Source of the DNA: Roseobacter fucihabitans
Lineage (GTDB): Bacteria; Pseudomonadota; Alphaproteobacteria; Rhodobacterales; Rhodobacteraceae
Length of the DNA: 64,000 nucleotides
Assembly: GCF_014337925.2 (NCBI RefSeq)
Contig: NZ_CP143423.1
Location: forward strand, 464,501-528,500
Reading direction: 5' to 3'
Positions 1-64,000 of this stretch are shown here, piece by piece (the stretch's first letter is position 1; each line of letters starts with the position of its first letter). Under the pieces are notes generated by a model that had not been told where the DNA came from, searched no databases, and was given only the letters and a program-made list of their open reading frames with translations. The translations under genes and the position numbers were made by a program.

Positions 1-1362
1 GCCGCTGCGGCCACATGGGACCCTTCTGCGGAATATTGGAAAGCAGGCGGGGGCGGCACGATCTGGGACGCCATGGCCTATGATCCGGACCTTGGCCTGC
101 TTTATGTGGGCACCGGCAACGGCTCTCCGTGGAACCGGCATCTGCGCTCTCCGGGGGGCGGGAATAACCTCTATCTCGCCTCTATCGTGGCCCTTGATCC
201 GGCCACCGGCGAGTACAAATGGCACTACCAGAACACGCCCGGCGACACCTGGGATTATACCTCGACGCAACATATCATCCTGGCTGATCTCGAAATTGAT
301 GGTGCCGCGCGCAAGGTGTTGATGCAGGCCCCGAAGAACGGATTCTTCTATGTGATTGACCGCACGAATGGCGAATTCATCTCCGCCGAACCCTTTGTCG
401 AGGTCACATGGGCCACGGGATATGATGAAAACGGGCGCCCGATTGAGGCTGAGGGCGCGCGTTCCAAGACCGACCCGTGGGAGACGATTCCTAGCGCCTA
501 CGGCGCGCATAACTGGCACCCGATGAGCTTTAATCCTCAGACCGGATTGGTCTATATCCCTGCCCAGGGCGTGCCGCTGGTGCAATCGACGGACCCTGCG
601 TGGGAACTCAATTCCCACAAACCCATGTCCACCATGTCCGGTGTGGGTTGGAACCTCGGCTACCTCTTTAACGTGGTCGCCCCCGAAGCCACCGCCTTTG
701 GCCATCTGCTCGCCTGGGACCCCGTCGCGCAAAAGGAAGTCTGGCGCGCGGAATATGTCTCACCGTGGAATGGCGGTACGCTCACCACGGCTGGTAATCT
801 GGTGTTTCAGGGGACCGCGGACGGGCGTTTCATCGCTTATGATGCGGCCACCGGCGAGGTGCTCTGGCAGACGCCTGTGGGCTCCGGCGTGGTCGCGGCC
901 CCGGCGACATGGGAAAAGGACGGCACGCAATATGTGACCATCGCCGTGGGCTGGGGCGGCGTTTACGGCATGATGCAACGTGCGACGGATCGGGTTGGGC
1001 CGGGGCGCGTCTATACCTTCAAGGTTGGTGGGGATGCGGCGATGCCCGAAGCGGTCAATTCCGAGCGTCTGAGCCTTGTGGAGGGTGTGCCTTATGATCC
1101 CAATCACGTCGGTGACGGGCTGGCGATCTATGTGTCCAACTGTCTGTTCTGCCACGGCGTGCCGGGGGTGAACAATGGCGGCGGGGTTCCGAACCTGGGC
1201 TATTCTGATGCTGCGATGCTGATGAATGCCAAGGACGTGGTTCTGGGCGGTTCTCTGGTGGAGGGCGGCATGCCGTCGTTCGCGGATAAGCTGACCGAGG
1301 CGGATGTCGAAAAGCTGATCGCCTTTGTTCAGGGCACGGCGGATGCGGTGCGTCCCAAGTAG
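1..1362 (+). CDS. PQQ-dependent alcohol dehydrogenase with C-terminal cytochrome c domain (5'-truncated by window edge)
   Basis: The reading frame is already open at base 1, so this is the C-terminal part of a larger protein. It shows beta-propeller features of PQQ quinoproteins (GTIWDAMAYDP, TGNGSPWN, tryptophan-rich blades) followed by a C-terminal haem c domain with the CxxCH motif CLFCH at 1141-1155. That order is the type II quinohaemoprotein alcohol dehydrogenase layout. Such enzymes act in the periplasm, oxidise alcohols and pass electrons to haem c. The signal peptide and PQQ-site residues lie outside the window, so the substrate cannot be named. It converges on the transporter operon to its right. 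Confidence 0.9.
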   Translation, partial: AAAATWDPSAEYWKAGGGGTIWDAMAYDPDLGLLYVGTGNGSPWNRHLRSPGGGNNLYLASIVALDPATGEYKWHYQNTPGDTWDYTSTQHIILADLEIDGAARKVLMQAPKNGFFYVIDRTNGEFISAEPFVEVTWATGYDENGRPIEAEGARSKTDPWETIPSAYGAHNWHPMSFNPQTGLVYIPAQGVPLVQSTDPAWELNSHKPMSTMSGVGWNLGYLFNVVAPEATAFGHLLAWDPVAQKEVWRAEYVSPWNGGTLTTAGNLVFQGTADGRFIAYDAATGEVLWQTPVGSGVVAAPATWEKDGTQYVTIAVGWGGVYGMMQRATDRVGPGRVYTFKVGGDAAMPEAVNSERLSLVEGVPYDPNHVGDGLAIYVSNCLFCHGVPGVNNGGGVPNLGYSDAAMLMNAKDVVLGGSLVEGGMPSFADKLTEADVEKLIAFVQGTADAVRPK

Positions 1363-1375
1363 GATGTTACGCGGG

Positions 1376-1430
1376 CGGGGCATCTGCGCCCCGTCCGACA
1401 GATAAAAACATACGATATCGTATGTTTTTT
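1376..1430. terminator. Convergent terminator region with a 26-bp perfect palindrome
   Basis: Two symmetric elements sit between two convergent genes. The first is a 6-bp GC hairpin (arms 1376-1381 and 1388-1393). The second is a perfect 26-bp palindrome (1404-1429) that starts with A5 and ends with T5, so either strand would read a hairpin followed by a T run. It overlaps the stop codon of the DUF4387 gene. A bidirectional terminator is the simplest reading. The palindrome has no unpaired loop, so a protein-binding site is also possible. Confidence 0.6.
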
Positions 1431-1728
1431 AAATCTCCACATCGCCCAGCAACGCGGCCCAGGAGGCCCCGTGCATGTCGCGATCCGTGACGGACCCCTG
1501 CACGGCGGGGCGGGGCAGCGAGAATTTCACCACATGCAATTGTTCGATGTCAAAGCGCTTGATGGCTTGTCCATCGGTGTCGAACACCTGCGCCACCCGC
1601 GTTGTGCTGAGGCCGTCGCGCACCCGCGCGTAGGCCTCGGGAGAGCCGCAGAAGATGTCGATGGTCAACCAAAAAGGTCCGGCATTTTTGCTGCGGAGTT
1701 TGGTGACGAGGCTGCGCAGTTCAGGCAA
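1429..1728 (-). CDS. DUF4387 family protein, small partner of the AtuA-like protein
   Basis: This 99-residue protein begins MPELRSLVTKLRSKNAG and contains the FWLTIDIFC stretch typical of the DUF4387 family. It overlaps the 3' end of the AtuA-like gene by 8 bases on the same strand, so the two are translationally coupled. In related genomes DUF4387 proteins are nearly always encoded directly after, or fused to, AtuA/DUF1446 proteins. I infer that the two act as one enzyme. No catalytic residue is evident. It is the last gene of the operon that starts with tctC. Confidence 0.85.
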   Translation of the reverse strand: MPELRSLVTKLRSKNAGPFWLTIDIFCGSPEAYARVRDGLSTTRVAQVFDTDGQAIKRFDIEQLHVVKFSLPRPAVQGSVTDRDMHGASWAALLGDVEI

Positions 1729-3076
1729 TGTCGATCACCTCCAGTTCAAAGGCTGCCATCGGATCGCTCAGGTGCAACACATGGCTCAGCGCGAATTCAT
1801 AGACCTGTCCCTGATGCATTTCGGGCGGCGAAAACAGAAAAGCAAAGGTCGGCTGCTCCTCCTCCTGCGTCAGCGGGTGGTGCAACAGATAGGGGTTCAA
1901 GAGCTTTCCGATCTCGCTCGCCTGCGCCTCATCCGGTGCGGTGATGATACCGATCACACCGATTTCCAATGGGGTTGCGGCGCGCGTCTCCAGCGTCCCA
2001 AAACTCGCCGATTGCCCGATCAGACGCAGTTCCAGCGTGAAATCTTCTGCCGCCAGCCCCATCCGTTCGATCACCTTGGCGCTACATTTATCCACGATAT
2101 CATCGGCCCAGATCTGCGCATTGGCGACGTAATGCGGATCGCGCAGCAAGGCCATCACCACGGTGCGACACCCGACCGGGCGCGCGCCTTCCAGCTTCAC
2201 CGTATAGCGGTCTGAGGCTACCCATTTCGACCCCTCAACCCGTACCGATGTGCCATCCACAGCGGCATATTCAGCCCCTGTCACATCCAGATACCCGCCG
2301 GGTTCATAAAGGATGAAGGGGTCGGAGTTCTCATAAAGCATATGGGCCGAAACCGTATGCGGGCTGGCGTGCGCGCCTGCCGCCAGTGGTGTGACGGTGA
2401 AGCCCGTCGCGTCAAAATCAATCGAAATCACGCCCGATTGCGGGTTGGTCGCACAAAGCGCACCACATTCGCCAATCTTGGCCCCGTGCCAGGCCCCGCC
2501 CGCGTGACAACCGCGCATCAGGGGCAGGGCGGCGATGATCGCCGTATCCGTGGTGCGCCCGGCGATGATGATATCCGCGCCGGTCTCAAGCGCTGCCGTG
2601 ATCTGCTCCGCTCCGGCCAGCGCCACGATATTGGAACAGCTGCGGATGATTTGCGACGTCACGTCGGGCGCATTGGCCAGCGGCGTGATGTCACCGCCCT
2701 CAAAGGCCTGCGCGATCTGATCGGGGTCCTGAGAACTGCGCAGAACGGCGATTTTTAGCGGACGGCCCTGTTCAGCGGCAATCTCGCGGGTGATGTCGAG
2801 CATCCAGTCGACCGCGCTATCCGTGCCGCAGGTGCCAGCGGTGCCAATGACCAGCGGCACGCCCGCCTCGGCGCGCGCCGCCATCAGCCCGGCCCATTCC
2901 AGTTTGGTCGAGGCGCGCGCGTATTTCGACACGCCGCGCCCCAGGTAGGACGGCCCGCTATCGGTGGAGCCGCCGTCAATGGCGATGATGTCAGGTTTGG
3001 CCGCGATCCCGCGCTGCAAAGCCTGCGTGTCATAGTTCAGCCCCAGCGCCCCGGAGGGAATGAGAACACGTGTCAT
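1721..3076 (-). CDS. AtuA-like (acyclic terpene utilisation / DUF1446) family protein
   Basis: About 451 residues from ATG at 3076, whose A is shared with the TGA of tctA (TGATG). A longer frame upstream is rejected because it runs into tctA. The N-terminal region has the family pattern IDGGSTDSGPSYLG and the glycine-rich GTAGTCGTDSAVDW. The family is named after Pseudomonas AtuA of citronellol degradation, but many members occur with TctABC transporters and DUF4387 away from terpene genes, and their reaction is not established. Here it probably handles the compound imported by the adjacent transporter. Confidence 0.85.
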   Translation of the reverse strand: MTRVLIPSGALGLNYDTQALQRGIAAKPDIIAIDGGSTDSGPSYLGRGVSKYARASTKLEWAGLMAARAEAGVPLVIGTAGTCGTDSAVDWMLDITREIAAEQGRPLKIAVLRSSQDPDQIAQAFEGGDITPLANAPDVTSQIIRSCSNIVALAGAEQITAALETGADIIIAGRTTDTAIIAALPLMRGCHAGGAWHGAKIGECGALCATNPQSGVISIDFDATGFTVTPLAAGAHASPHTVSAHMLYENSDPFILYEPGGYLDVTGAEYAAVDGTSVRVEGSKWVASDRYTVKLEGARPVGCRTVVMALLRDPHYVANAQIWADDIVDKCSAKVIERMGLAAEDFTLELRLIGQSASFGTLETRAATPLEIGVIGIITAPDEAQASEIGKLLNPYLLHHPLTQEEEQPTFAFLFSPPEMHQGQVYEFALSHVLHLSDPMAAFELEVIDIA

Positions 3077-4581
3077 CAGTCGGTTACCGCCTGTGGTTTC
3101 GCAAGGAACTTGCGCAGGAACATGGGTGCCACAAAACCGACGACGGCCGCGATCCACAAGCCGATGGAGATGGGAGTGCCGAAAAGATAGGTGAAATCCC
3201 CATCCGACAGGACCATGGCGCGGCGCAACGCGTCCTCCATTTTGCCGCCCAGCAGGATCCCGAGGATCACCGGTACGGTGGGGATATCGAGCTTGCGCAG
3301 GATGTATCCGAGCACGCCGAAACCCACCATCAACAGCAGATCGAAATAGCTGCCCGACAGGGAATAGATACCGACAAAGGAGATCATCGTCACCCCCGGC
3401 AAAAGCACCCAGGCCGGGACCATGAGGACCTTCACGAAGATCTTGACCATCGGTACGTTCATCAAGAGCAGTACGACATTGGCGATGAGCAGCGAGGCGA
3501 TCAGCCCCCAGACGACCTCTGGACGGTCGGTAAACAGCGTCGGTCCCGGTGTGATATTGAGCGTCATCAAGAGCGCCAGCAAAACGGCGGTGGTCCCCGA
3601 TCCGGGCACACCCAGCGTCAGCATCGGCACCAGTGCCCCGCCCGCCGCGGCGTTATTGCCCGCTTCGGGGGCCGCAACGCCTTTGGGCACGCCTGTTCCA
3701 AAGCCGCCCTTGGGTCCGGCGATGGATTTCTCTGACATATAGGCGAGGAACGAACCGAGTGAGGCGCCCGCACCGGGCAGGATCCCCGCGATGAAGCCGA
3801 CAAAGGAGGCGCGCAACATGGTCCATTTGGTGTCTCTGATGTCCTTCCAGGGGATGCGCACCTTGTCGAGCACCACCCCGATGGAGGAGCCCTTGCCGTG
3901 GCTTTCGATGAAGAAGAATACCTCGGCGATGGCAAACAAGCCCACAATGGCGACGAGGAAATCGATACCGTCATAGAGGTGAAGATTGCCCCCCGTCAGA
4001 CGCGGCAGACCAGAGGAGGAATCCACACCGATCATCGCGATCCCAAGACCGATGCAGGAGGCCAGCGCCGCTTTGGCCTGATTGTTCGAGGCCATGCCGC
4101 CCAGCGTGCAAAACGCCAACAGATAAAGCGCGAAATACTCGGCTGGACCGAACAGATAGGCCACACGTGCCAGCATCGGTGCCAGCAGCATCAAACCGAT
4201 CGTTGCCAGAAACGCGCCGACGAAAGACGCCACACCGGAGAGCACAAGCGCATCGCCCGCGCGGCCCTGTTTGGCCATAGGATAGCCATCCAGCGTGGTC
4301 ATCAAGGCGGGTTCATCACCCGGAATGTTGAGTAGAATAGACGAAATCCGCCCGCCATACATCGCGCCGTAATAGACCGAGGTCATCAAGACCAGCGCGG
4401 AGGTCGCATCCAGCCCGAGCGTGAAGGTGATGGGGATCAGGATCGCCACGCCGTTGGAGGGGCCAAGCCCCGGCAGCGCGCCGATGATCGTACCCAGAAA
4501 ACAGCCCGCCACCGCCAGCATCAGCGTGAAGGGCGACAGGGCGATGCTGAACCCCAGCGCCAGATTTGCCATCATGTCCAT
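3076..4581 (-). CDS. tctA: Tripartite tricarboxylate transporter, large membrane subunit (TctA)
   Basis: About 501 residues from ATG at 4581 (MDMMANLALGF), placed two bases after the tctB stop and preceded by a purine-rich GAAGGGG. The conserved TctA motif G-x3-G-x2-P-G appears near residues 30-38 (GTIIGALPGLGPSNG) and again as GILPGAGASLGS near the middle. About a dozen hydrophobic segments follow. TctA is the channel-forming subunit of secondary uptake systems for carboxylates that work with a periplasmic binding protein. Order tctC-tctB-tctA-AtuA-DUF4387, all on one strand. Confidence 0.92.
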   Translation of the reverse strand: MDMMANLALGFSIALSPFTLMLAVAGCFLGTIIGALPGLGPSNGVAILIPITFTLGLDATSALVLMTSVYYGAMYGGRISSILLNIPGDEPALMTTLDGYPMAKQGRAGDALVLSGVASFVGAFLATIGLMLLAPMLARVAYLFGPAEYFALYLLAFCTLGGMASNNQAKAALASCIGLGIAMIGVDSSSGLPRLTGGNLHLYDGIDFLVAIVGLFAIAEVFFFIESHGKGSSIGVVLDKVRIPWKDIRDTKWTMLRASFVGFIAGILPGAGASLGSFLAYMSEKSIAGPKGGFGTGVPKGVAAPEAGNNAAAGGALVPMLTLGVPGSGTTAVLLALLMTLNITPGPTLFTDRPEVVWGLIASLLIANVVLLLMNVPMVKIFVKVLMVPAWVLLPGVTMISFVGIYSLSGSYFDLLLMVGFGVLGYILRKLDIPTVPVILGILLGGKMEDALRRAMVLSDGDFTYLFGTPISIGLWIAAVVGFVAPMFLRKFLAKPQAVTD

Positions 4582-4582
4582 G

Positions 4583-5020
4583 TCAGAACCACCCCTTCGG
4601 GAAGGCCACAAGACCCAGACCCAGTGCAAATTTGAAAAGTATGAAAAGACCGACGGACAACCCCAGACCGGAGGCCACAGCCGCACCCGCGCGCGGTGAA
4701 ATCTGATAGCTCAGGATGCCCGCGGCCAGCGCCGTCGGGATCACGAAACCCAATGGTTTCAAAGCATAAGCGTAACAAACCAGCACGATCACGGCGATGG
4801 CCAACCCGCCCCAGGTGCGCGCCACGGGCCAATCGGGATCAGGGTCCGGCTTGAAAATCATCACCAGCGCGCAGACTGCCGCGACCGCTCCAATCAGCAT
4901 CGGAAACGCCTTGGGGCCGACGGGGTCGCTCAGAAAACTAGTCTGGATTTGCGTGGCGCTCGCGATATATGCGAGCGCCACAAAGAGCGTGACCAGACCG
5001 AAAATCCGGTCACTTGCCAT
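4583..5020 (-). CDS. tctB: Tripartite tricarboxylate transporter, small membrane subunit (TctB)
   Basis: 145 residues with four hydrophobic segments, the usual size and shape of TctB (starts MASDRIFGLVTLFVALAYI). It shares one base with the end of tctC and is followed two bases later by tctA. TctB is poorly conserved in sequence, so identification rests on topology, an FPMLIG motif and the position between tctC and tctA. It is thought to assist TctA in the inner membrane. Confidence 0.88.
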   Translation of the reverse strand: MASDRIFGLVTLFVALAYIASATQIQTSFLSDPVGPKAFPMLIGAVAAVCALVMIFKPDPDPDWPVARTWGGLAIAVIVLVCYAYALKPLGFVIPTALAAGILSYQISPRAGAAVASGLGLSVGLFILFKFALGLGLVAFPKGWF

Positions 5021-5988
5021 TACTGGATAACCCCCAGCTCTTTGGACATGGTGTTGATCTCCGCCACCAGCGTATCAACATAGGCCTGGAAATCGCCACC
5101 GACCTTTGTGAAAGGGGCCAACCCATTGGCAACCATGGCTTCTTGCCACGCGTCGCTGTCCGCGACCTGCTGCAATTTGCCCGCCCATTCATCGAACTTG
5201 GCGTCCGAAATATCCTTTGGCACATAGAGACCGCGCCAGTTGACCGCGACCACATCAAGGCCCTGCTCCTTGGCCGTCGGGATGTCTTCAAACCCGGGTA
5301 CGCGCTCCTCAGTCAGCACCGCAATCACGCGGATTTCGCCCGCTTTAAGGAAACCGACAACTTCGGACATGTCGCCCGTCATCGCTTGCGTAAAACCGCC
5401 AACCGTCTGGGTGATCGCATCCGCGCCGCCATCAACGCCGATGTATTTCACTTTTTTGATGTCGGTGAAGCCCGCGCGTTGCAGGATCATCAAAGGCTTG
5501 ATGTGGTCAAACCCACCGACGGCGGAACCGCCCGCAAAAGCCACCGAACCAGGGTCGGCCTTGATCGCATCAACCAGTTCATTCAGCGATTGGTATGGGC
5601 TGTCGGCGGCCACGGCAATCACACCGGGATCGGCCCCGATGGCACCGACAAACCGCACCTGATCCGCCGTCATGCCCGCATAGGCGTTTTGCGCCAACCG
5701 GGTCGATGTCGCCGTGGAAGCGGCCACAAACAGATCCTCATCCGATCCGCGCTCCGCCACAACGTGGTTATAGGCCAGACCGCCGCCCGCGCCGGCCATG
5801 TTGGTGACCTGAACCGGTTTATCCACGACGCCGATGTCATACATGATCTTGCCGATCTGGCGGCAGGTGAAATCCCAGCCCCCGCCGGGGTTGGCCGGTG
5901 CGATACATTCGGCCGCAAACGCGCCCCCTGTGACACCCACAGACAGCACGGCACCCGAAATGAGCGCCTTGAAAAAGCGTTTTGTCAT
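5020..5988 (-). CDS. tctC: Tripartite tricarboxylate transporter, periplasmic substrate-binding protein (TctC/Bug family)
   Basis: 322 residues from ATG at 5988, chosen because a strong GGGAGG ribosome site lies just upstream (5993-5999) and because it gives a clean signal peptide (MTKRFFKALISGAVLSVG, cleavage after GAFA). The mature part starts AECIAPANPGGGWD, the Bug-family ligand pattern, and includes NMAGAGGG. The protein should capture a carboxylate in the periplasm and deliver it to TctAB. First gene of a five-gene operon. The ligand cannot be read from sequence. Confidence 0.92.
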   Translation of the reverse strand: MTKRFFKALISGAVLSVGVTGGAFAAECIAPANPGGGWDFTCRQIGKIMYDIGVVDKPVQVTNMAGAGGGLAYNHVVAERGSDEDLFVAASTATSTRLAQNAYAGMTADQVRFVGAIGADPGVIAVAADSPYQSLNELVDAIKADPGSVAFAGGSAVGGFDHIKPLMILQRAGFTDIKKVKYIGVDGGADAITQTVGGFTQAMTGDMSEVVGFLKAGEIRVIAVLTEERVPGFEDIPTAKEQGLDVVAVNWRGLYVPKDISDAKFDEWAGKLQQVADSDAWQEAMVANGLAPFTKVGGDFQAYVDTLVAEINTMSKELGVIQ

Positions 5989-6009
5989 TGGTTCCTCCCA
6001 TTTGACATG

Positions 6010-6025
6010 ACGGGTCTCCACCCGT
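6010..6025 (-). promoter_or_regulatory. Small hairpin in the tctC leader
   Basis: A perfect 6-bp inverted repeat, ACGGGT/ACCCGT, with a four-base loop lies about 20 bases upstream of the tctC start. It has no T run, so it is not a terminator. It could stabilise the mRNA or be a protein site; nothing in the sequence decides between these. Confidence 0.3.
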
Positions 6026-6172
6026 TTCTAGCAATGAGCGGACTGTATGAAGCTATTCGCAGGCTGTCACGTATCAAAAACATCCGCTGAAGAATAGATT
6101 TTCGCTTATGTCCTGGCCGTCGCCATTATGCGGCAGGGCCTTGTAGGCGACCGTAACCCCTGATCCGCTTGC

Positions 6173-6556
6173 TCAGCCGGGCGGACGCGATTTCATCTGA
6201 CGACGCTGCCATTCGGCCACCACATCGCCCATCGTCTTGTCGCGCCCGTCCTTGACCCAGGCCATGAAGGGGCGGTCAAATTTGAAACCCGCGCCGCATT
6301 GCTCGGTCATGAATCGGCGCACATTCTGGGTGTTCTTGTAGGTCGCGGTGACGGGTGTTTGCGCGTCGATCCTATCTGAATGCCAATCAAACGCATGGCG
6401 GCCCCCCTGAATGATGAATTTCTGGATGCTACAGGTACCCCCATCAATTTGCCAAACGCAAGGCGCGCCGATTTGCGGAAACTTACTAAAACGGGCATTG
6501 CCAAGCGGGTTTGTTGCAAAACTGTCTTGCGACGGTGACGCTTTGTCGCGGTTCAA
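6173..6556 (-). CDS. DUF6434-domain protein, possibly 5'-damaged
   Basis: The C-terminal 70 residues (HAFDWHSDRIDAQTPVTATY through VVAEWQRRQ) match the DUF6434 pattern: an aromatic start, YKNTQNVRRF, FKFDRPFMAWVKD and KTMGDVVAEW. The first 55 or so residues look unlike protein, and the only starts are a TTG at 6556 or undetected ones. The domain may therefore have lost its true 5' end. Function is unknown; the domain occurs in small bacterial proteins and next to SAP domains. It lies in an isolated AT-richer patch with the next gene. Confidence 0.55.
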   Translation of the reverse strand: MNRDKASPSQDSFATNPLGNARFSKFPQIGAPCVWQIDGGTCSIQKFIIQGGRHAFDWHSDRIDAQTPVTATYKNTQNVRRFMTEQCGAGFKFDRPFMAWVKDGRDKTMGDVVAEWQRRQMKSRPPG

Positions 6557-6561
6557 GTCGC

Positions 6562-6894
6562 TCAGATGAAAATTATTACGTTGAGATCACGAAAATTGTC
6601 TGGAACGATATCCCCGTCATAAGCGAAGCACTCTAGAGTAAGTTCATTGTTTTCGACGAATGCGACGAAACCGGTCAACAGCTCATCGACCTTGCCATTG
6701 ACGGGCGGACTATTCAGAAGCAATCGTTCGATTGGAAAGCTGCTGGAACTCAAGGTTATAAAGTAGCCGCGTTCAGTGAAATCAAGCCTAATCAAATTAT
6801 CGCTTGAGTGCATTTTATCAGCCTGCCACGCGGGAAAGACGTTAGCAGTAAGCAAATTTATAGCTTTCACTTCAAAGCTCTTCAGGACAATCAA
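6562..6894 (-). CDS. Small AT-rich protein of unknown function
   Basis: I do not recognise this gene beyond a vague likeness to small uncharacterised proteins ending in a LTLECFAYDGDIVPDNFRD-type segment. About 110 acidic residues with no signal peptide or membrane span. Only a TTG start is available at 6894, and the frame stays open for about 50 bases further upstream without an ATG. The gene may therefore be 5'-truncated. Base composition is clearly more AT-rich than its neighbours, which suggests acquired DNA. Confidence 0.45.
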   Translation of the reverse strand: MIVLKSFEVKAINLLTANVFPAWQADKMHSSDNLIRLDFTERGYFITLSSSSFPIERLLLNSPPVNGKVDELLTGFVAFVENNELTLECFAYDGDIVPDNFRDLNVIIFI

Positions 6895-7006
6895 AAGCGC
6901 AATTCCATTTACCAGTTTTGAGTTGACTATGTGCCAGTAGAGATTTCAAGAAGTGCTTGAAACAGCCCTTTGATTTTTCTTACGGCACTCGTCGAACTAA
7001 TTACGC

Positions 7007-7630
7007 TCAAACCCTCGGCGGGCGTGATTTATACGCCGGCAAGCGCCACCCGAAGGCCAGCGAGCCTGCGCGCAAGGCCCATGTCACGCTGGCACAGAGC
7101 ACCAGCGCAGGAAGGGGGTCCGCAAAATAGGGCCGCGCGAAGGCTGCGGCTGTTGCCCCGGCAAAGGCGGCCGTCACATAAAGTTCGCCCTGTTTGAGCA
7201 CCAGCGGCACATCATCCAGCACCACATCGCGCAAAAGCCCGCCCATGCAGCCGGTGATTGTGCCCATCAGGACGACGACTAAAATGGGCTGATCCAGCGC
7301 CAGCGCCACACCGGTGCCTGCAGGAACTGCAACGGCCAGTGCAAAACTATCAAGCCAGATCAATGTCTTGAGGCGGCTCTCAAAGAGGTGCGCTGTCAGG
7401 AATACCAATAAGGCCGCCCCGCAGGCCACCCCGATATAAGTAGGCTGGGCGATCCAGAAGATCGGGTTGCGGTCCAGCAGCACATCGCGCACCGTCCCGC
7501 CCCCAACCGCCGTCAGACAGGCGACAAAGGCAAAGCCGACGATGTCTAATTGCTGGCGGCTGGCCACCAATGCGCCGGTCAGTGCAAAGACAAACACGGA
7601 GGCGTAATCGAGGAAACTGATCAGGCTCAT
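7007..7630 (-). CDS. TRIC-type / UPF0126 membrane protein (YadS-like cation channel)
   Basis: 207 residues made of two repeats of three membrane helices, each opening with a glycine-rich motif ([17 protein letters not shown] and [17 protein letters not shown]). That is the signature of the UPF0126/YadS family, prokaryotic relatives of trimeric intracellular cation channels; a role in glycine transport has also been proposed for some members. The start overlaps the rnhA stop by four bases (ATGA), so it is coupled to rnhA. Confidence 0.9.
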
Positions 7631-8082
7631 TTGGGCTTGAACGGGGCCATGCCCGCGCGCGCCAATTCATCGGCGCGCTCGTTTTCGGGATGGCCCGCGT
7701 GGCCTTTGACCCACTTCCATGTCACGTCATGCTTGGCGTTGGCCGTGTCCAGACGTTGCCACAGCTCCACATTGGCCACGGGCTTTTTGGCGGCGTTTTT
7801 CCAGCCGTCTTTCTTCCAGCCGAAAATCCAGGAGGTGATACCGTTTTTCACGTAATTACTATCGGTCACAATGGTGATGGTGCTGCGCCGTGAGAGCGAT
7901 TCCAAAGCGTTGATGGCGGCCAGTAACTCCATACGGTTGTTGGTGGTATCGGCCTCGCCGCCCTTGAGTTCGCGCTCCTTGACGATCTTTTCGCCGTCCA
8001 TGGCTTGCAGCAAAGCCCCCCAGCCGCCGGGGCCGGGATTGCCCGAACAGGCCCCATCGGTATATGCGAATAACTCAGCCAT
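7627..8082 (-). CDS. rnhA: Ribonuclease HI
   Basis: 151 residues, the normal RNase HI length. The catalytic acidic residues are present: D9 in [17 protein letters not shown]52 in NNRMELLA, D74 in IVTDSNYV, and the C-terminal Asp after [14 protein letters not shown]. It removes the RNA strand of RNA/DNA hybrids. It overlaps the methyltransferase upstream by 8 bases and the TRIC gene downstream by 4, so the three are probably one transcript. Confidence 0.97.
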
Positions 8083-8665
8083 GAGCGGTGAGGCTTATCC
8101 ACGGGGATACTGCGCCGTCAAGGCCTTTACCCTCACCTGCCGCCAGGTCGGTCACGGTAAATCCCGCTTCCTGCAACAGCCCGGTCAGTTCGCTGTCCGT
8201 GTAGTAACTATAAAACCGTCCCATCCGGTCGCGCTTGCTGCCCGTGCCGGATTTCAGCGCGATGTGAAACAATCCGCCCGGTTTCAGCGCCATGGCGATC
8301 TGGGCCAAATGCCGGGGCATATCTGCGCGCGGCGCATGCAGCAGCGAGAAATTTGCCCAGACGCCGTCATAGATATCTGCGCCGGTGATATCCTCAAAGG
8401 TTGCCTGATACGCGCTGACACCGGGGTGCGCGGCGGCCAGGGCGACCATCTCGGGAACCGCGTCATAGGCGGTGACCTGCATCCCGGCGGCGGCCATGGC
8501 ACCCGCTTCCTGTCCCGGTCCGCACCCCAGATCGAGCACATGCGCGCGGGCAGGAAGGCGCGCGATGAATGACGCCACGCGCGGATCAAGACCTGCGGTC
8601 TTGGTCATTGCAACATAGGCGCCCGCCTTCTCGGCATAGACTTTCAGGGTTTCCGCATCGCTCAC
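8075..8665 (-). CDS. SAM-dependent class I methyltransferase
   Basis: 196 residues from a GTG at 8665 that overlaps the stop of the upstream DUF3429 gene (GTGA); the longer frame simply reads through that gene. The SAM-binding motif I is [19 protein letters not shown], motif II includes [12 protein letters not shown], and post-I elements follow ([27 protein letters not shown]). It belongs to the methyltransferase type 11/12 group. The substrate is unknown. It has no catalytic or substrate-recognition extension beyond the Rossmann fold. Confidence 0.88.
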
Positions 8666-9114
8666 AAAAATACGCCCACGGCAAGGCATATCACCACGAT
8701 ACTGGTGAGCAGAAGGCGCAGGGACATCCACCACAGCGGCGTCAGCCCCCAGCGCCAGAAGGCGAAATCCAGCACCAAAAGGCCTGCAAAGCCGAAGATC
8801 AGGTTCATACCCGCCGTGACCGGGCCACCCCCCGTCATGAAGAATGCCCATAGGGCGGGGATGACGGATAATGTGTAACCAACGGCCGCCCGCGCGCCTG
8901 TTGTTTTGGTCGCAAAGCCCCAGAGCACGCCGGACATGAAGGACAGGATCACCGAGCCGTAAAACAGCTGGATATAGGGACCGATGAAACGTGGGCCGAG
9001 CGCGCGCAGGCCCCAGTCGGCCAGTGGCGCATTGAGATAGGTCATCGCGCCCCAGACAAAGGGAATTAGGCCCGCAAGGCCGAGGATCAGGGGGGCAGTA
9101 GGGATGCGTTTCAT
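8662..9114 (-). CDS. DUF3429 family membrane protein
   Basis: 150 residues from ATG at 9114 (MKRIPTAPLILGLAGLIPFVWG). Five hydrophobic helices and the pattern GLAGLIPF...YGSVILSFMSGVLWGFA match the DUF3429 family of small inner-membrane proteins. No function is known. Its stop overlaps the GTG of the methyltransferase, so the two are coupled. Confidence 0.85.
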   Translation of the reverse strand: MKRIPTAPLILGLAGLIPFVWGAMTYLNAPLADWGLRALGPRFIGPYIQLFYGSVILSFMSGVLWGFATKTTGARAAVGYTLSVIPALWAFFMTGGGPVTAGMNLIFGFAGLLVLDFAFWRWGLTPLWWMSLRLLLTSIVVICLAVGVFL

Positions 9115-9154
9115 GACGCCTGTTGTGCCATGCCGGAGGGGAAGGTCAAGCCAT

Positions 9155-9808
9155 CTATCCGATCTCACGGTCAAAACCGGTATCGGTCTGGCGCATGCTG
9201 ACACGCCCCGCCCAATGCGACCACCACGCCGACAGCGCGGGGTATTCCGCCAGCATCTGGGCCCCTTCCGGTGCTGCGCTAAAGGCGGCAATCATGGGGG
9301 CGAGGTGACAATCGGCCAGTGTCGGCTCAGGCCCCGCCAGAACATGGCCCTGCACTGCGATATCCTCCAGTGCGCGCAAAACGCGGGGTGCCTGTGACAT
9401 TCCTTGGGCGATCTGATCCTCATCTGGTGCCAGCCCCTCCCAGGGCCGGAACACCCGATGTGCAAAAACCTGCCGGACCAGCGGCCAATAGCCATAGGAA
9501 TCGGTGATGCTGATGACCTGGGCCATGCGTGCGGCGGCTTTGGGATTCTGCGGGATCAGGGCGGGATGCGGAAAGGCCAGATCGACATAGCGCAGGATCG
9601 CCGCCGTTTCATAAATCACAAAGCCCTCATGGCTCAGCACCGGCACCCGCCCGAAGGGATGCAATGCGCGGCAGGCATCCGCTGGATCCGTCTCAAACGG
9701 GTCTATAGGGTCGAATTGAAACGCAACGCGCTTCTCGGCAAGCGCCACCAGAACGGCCCGTGTATAAACGCTGTGCTCATAGCCATGGACCGTCAGGCCC
9801 GCGGTCAT
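9155..9808 (-). CDS. Glutathione S-transferase family protein
   Basis: 217 residues with an N-terminal thioredoxin-like half ([31 protein letters not shown] with the cis-Pro; [11 protein letters not shown]) and an all-helical C-terminal half. The position of the usual catalytic Ser/Cys is taken by a Ser-Val-Tyr segment. The start overlaps the ispH stop by four bases, so the gene is translationally coupled to ispH. The substrate is unknown. Confidence 0.88.
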
Positions 9809-10755
9809 GCAGGCTCGCGCAACACCCGTGGCACCTTGAACTCGACGTTCTCAACAGCCGTTTCCACGACCTCTTGTGTCACCTCGTAATGCGCGGAAAA
9901 CGCGTCGATCACCTCGTTGATCAAGACTTCGGGTGCGGATGCGCCTGCCGTGATGCCAATGCTGCGGATGCCTTCCAAGCTGCGCCAATCAATGTCGGAT
10001 GCACGCTGCACCAGTTGCGAATATTTGCAGCCCGCGCGTGCGCCCACTTCGACCAGCCGCTTGGAATTACTCGAATTCGGTGCACCGACGACCAGCATGG
10101 CATCGCATTTCGGGGCCATCGCCTTCACCGCTTCCTGCCGGTTGGTGGTGGCGTAACATATGTCTTCCTTATGCGGCCCGACAATGCCCGGAAACCGCGC
10201 CTGCAGGGCGGCTACCACATCGGCGGTATCATCCACGCTCAGCGTCGTTTGTGTGACATAGGCCAGCCGTTCAGGATCGCGCACCACCACGCCCGCCACA
10301 TCATGCGGCGTTTCCACCAACAGCACATCGCCTTCGGGCAATTGTCCCATGGTACCGACGGTTTCGGGGTGGCCTTCATGGCCGATCATGATCATCTGCA
10401 GGCCGTTGTCGGCATGGCGTTGGGCTTCGATATGCACCTTGCTGACCAGCGGGCATGTCGCATCGACATAGATCATCTCGCGCGCTGCTGCCGCCGCAGG
10501 CACGGATTTGGGCACACCATGCGCGGAAAAGATGACCGGCCGGTCGTCGGGGCACTCCGAGAGTTCCTCGACAAAAACGGCTCCCTTGTCGCGCAACCCG
10601 TCCACGACGAATTTATTGTGCACGATCTCATGGCGCACGTAGACGGGTGCGCCCCATTTATCCAATGCCATCTCGACGATCTTTATGGCGCGGTCCACAC
10701 CCGCGCAGAATCCGCGCGGGGCTGCCAGATACAGGGTGAGAGGGGGTTTACTCAT
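9805..10755 (-). CDS. ispH: 4-hydroxy-3-methylbut-2-enyl diphosphate reductase
   Basis: 316 residues. The last enzyme of the MEP isoprenoid pathway, making IPP and DMAPP with a [4Fe-4S] cluster. The three cluster cysteines are visible in [13 protein letters not shown] (C17), [10 protein letters not shown] and [10 protein letters not shown], and the substrate-binding PNSSNSKRL is present. Followed directly by the overlapping GST gene. Upstream, about 100 bases separate it from the NYN gene. Confidence 0.97.
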
Positions 10756-10860
10756 GGCTCAGGCTCCGGTCTAGCACGTCACGTGCGTCACATGTGTGTG
10801 ACCAGAAGTAGGGCTTTGGTGTCCCAGCGTCCAGAGGGGCGCGCCATCACGCGCACCCTT

Positions 10861-11418
10861 TCAACCGGCGGCTGCGGCCTCCGGATACTCACGGGGCGGG
10901 CGCCCGATGACGTCCTTCAACTCATCCAATTCGATGAAATTATCCGCCTGACGGCGCAAATCATCCGAAATCATCGGCGGCTGGCTGCGAATCGTCGACA
11001 CGACAGAGACGCGCACACCCGAGCGTTGCAGGCTTTCCACCAGCGGACGGAAATCGCCATCCCCCGAGAACAGCACGATATGGTCGATGCGCGGGGCCAG
11101 TTCCATCGCATCCACGGCCAGTTCGATGTCCATGTTGCCTTTGACCTTACGGCGGCCCATGCTGTCGGTGTATTCCTTGGCCGGTTTCGTGACCATGGTG
11201 AAGCCGTTGTAATTCAACCAGTCCACCAGGGGCCGGATTGGGGAGTATTCATCATTTTCCAACAGCGCTGTGTAATAGAACGCCCGCAGGAGTTTGCCCC
11301 GACGCATGAATTCCTGGCGCAGCAGCTTATAGTCGATATCAAAACCAAGCGACTTTGCAGCGGCGTAAAGATTCGAACCGTCGATGAACAGCGCGAGCCG
11401 TTCGTCCTTGTAAAACAT
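10861..11418 (-). CDS. NYN-domain (LabA/DUF88-like) protein, putative RNase
   Basis: 185 residues with the conserved acidic residues of the NYN/PIN-like fold: D14 in LALFIDGSNLY, the Asp in GNMDIELAVDAM, and FSGDGDF. NYN proteins are predicted metal-dependent ribonucleases; cyanobacterial LabA is a relative. The gene is transcribed divergently from folK across a 110-base promoter region. The RNA target is unknown. Confidence 0.88.
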   Translation of the reverse strand: MFYKDERLALFIDGSNLYAAAKSLGFDIDYKLLRQEFMRRGKLLRAFYYTALLENDEYSPIRPLVDWLNYNGFTMVTKPAKEYTDSMGRRKVKGNMDIELAVDAMELAPRIDHIVLFSGDGDFRPLVESLQRSGVRVSVVSTIRSQPPMISDDLRRQADNFIELDELKDVIGRPPREYPEAAAAG

Positions 11419-11532
11419 TTTTTGTCCTTCCGATGGGTCAGGCGCTAGCGTTTAAAAAACGTCCAGATTAAATAAACAACGATCCGACTACGCTGAAAAT
11501 AGGGTTTTTTTAGAGTGCCGCAAGGGATGATG

Positions 11533-12147
11533 ATGGGTAAAGCAAGCGAAATTTCGCCACAAATCCGGTCAGTTGCGTTGATTGCCCTAGGGTCAAATCA
11601 GCCAAGTGCCAAGGGTGACGCGGGGGCAGCGGTGCAAATGGGCGTGCAATTTCTGGTTGAAAAATACAAAGCGATTCGCGCAGTTAGCCCCTTTTACCGC
11701 ACCCCGGCCTTCCCCTCTGGCAGTGGGCCAGACTTCGTGAATGCTGTGGTCGCCATCGAGACCGCTGATGCGCCGGAAAAAGTGATCGCCACATTGCATG
11801 GGATCGAAGAAAAAATGGGGCGCACTCGTGAAATCCGCTGGGGGCCGCGCATTCTGGACCTCGATCTGATCGCGCTGGGGGGGCATGTATTGCCCGATAG
11901 GGCTACGCATGCGGTCTGGCGTGATCTCAGCCTGGAAGAGCAGATGCAGCGCGCGCCGGACCGTTTGATCCTGCCGCATCCGCGCGTGCAGGACCGCGCT
12001 TTTGTTCTGGTGCCGCTTGCGAATGTGGCACCCGATTGGGTGCATCCGGTTCTGGGCCAAAGCGTGGCGAAGATGCTTGCGGCCTTGCCCGCAGGGGCAA
12101 AAGAAGAGGTCGTGGCGCTGTCATCGGACAGTTCTGGGATTAGCTGA
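11533..12147 (+). CDS. folK: 2-amino-4-hydroxy-6-hydroxymethyldihydropteridine pyrophosphokinase
   Basis: The HPPK signature is clear: ALIALGSNQPS, SPFYRTPAFP, DFVNAVVAIET, ILDLDLIALGG and LPHPRVQDRAFVLVPLA. The enzyme transfers pyrophosphate from ATP to the pterin in folate synthesis. Possible starts are GTG 11515 and ATGs at 11527, 11530 and 11533; I chose 11533 because AAGGG at 11522-11526 is then spaced 6 bases from the start. The C-terminal tail is slightly longer than in E. coli FolK. Confidence 0.92.
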   Translation: MGKASEISPQIRSVALIALGSNQPSAKGDAGAAVQMGVQFLVEKYKAIRAVSPFYRTPAFPSGSGPDFVNAVVAIETADAPEKVIATLHGIEEKMGRTREIRWGPRILDLDLIALGGHVLPDRATHAVWRDLSLEEQMQRAPDRLILPHPRVQDRAFVLVPLANVAPDWVHPVLGQSVAKMLAALPAGAKEEVVALSSDSSGIS

Positions 12148-12301
12148 AAACAAGAATCACCCCCTAAAGCCCTGAAAGCCGGGATTTCAGCCTGCACGAC
12201 GGGAATCACATTTCCGCCAAAACGCTATAGGTGCTTGTAAAACTCTCAAAAGGGGCCTAGACACTCGTTTTCTGACAAAACCCCGATTTATGGAGCGTTC
12301 C

Positions 12302-12655
12302 ATGGCCCGCGTCACAGTAGAAGATTGCGTCGATAAAGTCCCCAACCGGTTTGAGCTGGTGATGCTGGCGGCGCATCGCGCCCGCGAAATTTCCGCTGGC
12401 TCTGCCGTCACCGTGAACCGGGACAATGACAAAAACCCCGTTGTGTCGCTGCGCGAGATTGCCGATGAGACACAGAGTGCGGATGATCTGCGCGAGCGTC
12501 TGATCGAGAGCAACCAGAATCAGATCGAAGTCGATGAGGCCGAAGAGGACTCAATGGCGCTTCTGATGGGTGCCGAGCAAGATAAGCCCGAAGAGGACAG
12601 CATGTCCGAAGAGATGCTCCTGCGCCAGTTGATGGCCGCACAGGGGCAGGGCTGA
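12302..12655 (+). CDS. rpoZ: RNA polymerase omega subunit
   Basis: 117 residues from ATG at 12302 ([20 protein letters not shown]). The core omega motif ([13 protein letters not shown] and [17 protein letters not shown]) is complete, followed by an acidic tail usual in alphaproteobacteria. Omega helps assemble RNA polymerase and forms part of the ppGpp-binding site in many proteobacteria. The next gene downstream is rsh, the ppGpp synthetase-hydrolase, only 32 bases away, as in many related genomes. Confidence 0.97.
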
Positions 12656-12687
12656 GGCTCACCCCCAGCGCCTCAAAGGGCAGATGA

Positions 12688-14844
12688 ATGAGACCGCCGG
12701 ACCAGATTGATTTTTCCGCAGATGATCTGGTCGGCCTCGTCACCAAATATAATCCACGCACGAACGCCGCCCGTATCCGCGCCGCCTATGAGTATGGGCG
12801 CGAGATGCACGAAGGTCAGCTGCGCCATTCCGGTGAGCCCTATTTCACCCATCCCGTGGCGGTGGCCGCGATCCTGACGCAGCAGCAACTGGATGACGCC
12901 ACGATCATCACGGCGCTGTTGCACGACACCATCGAGGACACCAAAGCCTCCTATCTCGAGGTCACCCGTCTGTTTGGCGCAGAGGTGGCCGAATTGGTCG
13001 ATGGCGTGACCAAGCTGACTAACCTGCAACTTAACTCCAGCGAGACCAAACAGGCGGAGAATTTCCGCAAGCTGTTCATGGCCATGTCCAAGGATCTGCG
13101 GGTTATTCTGGTGAAACTTGCGGACCGCTTGCACAACATGCGCACGATCAAGGCGATGCGCCCGGATAAGCAGGCGCAAAAAGCGCGCGAAACCATGGAT
13201 ATCTTTGCCCCCCTGGCGGGACGCATGGGCATGCAGTGGATGCGCGAGGAGTTGGAAGACCTCGCGTTTCGCGTGCTGAACCCGGAAGGGCGCGCCTCCA
13301 TCATCCGCCGGTTCATCAACCTGCAACGCGAAACCGGCGACGTGATTGAACGGATCACCGGCGATATGGCGCTGGAATTTGACCGTGCGGGGGTTCAGGC
13401 AGAGGTGGTGGGGCGCGCGAAAAAACCCTATGCGATCTGGCGCAAGATGCAGGAGAAGAATCAGAGTTTCAGCCGTCTCTCCGACATCTACGGATTCCGC
13501 ATCATCACCGAAAGCGAAGAGGATTGTTACCGCGCGCTGGGCGCAATTCATCAACGCTGGCGCGCCGTGCCGGGGCGGTTCAAGGATTACATCAGCCAGC
13601 CCAAATCCAACGGCTACCGCTCTATTCACACCACTGTCTCCGGGCGCGACGGCAAGCGCGTCGAAGTGCAGATTCGCACGACCCAGATGCATGATGTGGC
13701 CGAAACCGGCGTGGCCGCGCATTGGTCTTATCGCGACGGTGTGCGCTCTCAGAACCCCTTTGCCGTGGATCCGGCCAAATGGATCACGCAACTCTCTGAA
13801 CGGTTTGACGCCGAAGAAGACCACGAGGATTTCCTTGAGGCGGTGAAGCTTGAGATGTATTCCGACCAGGTCTTCTGTTTCACGCCCAAGGGCGAGGTGG
13901 TCAAATTGCCGCGCGGGGCCACGCCGATTGACTTTGCCTTTGCCATCCACACGCGGATCGGGTCGGCTTGTGTCGGTGCCAAGGTCGATCACATGCGCGT
14001 CCCGCTCTGGACCCGGCTCAAAAACGGCCAATCGGTCGATATCATCACCGCCGAAGGTCAAAGCCCGCAGGCGACATGGCTTGATATCGCCACCACCGGC
14101 AAGGCGCGCTCTGCGATCCGCCGCGCGTTGCGCGATGAGGATCGCGCGCGCTTCATCAAGTTGGGGCGTGAATTGGCGCGCTCCGCCTTTGAGCACGTGG
14201 GGCGCAAGGCCACCGACAAGGTGCTGGCCACCGCCGCACGCCACATGCGTTTTGAAAACCGCGATGATCTGCTGGCCCGTATGGGCAGTGCGGAAATCAC
14301 CGGGCGCGAAGTCGTCCAGATCGTTTATCCCGACCTCATGCCGAAACCGGGCGAAAAGGTCGATGCCAGCCGCGCAGTCGTGGGCCTGTCCCCGGCGCAA
14401 TCCTTCGAGCGCGCGTTTTGTTGCCAGCCGTTGCCGGGCGAACGCATCGTTGGTATCACCTTCAAGGGACGCGGGGTCGTCGTGCATGCGATCGATTGTG
14501 ACCGGCTGAGTGCTTATGAGGAGCAACTGGACCGGTGGCTCGACCTGCGCTGGCAAGAGGGCGATCACGGCGCCGTCAATGGGGCCACGCTTGATGTGAC
14601 GCTGAACAATGACGCGGGCACCCTTGGTCGTATCTGCACCTTGATCGGGGAGAGTGGTGCGAATATCTCGGATCTACAATTTGTTGACAGGAAACCTGAC
14701 TTTTACCGTCTTCTGATCTATGTGGACCTTAGAGATGCGGCGCATTTGCATAGCCTGATGCTGACGCTTGAAGCTGAAAGCGATGTAGCAGAAATTTTAC
14801 GCTATCGTAATATGCCAAGGGAGACAGTGGATCCGTCGGCCTGA
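12688..14844 (+). CDS. rsh: Bifunctional (p)ppGpp synthetase/hydrolase, Rel/SpoT homolog
   Basis: 718 residues, full length. Domain order: HD hydrolase (H55 in FTHP, HD79-80 in LLHDTIEDT), synthetase (GFRIITESEEDCYRALG, SNGYRSIHTTV), TGS (CFTPKGEVVKLPRGATPIDF), zinc-finger-like region (RAFCCQPLPGERIVG) and a C-terminal ACT domain (LGRICTLIGESGANISDL). Both catalytic domains look intact, so it should make and degrade the alarmone. AAAGGG precedes the ATG at 12688. Likely co-transcribed with rpoZ. Confidence 0.96.
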   Translation: MRPPDQIDFSADDLVGLVTKYNPRTNAARIRAAYEYGREMHEGQLRHSGEPYFTHPVAVAAILTQQQLDDATIITALLHDTIEDTKASYLEVTRLFGAEVAELVDGVTKLTNLQLNSSETKQAENFRKLFMAMSKDLRVILVKLADRLHNMRTIKAMRPDKQAQKARETMDIFAPLAGRMGMQWMREELEDLAFRVLNPEGRASIIRRFINLQRETGDVIERITGDMALEFDRAGVQAEVVGRAKKPYAIWRKMQEKNQSFSRLSDIYGFRIITESEEDCYRALGAIHQRWRAVPGRFKDYISQPKSNGYRSIHTTVSGRDGKRVEVQIRTTQMHDVAETGVAAHWSYRDGVRSQNPFAVDPAKWITQLSERFDAEEDHEDFLEAVKLEMYSDQVFCFTPKGEVVKLPRGATPIDFAFAIHTRIGSACVGAKVDHMRVPLWTRLKNGQSVDIITAEGQSPQATWLDIATTGKARSAIRRALRDEDRARFIKLGRELARSAFEHVGRKATDKVLATAARHMRFENRDDLLARMGSAEITGREVVQIVYPDLMPKPGEKVDASRAVVGLSPAQSFERAFCCQPLPGERIVGITFKGRGVVVHAIDCDRLSAYEEQLDRWLDLRWQEGDHGAVNGATLDVTLNNDAGTLGRICTLIGESGANISDLQFVDRKPDFYRLLIYVDLRDAAHLHSLMLTLEAESDVAEILRYRNMPRETVDPSA

Positions 14845-14932
14845 TTGTACGTTTTGGCCCGCACTGGGCCATTTATTTGAGGGGGTTTGCGCGGGCAGAC
14901 ACCCTATATGGAGATTGTGAGGACCCCGCCCC

Positions 14933-15604
14933 TTGGTTTTTAAACGCCGCGACCCCAAAAGCTGGCCCCGTGCCACCGTCGAGCTGCTTTGGCCGCGCGG
15001 GGGATGGGCGCGTGCGTTCCACTATGTCAAACACCGCATGCGCCGCCTGCCCGACAGCCCCGAACGCATTGCGCGCGGTATCTGGGGCGGCGTCTTTGCC
15101 ACCTTCACACCGTTTTACGGATTTCATTTCTTCATCGCAGCGGGAATCGCCATTTTGCTGCGTGGCAATGTGATCGCCTCGCTGATGGCGACCTTCTTTG
15201 GCAATCCGCTGACCTATGTGCCGATTGCGGCGGCGGCTCTGTCCACAGGCCATTGGATTCTGGGCGATCGTATGGACGAACAGCTGCCGCGTTCTTTTGG
15301 CGGTAAATTTCTCGATGCAGGCGCTGATCTCAGGGATAATTTCATGTCCATGTTCACCGACGCGACGGCGGATTGGACGCGCCTGTCGGTATTTTACGAC
15401 GAGATTTTCTTTCCCTATATGGTCGGGGGCATCCTGCCGGGAATCTTCTTTGCGACGCTGTGTTATTATCTTTCCGTCCCCGTGATCCGCGTGTATCAAA
15501 AACGCCGCAGGGGGATGATCAAGGCCAAACTTGACGCCCTGAAACTAAAAACTGCCGCAAAAGCGGATGCAAAACGCAAAGCGGAACACTCGACCGGGGA
15601 CTAA
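14933..15604 (+). CDS. DUF2062 domain membrane protein
   Basis: About 223 residues from a TTG at 14933; no ATG or GTG fits the conserved N-terminus (FKRRDPKSWPRATVELLWPRGG), and GTGAGG lies upstream. The DUF2062 hallmarks are RIARGIWGGVFATFTPFYGFHFF and FFGNPLTYVPIAAAAL. Several membrane helices are followed by a lysine-rich cytoplasmic tail. Function unknown; the gene sits between rsh and pdxJ as in other Rhodobacteraceae. Confidence 0.87.
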   Translation: MVFKRRDPKSWPRATVELLWPRGGWARAFHYVKHRMRRLPDSPERIARGIWGGVFATFTPFYGFHFFIAAGIAILLRGNVIASLMATFFGNPLTYVPIAAAALSTGHWILGDRMDEQLPRSFGGKFLDAGADLRDNFMSMFTDATADWTRLSVFYDEIFFPYMVGGILPGIFFATLCYYLSVPVIRVYQKRRRGMIKAKLDALKLKTAAKADAKRKAEHSTGD

Positions 15605-15716
15605 CCTGCGATGGGTTTGATGCAGGGGAATGGGGCGCGCAAACCATGCGACCTTCTGGCAAAACGCGGCTTTTGTCTCCCTGTGGAACACATCGCGCCT
15701 GATAGGGGGCTAAGAT

Positions 15717-16466
15717 ATGGCCATGACTGACAAACTGCGCCTTGGCGTGAACATCGACCATGTGGCGACGGTGCGCAATGCGCGGGGCGGTGACACGCCT
15801 GATCCGCTGCGCGCGGCGCGCATTGCCGAAAGTGCAGGGGCGGATGGCATCACCGCGCATCTGCGCGAGGACCGCCGCCATATTTCGGATGCGGACATCG
15901 AGGGGCTGATGGAGGTTTTGAGCGTGCCTTTAAACTTCGAGATGGCCGCCACCGATGAAATGCAGAAAATTGCACTGCGTCACAAACCCCACGCGGTTTG
16001 TCTTGTGCCCGAAAAGCGCGAAGAACGCACCACCGAGGGCGGGCTTGAGGTCGCGCGCGAGGAAAACAAGCTGGCGCATTTTATCGCCCCCCTGCGTGAG
16101 GCCGGGTGCCGCGTGTCGATCTTTATTGCCGCAGACAAACGCCAGATCGAGGCCGCCCACCGCATCGGTGCCCAGATCATCGAGATCCACACCGGCGCTT
16201 ATTGCGACGCGCATAGCGAGGGCGATTTCGTCGCGCGCGACGCCGAACTCGAACGCATGCGCGAAATGTCCACATTCGCCCATGCGCTGGGTCTTGAGGT
16301 CCACGCAGGTCACGGGCTGACCTATGAGACGGTGAAACCCGTCGCCGCCTTTCCCGAAGTGATGGAACTCAACATCGGCCATTTCCTGATCGGTGAGGCG
16401 ATCTTTCGCGGGCTGGAACCGGCGATCCACGAGATGCGCCGCCTGATGGAGGAGGCGCGCGCATGA
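15717..16466 (+). CDS. pdxJ: Pyridoxine 5'-phosphate synthase
   Basis: 249 residues with the PdxJ fingerprint [55 protein letters not shown] and [12 protein letters not shown]. The enzyme condenses 1-deoxyxylulose 5-phosphate with aminoacetone 3-phosphate to make pyridoxine phosphate. ATG 15717 and 15723 are both possible starts. Its stop overlaps the next gene by four bases. Confidence 0.96.
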
Positions 16467-16900
16467 AAAGGCTGTATCTGGCCGCGACGCTCTGGTTCAT
16501 GTCGCTGCCAGCTCTGGCGCAGGATTGGGGCGATCTGAATGCCGTCATTCTGCCCGCGTTGTCCTCCTCCGGCACGTCCGAGGCGACCTTCTGGCTGCCC
16601 AATGTGAATGACCCTGAAGCCGCCAGCCTGTCTCTGGCCGTGGTCTATGAATATATCCAGGGTTCTGCGGGCAACACCTCTATCGCCGTCGGGTTTTTTG
16701 TCCGACAACCGACGGGTTGGGCTTTTGGTGGCACGGTCGAAAATCTGTTTGGTCACAACCCTCGTGATGCGGTGTTCGCTGACAGCTTCGTGGAGCTGAC
16801 GACAACCACGCTTGGCCCCAACGAGCCGCGCTGCTGTCCGACCATGCAAACCCGCTGGCGGGTGGATTACCAGAGCCGCACGGCGCAGCGGCTGAACTGA
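16463..16900 (+). CDS. Secreted protein of unknown function between pdxJ and acpS
   Basis: 145 residues beginning with a good signal peptide ([20 protein letters not shown], cleavage near ALA-Q), so probably periplasmic. The mature part is a small beta-rich domain ending with an unusual adjacent cysteine pair ([10 protein letters not shown]). I do not recognise a family. ATG overlaps the pdxJ stop (ATGA) and acpS starts 9 bases after its stop, so it is firmly in the operon although its role is unknown. Confidence 0.8.
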
Positions 16901-16909
16901 GGCGCGCCC

Positions 16910-17314
16910 ATGATTCTCGGCATCGGCACGGACATCGCGAATATCGAGCGTATCCAAGGCACGCTGGACCGTTTCGGTGACCGCTTCCGCAATCGCGTCT
17001 TCACCGAGGTCGAACAGAAGAAGGCCGAACGGCGCAAGGATGCCGCCGGGACCTACGCCAAACGCTGGGCCGCTAAGGAGGCCTGCTCCAAAGCGCTTGG
17101 CACCGGACTCGCCATGGGCATTGCCTGGAAGGACATGTCCGTGAGCAACCTCAAGACCGGCCAGCCGGTGATGCATGTGACCGGCTGGGCGCGCGAACGG
17201 CTCGATAAAATGACCCCGCCCGGACATGTCGCGACCATCCACGTCACGCTGACGGATGATCACCCCTGGGCGCAGGCCTTCGTAGTCATTGAGGCCCGCC
17301 CGATGCCCGATTAA
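16910..17314 (+). CDS. acpS: Holo-[acyl-carrier-protein] synthase
   Basis: 134 residues with the AcpS motifs [12 protein letters not shown] (D8 binds the metal) and [16 protein letters not shown]. It transfers 4'-phosphopantetheine from CoA to apo-ACP. pdxJ-acpS-lepB-rnc-era is a widely conserved order, here with one secreted protein added between pdxJ and acpS. Confidence 0.95.
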
Positions 17315-17473
17315 CTCTTTGCTCACAAAGATCCGTTCCCGCTCCCTTTACGCCGTCCCGATACATGGCCTGTGGATGCTCTCTGCATCGTGATTTTTCA
17401 CAAAAACACGCGCGTTAACCGTAATTAACCAAGATTGGGCGGCACGGGTCGCAAACCGTCACGTCCCCCCGCC

Positions 17474-17502
17474 TTGACTTGCCCCCCGCGCCCCCGCATT
17501 TA
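17474..17502 (+). promoter_or_regulatory. Possible promoter for lepB-rnc-era-recO
   Basis: The 216 bases between acpS and lepB contain TTGACT at 17474-17479 and, after 17 bases, CATTTA at 17497-17502. The -35 is close to consensus; the -10 is poor. The size of the gap supports a promoter here, but the exact position is a guess. Confidence 0.3.
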
Positions 17503-17530
17503 GACGCAAATCATATCACGGGAGCGCCCC

Positions 17531-18370
17531 ATGGCCGCCAAGGAAGAAAAGAAGCAGAACGCGATCATCGAGACGATCAAAACCGTCGTCTATGCGCTGC
17601 TTATTGCCGGTGTATTCCGCACCCTGTTTTTCCAGCCGTTCTGGATCCCCTCGGGCTCCATGAAAGAGACCCTGCTGGTGGGCGATTTTCTCTTTGTGAA
17701 TAAGATGGCCTATGGCTATTCCTATGCCTCCTGTCCCAGCGTGATCCTGCCGCGTTTCGGGATCAATATCGACGCCAAGAACATTTGCGGTTTCCTTGAC
17801 GGTGACAACACGCGCCTGTTTGCCGGTGAGCCCGAGCGCGGCGATGTTGTGGTGTTCCGCCACCCGGTATCGGGGCGTGATTATATCAAGCGGGTGATCG
17901 GCATGCCGGGTGACAGCATCCAGATGCGGGGTGGGGTCGTGTTGATCAACGGCACGCCCGCGCCACAGGAACCCGCTGGTTTCTTTGAAGAAACCATGGA
18001 ACCGCAAGGTCCCGAGGGGCGCCGCCCACGTTGTGCCAACGGTCCCGTTGGCGACGGTGGCATCTGTCGCAAAGCGCGCGCCATCGAGACTTTGCCAGGC
18101 GGCAGGACCCATGCGGTGCTCGACATCGGCGTGCAGGCCTCTGACAGCACTGGCGTCTATCAGGTGCCCGAGGGGCATTATTTCTTCATGGGCGACAACC
18201 GGGATAATTCCGCCGACAGCCGCCTGGGTCCCCAGATACAGGGCGTCGGTTACGTCCCGCTGGAAAACCTGATCGGACGTGCGGACCGCATCGTGTTTTC
18301 CTCCGCAGGGCGCTCCATGCTGTTCTTCTGGACCTGGCGTGCGGATCGTTTTTTCAAGGCGGTCGAGTGA
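17531..18370 (+). CDS. lepB: Signal peptidase I
   Basis: 279 residues with an N-terminal membrane helix (residues about 15-33). The catalytic Ser-Lys pair is visible: S43 in [15 protein letters not shown] and K120 in [14 protein letters not shown]. The C-terminal box [13 protein letters not shown] is also present. It cleaves signal peptides of secreted proteins at the outer face of the inner membrane. A long insert between the Lys box and the GDNRDNS box contains a Cys pair region. Stop overlaps the rnc GTG. Confidence 0.96.
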
Positions 18371-19053
18371 AGCTTTCCGCTGAATTGAAGTCCTTTCAGG
18401 ACCGGCTGGGGCATGTGTTTGCGCGCCCGGATTTATTGGCGCAGGCGGTGACGCATGCGTCGATGTCCTCGGCCAATCGGGATGACAATCAGCGGCTTGA
18501 ATTTCTGGGGGACCGGGTCCTTGGATTGGTCATGGCAGAGGCGCTTCTGGCGTTGGACAAGGCTGCGGCCGAGGGACAATTAGCGCCGCGTTTCAATGCG
18601 TTGGTGCGTAAGGAAACCTGTGCTGATGTGGCCCGCGAGATTGATCTCGGGGCGGTTCTGCGGCTGGGACGTTCCGAAATGTTATCGGGCGGGCGGCGCA
18701 AACAGGCGCTGCTTGGGGATGGTATCGAAGCGGTGATTGCGGCGGTCTATCTGGATGCGGGGTTCGAGGTCGCCAAAGCGCTGATCCTGAACCTTTGGGG
18801 AACGCGCATCCACGAGGTCGAAGAGGATGCGCGCGACGCCAAAACCGCGTTGCAGGAATGGGCGCAGGCACGGGGTCTGCCCCCGCCCGCCTACGTTGAA
18901 GTGGCGCGCAGCGGGCCGGATCATGCGCCGGTTTTCACGATCGCGGCACAGCTTGAAACCGGAGAGAGCCAGCAGGCCACCGCCGGATCCAAACGGCAGG
19001 CCGAACAGGCCGCAGCCGGTAACCTATTGTCAGAACTGGAAAAAACGTCATGA
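18367..19053 (+). CDS. rnc: Ribonuclease III
   Basis: 228 residues from a GTG that overlaps the lepB stop (GTGA). The RNase III signature [14 protein letters not shown] carries the metal-binding E45 and D49, and a second acidic cluster appears in [20 protein letters not shown]-terminal double-stranded RNA-binding domain follows ([17 protein letters not shown] to [13 protein letters not shown]). It processes rRNA and mRNA duplexes. The stop overlaps era by four bases. Confidence 0.96.
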
Positions 19054-19958
19054 GCACGCGCGCCGGTTTTGTCGCCCTGATCGGGGAGCCCAATGCGGGT
19101 AAATCCACGCTCCTCAACCGCATGGTGGGGGCCAAGGTTTCCATCGTGACCCATAAGGTGCAAACCACGCGGGCGCGTATTCGCGGCGTGGCGATGGAGG
19201 GGCAAAGCCAGATCGTTTTCGTGGACACGCCGGGTCTGTTTCAACCGCGCCGTCGTCTGGATCGGGCGATGGTTGCCGCCGCCTGGGGGGGCGCTGCGGA
19301 TGCGGATGTCGTGGTCTTGCTTATTGAGGCGCAACGCGGCGTGACCGAGGGCGTCGAACGCATCCTTGAGGGTTTGGAAGACATCGGTGAGGGGCGCAAA
19401 GTTGCGCTTGCGATCAACAAGATAGACCGCGTGCAGGCCGAAGTCTTGCTGGGCCTTAGTCAGAAGCTGAATGAGCAATACCCCTTTGTCGAAACCTTCA
19501 TGATTTCCGCCGAAAAAGGCCATGGTGTCGTGGCCCTGCGCCACTGGCTTGCCGGGCAGGTGCCGACAGGTCCGTGGCTTTACCCCGAAGACCAGATTGC
19601 CGACCTGCCGATGCGTATGATCGCCGCCGAAATGACGCGCGAAAAACTGACGCTGCGTCTGCATCAGGAGTTGCCCTATCAGCTTACCGTGGAGACCGAA
19701 GGTTGGGAAGAGCGAAAGGACGGATCGGCCAAGATCGACCAGCTGATCTATGTCATCCGCGACGGTCACAAGGGGATCGTGCTGGGCAACAAGGGTGAGA
19801 CGATCAAGGCCGTGTCCAAGGCCGCACGCGAGGAGTTGGAAGAGTTTCTGGGCCGCAAGATCCATTTGTTTTTACAGGTAAAAGTGCGCCCCAATTGGCT
19901 GGACGAGTCTGAGCGGTATTCGCAGATGGGTCTCAATTTCAAAGATGGCAATGCGTGA
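19050..19958 (+). CDS. era: GTPase Era
   Basis: 302 residues. G1 is GEPNAGKST at residues 12-20, G3 DTPGLF, G4 NKID, and the C-terminal KH domain contains [19 protein letters not shown]. Era binds 16S rRNA near its 3' end in small-subunit assembly. Starts within the rnc stop, completing the usual rnc-era pair. Confidence 0.97.
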
Positions 19959-19968
19959 GGGGACCTGA

Positions 19969-20298
19969 ATGGCGCGCCTGACGGCACGGTTCTGGATTGA
20001 CGCCTATCTGGCGCGGCTGCGGATTGAAAACATCCCGGCGTTTATCGTGTCCCACGGTGATGATACTGCCGGCAGCGTGCTGGTGAAGGTGAACCATCTG
20101 AACGGCCATGCAGACCTCTATCAGCGCAGTTATGATCTGATGTCCGATAGCCAGTCATGGAATGTTCTGGCGCAGGGCGATGAAGCGGAAATGGACAATG
20201 CGATCAAACGCCAACAGGGCTTTGATCCGGATCTTTGGGTGGTCGAGGTCGAGGACCGGCAGGGGCGGCACCTGCTGGATCAACCCGGTCTTGAGTGA
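19969..20298 (+). CDS. DUF1491 family protein
   Basis: 109 residues starting [17 protein letters not shown], the hallmark of DUF1491, a small cytoplasmic family restricted mostly to alphaproteobacteria and usually found between era and recO. No known function. Its TGA shares a base with the recO ATG (TGATG). Confidence 0.9.
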
Positions 20299-21023
20299 TG
20301 GAATGGCGCGATCAGGGGATATTGCTCAGCACCCGGCGCCACGGGGAAACATCCGCGATCATTGAAGTTTTTACGCCTGATCATGGCCGTCACGCGGGCG
20401 TCGTGCGCGGGGGCACCAGCCGCAAGATTGCGCCGATCCTGCAACCGGGCGCGCAGCTTGATGTGACCTGGCGCGCGCGTCTTGAGGATCATATCGGCAG
20501 CTTTAACGTGGAGCCCGTGCGCAGCCGTGCCGCCGTTGCCATGGGCGATCGCATGGCGCTTGCGGGGCTTAACGCCGTGACCGCGCTGCTGGGTTTCTGT
20601 CTGCCGGAACGCGAACCGCATGCCCCCCTCTACCGTCGCTCCGAACAATTACTCGATCTACTGGAGCAGGGGGATCTTTGGCCTCTGGCCTATTTGCGAT
20701 GGGAAATCAGCCTTTTGGAGGAGATGGGCTATGCTCTGGACCTCAATACCTGCGCCGTGACGGGCACGACACAGGACCTCATTTACGTGTCCCCTAAATC
20801 GGGCCGTGCGGTGTCACGCGGGGCCGTGGGTGAGTGGCGGGATCGGATGTTGCCCTTGCCGGAGGTGCTGCGGGGCCGGGGGGAAGCCGGGACTGATGAA
20901 ATCGCCCAAGGGCTTGTGACGACGGGTTATTTTCTGAGCGCCCATCTGGCACAGGATTTGGGAAACAAGCCCTTGCCCGAAGCGCGCGCGCGCTTCATCG
21001 AAGCGTTAAGCCGTCGGCTTTGA
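20298..21023 (+). CDS. recO: DNA repair protein RecO
   Basis: 241 residues from ATG at 20298 (a GTG three bases earlier is also in frame). N-terminal OB-fold ([35 protein letters not shown]) and a helical C-terminal domain. RecO loads RecA onto SSB-coated DNA with RecR. The zinc-finger cysteines of some RecO proteins are absent. Its 3' end overlaps the convergent META lipoprotein gene by 29 bases. Confidence 0.93.
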
Positions 21024-21405
21024 ACACCATGATGCGGCCTTCATCATTGGACAGCAGCAGCGTGTCGCCAAGCACTTCGGACAGGCTCATTTGCGTAAGC
21101 GCTGTAAAATACGCGATCTCCGCGTCCAGATCAGGACAGGCCAGACGCGTCGCCGCAATCGGTCCGGCCTCAAACCAGGGGTATGGTACGGCCATGGTCG
21201 CGCCATAGGCGTTACAGGGCGCTTTTCCGGCGATCTGGCCGGTTTCGGGGAAGGTGAGCGTCGCATCATAGATCACGGATGCATTGTCGAGCTCCACGAG
21301 CCGCCAAGTCCTGTCAGCGGCACCGTAAGCTCTGACAGTTTCGTCACCTTGACACCCGGTCAGGATAAATACCGCCGCCACAAGTGCGCAAAACAGATAC
21401 TTCAT
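20995..21405 (-). CDS. META/HslJ-domain lipoprotein
   Basis: 136 residues with a lipoprotein signal ([18 protein letters not shown], lipobox LTGC at residues 15-18) and a META domain ([46 protein letters not shown]). META proteins such as HslJ are envelope-stress associated, but no mechanism is known. The gene ends inside the recO coding region on the opposite strand. Confidence 0.85.
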
Positions 21406-21410
21406 ACCGA

Positions 21411-21932
21411 CTATTTTAACGCCAGCACAAGGTCGATCATAGTGTCAAATGCGGCGCTTGGATTGGCTTGATCACCCAAGTGGGGCAAGCCGATCAAAGC
21501 GCCGAGGCAGCTTTGTGCAAAACCGGGGTTGGTCACGCCTAACTGGCGCAAAAGACTGCTGAAATATGTCAGTCTTTCCGCATCCACCTGTGCAATCGCA
21601 AAGGCAACATCGGGCGATGTTTTCGCCCAGGCTCTGAAGGCCGAATCCTGTTCATCTGACAGGATCAAAGCCCCAAACCGGCGCAGCCTCTGCTCTGCTG
21701 ATCCGTCTTCGGAGAGTGCGGTGAGCACATCGGCAAAGGCACGGGATTGCCAGTCGGCCAGTATCGCCTGCTGAAAGGCAGGAACGTCCTTGAAGTGCCA
21801 ATAAAATGAGCCTTTGGTGGTCCCAATCTTGCGCGCCAGAGGTTCGGCGGCCAAAGCTGCGGCACCGTTTTCGACCAGTTCCGAAAGACCGGCCTCAATC
21901 CATAATTGGCGGGTGAGTCGCTGATGTTTCAT
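21411..21932 (-). CDS. TetR/AcrR family transcriptional regulator
   Basis: 173 residues with an N-terminal helix-turn-helix (LSELVENGAAALAAEPLARKIGTTKGSFYWHFKD, cut here only for reference to residues 15-48), in which GSFYWHFK is the classic TetR recognition end. The ligand domain is short. It lies 140 bases downstream of the methylsuccinyl-CoA dehydrogenase gene on the same strand and five bases from the META gene. Its target is unknown. Confidence 0.88.
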   Translation of the reverse strand: MKHQRLTRQLWIEAGLSELVENGAAALAAEPLARKIGTTKGSFYWHFKDVPAFQQAILADWQSRAFADVLTALSEDGSAEQRLRRFGALILSDEQDSAFRAWAKTSPDVAFAIAQVDAERLTYFSSLLRQLGVTNPGFAQSCLGALIGLPHLGDQANPSAAFDTMIDLVLALK

Positions 21933-22072
21933 GCTTCAGGATTATGGAGCCAATGGCGATGCTGCAAGCGCGAAACAGCCGGATTCTACGGAATATTAAT
22001 TGGCCCAACGCTGCAAGCCAAAATCCTCCTGTTTCGCCCGATAAAACGGCAATAACTTGCCGCATTCCGGTG

Positions 22073-23767
22073 TTAGGACAGCAAGCGACGGGCAATTACC
22101 TGAGCTTGGATTTCCGCGGCTCCCTCGAAGATGTTCAAGATGCGGGCATCGCACAAGACCCGACTGATCTTATACTCAAGCGCGAAGCCGTTGCCGCCAT
22201 GGATCTGCAAACCATTATCCGCCGCTGCCCAGGCCACCCGCGCTCCGAGCAGTTTTGCCATGCCCGCTTCGACGTCACAGCGTCGCCCCTGATCCTTCTC
22301 GAAGGCCGAAAAATAGGTAAGCTGGCGTGCAATCATGATCTCGACGGCCATCATCGCCAGTTTGCCGGACACACGGGGGAATTCGATCAGCGATTTGCCA
22401 AATTGCTTGCGGTCTTGGGCATATTGCATGGATATGTCCAATGCGGATTGAGCCACCCCGATCGCACGGGCGGCGGTCTGAATACGGGCGCTCTCGAAGG
22501 TCTCCATCAATTGCTTGAAGCCCTTGCCTTCCTCGCCGCCAAGAAGGTTTTCACCCTTCACGTGGAAATTGTCGAAGGCCAGTTCATATTCCTTCATGCC
22601 GCGATAGCCGAGCACCTCGATTTCGCCACCCGTCATCCCCTCTGTCGGGAACGGGTTGGCATCATCGCCCGGCGTCTTTTCGGCTAAAAACATGGACAAG
22701 CCTTTGTAATCAGACGTTTCTGGGTCCGTGCGCGCCAGTAAGGTCATGATTTGTGTGCGCGTTGCATGCGTGATCCAGGTCTTGTTGCCGGTCACACGGT
22801 AATCCTCACCATCCTTGACGGCGCGTGTGCGCAGGCTGCCCAGGTCGGAGCCGGTGTTGGGTTCGGTAAACACTGCCGTCGGCAGGGTTTCGGCTGAGGC
22901 CAGGCGGGGCAGCCATTTTTCCTTTTGAGCGTCGGTGCCACCGGCGATGATCAATTCGGCGGCGATTTCCGAGCGGGTGCCCAGGCTGCCGACCCCGATG
23001 TAGCCGCGTGACAATTCCTCGGACACGACGCACATAGAGGCCTTGGACAGTCCGAAGCCGCCGTATTCTTCGGGGATGGTCAGCCCGAACACGCCCATTT
23101 CTGCGAGCTCTTCGATCACTTCCATCGGGATCAACTCATCCTTCAGGTGCCAATCATGCGCATAGGGTTCAACCTTCTCAACGGCATAGCGGCGGAATTG
23201 CTCGCGGATCATCTCAAGCTCTTCGTCCAGCCCGGATACGCCGACCGTATTATTGGCGGATTGTTCCTGCATCAATTCGACCAGACGGCTGCGCGCGGCT
23301 TGCGTGTTGCCCCCCTGCGTCAGGGTCATCACGGCCGGTTCCATTAAGGCGCGCATATCGGATTGGCTCAACCCCAGGTCCTGCAACCGCAGGATTTCAC
23401 CCTGGTTCATCTGGATTCCACCGTAAATCTGCCACAGATATTCGCCAAAGGCGATCTGATGCAGCAATTGTTCGGTCTCTCCAAAGGTTCCTTTTGACTT
23501 CAGGTCTTCGGCCCAACGCTGCATTTGGCGTAACGCCTGAGCATAGGTTGCCAGCCACGCAAGGCCATGCGCCGCAGTCTGATGCGCTTCGATCAACGCG
23601 CCGGACACCCGGTCACCTTCACTTACCAGTGTTTTTACGCGGGCAGTTGCTGTTTTGAGCACCGCATCAACAGGCCCGAGCGCCTGTCCAGTCATCTCAA
23701 GTAGTCCCTCGATCACAACTGTCGTAGCAATGGGCGGTGTCTGTCCATCATGCGGCATCTTTGTCAT
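22073..23767 (-). CDS. mcd: (2S)-methylsuccinyl-CoA dehydrogenase (long acyl-CoA dehydrogenase)
   Basis: 564 residues, much longer than ordinary acyl-CoA dehydrogenases (about 380). The extra 170 N-terminal residues (AHGLAWLATYAQALRQM region) plus a normal acyl-CoA dehydrogenase core (AVFTEPNTGSDLGSLRTRA, TGNKTWITHA, RIQTAARAIGVAQSALD, HGGNGFALEY) fit the Mcd type of the ethylmalonyl-CoA pathway. The probable catalytic Glu lies in FEGAAEIQ. Mcd makes mesaconyl-CoA and reduces ETF, whose genes lie about 12 kb away. An ATG at 23758 has better ribosome-site spacing than 23767. Confidence 0.85.
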   Translation of the reverse strand: MTKMPHDGQTPPIATTVVIEGLLEMTGQALGPVDAVLKTATARVKTLVSEGDRVSGALIEAHQTAAHGLAWLATYAQALRQMQRWAEDLKSKGTFGETEQLLHQIAFGEYLWQIYGGIQMNQGEILRLQDLGLSQSDMRALMEPAVMTLTQGGNTQAARSRLVELMQEQSANNTVGVSGLDEELEMIREQFRRYAVEKVEPYAHDWHLKDELIPMEVIEELAEMGVFGLTIPEEYGGFGLSKASMCVVSEELSRGYIGVGSLGTRSEIAAELIIAGGTDAQKEKWLPRLASAETLPTAVFTEPNTGSDLGSLRTRAVKDGEDYRVTGNKTWITHATRTQIMTLLARTDPETSDYKGLSMFLAEKTPGDDANPFPTEGMTGGEIEVLGYRGMKEYELAFDNFHVKGENLLGGEEGKGFKQLMETFESARIQTAARAIGVAQSALDISMQYAQDRKQFGKSLIEFPRVSGKLAMMAVEIMIARQLTYFSAFEKDQGRRCDVEAGMAKLLGARVAWAAADNGLQIHGGNGFALEYKISRVLCDARILNIFEGAAEIQAQVIARRLLS

Positions 23768-23929
23768 CCTCTCTAGATCGTCAGTGATGTAGTTCTTTCG
23801 CAGTTGCAGCGCAACAAAAATACCAAGAATAATACATTTTTGATTGAATATTTCGCATCAATTCACGTCGTGTTGAGAGGATAGGTCTGCGTTTGGGTGG
23901 CGCAAGTGGGTTAGCTGTTAAAAATTACT

Positions 23930-23965
23930 GCTGGAAAAAGGAAAAGCACCGCTTTCGCGATGCTT
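23930..23965 (-). terminator. Rho-independent terminator of the XRE regulator gene
   Basis: Read on the minus strand, a 9-bp stem (23944-23952 with 23957-23965, one G-U pair) closed by a GAAA tetraloop is followed by a T-rich run (23930-23943). It lies about 90 bases past the stop of the minus-strand XRE gene. A perfect 12-bp palindrome (23976-23987) lies just before it. Confidence 0.75.
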
Positions 23966-24056
23966 CCCAGTCACACTTGTTAACAAGACTAAATGATTAA
24001 ACGGACGATCTGGTGGCGGGTGCGCCCGCTCACCGAAAGATTTTTTTGTCTGAGGC

Positions 24057-24416
24057 TTAACCCTGCCGCGCGACAGTCACGCCGGAGACATCCTCGATAA
24101 AAGTAACAATGCGCGTCTTTATCGAGTCATCCCGAATTGCGGCAAGTGCTGTGACGATTTCGAGACTTGGGTCCCGTGCCTGCATATTTTCCGCTGATGT
24201 ATCAATACCTTCAAAGAAGTATGAGGTCGGAACGTGAAGTATGCGGGATAACTCATAAAGCCTGCTGGCGGCGATTCGATTGGACCCGATTTCGTATTTC
24301 TGGATCTGCTGAAACGAAAGATTCAATTCCCGAGCGACATCTGTCTGGGACAAACGTCGCATCGTGCGAATCTGTTTCAATCTGCGGCCAACGTGAACAT
24401 CGACTGGATGTGACAT
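24057..24416 (-). CDS. XRE-family helix-turn-helix regulator
   Basis: 119 residues. An N-terminal Cro/C1-type domain (RLKQIRTMRRLSQTDVAREL, SFQQIQKYEIGSNRI, RLYELSRILHVPTSYFFEG) is followed by about 45 residues of unknown role. Domain order resembles the short SinR-like regulators common in Rhodobacteraceae. It is transcribed divergently from the LysR-like gene over about 155 bases of AT-rich DNA, so it may control both. Confidence 0.9.
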   Translation of the reverse strand: MSHPVDVHVGRRLKQIRTMRRLSQTDVARELNLSFQQIQKYEIGSNRIAASRLYELSRILHVPTSYFFEGIDTSAENMQARDPSLEIVTALAAIRDDSIKTRIVTFIEDVSGVTVARQG

Positions 24417-24571
24417 AACTATTTAACACCTCTGGTTGTGACTATGTTCACTCTTCACGGGAATAGCCGACTCGTTCAACTGACTACCTTTTTCTTTTTT
24501 TTGATTAAAAATGTTCTGATGCTGGATGAAAAATGTTGCATTAGTGGATGATTTATTTACCATCAACCGCG

Positions 24572-25504
24572 ATGAATAGGATTGTGAACCCTTCTGAAAC
24601 AACACAAGCGGTAACAAAAACCGCAGAATCTCATGGCCTTTTGCATGAGATGATCCGATCGTTCACGACTCTTGCGAGGACGTTAAATCTTAGTCACGCG
24701 GTAAAGGAGTTGGGGAGCACACGCCAAACCCTGCGTCGCCACATAACGCAGCTGGAGGGAATCAAAGGCGTTGCGTTGTTTACGGTAGAAGAGCGGCAGT
24801 ATCGCTTGACCGAAGAGGGTGAGCGCGCGCTGCCGGAAGCCCTGGATATTCTGGCGCGTGGCAATGCCTGGTTGAATCGTAGCGTGCGCCATGTGGATGG
24901 GCTGCAGCTGTTCAATACGACCCTGCCGAACGGCTGGTGTTTTTGGCAACAGCAACATTCGCTCAGTCGGATATGGAATTCCCCCTCCTGCCTCATGCGC
25001 GAGACGCTGAGAAGCTGGTCGATGTCTGGCGGGGATATCGAATCACCCATGATGGAACATGTCCGCCCTTATCTGATCGTTTATCGCCATACGATCGCGG
25101 GCTGGATATGTGTCGAGTTCGGCGAGCAGTCTTTTTTCGTAAAATGGTTCGGTTGGGCGAAAGCGCGCAGCAGTGTGGGAAGGTCTTTGGGCCGGATGCC
25201 GGGTGGGGATGACTTCGCGCGCATGTTGGATCAGCCTTTTCACGAAGTTCAAACCACGCAAAATGTGCGTCTGGATCACGTATTTACACTTGTTCCGCGC
25301 GAATCTGACGGAACTTTGCAGCCCGTTAACTATCAACGCTTGATGCTTGGGGGACGATTCCCTGACGGTAGTTTGGCGCTTTATGCTTTGGTCGAGCCAT
25401 CAGCAGATGTTGAGATATTTGGTCTGGATCAAGGCAAAATTGTGCAACCTTCTGCCGAGATTATGGTAAATTTCGATCCGGTTAACGCAAAATACGAGCG
25501 TTAA
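24572..25504 (+). CDS. LysR-like DNA-binding protein with an unrecognised C-terminal domain
   Basis: 310 residues from ATG at 24572 (another ATG at 24548). Residues about 25-75 form a LysR-type winged helix (FTTLARTLNLSHAVKELGST, RRHITQLEGIKGVALF, YRLTEEGERALPEA). The rest lacks the two-lobed substrate domain of LysR proteins; it is rich in Trp and looks like a different sensor (YRHTIAGWICVEFGE, FFVKWFGWAKARSSVGRSLG, LMLGGRFPDGSLALY). I do not recognise this C-terminal part. The following acyltransferase gene starts 53 bases later and is probably co-transcribed. Confidence 0.75.
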   Translation: MNRIVNPSETTQAVTKTAESHGLLHEMIRSFTTLARTLNLSHAVKELGSTRQTLRRHITQLEGIKGVALFTVEERQYRLTEEGERALPEALDILARGNAWLNRSVRHVDGLQLFNTTLPNGWCFWQQQHSLSRIWNSPSCLMRETLRSWSMSGGDIESPMMEHVRPYLIVYRHTIAGWICVEFGEQSFFVKWFGWAKARSSVGRSLGRMPGGDDFARMLDQPFHEVQTTQNVRLDHVFTLVPRESDGTLQPVNYQRLMLGGRFPDGSLALYALVEPSADVEIFGLDQGKIVQPSAEIMVNFDPVNAKYER

Positions 25505-25557
25505 CCACTTAATTAGGCTAGCCTTTGTCTGAGGATGCTCGGCAAAGGAGTTTTGGC

Positions 25558-26289
25558 ATGTCATTTCACAGCATGAACGAAGGGGCGCAATTCGTCGCTA
25601 CCAGTCGTGATATTTTACTACAAAATCAAATTAAGGTCACAATTGGGTCAGATTTCTTAGAATACCGCAAACTGCTGAGAGAAGAACGGCCGCAGCAGAT
25701 CATGGGGGCTCCCTTCGATCCGGACATGCACGATCTTAACCATAAAAACGCTTTTTGGCTGGTGGCGCGCGATTCCGACGGGCTCATGATGCACACTCAG
25801 GCCTCGCGTCTCATCAATCTCAAGCAGCGCACGCTCAGCGGCTATATGCTCAAACGATTCCGTGATTTCCCCCCGGCAATCCCGGATATTGATCTGAAAC
25901 GCTCCCGCTATCGCGCGAGCCCGGGTGCGAATCGCATTACCGGAGATGTTGTTTACCACGGCGAGGTCTGGATGGGTGATACGGGTCAATATCGCGGAAC
26001 CGGGCTGTCCACGGTGTTGGCACGCTACGGCATTCATGAGGCCATGTGCCGTTGGAACCCCGATTATATCTTTGGTTTCATGGCCAGAACAGTTGCCTTT
26101 AAAGGGTTTGCCGAGCGTATGGGGTATATGCACAACGAGCCTGGTGCATTGCGGTGGTACCGCAAAGGCAGTGACATGCCGTTGGAGGGCTTTGTCAGCT
26201 ATCTCAGCAATGAAGACACCAGGTATCTACTGCAGATGCCAGTGGTAGATGTCGTGGATGTCCCCCAACCACAGTCCAAAGCGGCTTAG
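25558..26289 (+). CDS. GNAT-like acyltransferase, possible signal or acyl-amino-acid synthase
   Basis: 243 residues from ATG at 25558, chosen for a perfect AAAGGAG at 25544-25550. The central part has a GNAT-type acyl-CoA loop (GQYRGTGLSTVL, a QxxGxG form) and a C-terminal FKGFAERMGY typical of the fold. The N-terminal half (FLEYRKLLREERPQQIMGAPFDPDMHDL, quoted only as a landmark at residues 36-63) resembles the layout of autoinducer-synthase-like GNATs, but the LuxI consensus is not clear. Substrate unknown. Linked to the LysR-like regulator upstream. Confidence 0.6.
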   Translation: MSFHSMNEGAQFVATSRDILLQNQIKVTIGSDFLEYRKLLREERPQQIMGAPFDPDMHDLNHKNAFWLVARDSDGLMMHTQASRLINLKQRTLSGYMLKRFRDFPPAIPDIDLKRSRYRASPGANRITGDVVYHGEVWMGDTGQYRGTGLSTVLARYGIHEAMCRWNPDYIFGFMARTVAFKGFAERMGYMHNEPGALRWYRKGSDMPLEGFVSYLSNEDTRYLLQMPVVDVVDVPQPQSKAA

Positions 26290-26323
26290 AAGCCAGACCG
26301 TCAAAAGCGCAGGGCAACCGCGA

Positions 26324-27922
26324 TCAACTGATCGCGGCTGCTTTGACCTCATCATCAATGAACGGCAGATACTGCTCGAAATTATCCGAGAACATTTTGA
26401 CCAGTTTTGCCGCTTGTCGATCATAGCTTTCCGCGTCGTCCCAAGTGCGACGCGGATCTAGCAGGATGTTCGGGACGCCTTTGACATCAACCGGGACATC
26501 AAAGCCGAAGTTTGGATCCTTGCGAAACGCGGCATCCGCCAATGATCCATCCAACGCGGCCGTCAGCAGCCCGCGCGTGGCCCTGATCGGCATACGACTG
26601 CCGGTGCCGTAAGCACCACCCGTCCATCCGGTGTTCACCAGCCAACATGTCGCACCGTGGGTCGCGATCTTTTCGCGTAGGAGATTGCCATAGACCTCCG
26701 GTCGGCGCGGCATGAAAGGTGCGCCGAAACACGTTGAAAAAGTCGGTTCCGGCTCCGTCACGCCACGTTCGGTTCCGGCAACTTTGGACGTGAAGCCGGA
26801 CAGGAAGTGATACATCGCCTGCGCCGGAGTTAGGCGCGAGATCGGGGGCAGCACTCCAAATGCATCACAGGTCAGCATGATAATGTTCTTAGGATGACCG
26901 CCTCGCGCTGAGGCCGAAGCATTTGAAATGTAATGCAAAGGATAGGCGCAGCGCATGTTCGCGGTCAGGCTGTCGTCCTCAAAGTCGAGATCCTTGGTAT
27001 CCTCATCGTAGGTCATATTCTCGATGACGGTGCCGAATTTTTCCGTGGTGGCATAGATTTCGGGCTCGGCATCCGCGCTCAGGCTGATGGTCTTGGCATA
27101 GCAACCGCCCTCAAAGTTGAAAGTGCCCGTGTCTGACCACCCGTGTTCGTCATCGCCGATCAAGATGCGCGCCGGATCGGCCGACAGCGTCGTTTTTCCT
27201 GTCCCGGACAGACCAAAGAAAACAGCCGTATCGACCGGATTTCCCGTAGCGTGATTGGCCGAGCAGTGCATCGGCATCACACCCTTGCCAGGTAAAAGGT
27301 AATTCAGCAGGGTGAAAACAGATTTTTTGTTTTCGCCAGCGTATTCGGTGCCGCCGATCAATATGAGTTTCTTGTCAAAATTCATCGCGATCACGGTGTC
27401 GGATCGACAATTATGACGTTTGGGGTCCGCCTTGAAACTGGGGCAATTTATGACCGTGAAATCGGCGATGAAATGGTCAAGATCTTCGCGGTCTGGACGG
27501 CGCAGCATGTGGCGGATAAACAGCCCGTGCCAGGCCAGCTCCGTGATCATGCGCACATTGATCGCATGTTTCGGGTCAGCACCGCCAATCAGATCCTGAA
27601 CGAAATAGTCCCGCCCTCCCATATGCGCAATCATATCCGCATAAAGCGCGTCAAACCCTTCTGGCGACATCGCGGCGTTGTTTTCCCACCAGATCGTTTC
27701 CGTAACACTTGGCGTTTTAACGACATGTTTATCCTTGGGGGAGCGCCCGGTGAATTTCCCCGTCGTGACCAAAAAAGCACCGCCTTTACCCAAGCTGCCT
27801 TCGCCTCGGCCAAGCGCTTGTTGGATCAAATCGGGCTCGATCAGATTGTAATAAACGGTTCCGGTCCCGGCGATCCCTTGATCTTCAAGCGTAAAATCTG
27901 GGTTTACCCGTCCATGTGTCAT
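26324..27922 (-). CDS. pckA: Phosphoenolpyruvate carboxykinase (ATP)
   Basis: 532 residues from ATG at 27922, preceded by AAAAGGAG. The kinase P-loop [14 protein letters not shown], the metal-binding [19 protein letters not shown] and the lysine/arginine-rich RHNCRSDTV are all present. It converts oxaloacetate and ATP to PEP, the entry to gluconeogenesis. It is divergent from chvI across 315 bases; chvI-pckA linkage is typical of alphaproteobacteria, and ChvI affects pckA expression in Agrobacterium. Confidence 0.97.
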
Positions 27923-28237
27923 CTGTCGTTCTCCTTTTCGGCGCAACAGTTACATGCGCATAGGGGTCTTAACATGACGTTTTTGCAATTGAACAGGACG
28001 CTTTGAGTCGTTAGCGCCACCATCGTAGATTTTGTTTTGAGACTTTTAAATATGCGCCGATGGCGGTTCGTGTCGCGCGTTTAACTGGTGCATAATTCAG
28101 TCATTAGTAATCAAATTATGACCCCAATACCTTCGAGTGTCGTGCTGATTCGCACTTGATCAGAAGTTTAACGGGTAACGACGCATTCTGTTGTCTGAGA
28201 CTTCAAACAACAAACGAGCAGTACAAGGAAACGGGCA
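27923..28237. promoter_or_regulatory. Divergent pckA / chvI regulatory region
   Basis: 315 bases without a gene. It must hold the promoters of pckA (leftward) and chvI (rightward). AAAAGGAG serves pckA and AAGGAA serves chvI. Several AT-rich blocks and repeated GTTTAAC-like strings (near 28078 and 28167) are visible, but no promoter box stands out enough to place. Confidence 0.5.
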
Positions 28238-28939
28238 ATGTCAAGAATAGCTTTGGTTGATGATGACAGGAATATCCTGACCTCTGTGTCCATGACGCTG
28301 GAAGCGGAGGGCTTTGAGGTTGAAACCTACAACGATGGGCAGGCCGCGCTTGATGCCTTCAACAAGAAGCTCCCCGATATGGCAGTGCTGGATATTAAGA
28401 TGCCGCGTATGGATGGCATGGATCTGCTGCAACGGTTGCGTCAGAAAACAGCGATGCCGGTCATTTTTTTAACTTCGAAGGATGATGAAATCGATGAGGT
28501 GCTCGGCTTGCGGATGGGGGCTGACGATTACGTCAAGAAGCCCTTTTCGCAACGTCTTCTGGTGGAGCGAATTCGCGCGCTTCTGCGGCGCCAGGACGCT
28601 GTGGCAGGTGATGTGGTTGCCGACAGTGAAGAAACCAAGGTGATGGAGCGCGGCGATTTGCGTATGGATCCCCTGCGCCACGCGGTCAGCTGGAAGGGGA
28701 ATGATGTTTCTCTGACCGTGACCGAATTTCTGCTCCTACAGGCGCTGGCCCAGCGGCCCGGTTTTGTGAAATCGCGCGACCAACTTATGGATGTCGCCTA
28801 TGATGACCAAGTCTATGTGGATGATCGCACAATCGACAGTCACATCAAACGCCTTCGTAAAAAAATGCGAACGGCAGATGACGCATTCTCGGCAATAGAG
28901 ACCCTTTATGGCATCGGGTATCGGTACAACGGGGAATAA
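28238..28939 (+). CDS. chvI: Two-component response regulator ChvI
   Basis: 233 residues. Receiver domain with acidic pocket DDD8-10, phospho-acceptor D52 ([12 protein letters not shown]), Thr in FLTSKDD and Lys in DYVKKPF; C-terminal OmpR-type winged helix ([35 protein letters not shown]). In relatives ChvI, with ChvG, responds to acid and envelope stress and controls central metabolism. chvG follows 8 bases after its stop. Confidence 0.95.
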
Positions 28940-28947
28940 GCAGACAA

Positions 28948-30660
28948 ATGGTTTCGGCCGAGAGGAACTTTATACGCGACATGACGCCTCCGCCGGCTCA
29001 AAATGATGGTGTTGATGTTGGGGCCGCTACTGATAGGCCGGATGCGGATGAAAATCGAAGCTCGCACAGGAGCCGCAGCATTTTATTCCTGCGTGCGTCG
29101 CCGTTGACGCGTAAGATCATCACGCTGAATCTGATTGCGTTGACGTTTCTTTTTGCTGGCTTCGCTTATCTGAGCTCCTCGCGAGATAGTTTGACGTTGC
29201 AACGTGCTCTGTCCCTTGTTTCGGAAGCTGAACTGATCGCAGATGTGATCGAGGCCAGGTTGCCGGTGGATCGTTTCGTTAATCTTGCAACAGATGATAC
29301 AATCGAGTTAGGCGTGTTGTTGGGCGGCTTGAATTTGCGCAGCGGTGTAGAAGTATTTGTGTTTGATCAATCTGAAACGATGATTGCGAATATTGAAGGC
29401 AGCCAGGTTTTTGGTCTGGATTCCAGTACGATACACTCTGAGACCTTTTTGACGGATGGATTGGCGTGGCTCTGGGCAAGGGTTTTGGCCCCACTCAAGC
29501 TGGGGAAAGAGGCAGATACCACCCCTTTGGAAGAAAAGTTAAAGCCCTGGGTAGGTGATGGTTTCTCCAAGGGGACACAGATACGCAACGAGTTTGACCT
29601 GGCGGGTGGTAAACTGTTCGCCGTAGTGACCCCAATATTACATGATGGAACGGCGATTGGCGTCGTCGCCGTTGCTACTGCCGCGGGAGAAATTGATGGG
29701 CTCGTTCGCGGTGAACTTGAGAGCGTGTTGCAAATGTTCTTGATCGCAACCGTGGTTTCAATCGGGCTCAGCTTGGTTTTGGCGTCGACCATCGCCAACC
29801 CGTTGTGCGCCCTCGCCGCGGCTGCCGAATTAGGTCGCGACAAAAACGCCCGTAAAATGAAACCCGGGCGAATTCGAATTCCAGACCTGACCGCCCGTCC
29901 GGATGAAATTGGTCGTCTGAGTGGCGCATTGCGCGGGATGGTCTCGGCGCTCTACAATCGAATTGATGGCAATGAACAATTCGCCGCCGATGTTGCTCAT
30001 GAAATTAAGAACCCGCTTGCTTCCCTGAGATCCGCAGTCGGCACGTTGCGCATGGTTAAACGTGAAGATCAGAGAGATCGACTGCTGGATGTTATTGATC
30101 ATGACGTGCGCAGATTAGATCGTTTGGTGAGCGATATTTCGAATGCATCGCGTCTGGATAGTGAACTGGTCAAGGAAGAAGAGGAAGCTTTCGACGTTCT
30201 TCTGACGCTGGGCAATCTGGCGAGACACCTGGGGGAGGAGGCGCAATCAAAAGGGATCTCCTTTGTAACCGATTTTCCGCAGGAACCGATCGCCTTATAC
30301 GGGTTGGAGGCGCGATTGGCGCAGGTATTTGTCAATTTGATTACCAATGCGATTTCTTTTTGCGAAGAGGGTGATACCATCCGTATCTGGGCGCGTACCA
30401 AACAGAACCGGGTCCTGATTGTTGTTGAGGATACCGGGCCGGGCATACCTGATGAGGCATTGGCGAAAATTTTCAATCGCTTCTATTCGCAGCGACCAGA
30501 GGAGCATTTCGGTAATAACTCGGGGTTGGGTCTCGCGATATCGATGCAGATTGTAGAGGCACATGGAGGGGTCATCTGGGCAGAAAACATCCGACCGACT
30601 GCGGTAGATATCACTTCCGAGCCGTTGGGTGCACGCTTTGTCGTGGGATTGCCGATTTGA
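28948..30660 (+). CDS. chvG: Sensor histidine kinase ChvG
   Basis: 570 residues. Two membrane helices (about residues 52-74 and 260-282) enclose a periplasmic sensor region, followed by HAMP, HisKA with phospho-acceptor H351 (FAADVAHEIKNPLASLRSA) and an HATPase domain (NLITNAISF, EDTGPGIPDEAL, SGLGLAISMQIVEAHGG). Partner of ChvI. In Rhizobium and Agrobacterium the periplasmic inhibitor ExoR controls it; ExoR is not in this window. Confidence 0.95.
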   Translation: MVSAERNFIRDMTPPPAQNDGVDVGAATDRPDADENRSSHRSRSILFLRASPLTRKIITLNLIALTFLFAGFAYLSSSRDSLTLQRALSLVSEAELIADVIEARLPVDRFVNLATDDTIELGVLLGGLNLRSGVEVFVFDQSETMIANIEGSQVFGLDSSTIHSETFLTDGLAWLWARVLAPLKLGKEADTTPLEEKLKPWVGDGFSKGTQIRNEFDLAGGKLFAVVTPILHDGTAIGVVAVATAAGEIDGLVRGELESVLQMFLIATVVSIGLSLVLASTIANPLCALAAAAELGRDKNARKMKPGRIRIPDLTARPDEIGRLSGALRGMVSALYNRIDGNEQFAADVAHEIKNPLASLRSAVGTLRMVKREDQRDRLLDVIDHDVRRLDRLVSDISNASRLDSELVKEEEEAFDVLLTLGNLARHLGEEAQSKGISFVTDFPQEPIALYGLEARLAQVFVNLITNAISFCEEGDTIRIWARTKQNRVLIVVEDTGPGIPDEALAKIFNRFYSQRPEEHFGNNSGLGLAISMQIVEAHGGVIWAENIRPTAVDITSEPLGARFVVGLPI

Positions 30661-30666
30661 AGTTTG

Positions 30667-31116
30667 ATGAAGAGTTCGCCTTTTTCCACTGACGGCGCGG
30701 CCATCACGCTGCACGCATCTTGCGTTTCCTATCAGGGAAACGGGGTTATTATTCTTGGCGCATCCGGTACGGGCAAGTCGAGTTTGGCGCTGCAATTGAT
30801 GGCATATGGTGCCGAATTGGTGGCAGATGATCAAACCACCGTGACGGTGCGCAATGGTCTACTTAGTGCAAGTAGCCCGTCGATTCTCAAGGGGTTGATC
30901 GAAGCCCGAGGCGTGGGATTGCTGCGGGCAAACCATCTTCCTGAAACGGAGGTTGGTCTTGTTGTCGATCTAGATCGTCTTGAAACCAAACGGTTACCTG
31001 AACTGCACAGGACCAATCTGGCTGGGATCGACGTGGTCTGCCTTCACAAAGCTGATTGCCCCCATTTCCCTGCCGCGATTTTGCATTACCTTCGTAGTGG
31101 AAGGTGGAAGCCATGA
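30667..31116 (+). CDS. hprK: Short HPr kinase/phosphorylase
   Basis: 149 residues from ATG at 30667. Only the catalytic half of HPrK is present, as is usual in alphaproteobacteria. The Walker [13 protein letters not shown] is at residues 31-42, followed by [10 protein letters not shown] and the [10 protein letters not shown] signature. It is predicted to phosphorylate and dephosphorylate the regulatory serine of HPr, which is encoded three genes on. ATGA overlap with rapZ. Confidence 0.92.
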
Positions 31117-32003
31117 ACGAAGATTCCAATACCACGGCGCGTCGCATTGTCCTGGTCAGCGGGCCATCAGGTGCCGGGCGCTCCAGTGCGCTCAATGTAC
31201 TGGAGGATGCGGGTTTCGAGGCTGTTGATAATCTGCCGCTGCGTCTTTTGCCTCATCTGTTTGAGGCAGCAGGTCATGACCGACCGCTTGCTTTGGGAAT
31301 TGATCCCCGCAACCGGGAGTTTTCAACAAATAGCGTTATTGATTTATTGGGGGGGCTGGCGGGTATGCCGGGCCTGGCGGCCGAGCTGCTTTATCTTGAT
31401 TGCAGCACGGATGTTTTGTTGCGCAGATATTCAGAAACCCGGCGACGACACCCTTTGGCCCCCAACGGTCGCCCTTCCGATGGCATCGCGCAGGAATTGC
31501 AGATGCTTGAACCTTTGCGTGCGCGTGCGGATGTGCTCATCGACACAAGTGAGCTCAACATCCACCAGTTGCGGGCTGAAGTGGAGCACTGGTTTGCACC
31601 TGAAGGCCAGCGACGGCTGACCGTTTCGGTTCAATCTTTCTCCTACAAGCGTGGATTGCCGCGCAGCGTGGACATGATTTTTGATTGCCGGTTTTTGACA
31701 AACCCCTATTGGACGCCCTCTTTGCGCGCACTGAATGGCACCGATGTCGCGGTCAAAAACCATGTCATGGCTGATCTAAGATTTGCGGCGTTCTCTGATA
31801 AAGTGTTGGATCTGAGCCTGCTGTTGCTGCCGGCTTATCGCGAAGAGGGAAAATCATACTTTTCAATCGCCTTTGGGTGTACGGGCGGCCAGCATAGATC
31901 CGTGGTTATGGCGCAAGGACACGCATTGCAGCTTGCAGAGGCAGGGTGGCAGGTGTCAATAAGGCACCGCGAATTGGACCTGCGAAAGAAAGACGAGGCT
32001 TGA
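31113..32003 (+). CDS. rapZ: RNase adapter protein RapZ (YvcJ family)
   Basis: 296 residues from ATG at 31113 (GTG nine bases earlier rejected). Walker A is GPSGAGRSS (residues 17-25), with Arg where most P-loops have Lys, a change common in this group. Other family marks: [29 protein letters not shown] and the C-terminal [11 protein letters not shown]. In E. coli RapZ guides RNase E to GlmZ; in relatives it may sense cell-wall precursors. Placed between hprK and the PTS genes. Confidence 0.94.
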
Positions 32004-32006
32004 GCC

Positions 32007-32420
32007 GTGATCGGTATCGTAATTGTCGCACATGGCGGTTTGGCTAAAGAATACCTTGCTGCTGTCGAACATGTTGTTGGGACGCAGGTGGGTATCAAGG
32101 CGATAGGGATTGATGCAGATCACAATCGCGATGCGAAGGAACGCGATATTTGTGTCGCAGCGGATAGTGTGGATACCGGTGGGGGTGTCGTCATTGTGAC
32201 CGATTTATATGGTGGGTCGCCATCAAACCTCAGCCTGCTTGCCTGCCAACCTGGAAATCGACGGATCTTGTATGGGGCGAATTTGCCGATGTTGATAAAA
32301 CTGGCGAAAAGCCGTCAGAAAACAGTTCCTGACGCGGTACGGCTGGCATTGGAGGCGGGTAAGAAATACATCGATAGCCATAACATCAGCCATGATCCGG
32401 AAAGTAGATCAAATCCATGA
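32007..32420 (+). CDS. PTS EIIA component, mannose family (regulatory)
   Basis: 137 residues from GTG at 32007. The fold opening MIGIVIVAHGGLAKEYLAAVE places the phosphorylated His at H9, and VTDLYGGSPSNLS is the second conserved block. No EIIB/EIIC permease lies nearby, so it is a signalling phosphocarrier (the ManX-like arm of the alphaproteobacterial regulatory PTS), not a sugar transporter. Overlaps the HPr gene by four bases. Confidence 0.92.
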   Translation: MIGIVIVAHGGLAKEYLAAVEHVVGTQVGIKAIGIDADHNRDAKERDICVAADSVDTGGGVVIVTDLYGGSPSNLSLLACQPGNRRILYGANLPMLIKLAKSRQKTVPDAVRLALEAGKKYIDSHNISHDPESRSNP

Positions 32421-32686
32421 CCGACTGCACGTTAAAAATTGTGAATGAAAAAGGGCTGCATGCGCGTGCGTCAGCAAAGCTCGTGGAGGTTGTTGAAGGG
32501 TTTGACGCGCAAGCCGAGATATCCAAAGACGGGATGACAGCATCAGCAGACAGCATCATGGGGCTTTTGATGTTGGCAGCGTCCAAGGGAAGCTTTATTG
32601 AAGTGAGTACGTCCGGCCCCGATGCCGATGCGCTTGCAGAGGCCCTATCGGCTTTGGTGTCAGACATGTTTGGCGAAGGGCAGTAA
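32417..32686 (+). CDS. ptsH: Phosphocarrier protein HPr
   Basis: 89 residues. The active-site H15 lies in EKGLHARASAKL and the regulatory S46 in ADSIMGLLMLAA; both are intact, so it can be phosphorylated by EI on the His and by HprK on the Ser. With HprK, EIIA and RapZ it forms the regulatory PTS. No Enzyme I gene is in the window. Confidence 0.95.
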   Translation: MTDCTLKIVNEKGLHARASAKLVEVVEGFDAQAEISKDGMTASADSIMGLLMLAASKGSFIEVSTSGPDADALAEALSALVSDMFGEGQ

Positions 32687-32728
32687 GGAAACATGCGCGA
32701 TTTTGAACGAAATACAGGGTAGCAGGTC

Positions 32729-33610
32729 TTGGTAGAGAGCACGCAAGACGTAAATGTAGCCCAAGGCGAGTCAGAGCCGGTCAATTTTGCGCAATATGAC
32801 CGCAGAAGCCTTTCCTATGCGTCGACTTTTGAGGATCCGTGGAAGTCAGCCGTGATCCGGGTGATCGAGGCGTTTACAGGAAAACTGACCATTCTGCGTC
32901 TGGTCAAGAAGTTCGAACGCCGCGGCACACCCAAGGGTCAGGCGTTCTGGCGGGCTGCTCTTGACGTGATGGGGATCGACCTCCTTACACCACAAGAACA
33001 GCTTGACCGGATCCCCAAAACCGGCCCCGTCATCGTGGTGTCCAACCATCCGCATGGCATGGTGGATGGTATGATTTTCGCCGATCTGATCGGCCGAGTG
33101 CGGCCTGACTATCGAATTCTGACCCGATCCCTTTTGACAGTGATTGATGAAGTGGCAGGGTCTTACATGATCCCGGTCCCGTTTCCGCATGACCCCAACG
33201 CGCAACGCAAAGGCGTGGAAATGCGCGCGAATGCAATGAAACATCTTAAGGAAGGCGGCGTCGTGGCGCTTTTCCCATCGGGTGGTGTTGCCGCATCCGA
33301 GACGTTTTTCGGACCCGCGGTTGAGGCGGAATGGAATGTCTTCACCGCTAAATTGATCCGCCGATCTGGCGCGACGGTTGTTCCTCTCAAATTTCTGGGA
33401 CAGAATTCACGCGCCTATCAGATTGCGAATAAAATATCGCCAATGTTGCGACAAGGTCTTTTGCTGCATGAAGTCGTCCACTCTTTGAACAAGCCGCAAG
33501 CGCCCATCGTGGGGCACCCGTTGTCGAACGATGAGTTGCGCAAATGGGATGATGACCCACGTGGCTTCATGGCCTGGCTGCGTGAGCACACGTTGTCCCT
33601 GAAAGACTGA
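32729..33610 (+). CDS. Lysophospholipid acyltransferase (LPLAT/PlsC-like)
   Basis: 293 residues from a TTG at 32729, 42 bases after ptsH. The acyltransferase motifs are SNHPHGMVDGM (catalytic His/Asp block, spaced as in haemolysin-like acyltransferases), VPFPHDPN and LFPSGGVAASE. It should acylate a lysophospholipid or a related acceptor at the membrane. The N-terminal 40 residues are poorly conserved. TTG start is uncertain; alternatives inside would cut conserved residues. Confidence 0.86.
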   Translation: MVESTQDVNVAQGESEPVNFAQYDRRSLSYASTFEDPWKSAVIRVIEAFTGKLTILRLVKKFERRGTPKGQAFWRAALDVMGIDLLTPQEQLDRIPKTGPVIVVSNHPHGMVDGMIFADLIGRVRPDYRILTRSLLTVIDEVAGSYMIPVPFPHDPNAQRKGVEMRANAMKHLKEGGVVALFPSGGVAASETFFGPAVEAEWNVFTAKLIRRSGATVVPLKFLGQNSRAYQIANKISPMLRQGLLLHEVVHSLNKPQAPIVGHPLSNDELRKWDDDPRGFMAWLREHTLSLKD

Positions 33611-33622
33611 CCGCAACAGCAC

Positions 33623-34498
33623 CTAGCGGGTGGGTACCGGCGTGTCGCCTCTGTAATCATAAAACCCGCGATCGGTTTTGCGCCCCAGCCAGCCAGCCTC
33701 AACGTATTTTGTCAGCAAAGGGCAGGGCCTGTATTTCGTGTCCGCGAGCCCGTCATGCAGCACGTTCATGATGGCAAGGCAGGTGTCCAGACCGATAAAA
33801 TCCGCAAGTTCCAGCGGGCCCATGGGGTGATTGGCCCCCAATTTCATTGAGCTATCGATGGATTGAACGCTGCCAACCCCTTCATAGAGCGTATAAACGG
33901 CCTCATTGATCATCGGCATCAATATCCGGTTGACGATGAAGGCCGGAAAATCCTCGGCGGAGGCCGCCGTTTTCCCCAGACGGTCCACCACTTTTTTGCA
34001 GGCGGCAAAGGTCGGCTCATCCGTTGCGATGCCGCGAATAAGTTCCACCAATTGCATCACCGGTACGGGGTTCATGAAGTGGAACCCCATGAATTTCTCG
34101 GGCCGGTCGGTCCGGCTCGCCAGCCGTGTAATGGAGATCGACGACGTGTTCGACGTCAGGATCGTATGCGGTTCAAGATGAGGCAAAAGATCTTCGAAGA
34201 TCGCTTGTTTGACCGATTCCCGTTCGGTGGCCGCCTCGATAATAAGGTCCACCGTGCCGAGTTCGATCAGATTTGGCGTGGTCTTGATACGTTGCAAAGC
34301 CTGCGATTGGTCGTCCTGCGTGATTTTGCCGCGCGAAACCTGGCGCTCCATGTTTTTGGCCATCAAGGCCATCGCCGTGTCCAGCGCATCCTGACTGATA
34401 TCATTCAGGACGATGTCATATCCGGCCAAGGCCATAACATGCGCAATCCCATTGCCCATTTGGCCTGCACCCACAATCCCGATTGTTTTGATGTCCAT
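33623..34498 (-). CDS. 3-hydroxybutyryl-CoA dehydrogenase
   Basis: 291 residues. NAD-binding Rossmann motif GAGQMGNGIAHVMALAGY (about residues 10-27), then the 3HCDH family signature TDRPEKFMGFHFMNPVPVMQ and the C-terminal domain GANHPMGPLELADFIGLDT. It interconverts acetoacetyl-CoA and 3-hydroxybutyryl-CoA, joining fatty-acid or PHB use to acetyl-CoA. Convergent with the acyltransferase gene; 12 bases between stops. Confidence 0.93.
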   Translation of the reverse strand: MDIKTIGIVGAGQMGNGIAHVMALAGYDIVLNDISQDALDTAMALMAKNMERQVSRGKITQDDQSQALQRIKTTPNLIELGTVDLIIEAATERESVKQAIFEDLLPHLEPHTILTSNTSSISITRLASRTDRPEKFMGFHFMNPVPVMQLVELIRGIATDEPTFAACKKVVDRLGKTAASAEDFPAFIVNRILMPMINEAVYTLYEGVGSVQSIDSSMKLGANHPMGPLELADFIGLDTCLAIMNVLHDGLADTKYRPCPLLTKYVEAGWLGRKTDRGFYDYRGDTPVPTR

Positions 34499-34652
34499 CG
34501 GACGCCCCTTTTCTTTGGCTCATCCTACGGTGCATGTTCAGTCGGTCGCAAGGTCAAGCGTTCGTAAAAATGCAGATCAAATTGTCGGTTTAACAAAATG
34601 TAAGGGCGGGTGGTGCAGATTGAACAGTGGGTGATTTAAGTGAGGTGGGTTT

Positions 34653-35489
34653 ATGACCTATGACGTATTGGGAGCGGGGGCTCTCGATTATGCGCCGTGT
34701 CGTTATGGCAATTCGAAATTACTGTTCAGAGGGCCTGAACGTAGGATAGATGTCCCCTATGTTGCCTTTCTTGGCGGTACCGAGACCTATGGGAAGTTTA
34801 TAAAGTGCCCGTATCCGGCGCTGGTAGAAAGCGATTTGGGCGTAAATTGCATCAATTTCGGCATTTCCAATGCGGGAATTGATGTCATGTTATGCGATCA
34901 GATGTTGGGTGACGCTGCAAATGGCGCGGAAGTCACTGTGATTCAGGTGATCGGTGCGCAGAACCTTTCAAATCGTTTTTACACGGTGCATCCCCGGCGC
35001 AATGATCGGTTTGTAAGTGCCTCAACACTGCTGATGTCAATATATCCAGAGGTCGATTTCGCGGAGTTTCACTTCACCAAGCACATGTTGAGTTGCCTGC
35101 TCGAGGTTTCGACCGACCGATTTTCCGCAGTCAAAGCTGAATTGCAAATGGCCTGGTCGGCACGCATGAAGCTGCTGATGAACCGGATTTCAGGGCAAAA
35201 GGTGCTGCTCTGGTTTTCGGATCATCCGCCGCTGGAAGAAGGACCTGTCGGGGTGAACCCTTCGATGGAGAAGGCGCCTCTTTTCGTAACACGAAAGATG
35301 CTCAAAGATTTGAACTCGATTGCGGATGGATACGTCGAGGTTGTCGCAACGCCACAGGCGCTTGCAGCGGGTGTTGATGGGATGGTTTTCAGCCAGATGG
35401 AAGCCATGGCGGCGGCGGAAATGCTGGGTCCAAAGGCGCATGGCGAGGTGGCGCTAAAGCTAGGTAAGGTTTTGCATTCAATGATATAA
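34653..35489 (+). CDS. DUF6473 family protein
   Basis: 278 residues. The start MTYDVLGAGALDYAPCRYGNS and the FLGGTETYGKFI motif are typical of DUF6473, a family nearly confined to Rhodobacterales. SGNH/sulfotransferase-like traits have been suggested by its Gly-Thr-Glu block and FSDHPPL segment, but the reaction is unknown. It is monocistronic and ends at the minus-strand etfA terminator. Confidence 0.87.
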   Translation: MTYDVLGAGALDYAPCRYGNSKLLFRGPERRIDVPYVAFLGGTETYGKFIKCPYPALVESDLGVNCINFGISNAGIDVMLCDQMLGDAANGAEVTVIQVIGAQNLSNRFYTVHPRRNDRFVSASTLLMSIYPEVDFAEFHFTKHMLSCLLEVSTDRFSAVKAELQMAWSARMKLLMNRISGQKVLLWFSDHPPLEEGPVGVNPSMEKAPLFVTRKMLKDLNSIADGYVEVVATPQALAAGVDGMVFSQMEAMAAAEMLGPKAHGEVALKLGKVLHSMI

Positions 35490-35516
35490 AAAGAGCCGCG
35501 CAGAGGTTTGCGCGAC
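35487..35516 (-). terminator. Terminator downstream of etfA
   Basis: On the minus strand an 8-bp stem (35495-35502 with 35509-35516, one G-U pair) with a 6-base loop is followed by TCTTTTT. It lies about 130 bases past the etfA stop and next to the stop of the rightward DUF6473 gene. The intervening bases 35517-35644 hold no gene. Confidence 0.6.
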
Positions 35517-35644
35517 CCTTACGATTAACAAACTGTTCTCCTAGAACGTTCCGGCTTCAGTATGACACATCCCGGATCGCCTTTTTCTTCGAAATTATCG
35601 AATGTCAGACATCTAAAAGAAATGCATGCTTGGGCCAAAACGCC

Positions 35645-36571
35645 TTATAGTTTCTCAATAAGTTCTGGGACGGCGGTGAACAGATCCGCCACAAGGCCGT
35701 AGTCGGCAACCTGAAAAATCGGGGCCTCCTCATCCTTATTGATGGCGACAATGATCTTGGAATCCTTCATGCCCGCAAGATGCTGGATCGCACCCGAAAT
35801 TCCCACGGCCACGTAAAGATCAGGTGCGACGACCTTGCCGGTTTGTCCGACTTGCCAATCATTGGGGGCGTACCCGGAATCGACCGCCGCACGTGATGCG
35901 CCGACCGCTGCGCCGAGCTTATCTGCAAGCTTTTCGATCAAGGCAAAATCATCTTCCGACCCCACACCACGACCACCCGATACAACCACACCTGCAGAGG
36001 TCAACTCGGGACGGTCACTGGCCGCGACCTTATCCTCAACCCATTCACTCAATCCGGGGTTGGTCACGGCGGATATCGATTCTACTGACGCAGACCCTCC
36101 CTCACCGGCTGCATCAAAGGTCGATGTCCGGAAGGTGATAACCTTGATCGCATCGGCGGATTTCACGGTTTGAACCGCGTTGCCCGCATAGATGGGCCGC
36201 TCGAATGTAGTGCCATCCACCACACCCGATGCGTCAGAGATCACCATCACATCGAGCAAAGCTGCCACGCGGGGCATGACATTCTTGGCGTCCGTGGTCG
36301 CGGGTGCAACGATATGCTCGTAATCGCCCGAGAGCGAAACGATCAGCGCGGCGGTGGATTCTGCAAGGCGATGACCCAAGGATGCATCCTCAGCCACCAG
36401 CACTTTGCTGACACCGTCGATTTTGGCAGCCGCTTCACCAGCCGCCGCAGCCGACCCACCCGCCGCGAGCACAGTGACATCGCCCAGCATTTTCGCGGCC
36501 GTAACCGCCTTTGCCGTGGCATCCATTGCCAATTCGCCGTCGGTAACTTCTGCAAGGAGTAGAACAGCCAT
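35645..36571 (-). CDS. etfA: Electron transfer flavoprotein alpha subunit
   Basis: 308 residues. The C-terminal FAD domain has [49 protein letters not shown] and [19 protein letters not shown] takes electrons from acyl-CoA dehydrogenases such as the methylsuccinyl-CoA dehydrogenase in this window and passes them to ETF-quinone oxidoreductase. The start shares one base with the etfB stop. Confidence 0.97.
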
Positions 36572-37329
36572 TACACAGCCCCCGCTTCTTTGAGTTTCGA
36601 TACCAGTTCATCAACAGAACCGACCTTTATGCCCGCGGCCCGCGTTTCCGGCTCGACGGTTTTGACAATCTCCAGCCGCGGCGTCACATCAACGCCGTAA
36701 TCGGCGGCGGTTTTCTCCTCCATCGGCTTTTTCTTGGCCTTCATGATGTTGGGCAGTGACGCATAGCGTGGCTCGTTGAGGCGCAAATCCACGGTGATGA
36801 CCGTGGGCATGGTCACTTTGATCGTCTGCATGCCGCCATCCACTTCGCGGCTGACCACAGCGTGATCGCCTTCAATCGCAACTTCTGAAGCAAAGGTCGC
36901 CTGGCTCCAGCCCATCAAAGCGCTCAGCATCTGACCGGTGGCGTTCATATCATTATCAATCGCCTGCTTTCCGCATAGCACCAGACCGGGCTGCTCTTCG
37001 TCCACGATGGCCTTGAGGATCTTGGCCACGCTCAACGGCTCGATGTCTTGATGCACATCATCGGCTGCGATCACCAGAATGGCGCGGTCCGCGCCCATCG
37101 CCAATGCCGTGCGCAGGGTTTCCTGACTTTGCTTGACACCAATCGAAACCACCACGACCTCATCGGCCTGACCGGCTTCTTTCAAACGGATGGCCTGCTC
37201 GACGGAAATCTCGTCAAACGGGTTCATCGACATTTTCACGTTGGCAAGATCAACACCCGAACCATCCGCTTTGACGCGGACCTTTACGTTGTAGTCGATC
37301 ACGCGTTTGACAGGTACTAGAACCTTCAT
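36571..37329 (-). CDS. etfB: Electron transfer flavoprotein beta subunit
   Basis: 252 residues beginning [20 protein letters not shown], with the beta-subunit signature ([39 protein letters not shown]). It binds AMP and the partner dehydrogenase. AAGGAG precedes the start. First gene of the etfBA pair; the 200 bases upstream (37330-37529) carry its promoter, with no other gene. Confidence 0.97.
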
Positions 37330-37529
37330 TGGCGGTTATCTCCTTGGAATTGCGACTCACACAATGCGCAAGTCTGACGTTGTCTGAGAAGTGGTTTACC
37401 CAAGGCGGTGCGCATGAAACAGCGTAAAATCGTCATGCCTGGGCACAAGAACGCCGCGTTTCCTATGATTCCACTGGATTGTGGCGAAAATTCCCGATCA
37501 CGTTCCTTTTCCGCTACTACAAATTTGGC

Positions 37530-38102
37530 CTAGCGGTTGGCACCGGGCACCCACAAAACATCATCCTTGCCACCGTTATTGGCGTGGCGCGCTGCTACGA
37601 AAAACCAATCACTCAGACGGTTCAGATATTTGACGGCCGCCGTATTGATTACTTCCATGCTCGCCAATTCCACGCAAAGCCGTTCGGCGCGCCTTGAGAC
37701 CGTGCGGCACACATGCATATGCGCAGATAAAGCAGAGCCCCCCGGAAGAATGAAACTGCGCAACGCATCAAGGTTTGCGTTCATCGCGTCAATTTCTGCT
37801 TCCAATCGGTCGACTTGAGCGCTGATCATCCGCAAAGGCGGGTATTCTGCTTCGCCGTCCTGCTCGATGTCGGGCCGACAAAGATCTGCGCCCAGATCAA
37901 AGAGATCGTTCTGAATGCGGCTTAGCGCGTCGTCCATATCCCCGCGCGCTTGCAGGCGCGCGACACCAACAAAAGAGTTCAACTCATCCGAAGTCCCGTA
38001 GGCGGTCACACGCAGCGCATGTTTTGCGACACGGGAACCGTTTCCGAGCGCGGTTTCGCCCGCATCGCCGGTTTTCGTGTAGATTTTGTTCAGAACCACC
38101 AT
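37530..38102 (-). CDS. Cob(I)alamin adenosyltransferase, PduO type
   Basis: 190 residues. The ATP-binding start is LNKIYTKTGDAGETALGNG, with AYGTSDELNSFVG, and the C-terminal RRAERLCVELA and YLNRLSDWFFVAAR are conserved. It makes adenosylcobalamin, the cofactor of the B12 mutases of the ethylmalonyl-CoA pathway. Genes of that pathway (mcd here) depend on it. The twin-membrane gene lies 18 bases upstream on the same strand. Confidence 0.94.
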   Translation of the reverse strand: MVVLNKIYTKTGDAGETALGNGSRVAKHALRVTAYGTSDELNSFVGVARLQARGDMDDALSRIQNDLFDLGADLCRPDIEQDGEAEYPPLRMISAQVDRLEAEIDAMNANLDALRSFILPGGSALSAHMHVCRTVSRRAERLCVELASMEVINTAAVKYLNRLSDWFFVAARHANNGGKDDVLWVPGANR

Positions 38103-38120
38103 GGTTTGTTTACCTCTTTT

Positions 38121-38312
38121 TCAGCGCAAAAGCACATAAGCAACGATCAGGCAGACGGCCACGAATTGCGCTCCGAGCCTGTATCGCATCAACTTGTTCG
38201 AGTTCTTCTTATTGAACGCGCCGCCTTTGGCGAATCCACCAAGACCCAGCATCAAGACAATCACCACAGCAATACAGGCGATCACGGCGATTATGAATAT
38301 TGTGTCACCCAC
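38121..38312 (-). CDS. Small twin-transmembrane protein (HIG1-like)
   Basis: 63 residues from GTG at 38312, with AAGGA a few bases upstream; a longer frame to 38363 adds an implausible Arg-rich end. Two hydrophobic helices (VGDTIFIIAVIACIAVVIVL, and YRLGAQFVAVCLIVAYVLL) flank a short basic loop (NKKNSNKLMRYR). The arrangement resembles HIG1-domain and twin-transmembrane proteins found next to PduO-type adenosyltransferases in Rhodobacteraceae. Role unknown. Confidence 0.8.
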   Translation of the reverse strand: MGDTIFIIAVIACIAVVIVLMLGLGGFAKGGAFNKKNSNKLMRYRLGAQFVAVCLIVAYVLLR

Positions 38313-38393
38313 GGCATTCTTCCTTTTCGATCCCAGCCGCACATGTAGGCGGGCAATTGACAAAAGCGAACCGCTTTTTGTGTTTTCCCGACC

Positions 38394-39224
38394 CTAGGTG
38401 CGCGAAAGAACCCAATCGAGCGCCCGCGTCGGCAGCAAGCGGCGCAATATCCCCATAAGATAGGTCGGTGTCGTGACATAGTACCGCGGATTAGGGCGCG
38501 GGTCATCCACGGCCCGGATGAGCTTGCTCAAAACAGCATTTGCAGGCAATTCAAAAGCATCGGGTCCGCGCGTTTCATAGAGGCGCTTGTTCAGCCCGGT
38601 TTCATATTGCACGCGGCGCACGGAGTTGCGCCAATCAACCCAGCGTTCGAAATGACGCGCTGAGTTCTGACGGATTTTCGATGTCACGGGGCCCGGTTCG
38701 ATCAGGACAATATGGATGGGCGTGTCGCGCATTTCGATGCGCAGCGTGTCCGTCAGGCCTTCGAGGGCGTATTTCGTGGCATTATACGCCCCGCGCCAGG
38801 GCAGTGTGATGAAGCCCAGAACAGAGGAGCATTGAATGATGCGGCCATGCCCCTGGGCGCGCATAACCGGGATGACGGCGCGCGTTAGCTGGTGCCAGCC
38901 AAAGAAATTGACCTCGAAAATGGCCCGTAATGCGTCCGTTGGCAGATCTTCGACCGCCCCCGGTGTGCCATGTGCGCCATTGTTGAAAAGCACGTCCAAA
39001 CGGCCACCGGTTGCGGCCAGAACCTGCGCGAGGGCGGCGTCAATACTCGCAGGGTCCGCGTAGTCCAGTTGTGGGCTTTCAAACCCCTCCATGCGCAGAC
39101 GTGCGCAATCCTCCGGCTTGCGACAGGCGGCAAACACCCGCCAACCGCGCGCTTTGAGGCCCACCGCGCAGCAATATCCGATGCCCGAAGAGCAGCCGGT
39201 GATCAGTATGGTTTTTTGCGTCAT
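38394..39224 (-). CDS. Short-chain dehydrogenase/reductase (SDR)
   Basis: 276 residues from ATG at 39224. The NADP/NAD-binding TGCSSGIGYCCAVGL, NNGAHG, the catalytic Ser (QCSSVLGFITLP) and YNATKYALEG (Tyr-x3-Lys) are intact. The segment YVTTPTYLMGILRRLLPTRALD near the C-terminus is shared by SDRs acting on lipophilic alcohols or retinol-like substrates. Substrate unknown. Confidence 0.9.
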   Translation of the reverse strand: MTQKTILITGCSSGIGYCCAVGLKARGWRVFAACRKPEDCARLRMEGFESPQLDYADPASIDAALAQVLAATGGRLDVLFNNGAHGTPGAVEDLPTDALRAIFEVNFFGWHQLTRAVIPVMRAQGHGRIIQCSSVLGFITLPWRGAYNATKYALEGLTDTLRIEMRDTPIHIVLIEPGPVTSKIRQNSARHFERWVDWRNSVRRVQYETGLNKRLYETRGPDAFELPANAVLSKLIRAVDDPRPNPRYYVTTPTYLMGILRRLLPTRALDWVLSRT

Positions 39225-39282
39225 GGGGTCTTTCGAGATCGATCGCGCAAAGCAATGACGATTGCGGCGAGGCTGTGCAAGC

Positions 39283-39912
39283 CTATCCGTTGCTGAGCAG
39301 GTAGTCCGCGATCCAGCCCTCCGGCCCACCGGAGACAGCGCGTAATTTCACCCAACCCGTGCCATCGTCCTGAAGTATTTCGACTTCTGTATTGCGTTGC
39401 AGCTTGGATACTACATCAAAGCCCGTTCCCGGTCCGCCGCGCATATTCACCACTGCGGCCGACACAAAGCGGATGTCGCGGGGCGCTGACACACTTTGGG
39501 AAGAGGCCTGCGCGCGTGATCCGGAGAAAATAATGCTGGGCAAAACCTCATCTTCATCCGGGGTCGCGTCAAAAGTCACAGTGGTCGCGCCGACGATGGA
39601 GGGCGATGTGAGCGGCGCAAGCGGCTCTGGTTTGGCGAGGATGGTTGGTGGCGGCGCTGGTTCCTGGGCGCTCAATGCATCATCAAATGATGTTAAACTA
39701 AGCGAAAGACGCGTCACTGTGGGGGCATCATCGCTCGATGCCGCCGCGATGGCCTGCATTTTGTCGTGTGAAGATGCGAGAGGCACATCAGGATCCGCCC
39801 GCGCGATCACGGCGGCGTCGCGTGCCGCAATGGGATCGAAATCGGCACCACCGCTGATCTCGTAAAACCCCAGCGCCAAAAATGCAAAACTAACTAAAAT
39901 GAATCGATTCAT
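39283..39912 (-). CDS. SH3-domain exported protein
   Basis: 209 residues from ATG at 39912 with a signal-like N-terminus (MNRFILVSFAFLALGFYEIS). A long low-complexity Ala/Pro/Ser middle precedes a C-terminal bacterial SH3 domain (VNMRGGPGTGFDVVSKLQRN, VEILQDDGTGWVKLRA, GPEGWIADYLL). Bacterial SH3 domains usually bind cell-wall peptides. Role unknown. Confidence 0.86.
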   Translation of the reverse strand: MNRFILVSFAFLALGFYEISGGADFDPIAARDAAVIARADPDVPLASSHDKMQAIAAASSDDAPTVTRLSLSLTSFDDALSAQEPAPPPTILAKPEPLAPLTSPSIVGATTVTFDATPDEDEVLPSIIFSGSRAQASSQSVSAPRDIRFVSAAVVNMRGGPGTGFDVVSKLQRNTEVEILQDDGTGWVKLRAVSGGPEGWIADYLLSNG

Positions 39913-40102
39913 AACTCTATCCCGCCCAACTTCCTGTCTGCCTAACACAAAACTGAGGGATTTGGATCCTTAACAAATAATAATGGTTTCCGGTGGTGTG
40001 GTCATTGCTGTTGCGGTGCGGGGTCTTCAGGTCGCGCCGAGGTCTTACGATTCCGTCATATCGCGCTTGTTCGGCGATGTCCGGAACGATAGACAGCTTC
40101 TG

Positions 40103-42406
40103 ATGGCCGATGATATTGACACTCCCGACATGCCCGCCGCTGACCTGTCCGAACCCTTGCGTCGGGCTTTGGGCGAGCGTTACCTGACCTATGCGCTCAG
40201 CACAATCATGCATCGCGCCCTGCCGGATGCGCGCGACGGGCTCAAACCGGTGCACCGACGAATCCTCTTTGCGATGCGGGAATTGCGTCTGAATTCAACG
40301 GGCGGCTTTCGCAAATCCGCGAAGATTTCCGGTGATGTGATGGGCAACTATCATCCGCATGGGGACGCCGCGATTTATGACGCGATGGCCCGGCTGGCGC
40401 AGGATTTCAACGTGCGCTACCCGCTGGTCGATGGCCAGGGGAATTTTGGCAACATCGACGGGGACAACCCCGCCGCCAGCCGATATACCGAAGCCCGCAT
40501 GACCGCCGTGGCCGAGGCGATGCTGGATGGGTTAAACGAGAACGCCGTTGATTTTCGTGAAAACTATGATGGTACGCTCACCGAGCCGGTCGTCTTGCCT
40601 GCGCAATTCCCCAATCTGCTGGCCAATGGGTCGAGCGGGATCGCCGTCGGCATGGCGACCAATATTCCGCCGCATAACATTTCGGAACTCTGTGACGCCT
40701 GTATCCATCTGATCAAAACGCCGGATACGCGCGATGATACGCTGTTGAAATTTGTGCCGGGTCCGGACTTCCCGACCGGGGGGGTGATCGTTGAGCCGCC
40801 GGAAAATATCGCGACGGCCTATCGCACCGGGCGGGGATCGTTCCGGTTGCGGTGCCGCTGGGAGATCGAGGACCTCGGGCGCGGTCAATGGCAGATTGTT
40901 GTCACCGAAATCCCGTATCAGGTCCAGAAATCCAAGCTGATCGAAAAGATCGCCGAACTGATCCAGACCAAGAAAATCCCGATTCTTGCCGATGTACGCG
41001 ACGAATCCGCTGAAGACGTGCGCATGATCATCGAACCGCGCTCGCGCTCGGTGGATGCGGATGTGCTGATGGGTATGTTGTTTCGCAATTGCGATCTTGA
41101 GGTGCGCTTTTCGCTCAATATGAATGTGTTGATCGACGGTTTGACGCCCAAGGTGTGCTCGATGAAAGAGGTGTTGCGCGCCTTCCTCGATCACCGTCAG
41201 GAAGTTCTGATCCGCCGCTCCCAGCATCGGCTGGAAAAGATCGATCATCGCCTCGAGGTGCTCGAAGGCTTCATCATCGCCTTTCTCAATCTGGACCGTG
41301 TGATCGACATCATCCGCTATGACGACGATCCCAAGGCCGCCTTGATGCGCGAGGATTGGGGCAAGACGCATGCCCGCGCGATGAGCGAGGCCGATTACGT
41401 TTCGCCCACTCCGGGCGATGGCGAGTTGAGTGAGGTGCAGGTTGAGGCGATCCTGAACATGCGTCTGCGGTCGTTGCGCCGGTTAGAGGAAATGGAGTTG
41501 CTGCGCGAGCAATCCGCGCTGATGGAGGAACGCGCGGGGCTCGAAGACCTGTTGGAAAACCCTCAACTTCAATGGGATAGCATCACAGCACAGCTGCGCG
41601 AGACCAAGAAACAATTCGGCAAGGATTACGCGGGTGGCGCGCGCCGTTCCACCTTTGCCGAAGGAGCGGTGATCGAAGAGGTTCCGATCGAGGCGATGAT
41701 TGACCGCGAACCCATCACGGTTGTTTGTTCTCAAATGGGCTGGGTGCGCGCGATGACAGGGCATATTGATCTGACCCGCGAGCTGAAATTCAAGGACGGC
41801 GATGCGCCGCGTTTCATATTCCACGCGGAAACGACCGACCGGCTGCTCGTATTCGGCTCAAACGGGCGTTTTTATACGGTTTCGGCGTCTAATCTGCCGG
41901 GCGGCCGCGGCATGGGCGAGCCGTTGCGATTGATGGTGGATCTCCCGAATGAGGCGGAAATCGTTACGATCCTGACCCATCAGGCGGGACGCAAATTGCT
42001 TGTGGCTTCCAACGCCGGTGACGGGTTTGTGGTGCCGGAGGATGATGTGATTGCGCAGACGCGGTCCGGCAAACAGGTGTTGAATGTGCGCGGTGAAACG
42101 CGGGCCTTGGTGTGTAAGCCGATTGTGGGTGACGCCGTTGCCGTGGTGGGTGAGAACCGCAAGGTGCTGGTCTTCGGGTTGGATGAGCTGCCCGAAATGG
42201 GCCGCGGCAAGGGCGTGCGTTTGCAAAAATACAAGGATGGTGGTCTGAGCGATGCATCCACCTTCAACCGCGCCGAGGGCCTGAGCTGGCTTGATCCGGC
42301 AGGGCGGACCCGGACGGAGACCGAACTGGCGGAATGGGCGGGCAAGCGCGCCAGCGCGGGTCGTATGGCACCGCGTGGTTTCCCGAGGGATAATAAATTC
42401 ACCTGA
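40103..42406 (+). CDS. parC: DNA topoisomerase IV subunit A
   Basis: 767 residues from ATG at 40103; a frame open from 39983 is rejected because the conserved N-terminus starts with [20 protein letters not shown]. Catalytic Y128 lies in [11 protein letters not shown], and the quinolone-determining region reads [15 protein letters not shown]. The C-terminal domain has the beta-pinwheel repeats. With ParE it decatenates chromosomes. No strong ribosome site is visible upstream. Confidence 0.95.
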
Positions 42407-42439
42407 ACTTAGAGTTTTTATTGCGTTGGCCGTCGGGTT

Positions 42440-42718
42440 TTGTCCCTCAAAGCCCGCTTTGCACGTGTCAGAAGAACCACCAACCCAGTCGCCGATACCG
42501 AGGTGTCCGAGGCGATCTTTGGGAATGTCGGAAACATGGTGGCGTTCCGCGTCGGGGTCAAAGCAGCACCGCTGCTGGCCCGCATGCTGGCACTGTTTTC
42601 TGCCGCTGATTTGCAGAACCAGCCGAACCATCGCGCCAGTGTTCAGGTCATGGCGCGCGATGAACGATTGTCGCCGTTCTCGGCGTCGATGTATCCACCG
42701 TATTGGTCAGCGGCATAA
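42440..42718 (+). pseudogene. C-terminal remnant of a HerA/DUF87-like transfer ATPase
   Basis: The translated segment TEVSEAIFGNVGNMVAFRVG, followed by ALFSAADLQNQPNHRASVQVM and PFSASMYPP, has the conserved C-terminal pattern of HerA/DUF87-type ATPases of integrative and conjugative elements (GNVG...FRVG, F...DL..LPNH, PFSA). The nucleotide-binding part is missing and no start is credible; it opens directly after parC. It is therefore the tail of a deleted gene, the first sign of the element scar. Confidence 0.6.
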
Positions 42719-42739
42719 GGTGGCTGCTAGGCTTGGATA

Positions 42740-43795
42740 TTACTGCGCGTATTCTGAGGGGATGACCCACTTTGATCCATTCGAAGAGCGCATGTCAGAA
42801 GAGCAATTCGACGCATACCTGCAATTATGCAAGGAGATTTTTTTAGACATGCAAGCCGCAGGATCTTGGCCACGGTCATCGACGACCTTGTCCCAGTAGC
42901 AATATGGCCAGCCGTAGAATCCACCATCCACGACAGAAGTCAGATAGTCCGGTGGCGTTTCATCCCCAAGCCCATCTCTTTCATTTACCACGGTCCAGAG
43001 TACGCCAGTCGATGGTTCCCACGCTGTTCCGACAGCGTTGCGCAGATCGGTTGCAAAGATACGCGCCTTCCCGGTTGCCACGTCCAGTTCCCAGATCGCG
43101 GCGCGCCCCACTTCGACCTCCATTCCCTGGTCCGCGATATTGCTCAGGGAGCCAACACCCGCGTAGATCTTTGTCTTGTCCGGCGAGACGATCAGGCTGC
43201 GCGTCCAATGGCCGTGGGGTTTGAAGTCAACCAAGGTCTCTCCGTTGCCATTGAGTTGAGTTGCGCCGTCATCGTAATCGAACACTTTGATTCCGTCGGT
43301 GTTGCCAAGGTAAAATCGGTTGCCGACGAGTGCCATTCCAAACGGCTGATTTTGATTTTCCACAAAAACATGTCGGTTTTCTGCGACGCCATCTTCGTCT
43401 TCATCCCGCCAAAGTGTCACTCTGTTCGCACTCTTCCCAATGGCCTTCACCCGTCGCATCGTCGCCTGCGCGGCGTGATCCATCAGCGTTTTCGGAGGTC
43501 CCGCTTGTTCCTTTGATTCCGCAACCAGAACGTCACCGTTAGGAAGAACCTCAATCCAGCGCGGGTGATCAAGTCCCGTGGCGAATGCATTCACCTTCAA
43601 TCCATCTGCGCAAGTTGGCAGTCTTCCGTCTTTCCAACCTTCTGCAGCGGGCATTTTGATTGTCATGATACCCTGACGCCGTGCGTCAGGAATTTCGGGC
43701 TGCAACCCCACCGCCTGGTGCGTTGGAGCGTTGATGCGACGCATGGCGGCAACGGTCCCACCGACGAGCGATGTTGCTTTCGCGAGTAAGTTCAT
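42740..43795 (-). pseudogene. Sorbosone dehydrogenase-like PQQ sugar dehydrogenase, 3'-truncated
   Basis: Reads well from ATG 43795 (GAGGG upstream): a signal-anchor-like start, then beta-propeller motifs of soluble sugar dehydrogenases (GLDHPRWIEVLPNGDVLVAE, GMALVGNRFYLGNTDG, GHWTRSLIVSPD, ERDGLGDETPPDYLTSV, GFYGWPYCYWD). After about residue 311 (VVDDRGQDPA) homology ends and 40 unrelated residues follow to the stop at 42740; normal family members go on for roughly another 100 residues. The break coincides with the mobile-element remnant on the other strand. Probably not functional. Confidence 0.75.
42762..42899 (+). pseudogene. Truncated small ORF typical of transfer modules
   Basis: ATG at 42762 with GAGGGG just upstream. 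The first 37 residues (MTHFDPFEERMSEEQFDAYL, then LCKEIFLDMQAAGSWP) look like a real small acidic protein that follows DUF87-type ATPase genes in mobile DNA. After GSWP the sequence turns into antisense of the sorbosone dehydrogenase gene, so the normal end is lost at about 42861-42873. Function unknown. Confidence 0.55.
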
Positions 43796-44140
43796 TTGCC
43801 CTCGTGTTTAAAACGTTGTTAAGCCCAAGATTGAGTTGTAGCTTAACGGCACCTGCTACGGACTTGAAGACGCGACCTCAGCAGGCAACCGGGCACTCAA
43901 GTGCAACGTGGTTACAAATTTGCACTGCATTGGAATGCTTGTGGTTTTTTCGTTTTTTGGTTGGCTTAATCTGTCCGCATACGTAGTGTTCCTGATTGCT
44001 GCACGAACTTGCCTCGGGAACAGGCCATCTGACAGGCAGTGATCTGGCCAATTTATAGGATGGATACCCCGCAAAACTCTCAATGTCTCTCAGCGGCGCA
44101 ACCACTGACCTGACTGGATGCATTAAAAGGACAATATAAC
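43796..44140. other. Non-coding stretch in the element scar
   Basis: 345 bases without a believable gene. There is a 7-bp inverted repeat (GTTAAGC at 43818-43824, GCTTAAC at 43841-43847) just upstream of the sorbosone dehydrogenase start, possibly an operator or promoter hairpin, and a T-rich run near 43945-43970. Otherwise I see nothing. Confidence 0.4.
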
Positions 44141-44299
44141 ATGCCTGACATTACCCAAAAATACTGGAACACCGAAACAAACGCTATCATGGCTCTGCCA
44201 GCAGACCGCCCGCACAGGCCCGCCAATGCGGAAACGACCATCGCCACCGTTACATCCGCCATCTCCGCAATGTCGCCAGTCATGGCTTTGGGATGCTAA
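44141..44299 (+). CDS. Hypothetical 52-residue protein
   Basis: ATG at 44141 is preceded by AAAAGGA (44126-44132). The product (MPDITQKYWNTETNAIMALP to a C-terminal MSPVMALGC) has no known domain. It ends seven bases inside the next gene (ATG 44293), the overlap expected of a two-gene unit. Small plasmid or phage-type gene; unknown function. Confidence 0.45.
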   Translation: MPDITQKYWNTETNAIMALPADRPHRPANAETTIATVTSAISAMSPVMALGC

Positions 44300-44667
44300 A
44301 ATTCTTCTCCGCCTATGAGGATTGGAAGAAGACGCGGGCAGCACAGACCAACAATAAGAACGCGCTCATTTGGTCTGCCCAACAGGTGCGCCCTGAGGTG
44401 GCTGTAACCATTGGTCTCCTTCAAGACCGCCACCTTGAAAACACGGGCAAGGAAGTCAGCCGTGCTGAGGTGATCAACGCCTTGGTGGCATCGGGTCTCC
44501 CAGTGATGTCAGTGCCTCTTCCACGTATTGCTCAGGGGTGCGCTCTAATGAGCCTGAACGGGTATCCGAGACCAAGCGTTGAAAAGCATCCATTAGGGCT
44601 GCATGTTCGCGGACCAAGGCAACACCCTCCGCCTGTCTGCTCATTGCGGCTTGAAAGAACGTCTTAG
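44293..44667 (+). pseudogene. Small mobile-element protein, 3' end replaced at a junction
   Basis: The first 70 residues (MLKFFSAYEDWKKTRAAQ ... HLENTGKEVSRAEVINALVA) resemble small DNA-binding or mobilisation accessory proteins with a ribbon-helix-helix-like EVSRAEVINALVASG end. From about 44500 the frame reads antisense of the integrase remnant and is rich in Pro/Arg, so the real C-terminus is gone. Starts inside the end of the 52-residue gene. Confidence 0.5.
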
Positions 44668-44749
44668 GAATTACCTTACGGAGGTCTTGAGGAATTCTTC
44701 TGCGAAAGGTTTTACGCCCGCTTTTGATCACAACATGTTCAAGCTTCAT
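44474..44749 (-). pseudogene. N-terminal fragment of a tyrosine integrase (DUF6538-type arm-binding end)
   Basis: From ATG 44749 the product begins MKLEHVVIKSGRKTFRRRIP, then QDLRKVIPKTFFQAAMSR, the N-terminal arm-DNA-binding signature of phage-type integrases of alphaproteobacteria. After roughly 80 residues (PEQYVEEAL) the frame ends at 44474; the core-binding and catalytic R-H-R-Y domains are absent. It starts about 105 bases from the att-like repeat at 44854, the usual place for an integrase. Confidence 0.65.
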
Positions 44750-44767
44750 AAGCACCGCCATAGTCAA

Positions 44768-44797
44768 TGTATCCCCATTGTATCCCGAAATGTATCC
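44768..44797. repeat. Three phased TGTATCC repeats next to the integrase start
   Basis: TGTATCC occurs at 44768-44774, 44779-44785 and 44791-44797, spaced 11 and 12 bases, that is on one face of the helix. They lie between the integrase start and the att-like repeat. This is the arrangement expected of integrase arm-binding sites. The assignment is inferred from position and phasing. Confidence 0.5.
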
Positions 44798-44853
44798 GAT
44801 GAAAGAGGAGAAGTGCCTGTAATGCTTGAAAACAATAGGCTTTTAGCCTATAA

Positions 44854-44866
44854 AATGGTGCCCAGG
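44854..44866. repeat. att-like direct repeat, left copy
   Basis: AATGGTGCCCAGG, identical over 13 bases to 46452-46464, which is the CCA and acceptor-stem end of tRNA-Leu. A displaced copy of a tRNA 3' end is the usual mark of integration at that tRNA. It bounds the Fic island on the left. Confidence 0.7.
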
Positions 44867-44941
44867 GGACGTTGTGAACCTAGTTGTTGTACCCCACTAA
44901 ATATTATATTTATCAATTAGTTAAGGAGTATCAATATTATA

Positions 44942-44965
44942 ATTGTTGCGGGAATTGTTGCGGGA
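44942..44965. repeat. Perfect tandem 12-bp repeat, left end of the Fic island
   Basis: ATTGTTGCGGGA occurs twice in direct succession (44942-44953 and 44954-44965). The core GTTGCGGG recurs as a pair with the same 12-base spacing near the right end (46359-46378), in the same orientation. Probably a recombinase arm-binding site. Confidence 0.65.
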
Positions 44966-45022
44966 TTTTCAAGTCTGAAGGCTCATCGATCTGAATAAGG
45001 TTGTAGCTCATAATAAGGTGTA

Positions 45023-45152
45023 TGTGATTCACTAAAGACTTTGAGTATATCCTGTGCAAGCGTGGATGGTTTGAGGATCAAGACTGGCAAAAAGTGATTG
45101 ACAAGTTGGTTTGAATCGCACACTTGATACTCACTAGACTTTCTGAATCACA
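45023..45152. repeat. Inverted repeat upstream of fic
   Basis: TGTGATTCA at 45023-45031 and its perfect complement TGAATCACA at 45144-45152; imperfect symmetry continues inward through AAAGACT/AGTCTTT-like strings. The right arm ends 35 bases upstream of the fic start. It may be a paired operator. A TTGACA (45098-45103) lies between the arms. Confidence 0.35.
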
Positions 45153-45187
45153 GAGCCTAGAGTGTGAGGGCCAAATCTAGAAGTTGT

Positions 45188-46321
45188 ATGCGCCTACCTA
45201 TTGATCACTACAGTTTCGACAAAAACGTCGACTATCACTACAACAAGTTTCCGCCGACATCGTTGGACTACGAAAAGCTGTTTGGTCCAATGGGGGACGC
45301 ACGCGATGCCTTGGCAAGATATGACCAAACCCTCCTAGGGCTTCACAACAGCGACTTCTTAGTTAGTCCTTTGCGCAGACAAGAAGCCGTGGTTTCGTCG
45401 CGGATGGAAGGAACTATTTCGACGATTGACGAAGTTTTAAGGTACGAAGCTGACTCAGATGAAGATGTGGGACCGGCAGATGTGAGGCCAACGACGCTTG
45501 AAGTGGCGCTTTACTCGGCCGCCCTGAAAAGAGCGCAAAGAAGCGTGGAGGACGGATATCCAATAAACGAGCATTTGATACGTTCGGCGCACAAGACGCT
45601 GCTTGGTTTTGGGCGCGGCGCAACGAAAAACCCGGGGCAATACAAAACAGACCAAAATTATGTTGGGGATGATGCTAGGCGCGAAGTGTATTTCACTCCT
45701 ATATCACCCGGGCAGCTAGCGCCGTCTATGGAGAAACTAGTCGACTTTATGAACGGTGGTGCCCTGCCGCCCCTTCTAAGCGTCGCAATATCTCACGTAG
45801 AGTTTGAAGCGTTGCATCCGTTCAATGACGGAAATGGCAGAATCGGCCGTATGATTATTACTCTATTGCTCTGGAAAAAGGGGCTAATAAGCGAGCCACA
45901 TTTTTACATCAGCGCATTCTTTGAAGAGCGAAAAGTCGAGTATATTGAACGTATGCGTCAAGTTTCGGCTTCAGGGGATTGGACCGGTTGGTGTGCGTTC
46001 TTTTTGGAAGCGATCGCCGAACAAGCTCAACACAATTTGGAAACTGCAAAGTCCATCGCCAGCCTGTATGAAGAGATGAAACCGGTATTCAGAGAGACCC
46101 TCAACTCTCAGTGGGCGCCATTTGCTCAAGACTTCATTTTTGGAAGCCCGGTATTCAGAAACAACAGGTTTACAACACGAGCTGGAATACCCAAGCCCAC
46201 TGCTGTTAGACTTTCACGTGCCTTAATGGATGCGGGACTATTGATGGAGCTAGAACCCGCGTCTGGACGTCGTGCGGCACTTTATGCATTTGAGCCACTC
46301 ATTCGGTTAATCCGCACCTAA
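45188..46321 (+). CDS. Fic-domain protein (probable AMP-transferase)
   Basis: 377 residues from ATG at 45188 (GTG 45164 is an alternative). The Fic active site HPFNDGNGRIGR is complete (residues about 209-220). An inhibitory-type motif, S-S-R-M-E-G, lies near residue 72 in the N-terminal Fic_N domain, so it looks like a class II, self-inhibited Fic enzyme; a winged-helix-like C-terminus (IPKPTAVRLSRALMDAGLL) follows. These usually transfer AMP to target proteins. AT-richer than the core. No antitoxin gene adjoins, as expected if inhibition is internal. Confidence 0.9.
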   Translation: MRLPIDHYSFDKNVDYHYNKFPPTSLDYEKLFGPMGDARDALARYDQTLLGLHNSDFLVSPLRRQEAVVSSRMEGTISTIDEVLRYEADSDEDVGPADVRPTTLEVALYSAALKRAQRSVEDGYPINEHLIRSAHKTLLGFGRGATKNPGQYKTDQNYVGDDARREVYFTPISPGQLAPSMEKLVDFMNGGALPPLLSVAISHVEFEALHPFNDGNGRIGRMIITLLLWKKGLISEPHFYISAFFEERKVEYIERMRQVSASGDWTGWCAFFLEAIAEQAQHNLETAKSIASLYEEMKPVFRETLNSQWAPFAQDFIFGSPVFRNNRFTTRAGIPKPTAVRLSRALMDAGLLMELEPASGRRAALYAFEPLIRLIRT

Positions 46322-46358
46322 CCCATCTTAACTCAGTGACAGTACTGTTAGTCAGCAT

Positions 46359-46378
46359 GTTGCGGGAAGTGTTGCGGG
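46359..46378. repeat. GTTGCGGG repeat pair, right end of the Fic island
   Basis: GTTGCGGG at 46359-46366 and 46371-46378, 12 bases apart, same orientation as the left pair. They lie about 75 bases inside the tRNA-side att copy, mirroring the left pair, which lies about 75 bases inside the other att copy. A TTTATCAAT string is also shared by both ends (44909-44917 and 46421-46429). Confidence 0.6.
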
Positions 46379-46451
46379 TTTTGGTGCAAATTCGCCCGCG
46401 GGAATCGAACCTAAGAAATTTTTATCAATAAAATAAAATACTTACAAAAAT

Positions 46452-46464
46452 AATGGTGCCCAGG
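46452..46464. repeat. att-like direct repeat, right copy at the tRNA-Leu 3' end
   Basis: AATGGTGCCCAGG covers the encoded CCA, discriminator base and acceptor stem of the minus-strand tRNA-Leu and two flanking bases. It is identical to 44854-44866. Confidence 0.7.
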
Positions 46465-46539
46465 AGAGGACTCGAACCTCCACACCCTTGCGAGTACTAG
46501 CACCTGAAGCTAGCGCGTCTACCATTCCGCCACCTGGGC
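46454..46539 (-). tRNA. tRNA-Leu (anticodon CAG)
   Basis: The minus strand folds into a class II tRNA: acceptor stem GCCCAGG pairing with CCTGGGC, anticodon stem-loop CTAGC-TTCAGGT-GCTAG with anticodon CAG, a long variable arm (TACTCGCAAGGGTG), T-loop GGTTCGAGTCC and an encoded CCA. The 86-base length fits tRNA-Leu. Its 3' end is the integration site of the Fic island. Confidence 0.95.
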
Positions 46540-46556
46540 AGGTGAACTGACGCCAG

Positions 46557-46585
46557 CGTTTAAGCTGAAGCCTGAGGGGTGTCAA
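46557..46585 (-). promoter_or_regulatory. Promoter of tRNA-Leu
   Basis: On the minus strand TTGACA (46580-46585) and TAAACG (46557-46562) are separated by 17 bases; transcription would start near 46550, about ten bases before the tRNA. The -35 is perfect, the -10 only partial. Confidence 0.6.
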
Positions 46586-46756
46586 ACGAAAACTCGCTCT
46601 ATATTACTCCGCGAAACGACCCAAAATAAAGCGCCGAATCTTCATATTCTGGCAAGCGACTATGTGTTTTCATACGCAGGCCTGCGCTCAATTGCACCTT
46701 GTTTTGCGAAGTTTGCGCAGGTACATCGAATGCAAGTGGATAAGTTGGAGCGAGCA

Positions 46757-47740
46757 ATGCCAAAACTGGTGACGATCTATGGTGGTTCGGGTTTTGTCGG
46801 GCGCTATATCGCGCGGCGCATGGCGAAAGCTGGTTGGCGTGTGCGTGTCGCTGTGCGCCGTCCGAACGAGGCGATGTTCGTTAAACCTTACGGCGTGGTC
46901 GGTCAGGTCGAACCGGTGCTGTGCAACGTGCGCGATGATGCGTCGGTGCAGGCAGTCATGAAAGGCGCAGATGCCGTCGTGAATTGTGTCGGGATCCTTG
47001 CAGAAACAGGCAAGAACCAGTTCGATACGGTACAGGCCGAGGGTGCGACACGGATCGCCCGGATCGCGCGAGAGCAGGGCGTGGATAGGGTGGTGCACAT
47101 TTCAGCCATTGGTGCTGATGCGGCGTCGGAAAGCCTCTATGCGCAGACCAAGGCGCGGGGCGAGGCGGGTGTTTTGGAGCATTTCCCCGATGCTGTCATT
47201 CTGCGCCCGTCGATTGTTTTTGGTGCCGAAGATCAATTCTTCAATCGCTTTGCTTCCATGAGCTGTCTGGGACCAATCCTGCCCGTTGTCGGAGCAGATA
47301 CCCGCTTTCAACCGGTCTATGTCGATGATGTTGCTCAGGCGGCTGAACGTGCGCTGACGGGCCCGGTGGCTTCCGGCATCTATGAATTGGGCGGCCCGGA
47401 CATCGCGACATTCCGGGCGTTGATGCATCAGATGTTGAAGGTCATTCACCGGCGCAAATTGGTCATTAACACCCCATTTTTTGTTGCGAGGTTGATGGGG
47501 TTTGGGTTCGATATGTTGCAGAAACTGAGCCTCGGTTTATTTACCAACACATTGATTACACGCGATCAGGTGCGCAATCTGTCAAATGACAATGTCGTCG
47601 GTGAGGGCGTCAAAACCTTTGCAGATATCGGGATCAGGCCAATTTCAATGTCCTCGGTCTTGCCGGATTACCTGTGGCGGTTTCGCCCGTCCGGACAATA
47701 CGACGCGATCAAGAAATCTGCCCAAAACCTGCGACCCTAG
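46757..47740 (+). CDS. Complex I NDUFA9-like NAD(P)-binding protein
   Basis: 327 residues from ATG at 46757 with GGAG seven bases upstream (46746-46749). An atypical SDR: TIYGGSGFVGRYIARRMAKAG, VNCVGILAE, VHISAIGADA and the FNRFASM...P site. It matches the alphaproteobacterial homologue of mitochondrial NDUFA9 (39-40 kDa accessory subunit), which binds NADPH and stabilises complex I in mitochondria. Convergent with uppP; the two stops overlap. Confidence 0.9.
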   Translation: MPKLVTIYGGSGFVGRYIARRMAKAGWRVRVAVRRPNEAMFVKPYGVVGQVEPVLCNVRDDASVQAVMKGADAVVNCVGILAETGKNQFDTVQAEGATRIARIAREQGVDRVVHISAIGADAASESLYAQTKARGEAGVLEHFPDAVILRPSIVFGAEDQFFNRFASMSCLGPILPVVGADTRFQPVYVDDVAQAAERALTGPVASGIYELGGPDIATFRALMHQMLKVIHRRKLVINTPFFVARLMGFGFDMLQKLSLGLFTNTLITRDQVRNLSNDNVVGEGVKTFADIGIRPISMSSVLPDYLWRFRPSGQYDAIKKSAQNLRP

Positions 47741-48540
47741 ACGTAGGCATAGATCAGTAAGACGATTCCCAATATGATCCTGTAGATCACATAGGGCGTG
47801 AAGCTGACGCTGCGCAGTAAACGCATCATTAAAATCAGGGCAATCAGCGCGGCGAAAAAGGCAAATACCGCCGCGATGAGACCATCCCGCGCGATGGCCC
47901 AATCCGCCTCTTGCACCACATCGACGCTGAGAAGCAGGCCGGAGGCTGCGATTGTGGGGATGGACATCAACATGGACAATTTCGCGGCGTCTTCGCGCGC
48001 ATAGCCCAAGCGGCGCGCGGCGGTGATGGTGATGCCGGATCTGGATGTGCCCGGGATCAGTGCGAGGACCTGAGCGAAGCCCATGAGAACGGCATCCTTG
48101 AGCGTCCAATCGGAGGCTTTTTGTTCGGTTTTGCCTGTCTTGTCAGCCCAGTAGAGCACAATGCCGAACCCGAGCATCGTCCAGCCTATCACGGTCACGG
48201 AGCGCATTGCCTCGTCTAATCCGCTGAGTTTGATGGCGGCACCGGCGAGTATCACGGGCACGGTGCTTATCGCGAGACAAAGCGCCAGAAAGGCCCCCTT
48301 CGTATCAACGCGTCCACGCAGTAATCGCATCGTGCCGTTGAGTGCGATTTTCACATCCGCCCAGAAGTAAGTGACCACTGCAAAGAGAGTGCCAACATGC
48401 ACCGCGACGTCAATGGCAAGTCCCTGATCCGGTCCCCCGGTCAGGGCGGGCAGGAGCACCAGATGGCCCGAAGAGCTGATGGGGAGGAATTCCGTCAGGC
48501 CCTGAATGGCGGCGACAAGGAAGAGCTGGAATAAGGTCAT
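47737..48540 (-). CDS. uppP: Undecaprenyl-diphosphatase
   Basis: 267 residues from ATG at 48540. BacA-type UppP signatures: QGLTEFLPISSSGHLVLLP and LIPGTSRSGITITAARRLG, with about eight membrane helices. It dephosphorylates undecaprenyl diphosphate to recycle the lipid carrier of peptidoglycan. The 219 bases upstream (48541-48759) are an AT-rich promoter region shared with the rightward gltD; TATACATATATA is visible near 48671. Confidence 0.95.
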   Translation of the reverse strand: MTLFQLFLVAAIQGLTEFLPISSSGHLVLLPALTGGPDQGLAIDVAVHVGTLFAVVTYFWADVKIALNGTMRLLRGRVDTKGAFLALCLAISTVPVILAGAAIKLSGLDEAMRSVTVIGWTMLGFGIVLYWADKTGKTEQKASDWTLKDAVLMGFAQVLALIPGTSRSGITITAARRLGYAREDAAKLSMLMSIPTIAASGLLLSVDVVQEADWAIARDGLIAAVFAFFAALIALILMMRLLRSVSFTPYVIYRIILGIVLLIYAYV

Positions 48541-48759
48541 CAAAAAGGTTCCGGGCTATCGCGGTTTCCTGTGGTATAAAGCGAGGGAATCAAAAGAAAA
48601 GCGCCAATAAAGGACCGATATGGACCTTTAAATGCTCTGATTTTTCTAATTTTTCCACCATGGACTAAAAATATACATATATAGGGAAGTAATCCTGACT
48701 TTATTTCCTGTTTTGGTTCGCGTAAGGCTGCGCATCTGAGTTCGTGGAGGAATTGATCG

Positions 48760-50190
48760 ATGTCCGGACAGCCCATGTTGAAATTCGTGACCGTTGAGCG
48801 GGATATGCCCGAGAAACGTACAGCAGATATGCGCCGGGAAGATTTCAATGAAATCTACGCGGAGTATGCTGAGGCCAAGGCGAAGGAGCAATCCAGCCGG
48901 TGCAGCCAATGCGGCGTGCCTTATTGTCAAAGCCATTGCCCCCTGCACAATAATATCCCCGACTGGCTGCGGTTGACGGCGGAAGGGCGCTTGCGTGAAG
49001 CCTATGAGGTCAGCCAGGCGACCAATACCTTCCCGGAGATTTGTGGCCGTATTTGTCCGCAGGATCGCCTGTGCGAGGGCAATTGCGTGATCGAAAAATC
49101 GGGCCATGGCACGGTGACCATTGGGGCCGTGGAGAAATACATTACCGACACGGCCTTTGATCAAGGCTGGGTGCTGCCGATTGCGCCCACACAAGAACGC
49201 GCGGAAACTGTGGGTATCATTGGTGCCGGTCCGGGTGGCTTGGCCGCCGCTGACGTTCTGCGCCGCGCGGGCGTGCAGGTGACGGTCTATGACAGCCATG
49301 ATCGGGCGGGCGGATTGCTGACCTATGGCATCCCCGGTTTCAAGCTGGAAAAAGACATCGTGATGCGCCGCAATGCGCAATTCGAAGAGGGTGGCGTTAA
49401 GTTTGAGCTCAATACCACGGTCGGCAAGGATATCAGTTTTGCGGATATTCGAGCGCAACATGATGCGGTGATCATCGCCACAGGTGTTTATAAATCAAGG
49501 GAAATTGAAGCGCCGGGCGTCGGCGGCAAGGGCCTTGTGCGGGCGATTGATTTCCTGACGGCGAGCAACCGCAAGAGCTTTGGCGACACCGTGCCGGAGT
49601 TCGATTCCGGTGAGTTGAACGCGGAAGGCAAGCGCGTTGTTGTGATCGGCGGGGGCGACACGGCGATGGATTGCGTGCGCACGTCGGTGCGCCAGGGCGC
49701 GACGTCGGTGAAGTGCCTTTATCGTCGCGACCGCGCCAATATGCCGGGCAGCCAGCGCGAGGTTCAGAACGCCGAGGAAGAGGGCGTGGTGTTTGAATGG
49801 CTCTGTGCGCCCAAAGGGTTTGTGGGCGATCCCGTGACCGGTGTTATGGTGCAGAAAATGCGTCTGGGTGCGCCGGATGCCACCGGGCGTCAGGCCCCGG
49901 AAGTGATCGAGGGTGCGGATTATGTTGAGGGTGCGGACATCGTGATCATGGCGCTGGGCTTTGAGCCCGAAGCCCTGCCGACCCTTTGGGACCAGCCCGA
50001 TTTACCGGTCACGCGCTGGGGCACGATCAAGGCGGAGTTCACCAGCGGCGCGACCGACCTTGAGGGCGTCTATGCGGTGGGGGACATCGTGCGCGGCGCA
50101 TCATTGGTCGTCTGGGCGATCCGGGATGGGCGTGATTGTGCCGAGGCGATTTTGGGCCGGTTTGGCGCTGCGGCACTGGCGGCAGAATGA
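48760..50190 (+). CDS. gltD: Glutamate synthase small subunit
   Basis: 476 residues. N-terminal iron-sulfur cysteines (CSQCGVPYCQSHCPL and CGRICPQDRLCEGNC), FAD motif IIGAGPGGLAAADVL and NADPH motif VIGGGDTAMDCVRTS are all in order. It feeds electrons from NADPH to GltB. The gltB gene lies 1 kb downstream with two GFA-family genes in between. Confidence 0.96.
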   Translation: MSGQPMLKFVTVERDMPEKRTADMRREDFNEIYAEYAEAKAKEQSSRCSQCGVPYCQSHCPLHNNIPDWLRLTAEGRLREAYEVSQATNTFPEICGRICPQDRLCEGNCVIEKSGHGTVTIGAVEKYITDTAFDQGWVLPIAPTQERAETVGIIGAGPGGLAAADVLRRAGVQVTVYDSHDRAGGLLTYGIPGFKLEKDIVMRRNAQFEEGGVKFELNTTVGKDISFADIRAQHDAVIIATGVYKSREIEAPGVGGKGLVRAIDFLTASNRKSFGDTVPEFDSGELNAEGKRVVVIGGGDTAMDCVRTSVRQGATSVKCLYRRDRANMPGSQREVQNAEEEGVVFEWLCAPKGFVGDPVTGVMVQKMRLGAPDATGRQAPEVIEGADYVEGADIVIMALGFEPEALPTLWDQPDLPVTRWGTIKAEFTSGATDLEGVYAVGDIVRGASLVVWAIRDGRDCAEAILGRFGAAALAAE

Positions 50191-50293
50191 GGGTCACGGC
50201 CTGTACACCTCCTGTGCACCGATGCTGTGCACCGCCCGCACGGGTCTTGCGTACTAGGGCGCAGCTGCTGACCTTTCGGGCAGAGGATGTGAT

Positions 50294-50719
50294 ATGAACG
50301 ATGCGGCGATGCTTGAAGGGCGCTGCCTTTGCGGCGCGGTCACCATCAAGGTGCATGCGCCGAACCCGCGCTTGCGGGCCTGTCATTGCGGCATGTGCCG
50401 CCAACATACCAGCGGGATGTTCATTTCGGTGGATACCGAGCAGGAAGGCATGGTGATTGAAGGTCCCGGCATAAGCTTTCGCTCCTCGGAATGGGCGGAA
50501 CGCGGTTTCTGCGGCACCTGCGGATCAACACTTTGGTATGGCACCGTTCATGACGGCGCACGTCATCTGGCCGCAGGGCTGTTTGAAAATGCCGCCGGTG
50601 GCGAGATGAAGCTGGAATTTTTCGCGGATCAATGTCCGCAGGGCTACGGGTTGCGCGGGGATCACCGCAGGCTAAGCACTGAAGAGACAATTGCGATGTT
50701 TAGCGGGGATGACGCATGA
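50294..50719 (+). CDS. GFA-family (CENP-V/formaldehyde-activating-like) protein 1
   Basis: 141 residues. Zinc-binding cysteines in EGRCLCGAVTIKV, ACHCGMCRQHTSGM and GFCGTCGSTLWY match the Mss4-like GFA fold. Some members react with glutathione adducts, but most have no shown activity; the glutathione-formaldehyde role given to the name-giver is doubtful for distant members. Overlaps the second GFA gene by four bases. Confidence 0.9.
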   Translation: MNDAAMLEGRCLCGAVTIKVHAPNPRLRACHCGMCRQHTSGMFISVDTEQEGMVIEGPGISFRSSEWAERGFCGTCGSTLWYGTVHDGARHLAAGLFENAAGGEMKLEFFADQCPQGYGLRGDHRRLSTEETIAMFSGDDA

Positions 50720-51195
50720 CGGATGCAGCGGCGAGAGACGCCCTGATTGCACCACACCGGCGCACCGGCCGACTTTCGGGCCGGTGCCTTTGCGGTGCGG
50801 TCAGCATCGAGGTTGACGGCAAGTATGTCGCGGCGATCGGTGCCTGCCACTGCGTCATGTGCCAACGGTGGAGCGGGATGCTGTTCGGCTCCTTTGTGGC
50901 TGAGACGCAGGGGGTCGCGGTCACGGGGCCCGTGCGCAGCTATGTCTCCTCCTCCTTCTCAGAGCGGGGCTTTTGTGAGACCTGCGGCAGCCCAATCTGG
51001 CTGAGGGCCACTGACCGGGATGAACCGGAGATCGAGCTTTTTCCGGGGCTTTTCAAAGAAGCAGCGGATTTTGCGCTTCTGTCCGAAATCTACACAGACC
51101 TTGCGCCGAATTATGCGTGCCTCAAGGGTGAACACATCCGCAGAACACGGGCCGAGGTACAGGCCAAACACCCCTTTGTTGAAGGAGACAACTGA
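50716..51195 (+). CDS. GFA-family (CENP-V/formaldehyde-activating-like) protein 2
   Basis: 159 residues, a paralogue of the gene before it: SGRCLCGAVSIEV, ACHCVMCQRWSGML and GFCETCGSPIWL carry the same cysteines. An extra N-terminal 20 residues are present. ATG overlaps the previous stop and its TGA shares a base with the gltB ATG (TGATG), so the pair is locked into the gltD-gltB operon. Confidence 0.9.
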   Translation: MTDAAARDALIAPHRRTGRLSGRCLCGAVSIEVDGKYVAAIGACHCVMCQRWSGMLFGSFVAETQGVAVTGPVRSYVSSSFSERGFCETCGSPIWLRATDRDEPEIELFPGLFKEAADFALLSEIYTDLAPNYACLKGEHIRRTRAEVQAKHPFVEGDN

Positions 51196-54100
51196 TGACC
51201 ACATATGATGACGCATGGGTTGCACGCGAAGAAGCCAAACGCAGCCTTATGGCGGAAAACGGTCTTTATGATACCTCCGAGGAGCATTCCTCCTGTGGCG
51301 TCGGTCTTGTAGTGTCCATTGACGGCAAGAAAAGCCGTGGTGTTGTGGAAAACGGCATCAAGGCGCTGAAGGCGATCTGGCACCGGGGTGCGGTGGATGC
51401 GGATGGCAAGACCGGGGATGGTGCGGGCATCCACGTGCAAATTCCGGTCGATTTCTTTTACGATCAGGTTAAACGAACGGGCCACGCGCCGCGCAAAGGC
51501 GAGTTGATCGCTGTGGGGCAGGTGTTTTTGCCGCGCACCGATTTTGGTGCGCAGGAAACATGTCGCACAATCGTGGAAACTGAAGTGTTGCGCATGGGCT
51601 ATTACATCTATGGCTGGCGCCATGTGCCGGTGGATATTTCATGCCTGGGTGATAAGGCCAATGCGACCCGGCCCGAGATCGAACAGATCCTGATCTCCAA
51701 CGCCAAGGGCGTGGATGAGGACACATTTGAGCGCGAACTTTATGTGATCCGGCGGCGCATTGAAAAGGCGGCTTTGGCCGCACAGGTGCCGACATTATAT
51801 ATTGCTTCGATGTCGTGCCGGTCGATCATTTACAAGGGTATGATGCTGGCCGAACAGGTGGCGGAGTTTTACCCCGACCTGATGGATGAGCGTTTCGAGA
51901 GCGCCTTTGCGATTTATCACCAGCGCTATTCCACCAATACATTTCCACAATGGTGGTTGGCGCAGCCGTTCCGCATGTTGGCGCATAACGGCGAGATTAA
52001 TACGCTCAAGGGCAACCTGAATTGGATGAAAAGCCATGAGATCCGCATGGCATCCAGTGCGTTCGGCGATATGGCCGAGGATATCAAGCCCATCGTCGCG
52101 GCGGGATCATCCGATAGTGCGGCGTTGGATGCCGTTTTCGAGGTCTTGGTGCGCGCGGGGCGCAATGCGCCGATGGCCAAAACCATGCTGGTCCCCGAAA
52201 GCTGGTCGAAACAGGCGATTGAATTGCCGCAGGCCTGGCGCGATATGTATTCCTATTGCAACTCGGTGATGGAGCCCTGGGATGGTCCGGCGGCGTTGGC
52301 GATGACCGATGGGCGTTGGGTTTGCGCGGGGCTGGATCGCAACGGGCTGCGGCCGATGCGATACGTCGTGACGAAGGCTGGCATGCTGATCGCGGGTTCC
52401 GAGACCGGCATGGTGCCTTTGAACGAGGCCAATGTGGTTGAAAAAGGCGCGTTGGGTCCGGGGCAATTGCTGGCTGTGGACATGAAAACCGGCGAATTGT
52501 TCCATGACAAGGCGATCAAGAACAAGCTGGCGGCCTCCCAACCCTTCGGTGATTGGGTGGGCAAGATCAATGATCTCGAAGAGGCGTTGGGCCATGTGAC
52601 CGAAAAGCCAATTTTTACCGGGGGTGAGCTGCGCAAGCGGCAGGTGGCGGCGGGTTATACCGTGGAGGAGCTGGAGCAGATTCTGGCCCCGATGGCAGAG
52701 GACGCCAAAGAGGTACTGGCCTCGATGGGGGATGATACCCCGTCGGCTGTCTTATCCGGGCAATACCGCCCCTTGAGCCATTTTTTCCGCCAGAATTTCA
52801 GCCAGGTGACCAACCCGCCTATTGATTCCTTGCGTGAATTCAGGGTGATGAGCCTGAAGACACGCTTCGGGAACCTCAAGAACGTGCTCGATGAGGACAG
52901 CAGCCAGACCGAGATTCTGACGCTGGACAGCCCCTTCATGGGTAATGCGCAGTTTCAGGAACTCACCACGCATTTCAACTCGGAACTGGTGACGCTGGAT
53001 TGTACCTTTACCCCCGGCGGCGAAACCTTGAGCGCGGGGCTTGAGCGTATCCGGGCGGAGGCCGAAGACGCAGTGCGGTCCGGTGCCGGGCATATCGTGC
53101 TGACCGATCAGCTGTCGAATGCGGATAAGGTTGCTATGCCGATGATCCTGGCGACCTCAGCCGTGCACAGCCATCTGGTGCGCAAGGGTCTGCGCACCTT
53201 TACCTCGATCAATGTGCGCTCAGCCGAATGTGTGGATCCGCATTATTTCGCGGTGCTCATTGGAGCGGGGGCGACCATCGTCAACGCCTATCTCGCTGAG
53301 GATTCATTGGCGGATCGGATTGAACGCGGTCTGCTTGATATGACGCTGACCAAGGCGATTGATCGTTACCGTGTGGCGATTGATCAGGGCTTGCTCAAGA
53401 TCATGGCCAAGATGGGCATTTCGGTTATTTCCTCCTATCGCGGCGGGCTCAATTTCGAAGCGGTGGGCCTGTCCCGTGCGATGGTGGCGGAATATTTCCC
53501 CGGCATGACCAGCCGGATTTCGGGCATCGGCGTGATCGGCATTCAGCGCAAAGCCGAAGAGGTTCACGCGCGGGCCTGGGGGGCGGCTTCCTCCGTGCTG
53601 CCCATCGGTGGTTTTTACAAGGCGCGCAAATCCGGCGAGACCCATGCCTGGGAAGCGACCTCGATGCATATGATGCAGATGGCGTGCAACAAGGCCTCTT
53701 ATGAGATGTGGAAGCAATATTCGGCCAAGATGCAGAGCAACCCGCCGATCCATTTGCGCGATCTGTTGGAGATCAAACCGCTGGGCAAATCGATTCCGTT
53801 GGAGGAGGTCGAGAGCATCACCTCGATCCGCAAGCGTTTCGTCACACCAGGCATGTCGCTTGGGGCGTTGAGCCCTGAGGCGCATAAGACGCTGAACGTG
53901 GCGATGAACCGGATCGGTGCGAAATCCGATAGCGGCGAGGGCGGCGAAGACCCTGCACATTTCGTGCCGGAACCGAATGGGGACAACCCCTCGGCCAAGA
54001 TCAAACAGGTCGCGAGTGGGCGTTTCGGCGTCACGGCGGAATACCTCAACCAATGCGAAGAGTTGGAGATCAAGGTTGCGCAGGGTGCCAAGCCCGGCGA

Positions 54101-55727
54101 GGGCGGGCAGTTGCCGGGGATGAAGGTCACGGACCTGATTGCGCGGCTGCGCCATTCGACCAAGGGCGTGACGCTGATTTCACCGCCGCCGCACCACGAT
54201 ATTTATTCCATCGAGGACCTGGCGCAGCTGATTTATGACCTCAAACAGATCAACCCGCGCTGCAAGGTGACGGTAAAGCTGGTGGCCTCATCCGGTGTCG
54301 GTACAATTGCCGCCGGGGTGGCCAAGGCCAAGGCCGATATCATCCTGATTTCGGGCCATAACGGTGGCACCGGTGCGAGCCCCGCAACCTCCATCAAATA
54401 CGCAGGCCTGCCCTGGGAAATGGGCCTCACTGAGGCGCATCAGGTATTGAGCATGAACAACCTGCGCGAGCGGGTGACATTGCGCACCGATGGCGGTTTG
54501 CGCACCGGGCGTGATATTGTCATGGCGGCGATGCTGGGGGCTGAGGAATATGGCATCGGCACCGCAGCCCTGATCGCGATGGGCTGCATCATGGTGCGCC
54601 AGTGCCAGTCCAACACCTGCCCCGTGGGCGTGTGCACGCAGGATGAATCACTGCGTGAAAAATTCACCGGCAATGCCGATAAGGTCGTGAACCTGATCAC
54701 CTTTTACGCCACTGAAGTACGCGAAATCCTAGCCCGGATCGGAGCGCGGTCCTTGGATGATGTGATCGGGCGCGCCGATCTTCTGGCGCAGGTCAGCCGG
54801 GGATCTTCGCATCTGGATGATCTGGATCTGAACCCGCTTTTAATCACCGTGGATGGGGCAGCCGAGATTGTTTATGACCGCGCCAAGCCGCGGAACCCGG
54901 TGCCTGATACGCTGGATGCGGAGATCGTGCGCGATGCCGCGCGGTTCCTGGAGGACGGTGAAAAGATGCAATTGTCCTATGCGGTGCAGAACACACATCG
55001 TACCGTGGGCACGCGCACCTCAAGCCATATTGTCAAGAAGTTCGGCATGCGCAATCAGCTGCAACCCGATCACCTGACGGTGAAGTTGTCGGGATCTGCG
55101 GGTCAATCGCTGGGGGCTTTTGCCGCACCGGGCCTGAAGCTCGAAGTCTCCGGGGATGCCAATGATTACGTCGGCAAGGGCTTGTCGGGCGGCACGATCG
55201 TGGTGCGCCCACCGATGGCATCCCCCATCGAGGCGGCCAAGAATACCATCATAGGCAACACAGTGCTTTATGGCGCGACGGATGGGTATTTATTCGCCGC
55301 CGGGCGTGCGGGCGAGCGGTTTGCTGTGCGTAATTCGGGGGCCAAGGTGGTGATCGAGGGCTGCGGGTCCAACGGGTGTGAATATATGACCGGCGGTGTG
55401 GCGGTGATCCTGGGCGATATCGGTGCCAATTTCGGGGCCGGGATGACGGGCGGCATGGCCTATCTTTATGACCCCGAAGATAAGGCCCCAGCGATGATGA
55501 ACATGGAAACGCTGGTGACCTGTCCGGTCACGGTGGATCACTGGATGCTGCAATTGGAAACGCTGATCGAAACGCATCTGCGCGAGACTGGCAGCCGACG
55601 TGCGGCGGACATCCTGCAACATTGGGAGAGCGAAAAGCACCATTTTCTACAGGTCTGCCCCAAGGAGATGCTGGTGCATTTGCCCGCTCCGCTAGAGATC
55701 GAGGAGACCGCCCTTCCCGCGGAATGA
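51195..55727 (+). CDS. gltB: Glutamate synthase large subunit
   Basis: 1510 residues, full length. The N-terminal glutaminase nucleophile is C34 (EEHSSCGVGLVV), so a 33-residue propeptide is removed. The FMN/synthase domain has SGHNGGTGASPATSIKYAG and the [3Fe-4S] cysteines CIMVRQCQSNTCPVGVC; the C-terminal glycine-rich beta-helix repeats (GGTIVVRPP, GANFGAGMTGGMAYLY) follow. Makes two glutamates from 2-oxoglutarate and glutamine with GltD. Confidence 0.97.
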   Translation: MTTYDDAWVAREEAKRSLMAENGLYDTSEEHSSCGVGLVVSIDGKKSRGVVENGIKALKAIWHRGAVDADGKTGDGAGIHVQIPVDFFYDQVKRTGHAPRKGELIAVGQVFLPRTDFGAQETCRTIVETEVLRMGYYIYGWRHVPVDISCLGDKANATRPEIEQILISNAKGVDEDTFERELYVIRRRIEKAALAAQVPTLYIASMSCRSIIYKGMMLAEQVAEFYPDLMDERFESAFAIYHQRYSTNTFPQWWLAQPFRMLAHNGEINTLKGNLNWMKSHEIRMASSAFGDMAEDIKPIVAAGSSDSAALDAVFEVLVRAGRNAPMAKTMLVPESWSKQAIELPQAWRDMYSYCNSVMEPWDGPAALAMTDGRWVCAGLDRNGLRPMRYVVTKAGMLIAGSETGMVPLNEANVVEKGALGPGQLLAVDMKTGELFHDKAIKNKLAASQPFGDWVGKINDLEEALGHVTEKPIFTGGELRKRQVAAGYTVEELEQILAPMAEDAKEVLASMGDDTPSAVLSGQYRPLSHFFRQNFSQVTNPPIDSLREFRVMSLKTRFGNLKNVLDEDSSQTEILTLDSPFMGNAQFQELTTHFNSELVTLDCTFTPGGETLSAGLERIRAEAEDAVRSGAGHIVLTDQLSNADKVAMPMILATSAVHSHLVRKGLRTFTSINVRSAECVDPHYFAVLIGAGATIVNAYLAEDSLADRIERGLLDMTLTKAIDRYRVAIDQGLLKIMAKMGISVISSYRGGLNFEAVGLSRAMVAEYFPGMTSRISGIGVIGIQRKAEEVHARAWGAASSVLPIGGFYKARKSGETHAWEATSMHMMQMACNKASYEMWKQYSAKMQSNPPIHLRDLLEIKPLGKSIPLEEVESITSIRKRFVTPGMSLGALSPEAHKTLNVAMNRIGAKSDSGEGGEDPAHFVPEPNGDNPSAKIKQVASGRFGVTAEYLNQCEELEIKVAQGAKPGEGGQLPGMKVTDLIARLRHSTKGVTLISPPPHHDIYSIEDLAQLIYDLKQINPRCKVTVKLVASSGVGTIAAGVAKAKADIILISGHNGGTGASPATSIKYAGLPWEMGLTEAHQVLSMNNLRERVTLRTDGGLRTGRDIVMAAMLGAEEYGIGTAALIAMGCIMVRQCQSNTCPVGVCTQDESLREKFTGNADKVVNLITFYATEVREILARIGARSLDDVIGRADLLAQVSRGSSHLDDLDLNPLLITVDGAAEIVYDRAKPRNPVPDTLDAEIVRDAARFLEDGEKMQLSYAVQNTHRTVGTRTSSHIVKKFGMRNQLQPDHLTVKLSGSAGQSLGAFAAPGLKLEVSGDANDYVGKGLSGGTIVVRPPMASPIEAAKNTIIGNTVLYGATDGYLFAAGRAGERFAVRNSGAKVVIEGCGSNGCEYMTGGVAVILGDIGANFGAGMTGGMAYLYDPEDKAPAMMNMETLVTCPVTVDHWMLQLETLIETHLRETGSRRAADILQHWESEKHHFLQVCPKEMLVHLPAPLEIEETALPAE

Positions 55728-55790
55728 TCGCCCGGCTCACCTTGTGTCTTTGCGGTTCACAAGCCCGCTGGGCGACCCTATAGCTAGGTC

Positions 55791-56510
55791 ATGGCACCGC
55801 GCGCGAAAAAGAAGGTCGGTAAGGCTCGCTCCTCTGCATCTCTGCGGCGCAGGGTCCGTAAGATCATATGGCGCAGCCTCTTGGGCTTTATCGGCATCGT
55901 TCTGCTGCTGATCGCGCTGGGCGCGGTGGTTAACCCGCCGACGACCCCCTATATGAGCGCCGAATCCCGCCGTCTGGGCGGGGTGTCACAGGACTGGGTA
56001 GAGATGGCCGCGATTGCGCCAGTGATGGCGCGCGCCGTGGTGGCCGCAGAGGATGCGAATTTCTGTACCCATTGGGGTTTCGATTTGCCCGCGATCAAGG
56101 CCGCGATTGCGCAAGGCAGCAATCGGGGGGCGTCTACGATCAGCCAGCAAACTGTGAAAAACGTCTATCTCTGGCATGGGCGCAATTATACGCGCAAGGC
56201 TCTGGAAGCCCTGTTGACCCCGGTGTTGGAAGCGTTCTGGTCCAAGCGGCGCATCGTCGAGGTTTACCTGAACGTGGCCGAATTCGACGAGGGCGTGTTT
56301 GGCGTAAAAGCGGCGTCGCAGCATTATTTTGGCGTCACCCCGGCGCAGTTAAGCGATGTGCAGGCCGCGCGTCTGGCCGCGATTCTGCCTGACCCCAAAG
56401 GGCGTTCGGCCAGCCGCCCGTCTGATTTCGTACGCAAACGGACCCGCGCAATCCTCTCAGGGGCTGCGACAATCGGCAAAGATGGGCGCGCGGCCTGTTT
56501 CGAGAGTTGA
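55791..56510 (+). CDS. mtgA: Monofunctional peptidoglycan glycosyltransferase
   Basis: 239 residues. A basic N-terminus and one membrane anchor (about residues 33-51) precede the GT51 domain: the catalytic-Glu box VVAAEDANFCTHWGFD, GASTISQQTVKNVYLW and RIVEVYLNVAEFDEGVFGV. It polymerises lipid II into glycan strands. Has no transpeptidase domain. Lies 63 bases after gltB. Confidence 0.95.
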   Translation: MAPRAKKKVGKARSSASLRRRVRKIIWRSLLGFIGIVLLLIALGAVVNPPTTPYMSAESRRLGGVSQDWVEMAAIAPVMARAVVAAEDANFCTHWGFDLPAIKAAIAQGSNRGASTISQQTVKNVYLWHGRNYTRKALEALLTPVLEAFWSKRRIVEVYLNVAEFDEGVFGVKAASQHYFGVTPAQLSDVQAARLAAILPDPKGRSASRPSDFVRKRTRAILSGAATIGKDGRAACFES

Positions 56511-56565
56511 ATTTGGTGGCGGTTGCGGGCATTGAAGGGTGACCTCGAACAACCCGGATTTTGCC

Positions 56566-57231
56566 ATGGCGCGCCTGTTTCACGTCCCCCTCTCGCCGTT
56601 TTGTCGCAAGGTGCGTCTGAGCCTTGCGGAAAAGAAGATCGAGGTCGAACTCGTGGAGGAACGCTATTGGGAAGAGGACGCCGATTTCCTGCGCCGCAAC
56701 CCTGCGGGCAAGGTGCCGGTGCTCAAGCTCGACGGCATCATGATGGCCGAAAGCGGTGCGATTTGCGAGTATATCGAAGAGACGCGCCCGGACCCCGTGT
56801 TGATCCCGCAGGATCCGGTTGCGCGGCTCGAAGTGCGCCGGTTGGTGAGTTGGTTTGATGATAAATTTCACCATGAGGTGACGTCCAAACTGCTCTATGA
56901 GCGGGTCAACAAGAAGGTCATGGGCAAAGGTTATCCCGACAGCGGCAACGTCAAGGCGGGGGCCAAGGCGATCAAATATCATCTCGATTACATGACCTGG
57001 TTGCTAGACCATCGCCGCTGGCTGGCGGGGGATGCAATGACGCTGGCCGATTTTGCTGCTGCGGCGCATCTGAGTTGTCTGGATTACATTTCGGACGTGG
57101 ATTGGAACCGCTCGGATGTCGTGAAGGACTGGTACGCCAAGATTAAATCGCGCCCGGCCTTCCGATCCATTCTGGCTGATCAGGTGTCGGGGTTTCCCCC
57201 GCCGCGTCATTATAATGATCTGGATTTTTGA
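56566..57231 (+). CDS. Glutathione S-transferase family protein
   Basis: 221 residues from ATG at 56566 (a GTG at 56539 is in frame). N-terminal thioredoxin-like half RLFHVPLSPFCRKVRLSLAEK with Ser/Cys at the active loop, NPAGKVPVLKLDG and ESGAICEYIEE, then the helical half ending in LADFAAAAHLSCLDY. Substrate unknown. Followed by queG after 40 bases. Confidence 0.9.
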   Translation: MARLFHVPLSPFCRKVRLSLAEKKIEVELVEERYWEEDADFLRRNPAGKVPVLKLDGIMMAESGAICEYIEETRPDPVLIPQDPVARLEVRRLVSWFDDKFHHEVTSKLLYERVNKKVMGKGYPDSGNVKAGAKAIKYHLDYMTWLLDHRRWLAGDAMTLADFAAAAHLSCLDYISDVDWNRSDVVKDWYAKIKSRPAFRSILADQVSGFPPPRHYNDLDF

Positions 57232-57271
57232 GGTGGTTTTCGTTGTTTGCATATTTGTGGAACAATGAAAG

Positions 57272-58315
57272 ATGAGTTCGACGCTTAAGTCGAAGCTGGT
57301 AGCAAAGGCCTTGGATGAGGGGTTCATCGCCTGCCGGATTTGCCGTCCTGATGCCGTTCCGGAGGTCCCTGCGCGGCTTGAGGCCTTTGTGGCGGCAGGG
57401 TATCACGGTCAGATGAATTGGATGGCGGAGCGTATGGCCTGGCGGGGTAATCCAGCAGCGTTGTGGCCCGAGGCGCGCTCCGTGATCATGCTGGCTGAAA
57501 GCTATACGCCTGCGCATGATCCGTTGGAGGTTCTGGCCTATCCCGAGCGGGCGGCGATCTCGGTTTATGCGCAGGGGCGTGATTACCATGACGTTGTAAA
57601 AAAGCGCCTCAAGCGGGTGGCACGCTGGTTGATTGCGGAGGCGGGCGATGCAGCGCAGGTCAAGGTATTTGTAGATACGGCCCCGGTACCAGAGAAGGCA
57701 CTGGGTGCCGCGGCAGGGTTGGGGTGGCAGGGTAAACACACCAATCTGGTGAGCCGGGAATGGGGTAATTGGGCGTTTCTGGGCGCGATCTTCACAACGC
57801 TGGATTTGGTCCCTGATGCTGCGGAGGTGGATCATTGCGGATCCTGCCGTGCTTGTCTGGATATTTGTCCTACGGCGGCATTTGTCGCCCCTTATCAACT
57901 GGATGCGCGTAAGTGTATTTCCTATTTGACGATTGAGTACACGGGCGCGATACCCATTAACCTACGCAAGCGTATGGGAAATCGGATTTATGGTTGCGAT
58001 GATTGCCTTGCAGTTTGCCCTTGGAATAAATTCGCCGTGGCGGCGCGTGATATTCGATTGCACCCGCGTCCCGAACTGGCGAATGCGCGGCTGGCAGAGC
58101 TTGCCCAGCTGGACGACACGGGGTTTCGCATGCTGTTTTCCGGCTCCCCGATCAAGCGGATCGGACGGGATCGGTTCGTGCGCAATGTGCTTTACGCGAT
58201 CGGGAATTCGAGCTTGCCGGAATTGCGCGGCGTGGCAGTGGGCTTGACGGGTGACACTGATCCGGTGGTGGCGGAAGCAGCGCGTTGGGCCGTGGCGCAG
58301 TTGGACGTCGCGTGA
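57272..58315 (+). CDS. queG: Epoxyqueuosine reductase
   Basis: 347 residues. Two [4Fe-4S] cysteine sets ([16 protein letters not shown] and [15 protein letters not shown]) and the [14 protein letters not shown] cobalamin-domain segment mark QueG. It reduces epoxyqueuosine in tRNA to queuosine, using cobalamin. A C-terminal HEAT-like extension ([18 protein letters not shown]) is present. Confidence 0.95.
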
Positions 58316-58364
58316 TGCGAAAGTGCTGGCAAAACCATCAGAACCCGGTCGTTTCAAACGCGAA

Positions 58365-60383
58365 ATGGCGGAGAGTGTAGTGGCAATTTTATTGGGTGTG
58401 GACACCGGTGGAACCTACACTGATGCGGTGTTGATCCGCGATGAAACGGAGGTCATCGCCAGTGCCAAGGCGCTGACGACACGCGAAGATCTGGCGATTG
58501 GCGTCGGCGGTGCGGTGCGCGCGGTATTGGATGCGGCACAGATCCCCGCCAGTGCCATTTCCATGGCTTCATTGTCCACGACCTTGGCGACCAACGCGCT
58601 TGTTGAGGGGCAGGGCGGGCGTGTTGCGCTGATCTATATCGGGTTTCGCGAGCGTGACCTGGGCGCGCAGGGGTTATCGGAGGCGCTCAAGGGGGATCCG
58701 TCTCTGATTTGCGCGGGCGGGCATGATCATGCCGGCAATGAGGCGCAGGGGCTGGACGAAGCGGCGATCTGCGCTTTTCTTGAGAGACATGCGCAGGAGG
58801 TGAGCGGTTTCGCCGTCGCCGCGCAATTTGCCACGCGCAACCCTGCGCATGAAATGCGTGCAGCGGCGTTGATCAGTCAGATGACGGCCAAGCCGGTGTC
58901 CGCCTCGCATCAACTCTCTGCCCGGCTCAACGGGCCGAAACGCGCGGTGACGGCGGTGCTGAACGCGCGGTTGATCGGCATGATCGACCGGTTGATCGGG
59001 CGGGCAGAGCAGGTGTTGATTGATCTTGGTGTGGGTGCACCGATGATGGTGGTGCGCGGCGATGGGGCGCTAATTTCCGCCGAACAGGCCCGCGCGCGTC
59101 CGATCGAGACCATCCTGAGCGGGCCTGCGGCCTCGATTGTTGGAGCGCGCTGGTTGACCGGGTCGGATCGCGCGCTGGTCAGCGATATTGGCGGCACGAC
59201 GACGGATATTGCGCTGTTGCAAAACGGCAAGCCGATGATTGATCCGGGCGGCGCCCGCGTGGGCGGTTTTCGTACCATGGTAGAGGCCGTGGCGATGCGC
59301 ACCACGGGGCTGGGCGGGGATAGCGAAGTGCAGGCCATGGCCGAGGGGTTGCAGGGCGGCGTGACGCTCGGGCCGCGCCGGCTGTTGCCGGTGTCTTTGC
59401 TGGCGATGGATGCGCCGGACATGGTGCATACGACCTTGGATAAACAGCTGCGCAGCACCGTGCCCGGTGAGTTTGACGCGCGGTTCGTGCGCGCCATTGC
59501 GGGGCTGTCGCGCGAAGGGATCGACTCGCGCGAAGCGGCCCTGTTGGAGCGGATTGGCGGGGATGTGCACCCGCTCTCGGATGTGCTGCGCGCGCGGATC
59601 GAACAGGGTGCGCTGGGGCGTTTGGTGGCGCGGGGCTTGGTGCAGGTGAGCGGGTTGACGCCCTCGGATGCGAGCCATGTTCTGGGGCTGGCCGATACTT
59701 GGGACGCGGTGGCGGCAGAAAAGGCCTTGACGCTGTTTGCGCGCAAACGGGTCGGCTCGGGGGACCGGTTGGCGGCGGATGCGCCAGCGATGGCCGTGAA
59801 GATCGTGGAGCGGTTGCGGTATCAGACGCAACTGGCGCTGTTGGAGGCGGCTTTTGCGGGTGAAAGCGAGGCGTTTGAGGGCGCAGTGGAAGGGCTTGCA
59901 GCGCATGAATTGATGCAGCGGGGCCTGCGTGGGGGCGGGGATCTGGTACGCATCAACGCAGGATTGAATGTGCCTGTTGTGGGGCTGGGCGCCTCGGCGG
60001 GCAGCTATTATCCACAGGTCGGTGAGGCCTTGGGGGTCGAGATGATCCTGCCGCTTCACGGCGAGGTGGCCAATGCCATCGGGGCGGTGGTCGGACGGGT
60101 CACGATGCGGCGCAGCGGAACGGTGACGTCGCCCTCAGAGGGTCGGTTTCGCGTACATCTGGAGGCCGGCCCGCAGGATTTCACCGTGCAGGCGGAGGCC
60201 ATGGCGCTGCTGGAAAGCACGCTGCAGCGGGAGGCACGCGAGGCTGCACTGGCAGCGGGTGCTGCGGATGTGCAGGTGAGCATGAGCCGTGATATTCGCG
60301 TGGCTGGCGTGGAGGCGCGGGAGGTGTTCATCGAGGCGCATGTGAGCGTCGAGGCCACAGGCCGCCCTAGGGTTGCAACATAG
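58365..60383 (+). CDS. Hydantoinase/oxoprolinase A-type protein (HyuA)
   Basis: About 672 residues from ATG 58365; GTG 58380 has a better-spaced GGAG. ASKHA ATPase motifs: GVDTGGTYTDAVLIRD (phosphate 1), SLSTTLATNALVEGQGG, and SDIGGTTTDIALLQNG (phosphate 2). Members hydrolyse five-membered cyclic amides such as hydantoins or oxoproline, usually with a HyuB partner. None is encoded in this window. Confidence 0.86.
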   Translation: MAESVVAILLGVDTGGTYTDAVLIRDETEVIASAKALTTREDLAIGVGGAVRAVLDAAQIPASAISMASLSTTLATNALVEGQGGRVALIYIGFRERDLGAQGLSEALKGDPSLICAGGHDHAGNEAQGLDEAAICAFLERHAQEVSGFAVAAQFATRNPAHEMRAAALISQMTAKPVSASHQLSARLNGPKRAVTAVLNARLIGMIDRLIGRAEQVLIDLGVGAPMMVVRGDGALISAEQARARPIETILSGPAASIVGARWLTGSDRALVSDIGGTTTDIALLQNGKPMIDPGGARVGGFRTMVEAVAMRTTGLGGDSEVQAMAEGLQGGVTLGPRRLLPVSLLAMDAPDMVHTTLDKQLRSTVPGEFDARFVRAIAGLSREGIDSREAALLERIGGDVHPLSDVLRARIEQGALGRLVARGLVQVSGLTPSDASHVLGLADTWDAVAAEKALTLFARKRVGSGDRLAADAPAMAVKIVERLRYQTQLALLEAAFAGESEAFEGAVEGLAAHELMQRGLRGGGDLVRINAGLNVPVVGLGASAGSYYPQVGEALGVEMILPLHGEVANAIGAVVGRVTMRRSGTVTSPSEGRFRVHLEAGPQDFTVQAEAMALLESTLQREAREAALAAGAADVQVSMSRDIRVAGVEAREVFIEAHVSVEATGRPRVAT

Positions 60384-60461
60384 GGGTTTCAGGTCCGCAG
60401 CATGTGCGGCACAGGCACGTGTCGCCCGCCTGATGGGGTGCGCAACACATGTGATGTGATC

Positions 60462-60977
60462 CTATTCCGCCGCCTGCGGCGCGCGTTTCGGCAAGACCCA
60501 ATCGGCGCGCGGGAAGTGGCAGGTATAGCCATTTGGCACGCGCTCCAGATAGTCCTGATGCTCCGGTTCCGCTTCCCAGAATGGGCCGACGGGCTCGATT
60601 TCGCTCACTACCTTGCCGGGCCAGAGACCGGAGGCCTCGACATCCGCGATGGTGTCCTGCGCGATCTCGCGTTGCGCCTCGTCCACATAATAGATGGCGG
60701 AACGGTAACTGAGACCGCGATCATTGCCTTGCCGGTTTGGCGTGGTCGGGTCGTGGATCTGGAAGAAGAGTTCCAATATGTCGCGGTAGCTGATCACTGC
60801 AGGGTCAAAGATGACCTCGATCCCCTCGGCGTGGGTCCCGTGGTTGCGATAGGTCGCATTGGGCACATCGCCCCCGGTATAGCCGACACGGGTGGCCACA
60901 ACACCGGGGCGTTTGCGGATCAGATCCTGCATCCCCCAGAAACATCCCCCTGCCAGAACGGCGCGTTGATGGCTCAT
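60462..60977 (-). CDS. msrA: Peptide methionine sulfoxide reductase MsrA
   Basis: 171 residues. Active-site C12 in [13 protein letters not shown], with [23 protein letters not shown]. It repairs the S-form of methionine sulfoxide. The start overlaps the msrB stop by four bases (ATGA). Confidence 0.96.
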
Positions 60978-61423
60978 GCCACATCCTCCACTTGATCCAG
61001 ATATTCGCCGTAACCCGCCGCTTCCATGTCGTCGCGGTGAACGAAGCGCAGAGAGGCCGAATTAATGCAATACCGCAACCCGCCCCGATCCTGTGGCCCG
61101 TCGGGGAACACATGACCCAAATGACTGTCGCCGTGGGTTGAGCGCACTTCGGTGCGCACCATACCAAGCGTGGCATCTCGCAATTCGCTCACATAGGCGG
61201 GCTCGATGGGTTTGGTGAAGCTGGGCCAACCACAGCCGCTTTCGTACTTATCCGCCGAAGCAAACAGCGGCTCCCCCGACACGATATCGACATAGATCCC
61301 CGGCTCCTTATTGCCCAGCAGTTTGCCGGTGCCGGGACGTTCGGTCCCGTTTTGCTGGGTCACGCGGTATTCTTCGAGCGACAGTTTCGAGACCGCCGCA
61401 TCGGTTTTTTCATATTTGGGCAT
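60974..61423 (-). CDS. msrB: Peptide methionine sulfoxide reductase MsrB
   Basis: 149 residues. The catalytic Cys is in [13 protein letters not shown] and the resolving Cys in [10 protein letters not shown]. The two CxxC zinc-binding motifs of many MsrB proteins are absent, so this is the zinc-free form. It repairs the R-form of methionine sulfoxide. First gene of the msrBA pair. Confidence 0.96.
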
Positions 61424-61558
61424 GAAACGCTCCTTTTAACCTTTCGATATAAGATGGGACAAATCGCGTGGATTAAAAGGGGAAAAGTAGGCGGCAGTCT
61501 TCACGTGCTTTTGATCCTACGTGCTCTATATTGGCAACTAACGGTTGAGGAGATTTCA

Positions 61559-62080
61559 ATGATACGGCTTATTGCGATACTCACGGGCTGGGTGATGGCT
61601 ACGGCGGCGATGGCCGGTATGTCGTCCCATTCCTTCGCGTCCATTGACGGCGGTACGTTGGAGACCTCGGACTGGGCCGGGCAACCGCTGCTCGTCGTGA
61701 ACACGGCCTCGCAATGCGGCTTCACCGGGCAATACGCGGGTTTGCAGGCGCTCTATGATGAATATCGCGACCGCGGGTTGGTGGTGCTTGCCGTGCCCTC
61801 GGATGATTTCAATCAGGAACTCGGGAGCGCCGAAGAGGTCAAGGAATTCTGCGAGATCAACTATGGGCTGGACCTGCCGATGGCAGATATCACGCCGGTC
61901 AAAGGGCCCGGCGCGCATCCGTTTTACCTTGATGTCGCCGCGCAGACGGGTTTTCGGCCCCGCTGGAATTTCAACAAGGTGCTGGTCGGGCCAGATGGCA
62001 CGGTCGTTGGCACCTGGGGGTCGGCGACCAAGCCGCAATCGCCCCAGATCACCCGTGAAATTGACGCGCTGCTGAACTGA
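61559..62080 (+). CDS. Glutathione peroxidase family protein, exported
   Basis: 173 residues from ATG at 61559, with GAGGAG 11 bases upstream. A signal peptide (MIRLIAILTGWVMATAAMAG) directs it to the periplasm. The GPx motif NTASQCGFTGQYAGLQALYD carries the peroxidatic C53, and the C-terminal RWNFNKVLVGPDG supplies the conserved Trp-Asn. Most such cysteine GPx proteins use thioredoxin as reductant. Divergent from msrBA. Confidence 0.92.
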   Translation: MIRLIAILTGWVMATAAMAGMSSHSFASIDGGTLETSDWAGQPLLVVNTASQCGFTGQYAGLQALYDEYRDRGLVVLAVPSDDFNQELGSAEEVKEFCEINYGLDLPMADITPVKGPGAHPFYLDVAAQTGFRPRWNFNKVLVGPDGTVVGTWGSATKPQSPQITREIDALLN

Positions 62081-62187
62081 GCGCGGGCAGAGGTCCGGGC
62101 ACTCAGCGATTGTTGGTTCTACGTGCGGGATGGCGCGCTGCCCTGGGGCCATTTGCGCGGGGGGTGCGCGCCCGCAAAATGATGATC

Positions 62188-63057
62188 CTAACGTTTGGGT
62201 TGGCGCGACAGCTGCACCGCCAGGATCCCCAGAGCGATGATCAACACGCCCAGAACGTCGCGCGCGCCGAGGCTTTCGCCGAGCAACAGGGCGGCGATGG
62301 CGACACCCAGAAACGGGTTGAGAAAGTGAAAGGTGGCCGCCCGCGTTGCCCCGATGCGGTTGACCAGCCAGAACCATACGAAGGTCGCAGCCAGCCCCGG
62401 GATCAGCGTGGTATAGGCAAAGGCCGCTGTCAGCGCCCAGCTTGGTGTGAAACGGGGCGTCTCAAAAAGCGCGGTGGCGATGGCAAGCGCGACGCAGCCC
62501 ACCAGCATCTGCAACCCCACGATCATCAGGAAGTTCCCCCCAGACGTGGCCCCGCGGACCGAGAGAGTGGCGACCGTCAGCGCCGCGACGCCGATGCCGC
62601 AGAGCATCAGCCCAAACAGATCGACACCGCCATTGATGCGTGCGCCCATGATCAGCGCGACGCCTATGAGCCCCGCGACAAGTCCTGCGATGGCCAGCGG
62701 TTTCAGCCCTTCTTTGAGGAATACCCACCCGGCAAGTGCTACGAGCAGCGGCATGGTGGAGGCGATGATCGCCGCCACCGAGGCCTCGATGGTTTGCATC
62801 GCCACAAAGTTCAACCCGAGGTAAACCGCGTTTTGCAGCACGCCAAAGATGATCGTAGCGCGCCATTGTGCAGGTGTTAAATGCCACGATTGCCCCAGCA
62901 TCCGCGCAATTGCGACGCCCAGCAGCCCCGAGATCAGATAGCGCAGCGTCAAAGCGGCCAGCGGGGTGGCATCCGCCACGATGATGCGCGCCGAGGTAAA
63001 GGCCGAGGACCACATGAGCGCAAAAGCAAGCCCCGCCAGAATCGCGCGTATGTCCAT
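62188..63057 (-). CDS. EamA/DMT-superfamily permease
   Basis: 289 residues from ATG at 63057 (MDIRAILAGLAFALMWSSAF); a frame reaching 63639 is rejected. Ten hydrophobic helices in two EamA repeats (NAVYLGLNFVAMQTIEASVAAI; FVWFWLVNRIGATRAATFHFLNP, given as landmarks only). A drug/metabolite exporter of unknown substrate. The 107 bases before it on the right of gpx (62081-62187) hold no gene. Confidence 0.88.
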   Translation of the reverse strand: MDIRAILAGLAFALMWSSAFTSARIIVADATPLAALTLRYLISGLLGVAIARMLGQSWHLTPAQWRATIIFGVLQNAVYLGLNFVAMQTIEASVAAIIASTMPLLVALAGWVFLKEGLKPLAIAGLVAGLIGVALIMGARINGGVDLFGLMLCGIGVAALTVATLSVRGATSGGNFLMIVGLQMLVGCVALAIATALFETPRFTPSWALTAAFAYTTLIPGLAATFVWFWLVNRIGATRAATFHFLNPFLGVAIAALLLGESLGARDVLGVLIIALGILAVQLSRQPKR

Positions 63058-63195
63058 GGATGTCTGTGCCTTCGCCTTGATCGCTCCGGCTGAGTCTTTC
63101 GCAATTCCGCAGGGAGGGCAAGCCGCTCTGGTCTGGGCGCAAGGGCTGGGGTAGGAGGGGGCGGGCCGGAAACACCGCGCCGATGGGAGCCTCAA

Positions 63196-63822
63196 ATGAT
63201 TGCACCGGACGTCATGATCGTGTTCATCACCGCCTCCGTGGCGTTGGCGCTTGCGCCGGGACCAGACAATATTTTTGTGCTGACCCAATCCGCGCTGCAT
63301 GGGCGCGTGGCGGGGATCATGGTGACGCTGGGCCTGTGTCTTGGCGTGCTGGTGCATACAAGCTTGGTGGCGCTGGGCGTGGCGGTGATCTTTCAGACCT
63401 CCGCGCTGTCCTTTGCCGTGCTGAAGACGGTCGGCGGGTGCTATTTGTTGTATCTGGCGTGGAAAGCCTTTGGCGCGCGGCCAGCCGTTATTAACGGGGG
63501 CAGGGGCGCGGGGCTTAGCCCTATCCGGCTGATCGGGCGCGGTGTCATCATGAACGTGACCAACCCCAAGGTCGCCATCTTTTTCCTGGCGTTTTTGCCG
63601 CAATTTGCCGATCCCGCGCGGGGTCCGGTGACACCGCAAATCTTCATTTTCGGCGGTGTCTTTGTTCTGAGTGCATTGGTGGTATTCGGTGCCATCGCCT
63701 GGAGCGCGGGATTTCTGGGCGCATGGCTGGCGCGCACGCCGCGCGCGCAGGTGGTGATGAACCGCATCGCCGGTGGGATTTTCGCAGCCCTAGCGCTCCG
63801 GCTTTTCCTGGCGCAGCGCTAG
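63196..63822 (+). CDS. LysE/RhtB family exporter
   Basis: 208 residues, six helices. The LysE-family signature LALAPGPDNIFVLTQSALHG is followed by GCYLLYLAWKAFGA and NVTNPKVAIFFLAFLPQF. Members export amino acids such as homoserine or threonine. Divergent from the EamA gene across 138 bases. Confidence 0.92.
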   Translation: MIAPDVMIVFITASVALALAPGPDNIFVLTQSALHGRVAGIMVTLGLCLGVLVHTSLVALGVAVIFQTSALSFAVLKTVGGCYLLYLAWKAFGARPAVINGGRGAGLSPIRLIGRGVIMNVTNPKVAIFFLAFLPQFADPARGPVTPQIFIFGGVFVLSALVVFGAIAWSAGFLGAWLARTPRAQVVMNRIAGGIFAALALRLFLAQR

Positions 63823-63833
63823 GGCCGTGGCAT

Positions 63834-63858
63834 AAAAAAAGGCCGCCCGAAGGCGACC
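63834..63858 (-). terminator. Terminator of the HU gene
   Basis: On the minus strand a 7-bp stem (63841-63847 with 63852-63858, one G-U pair) closed by a UUCG tetraloop is followed by seven Ts (63834-63840). It lies 25 bases after the HU stop. It may also stop antisense reading of lysE. Confidence 0.85.
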
Positions 63859-63882
63859 CCTTGAAGTCGAGCGTTGCAGGCA

Positions 63883-64000
63883 TTAGCCGTTCACGCTGTC
63901 CTTGAGCGCTTTGGCGATGGTCATTTTGACCACCTTGTCCGCGTCTTTTTTGAATTGCTCGCCCGTGGCGGGGTTGCGCACCATGCGCTCTGGGCGTTCG
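63883..64000 (-). CDS. HU-family DNA-binding protein (5' part outside window)
   Basis: The reverse complement, in the frame ending at TAA (63883-63885), reads ERPERMVRNPATGEQF then KKDADKVVKMTIAKALKDSVNG. The RNPATGE string is the conserved arm tip of HU/IHF proteins. Only the last 38 codons are present. Confidence 0.85.
   Translation of the reverse strand, partial: ERPERMVRNPATGEQFKKDADKVVKMTIAKALKDSVNG

Follow-up and report, generated by a model that had tools for sequence, protein, structure and literature searches.

Introduction

The locus described here raises the question of how a single fic gene came to lie between two copies of the end of a tRNA gene, with no integrase gene in the same interval. 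It is located in the window, i.e., the whole stretch of 64,000 nucleotides of Roseobacter fucihabitans DNA analyzed here. A preliminary description, made from the letters of this stretch, proposed a minimal, non-autonomous cargo island, or the survivor of a larger element, that moves a Fic enzyme with a foreign integrase. We consider it probable (roughly 0.7) that the interval 44854-46464 represents an integrative cassette with a single gene, composed of a phage attachment site and a fic gene, which a phage integrase supplied in trans would have inserted.

Structure of the element

In integration of the lambda type, IHF bends the DNA to whose arm sites a phage integrase is bound, and recombination takes place between the core and the target. 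Features corresponding to these parts, together with those directly outside the element, are listed in Table 1. For IHF-like sites, we used WATCAANNNNTTR, which we take to be the IHF consensus. Neither these sites nor the integrase fragment beyond the left end had been mentioned in the preliminary description.

Table 1. Features of the element and its borders (positions in the window).
Feature	Position	Strand	Remarks
Truncated integrase N-terminal fragment, DUF6538-like	44474..44767	-	outside element; 17.8 bits, cut-off 27
TGTATCC repeats, 11-12-bp spacing	44768..44798	+	outside element; from sequence
Left core	44854..44866	.	exact 13-bp copy of tRNA-Leu 3' end plus 2 bases
Left IHF-like site TATCAATTAGTTA	44911..44923	+	0 mismatches to WATCAANNNNTTR
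Left paired arm sites GTTGCGGG-AATT-GTTGCGGG	44945..44964	+	exact match
fic gene	45188..46321	+	complete frame
Right paired arm sites GTTGCGGG-AAGT-GTTGCGGG	46359..46378	+	exact match
Right IHF-like site TATCAATAAAATA	46423..46435	+	1 mismatch to consensus
Right core	46452..46464	.	overlaps 3' end of tRNA-Leu
tRNA-Leu (CAG), insertion target	46454..46539	-	ARAGORN

The element is 1598 bp in length. The two copies of the tRNA-Leu end, which had been noticed about 1.6 kb apart, were found again as exact copies of the 13-mer AATGGTGCCCAGG that start at 44854 and 46452; neither strand of the window has a further copy, and these cores sit inside a 28-nt repeat with 79% identity. The degenerate 12-mer core alone is not significant (6 matches with at most two mismatches against 5.96 expected). 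The arm pairs noted inside both ends also proved to be as described, having the same orientation and copies 12 bp apart, and they lie within a 25-nt repeat with 92% identity. The exact pair GTTGCGGG-N4-GTTGCGGG has two matches in the 4.85-Mb genome, both at the ends of the element, and the reversed-pattern control has no exact match in the same genome; the repeats are in this respect not randomly scattered. When two mismatches were allowed, the genome gave 25 matches against 22 for the control, and therefore only the exact pair is informative. The distance from the left core to the arms is 89 bp, which falls within the phage classes (78, 88-89, and 98-99 bp), whereas the distance from the right arms to the core is 83 bp and does not match the 98-119 bp of phages and prophages.

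The fic gene and its relatives

The fic frame is complete, as had been stated, and encodes 377 amino acids from the ATG at 45188 or 385 from the GTG at 45164, with the stop codon ending at 46321. It is the sole gene in the element, and no integrase was found inside. Both the Fic_N and Fic domains are over the Pfam cut-offs, and the motifs HPFNDGNGRIGR and SSRMEG can be read from the sequence. The product matches the SoFic model of PADLOC with 338 bits, for which the tool states no PADLOC cut-off, and scores 138 bits with the SoFic equivalog of NCBIfam, below its 550-bit cut-off. By sequence, its closest solved relatives are protein adenylyltransferases including SoFic.

Homologues with 52-67% identity (E <= 1e-60) are present in 21 other genomes (22 of the 295 family genomes including that of the window). 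The exact arm pair was found at none of the 21 homologous loci, at least four of which end at contig ends, and single GTTGCGGG 8-mers occur at six of them. The fic gene was accordingly rejected as the defining gene of the element. From these loci without the exact arm pair, it is probable that a common gene pool was the source from which the gene was captured. The idea that close phages carry this fic gene was also rejected: no relative was confirmed in IMG/VR and, among 14 matches in 50,697 phage records, the ten listed have 25-31% identity.

We can now consider whether an ordinary chromosomal fic gene is surrounded by repeats that arose by chance. Such a view is favored by the non-significance of the degenerate core alone and by the 21 close homologues lacking such ends. 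It is refuted since the genome has the exact arm pair at the two ends only, and since such ends are seen again, with a conserved geometry, at other tRNA genes; its probability is negligible. The preliminary description would have been refuted by homologous strains with fic embedded in conserved chromosomal sequence, and this was not encountered: by inspection, 16 of 18 congeners have at the same tRNA gene neither such arms within 180 bases nor fic-like continuity. In one congener, a frame akin to the integrase fragment in Table 1 is present.

Prophages and a phage with the same arm sites

Arm pairs were searched beside tRNA genes of other Rhodobacterales genomes, as had been suggested, and they are present. 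Exact-pair scans gave matches in 4 of 19 genomes of the window's genus, 10 of 54 from the genus of Ruegeria atlantica (G344), 2 of 62 from the genus of Sulfitobacter sp. DFL-14 (G332), and 24 of 295 across the family, many of the last being probably due to chance; family-scan matches with no tRNA gene in their 3-kb loci were mostly taken as chance collectively, not one by one. In GTDB contigs at least 118 stretches matched, a number that is not a census.

In the window's genus, one genome (G266) has, at the same tRNA-Leu, a threefold left arm array and a single right copy around one NYN-domain gene. In the window's genome the two pairs are separated by 1.4 kb. Two other genomes have arm pairs 38 kb apart at the same tRNA-Leu (G297) and 39 kb apart at tRNA-Phe (G298), and the pairs are 41 and 37 kb apart in G075 and G344. 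Among nine proteins scanned from the interval in G298, genes for tail, head, portal, terminase, primase, and integrase were recognized. The integrases of these prophages, hereafter called arm-type, are members of a single clade, their N-terminus being DUF6538 and their Phage_integrase domain scoring weakly; they were found in all four prophage genomes tested, the copy in G344 having one stop. The foreign tyrosine integrase that the preliminary description supposed to use GTTGCGGG arm sites would belong to a family located in prophages with the same arms and in one phage. This is Dinoroseobacter phage vB_DshS-R4C, the only close named phage, whose integrase has 56% identity to the arm-type; a search of 50,697 phage records gave three matches, and the other two have 30.5%.

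In R4C, the tRNA-like core lies within 250 bp upstream of the integrase gene, between two IHF-like sites with one mismatch each; three arms precede this group and two arms follow it in the same interval. This attP (L346 1500-1860, MK882925) is readable from the arms and the tRNA-like core, and the feature table is empty there. The authors of the R4C paper based lysogeny on the presence of the integrase, and their text does not contain the term attP (PMC6836515). In five phages and prophages, the left core-to-arm spacings are 78, 88, 89, 99, and 98 bp and the right arm-to-core spacings 118, 98, 98, 107, and 119 bp. Of their ten core-arm segments, six (4/5 left and 2/5 right) contain an IHF-like site when one mismatch is allowed. 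On sequence grounds, the paired GTTGCGGG words are arm sites of a temperate-phage integrase of Rhodobacterales.

A family of short elements

We inspected 31 sequences for both ends, and 13 were classified as cassettes, five (L057, L249, L121, L132, and L185) as carrying the arm-type integrase, and the other 13 as chimeric, contig-edge, chance, or unclassified. The Sulfitobacter group gave no new cassette, both of its matching genomes (2/62) being already in the set, and the family is thus patchy in its distribution. The 13 short elements (Table 2) are 992-1859 bp in length, have one or two genes, and are distributed over several tRNA genes and several genera; named carriers include Sulfitobacter sp. 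DFL-14, Ruegeria sp. Ofav3-42, Paracoccus sulfuroxidans, a Tateyamaria, and a Dinoroseobacter assembly. No integrase was recognized in any of them, and the arm-type integrase was found in none of the 13 carrier genomes at E <= 1e-15, several of which are drafts or MAGs.

Table 2. The 13 short elements.
Element	Length	Cargo	Target
Window	1598 bp	Fic	tRNA-Leu CAG
L062	992 bp	NYN	tRNA-Leu CAG
L289	1324 bp	coiled-coil membrane-type protein (by eye)	tRNA-Arg CCG
L296	1340 bp	cargo family as L289	tRNA-Gln
L290	1221 bp	gene as in L060	tRNA-Arg ACG
L060	1212 bp	gene as in L290	tRNA-Gln
L292	1790 bp	PIN_8	tRNA-Cys
L294	1859 bp	two small genes	tRNA-Cys
L298	1171 bp	DUF7946	tRNA-Ala GGC
L301	1024 bp	DUF4145	tRNA-Asn
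L299	1028 bp	DUF4145-like, split gene	cut-off tRNA-Asn
L300	1208 bp	DUF2971	tRNA-Ser-like core
L291	about 1.4 kb	PDC-S31-like	tRNA-Gln-like core

An intact tRNA gene is present at the right core in ten elements, and none was found after the right core of L291, L299, and L300. The G+C content of all 13 is 5-18 points below that of the flanks. In 11 of them no flank window of equal length is as poor in G+C, the exceptions being L290 (9 of 83 flank windows as low) and L291 (1 of 81).

Two larger insertions at tRNA-Cys, with GTTGCGGG at just one end, were kept out of the cassette count. One is a chimeric island of 8.8 kb (L293 9169-17951, G373) with a GTTGCGGG-type left end and, at its right end, an integrase-like frame with TGTAAACGC repeats (by eye). 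The other is an insertion of about 20 kb (L329/L330, contig C22 of G330) with a GTTGCGGG-type left end and a right end without such arms; G330 also carries a one-gene cassette.

End geometry

Of the 24 core-arm segments of 12 of the 13 elements, 21 contain an IHF-like site when one mismatch is allowed, and 11 contain an exact one; shuffled controls gave means of 3.7 and 0.22, respectively, and did not exceed 9 and 2. From the left core to the arms, the distances fall at 76-78, 88-89, or 99-100 bp, i.e., in steps of about one helical turn; no set among 20,000 random ones was as phased, a figure that is optimistic since the elements are related. At the right, the distance from the last arm to the core is 31-87 bp in 12 elements and 122 bp in L294, against 98-119 bp in the five phages and prophages. 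When the right end of the window element was compared without the core, 77 of 104 columns match L062 and 58 of 113 match the prophage at the same tRNA; the left ends do not separate the two likenesses. The candidate idea that cassette ends are the same as phage ends throughout was rejected, since arms and left spacing agree and right ends differ. This difference weakens both the identity of the ends and a derivation of the elements as remnants of these prophages, and we therefore did not shift the balance between the explanations on its account. The element ends look functional, though not all alike.

By eye, words resembling the tRNA T-arm were seen on the right side, between arms and core, in the window element, L062, L289, L290, L300, L060, L297, L304, and L305, that of L290 being an imperfect hairpin. 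As a mark of cassettes only, these words were rejected because similar ones precede the core in L304 and L305 (by eye).

Cargo genes and the possibility of grounded prophages

Ten proteins, one each from ten elements, were used for cargo scans (the first gene only of L294, and L290 from an internal start). Five matched PADLOC models, i.e., SoFic (338 bits), PD-T7-4 (266), PDC-S42 (231), PDC-S31 (73), and NYN (36); among the rest, one match is marginal (SduA, E 0.009) and four proteins had none. We consider it most likely that the cargo would act as single-gene phage defence. Relatives in PHROGs were found for nine of the ten proteins, and therefore the cargo should not be called foreign to phages and could represent left-over phage accessory genes.

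The last point bears on the main rival explanation, in which full prophages of the R4C type were reduced to their two ends and one accessory gene useful to the host, and so became grounded. Consistent with it are the arms and left-end geometry, which match those of real prophages, the phage-family relatives of the cargo, and the lack of the integrase in all 13 carrier genomes, where nothing resident would move the cassettes now. Against it, the elements gave no recognizable gene for phage structure, replication, or an integrase (Pfam for the main proteins of 11 of the 13 and PHROGs for 10; the cargo of the other two, L060 and L299, is homologous to scanned ones), and the window element does not have inside it the recognizable phage genes expected of a prophage remnant. 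The genes adjacent to the ends of four prophages, named by eye as deoxynucleotide-kinase-like in three and SRAP-like in one, are unlike the cargoes, and 13 separate deletions, each sparing both ends, would be required. The right ends also speak against it, their lengths being unlike those of the sampled phages and that of the window being nearer to L062 than to the prophage at the same tRNA.

A further difficulty for such reduction is a cargo common to two genera at different tRNA genes: L060 and L290, at tRNA-Gln and tRNA-Arg, have 72% DNA identity over 952 bp of cargo, and this homology is confined between the arms, stopping near them. Likewise, L289 at tRNA-Arg and L296 at tRNA-Gln have cargoes of one family. 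The reverse is also seen, since different cargoes are enclosed by similar right ends in the window and L062 (83% identity over 107 bp) and in L291 and L296 (87% over 75 bp). Right ends accordingly tend to follow the target, and the cargo is interchangeable. Since no phage genes were recognized and cargo is shared across tRNAs, an origin by deletion is weakened, and we judge it possible but unlikely.

Occupied and uninterrupted sites

Occupied and empty sites, whose comparison had been proposed, could be compared for three sister elements. Joined host flanks align without interruption in at least 11 of 54 genomes for L296, at least 13 of 54 for L289, and at least 8 of 54 for L292, with 72-87% identity, and the carriers of the three are split at the core in the same alignments. 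For all three elements tested, the uninterrupted sites are in other species of the genus. On the whole, the minimal, non-autonomous cargo island of the preliminary description is supported and its alternative, the survivor of a larger element, is weakened, while the movement itself is something that we infer.

Surroundings and neighboring islands

The integrase fragment left of the element was compared with a frame that adjoins this tRNA gene in G310, and the two have 33% identity over 88 amino acids. It was rejected as the element's own integrase, since it has no similarity to the arm-type and other repeats are nearby. The TGTATCC repeats are possibly arm sites of the fragment's own integrase, and fragment and repeats together probably represent a broken, unrelated tRNA-Leu island. 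The fic cassette is tRNA-proximal to this older, broken island, and tRNA-Leu (CAG) looks like an insertion hotspot. The layout of L294 resembles that of the window, in tandem beside the remains of another integrase.

Several other observations were made around the cassettes. Phased repeats of another word, TGTGGACC, were seen by eye at tRNA-Leu CAG in L248 and less clearly in L244 and L250, all of the window's genus; each integrase clade that uses this hotspot may thus have an arm word of its own. Farther left in the window, a glucose/sorbosone dehydrogenase-like frame (42740-43795; Pfam 25.2 bits, cut-off 25) has a C-terminus that looks replaced and was possibly truncated by an earlier rearrangement. 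In L290, a second arm-bearing right end (9130-9243) lies directly left of the cassette's left core; no second left core for it was found, and it perhaps represents traces of stacked cassettes. A serine-recombinase-like frame (by eye) lies left of the cassette in L296 (7840-9261), and this site hosts an unrelated island too.

Such neighbors would fit a different explanation, in which the cassette is a cis-mobilized module, i.e., moves solely as a passenger when a neighboring island or prophage at the same tRNA is excised via the outer att sites. The adjoining integrase remains of the window and L294, the second right end of L290, and the frame beside L296 would fit it, and ssrA islands of Dehalococcoides without integration modules provide a precedent (PMC3146451). 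It is rather improbable in our judgment: the integrase next to the window element belongs to another clade and is broken, and the arm-type integrase is neither next door nor elsewhere in any of the 13 carrier genomes.

Proposed mechanism

For the cassette moved in trans, the following course is proposed. A phage of the R4C group entering the cell would supply the integrase (and an excisionase), and the cassette would be cut out as a small circle. The integrase would bind the arms, IHF would bend the DNA, the core would recombine with a tRNA 3' end, and the excised circle would in this way be inserted into a tRNA gene. Because the integrase is absent from all 13 carriers, movement would need an incoming phage. 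Transfer between cells may occur via phage particles, with the cassette joined to the phage genome through neighboring att sites, or else by generalized transduction, by gene transfer agents, or by uptake of DNA. The small size of the cassettes would fit the loads of roughly 4 kb that gene transfer agents carry in these bacteria.

Extending this to the whole family, we put forward, as a tentative idea with somewhat less than an even chance, that the elements are minimal phage parasites: attP-plus-one-gene cassettes of about 1-2 kb, which an R4C-type integrase would move between tRNA genes and species, with cargo exchanged between target-specific end pairs and single-gene defence thereby spread in Rhodobacterales.

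Comparison with known systems

CIMEs and the accretion of tRNA/ssrA islands are alike in having flanking att sites and no recombination or transfer genes, and in lying beside other islands; the window element also keeps its att sites and lacks such genes, and in this sense fits a CIME. In the Dehalococcoides paper, 15 ssrA islands without integration modules are called possible cis-mobilizable elements (PMC3146451). The cassettes differ from CIMEs in their size of 1-1.9 kb with one or two genes, their phage-type att architecture, and the lack of a matching integrase in the carrier.

Phage satellites (PICI, PLE, PICMI, and tycheposons) are helper-dependent and often carry defence genes (PMC11389934); the cassettes resemble them in their probable defence genes and in a presumed dependence on a helper phage. 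Satellites have their own integrase and genes for regulation or packaging interference, whereas no integrase, regulator, replication, or packaging gene was recognized in the cassettes, and the window element has only fic inside. MITEs and CALINs also use a recombinase from elsewhere (PMC11389934). Unlike MITEs, which are geneless with transposase ends, and CALINs, which are attC arrays, the elements described here are single cassettes with phage attP-like ends at tRNA genes. Defence islands downstream of tmRNA (I55 and relatives) are similar in RNA-gene target, direct repeats, and defence cargo, and I55 is moved by a phage (PMC12595487); in contrast to the cassettes, these islands are rich in genes, among them one for a tyrosine integrase of their own. 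With R4C and related prophages, the cassettes have in common the arm sequence, the order of parts, and the left core-to-arm spacing classes, but the phage is complete, 36 kb in length, with an integrase and a longer right arm-to-core spacing. No prior description of such cassettes was found among the titles and abstracts of the open literature searched.

The idea is directly testable, since R4C is isolated, its host is culturable, and several carriers are named strains. If it is true, integrase-based island finders would miss these cassettes, and the smallest unit spread by temperate-phage integration would be one gene with one attachment site, by which single-gene defence would spread without a nearby mobility gene.
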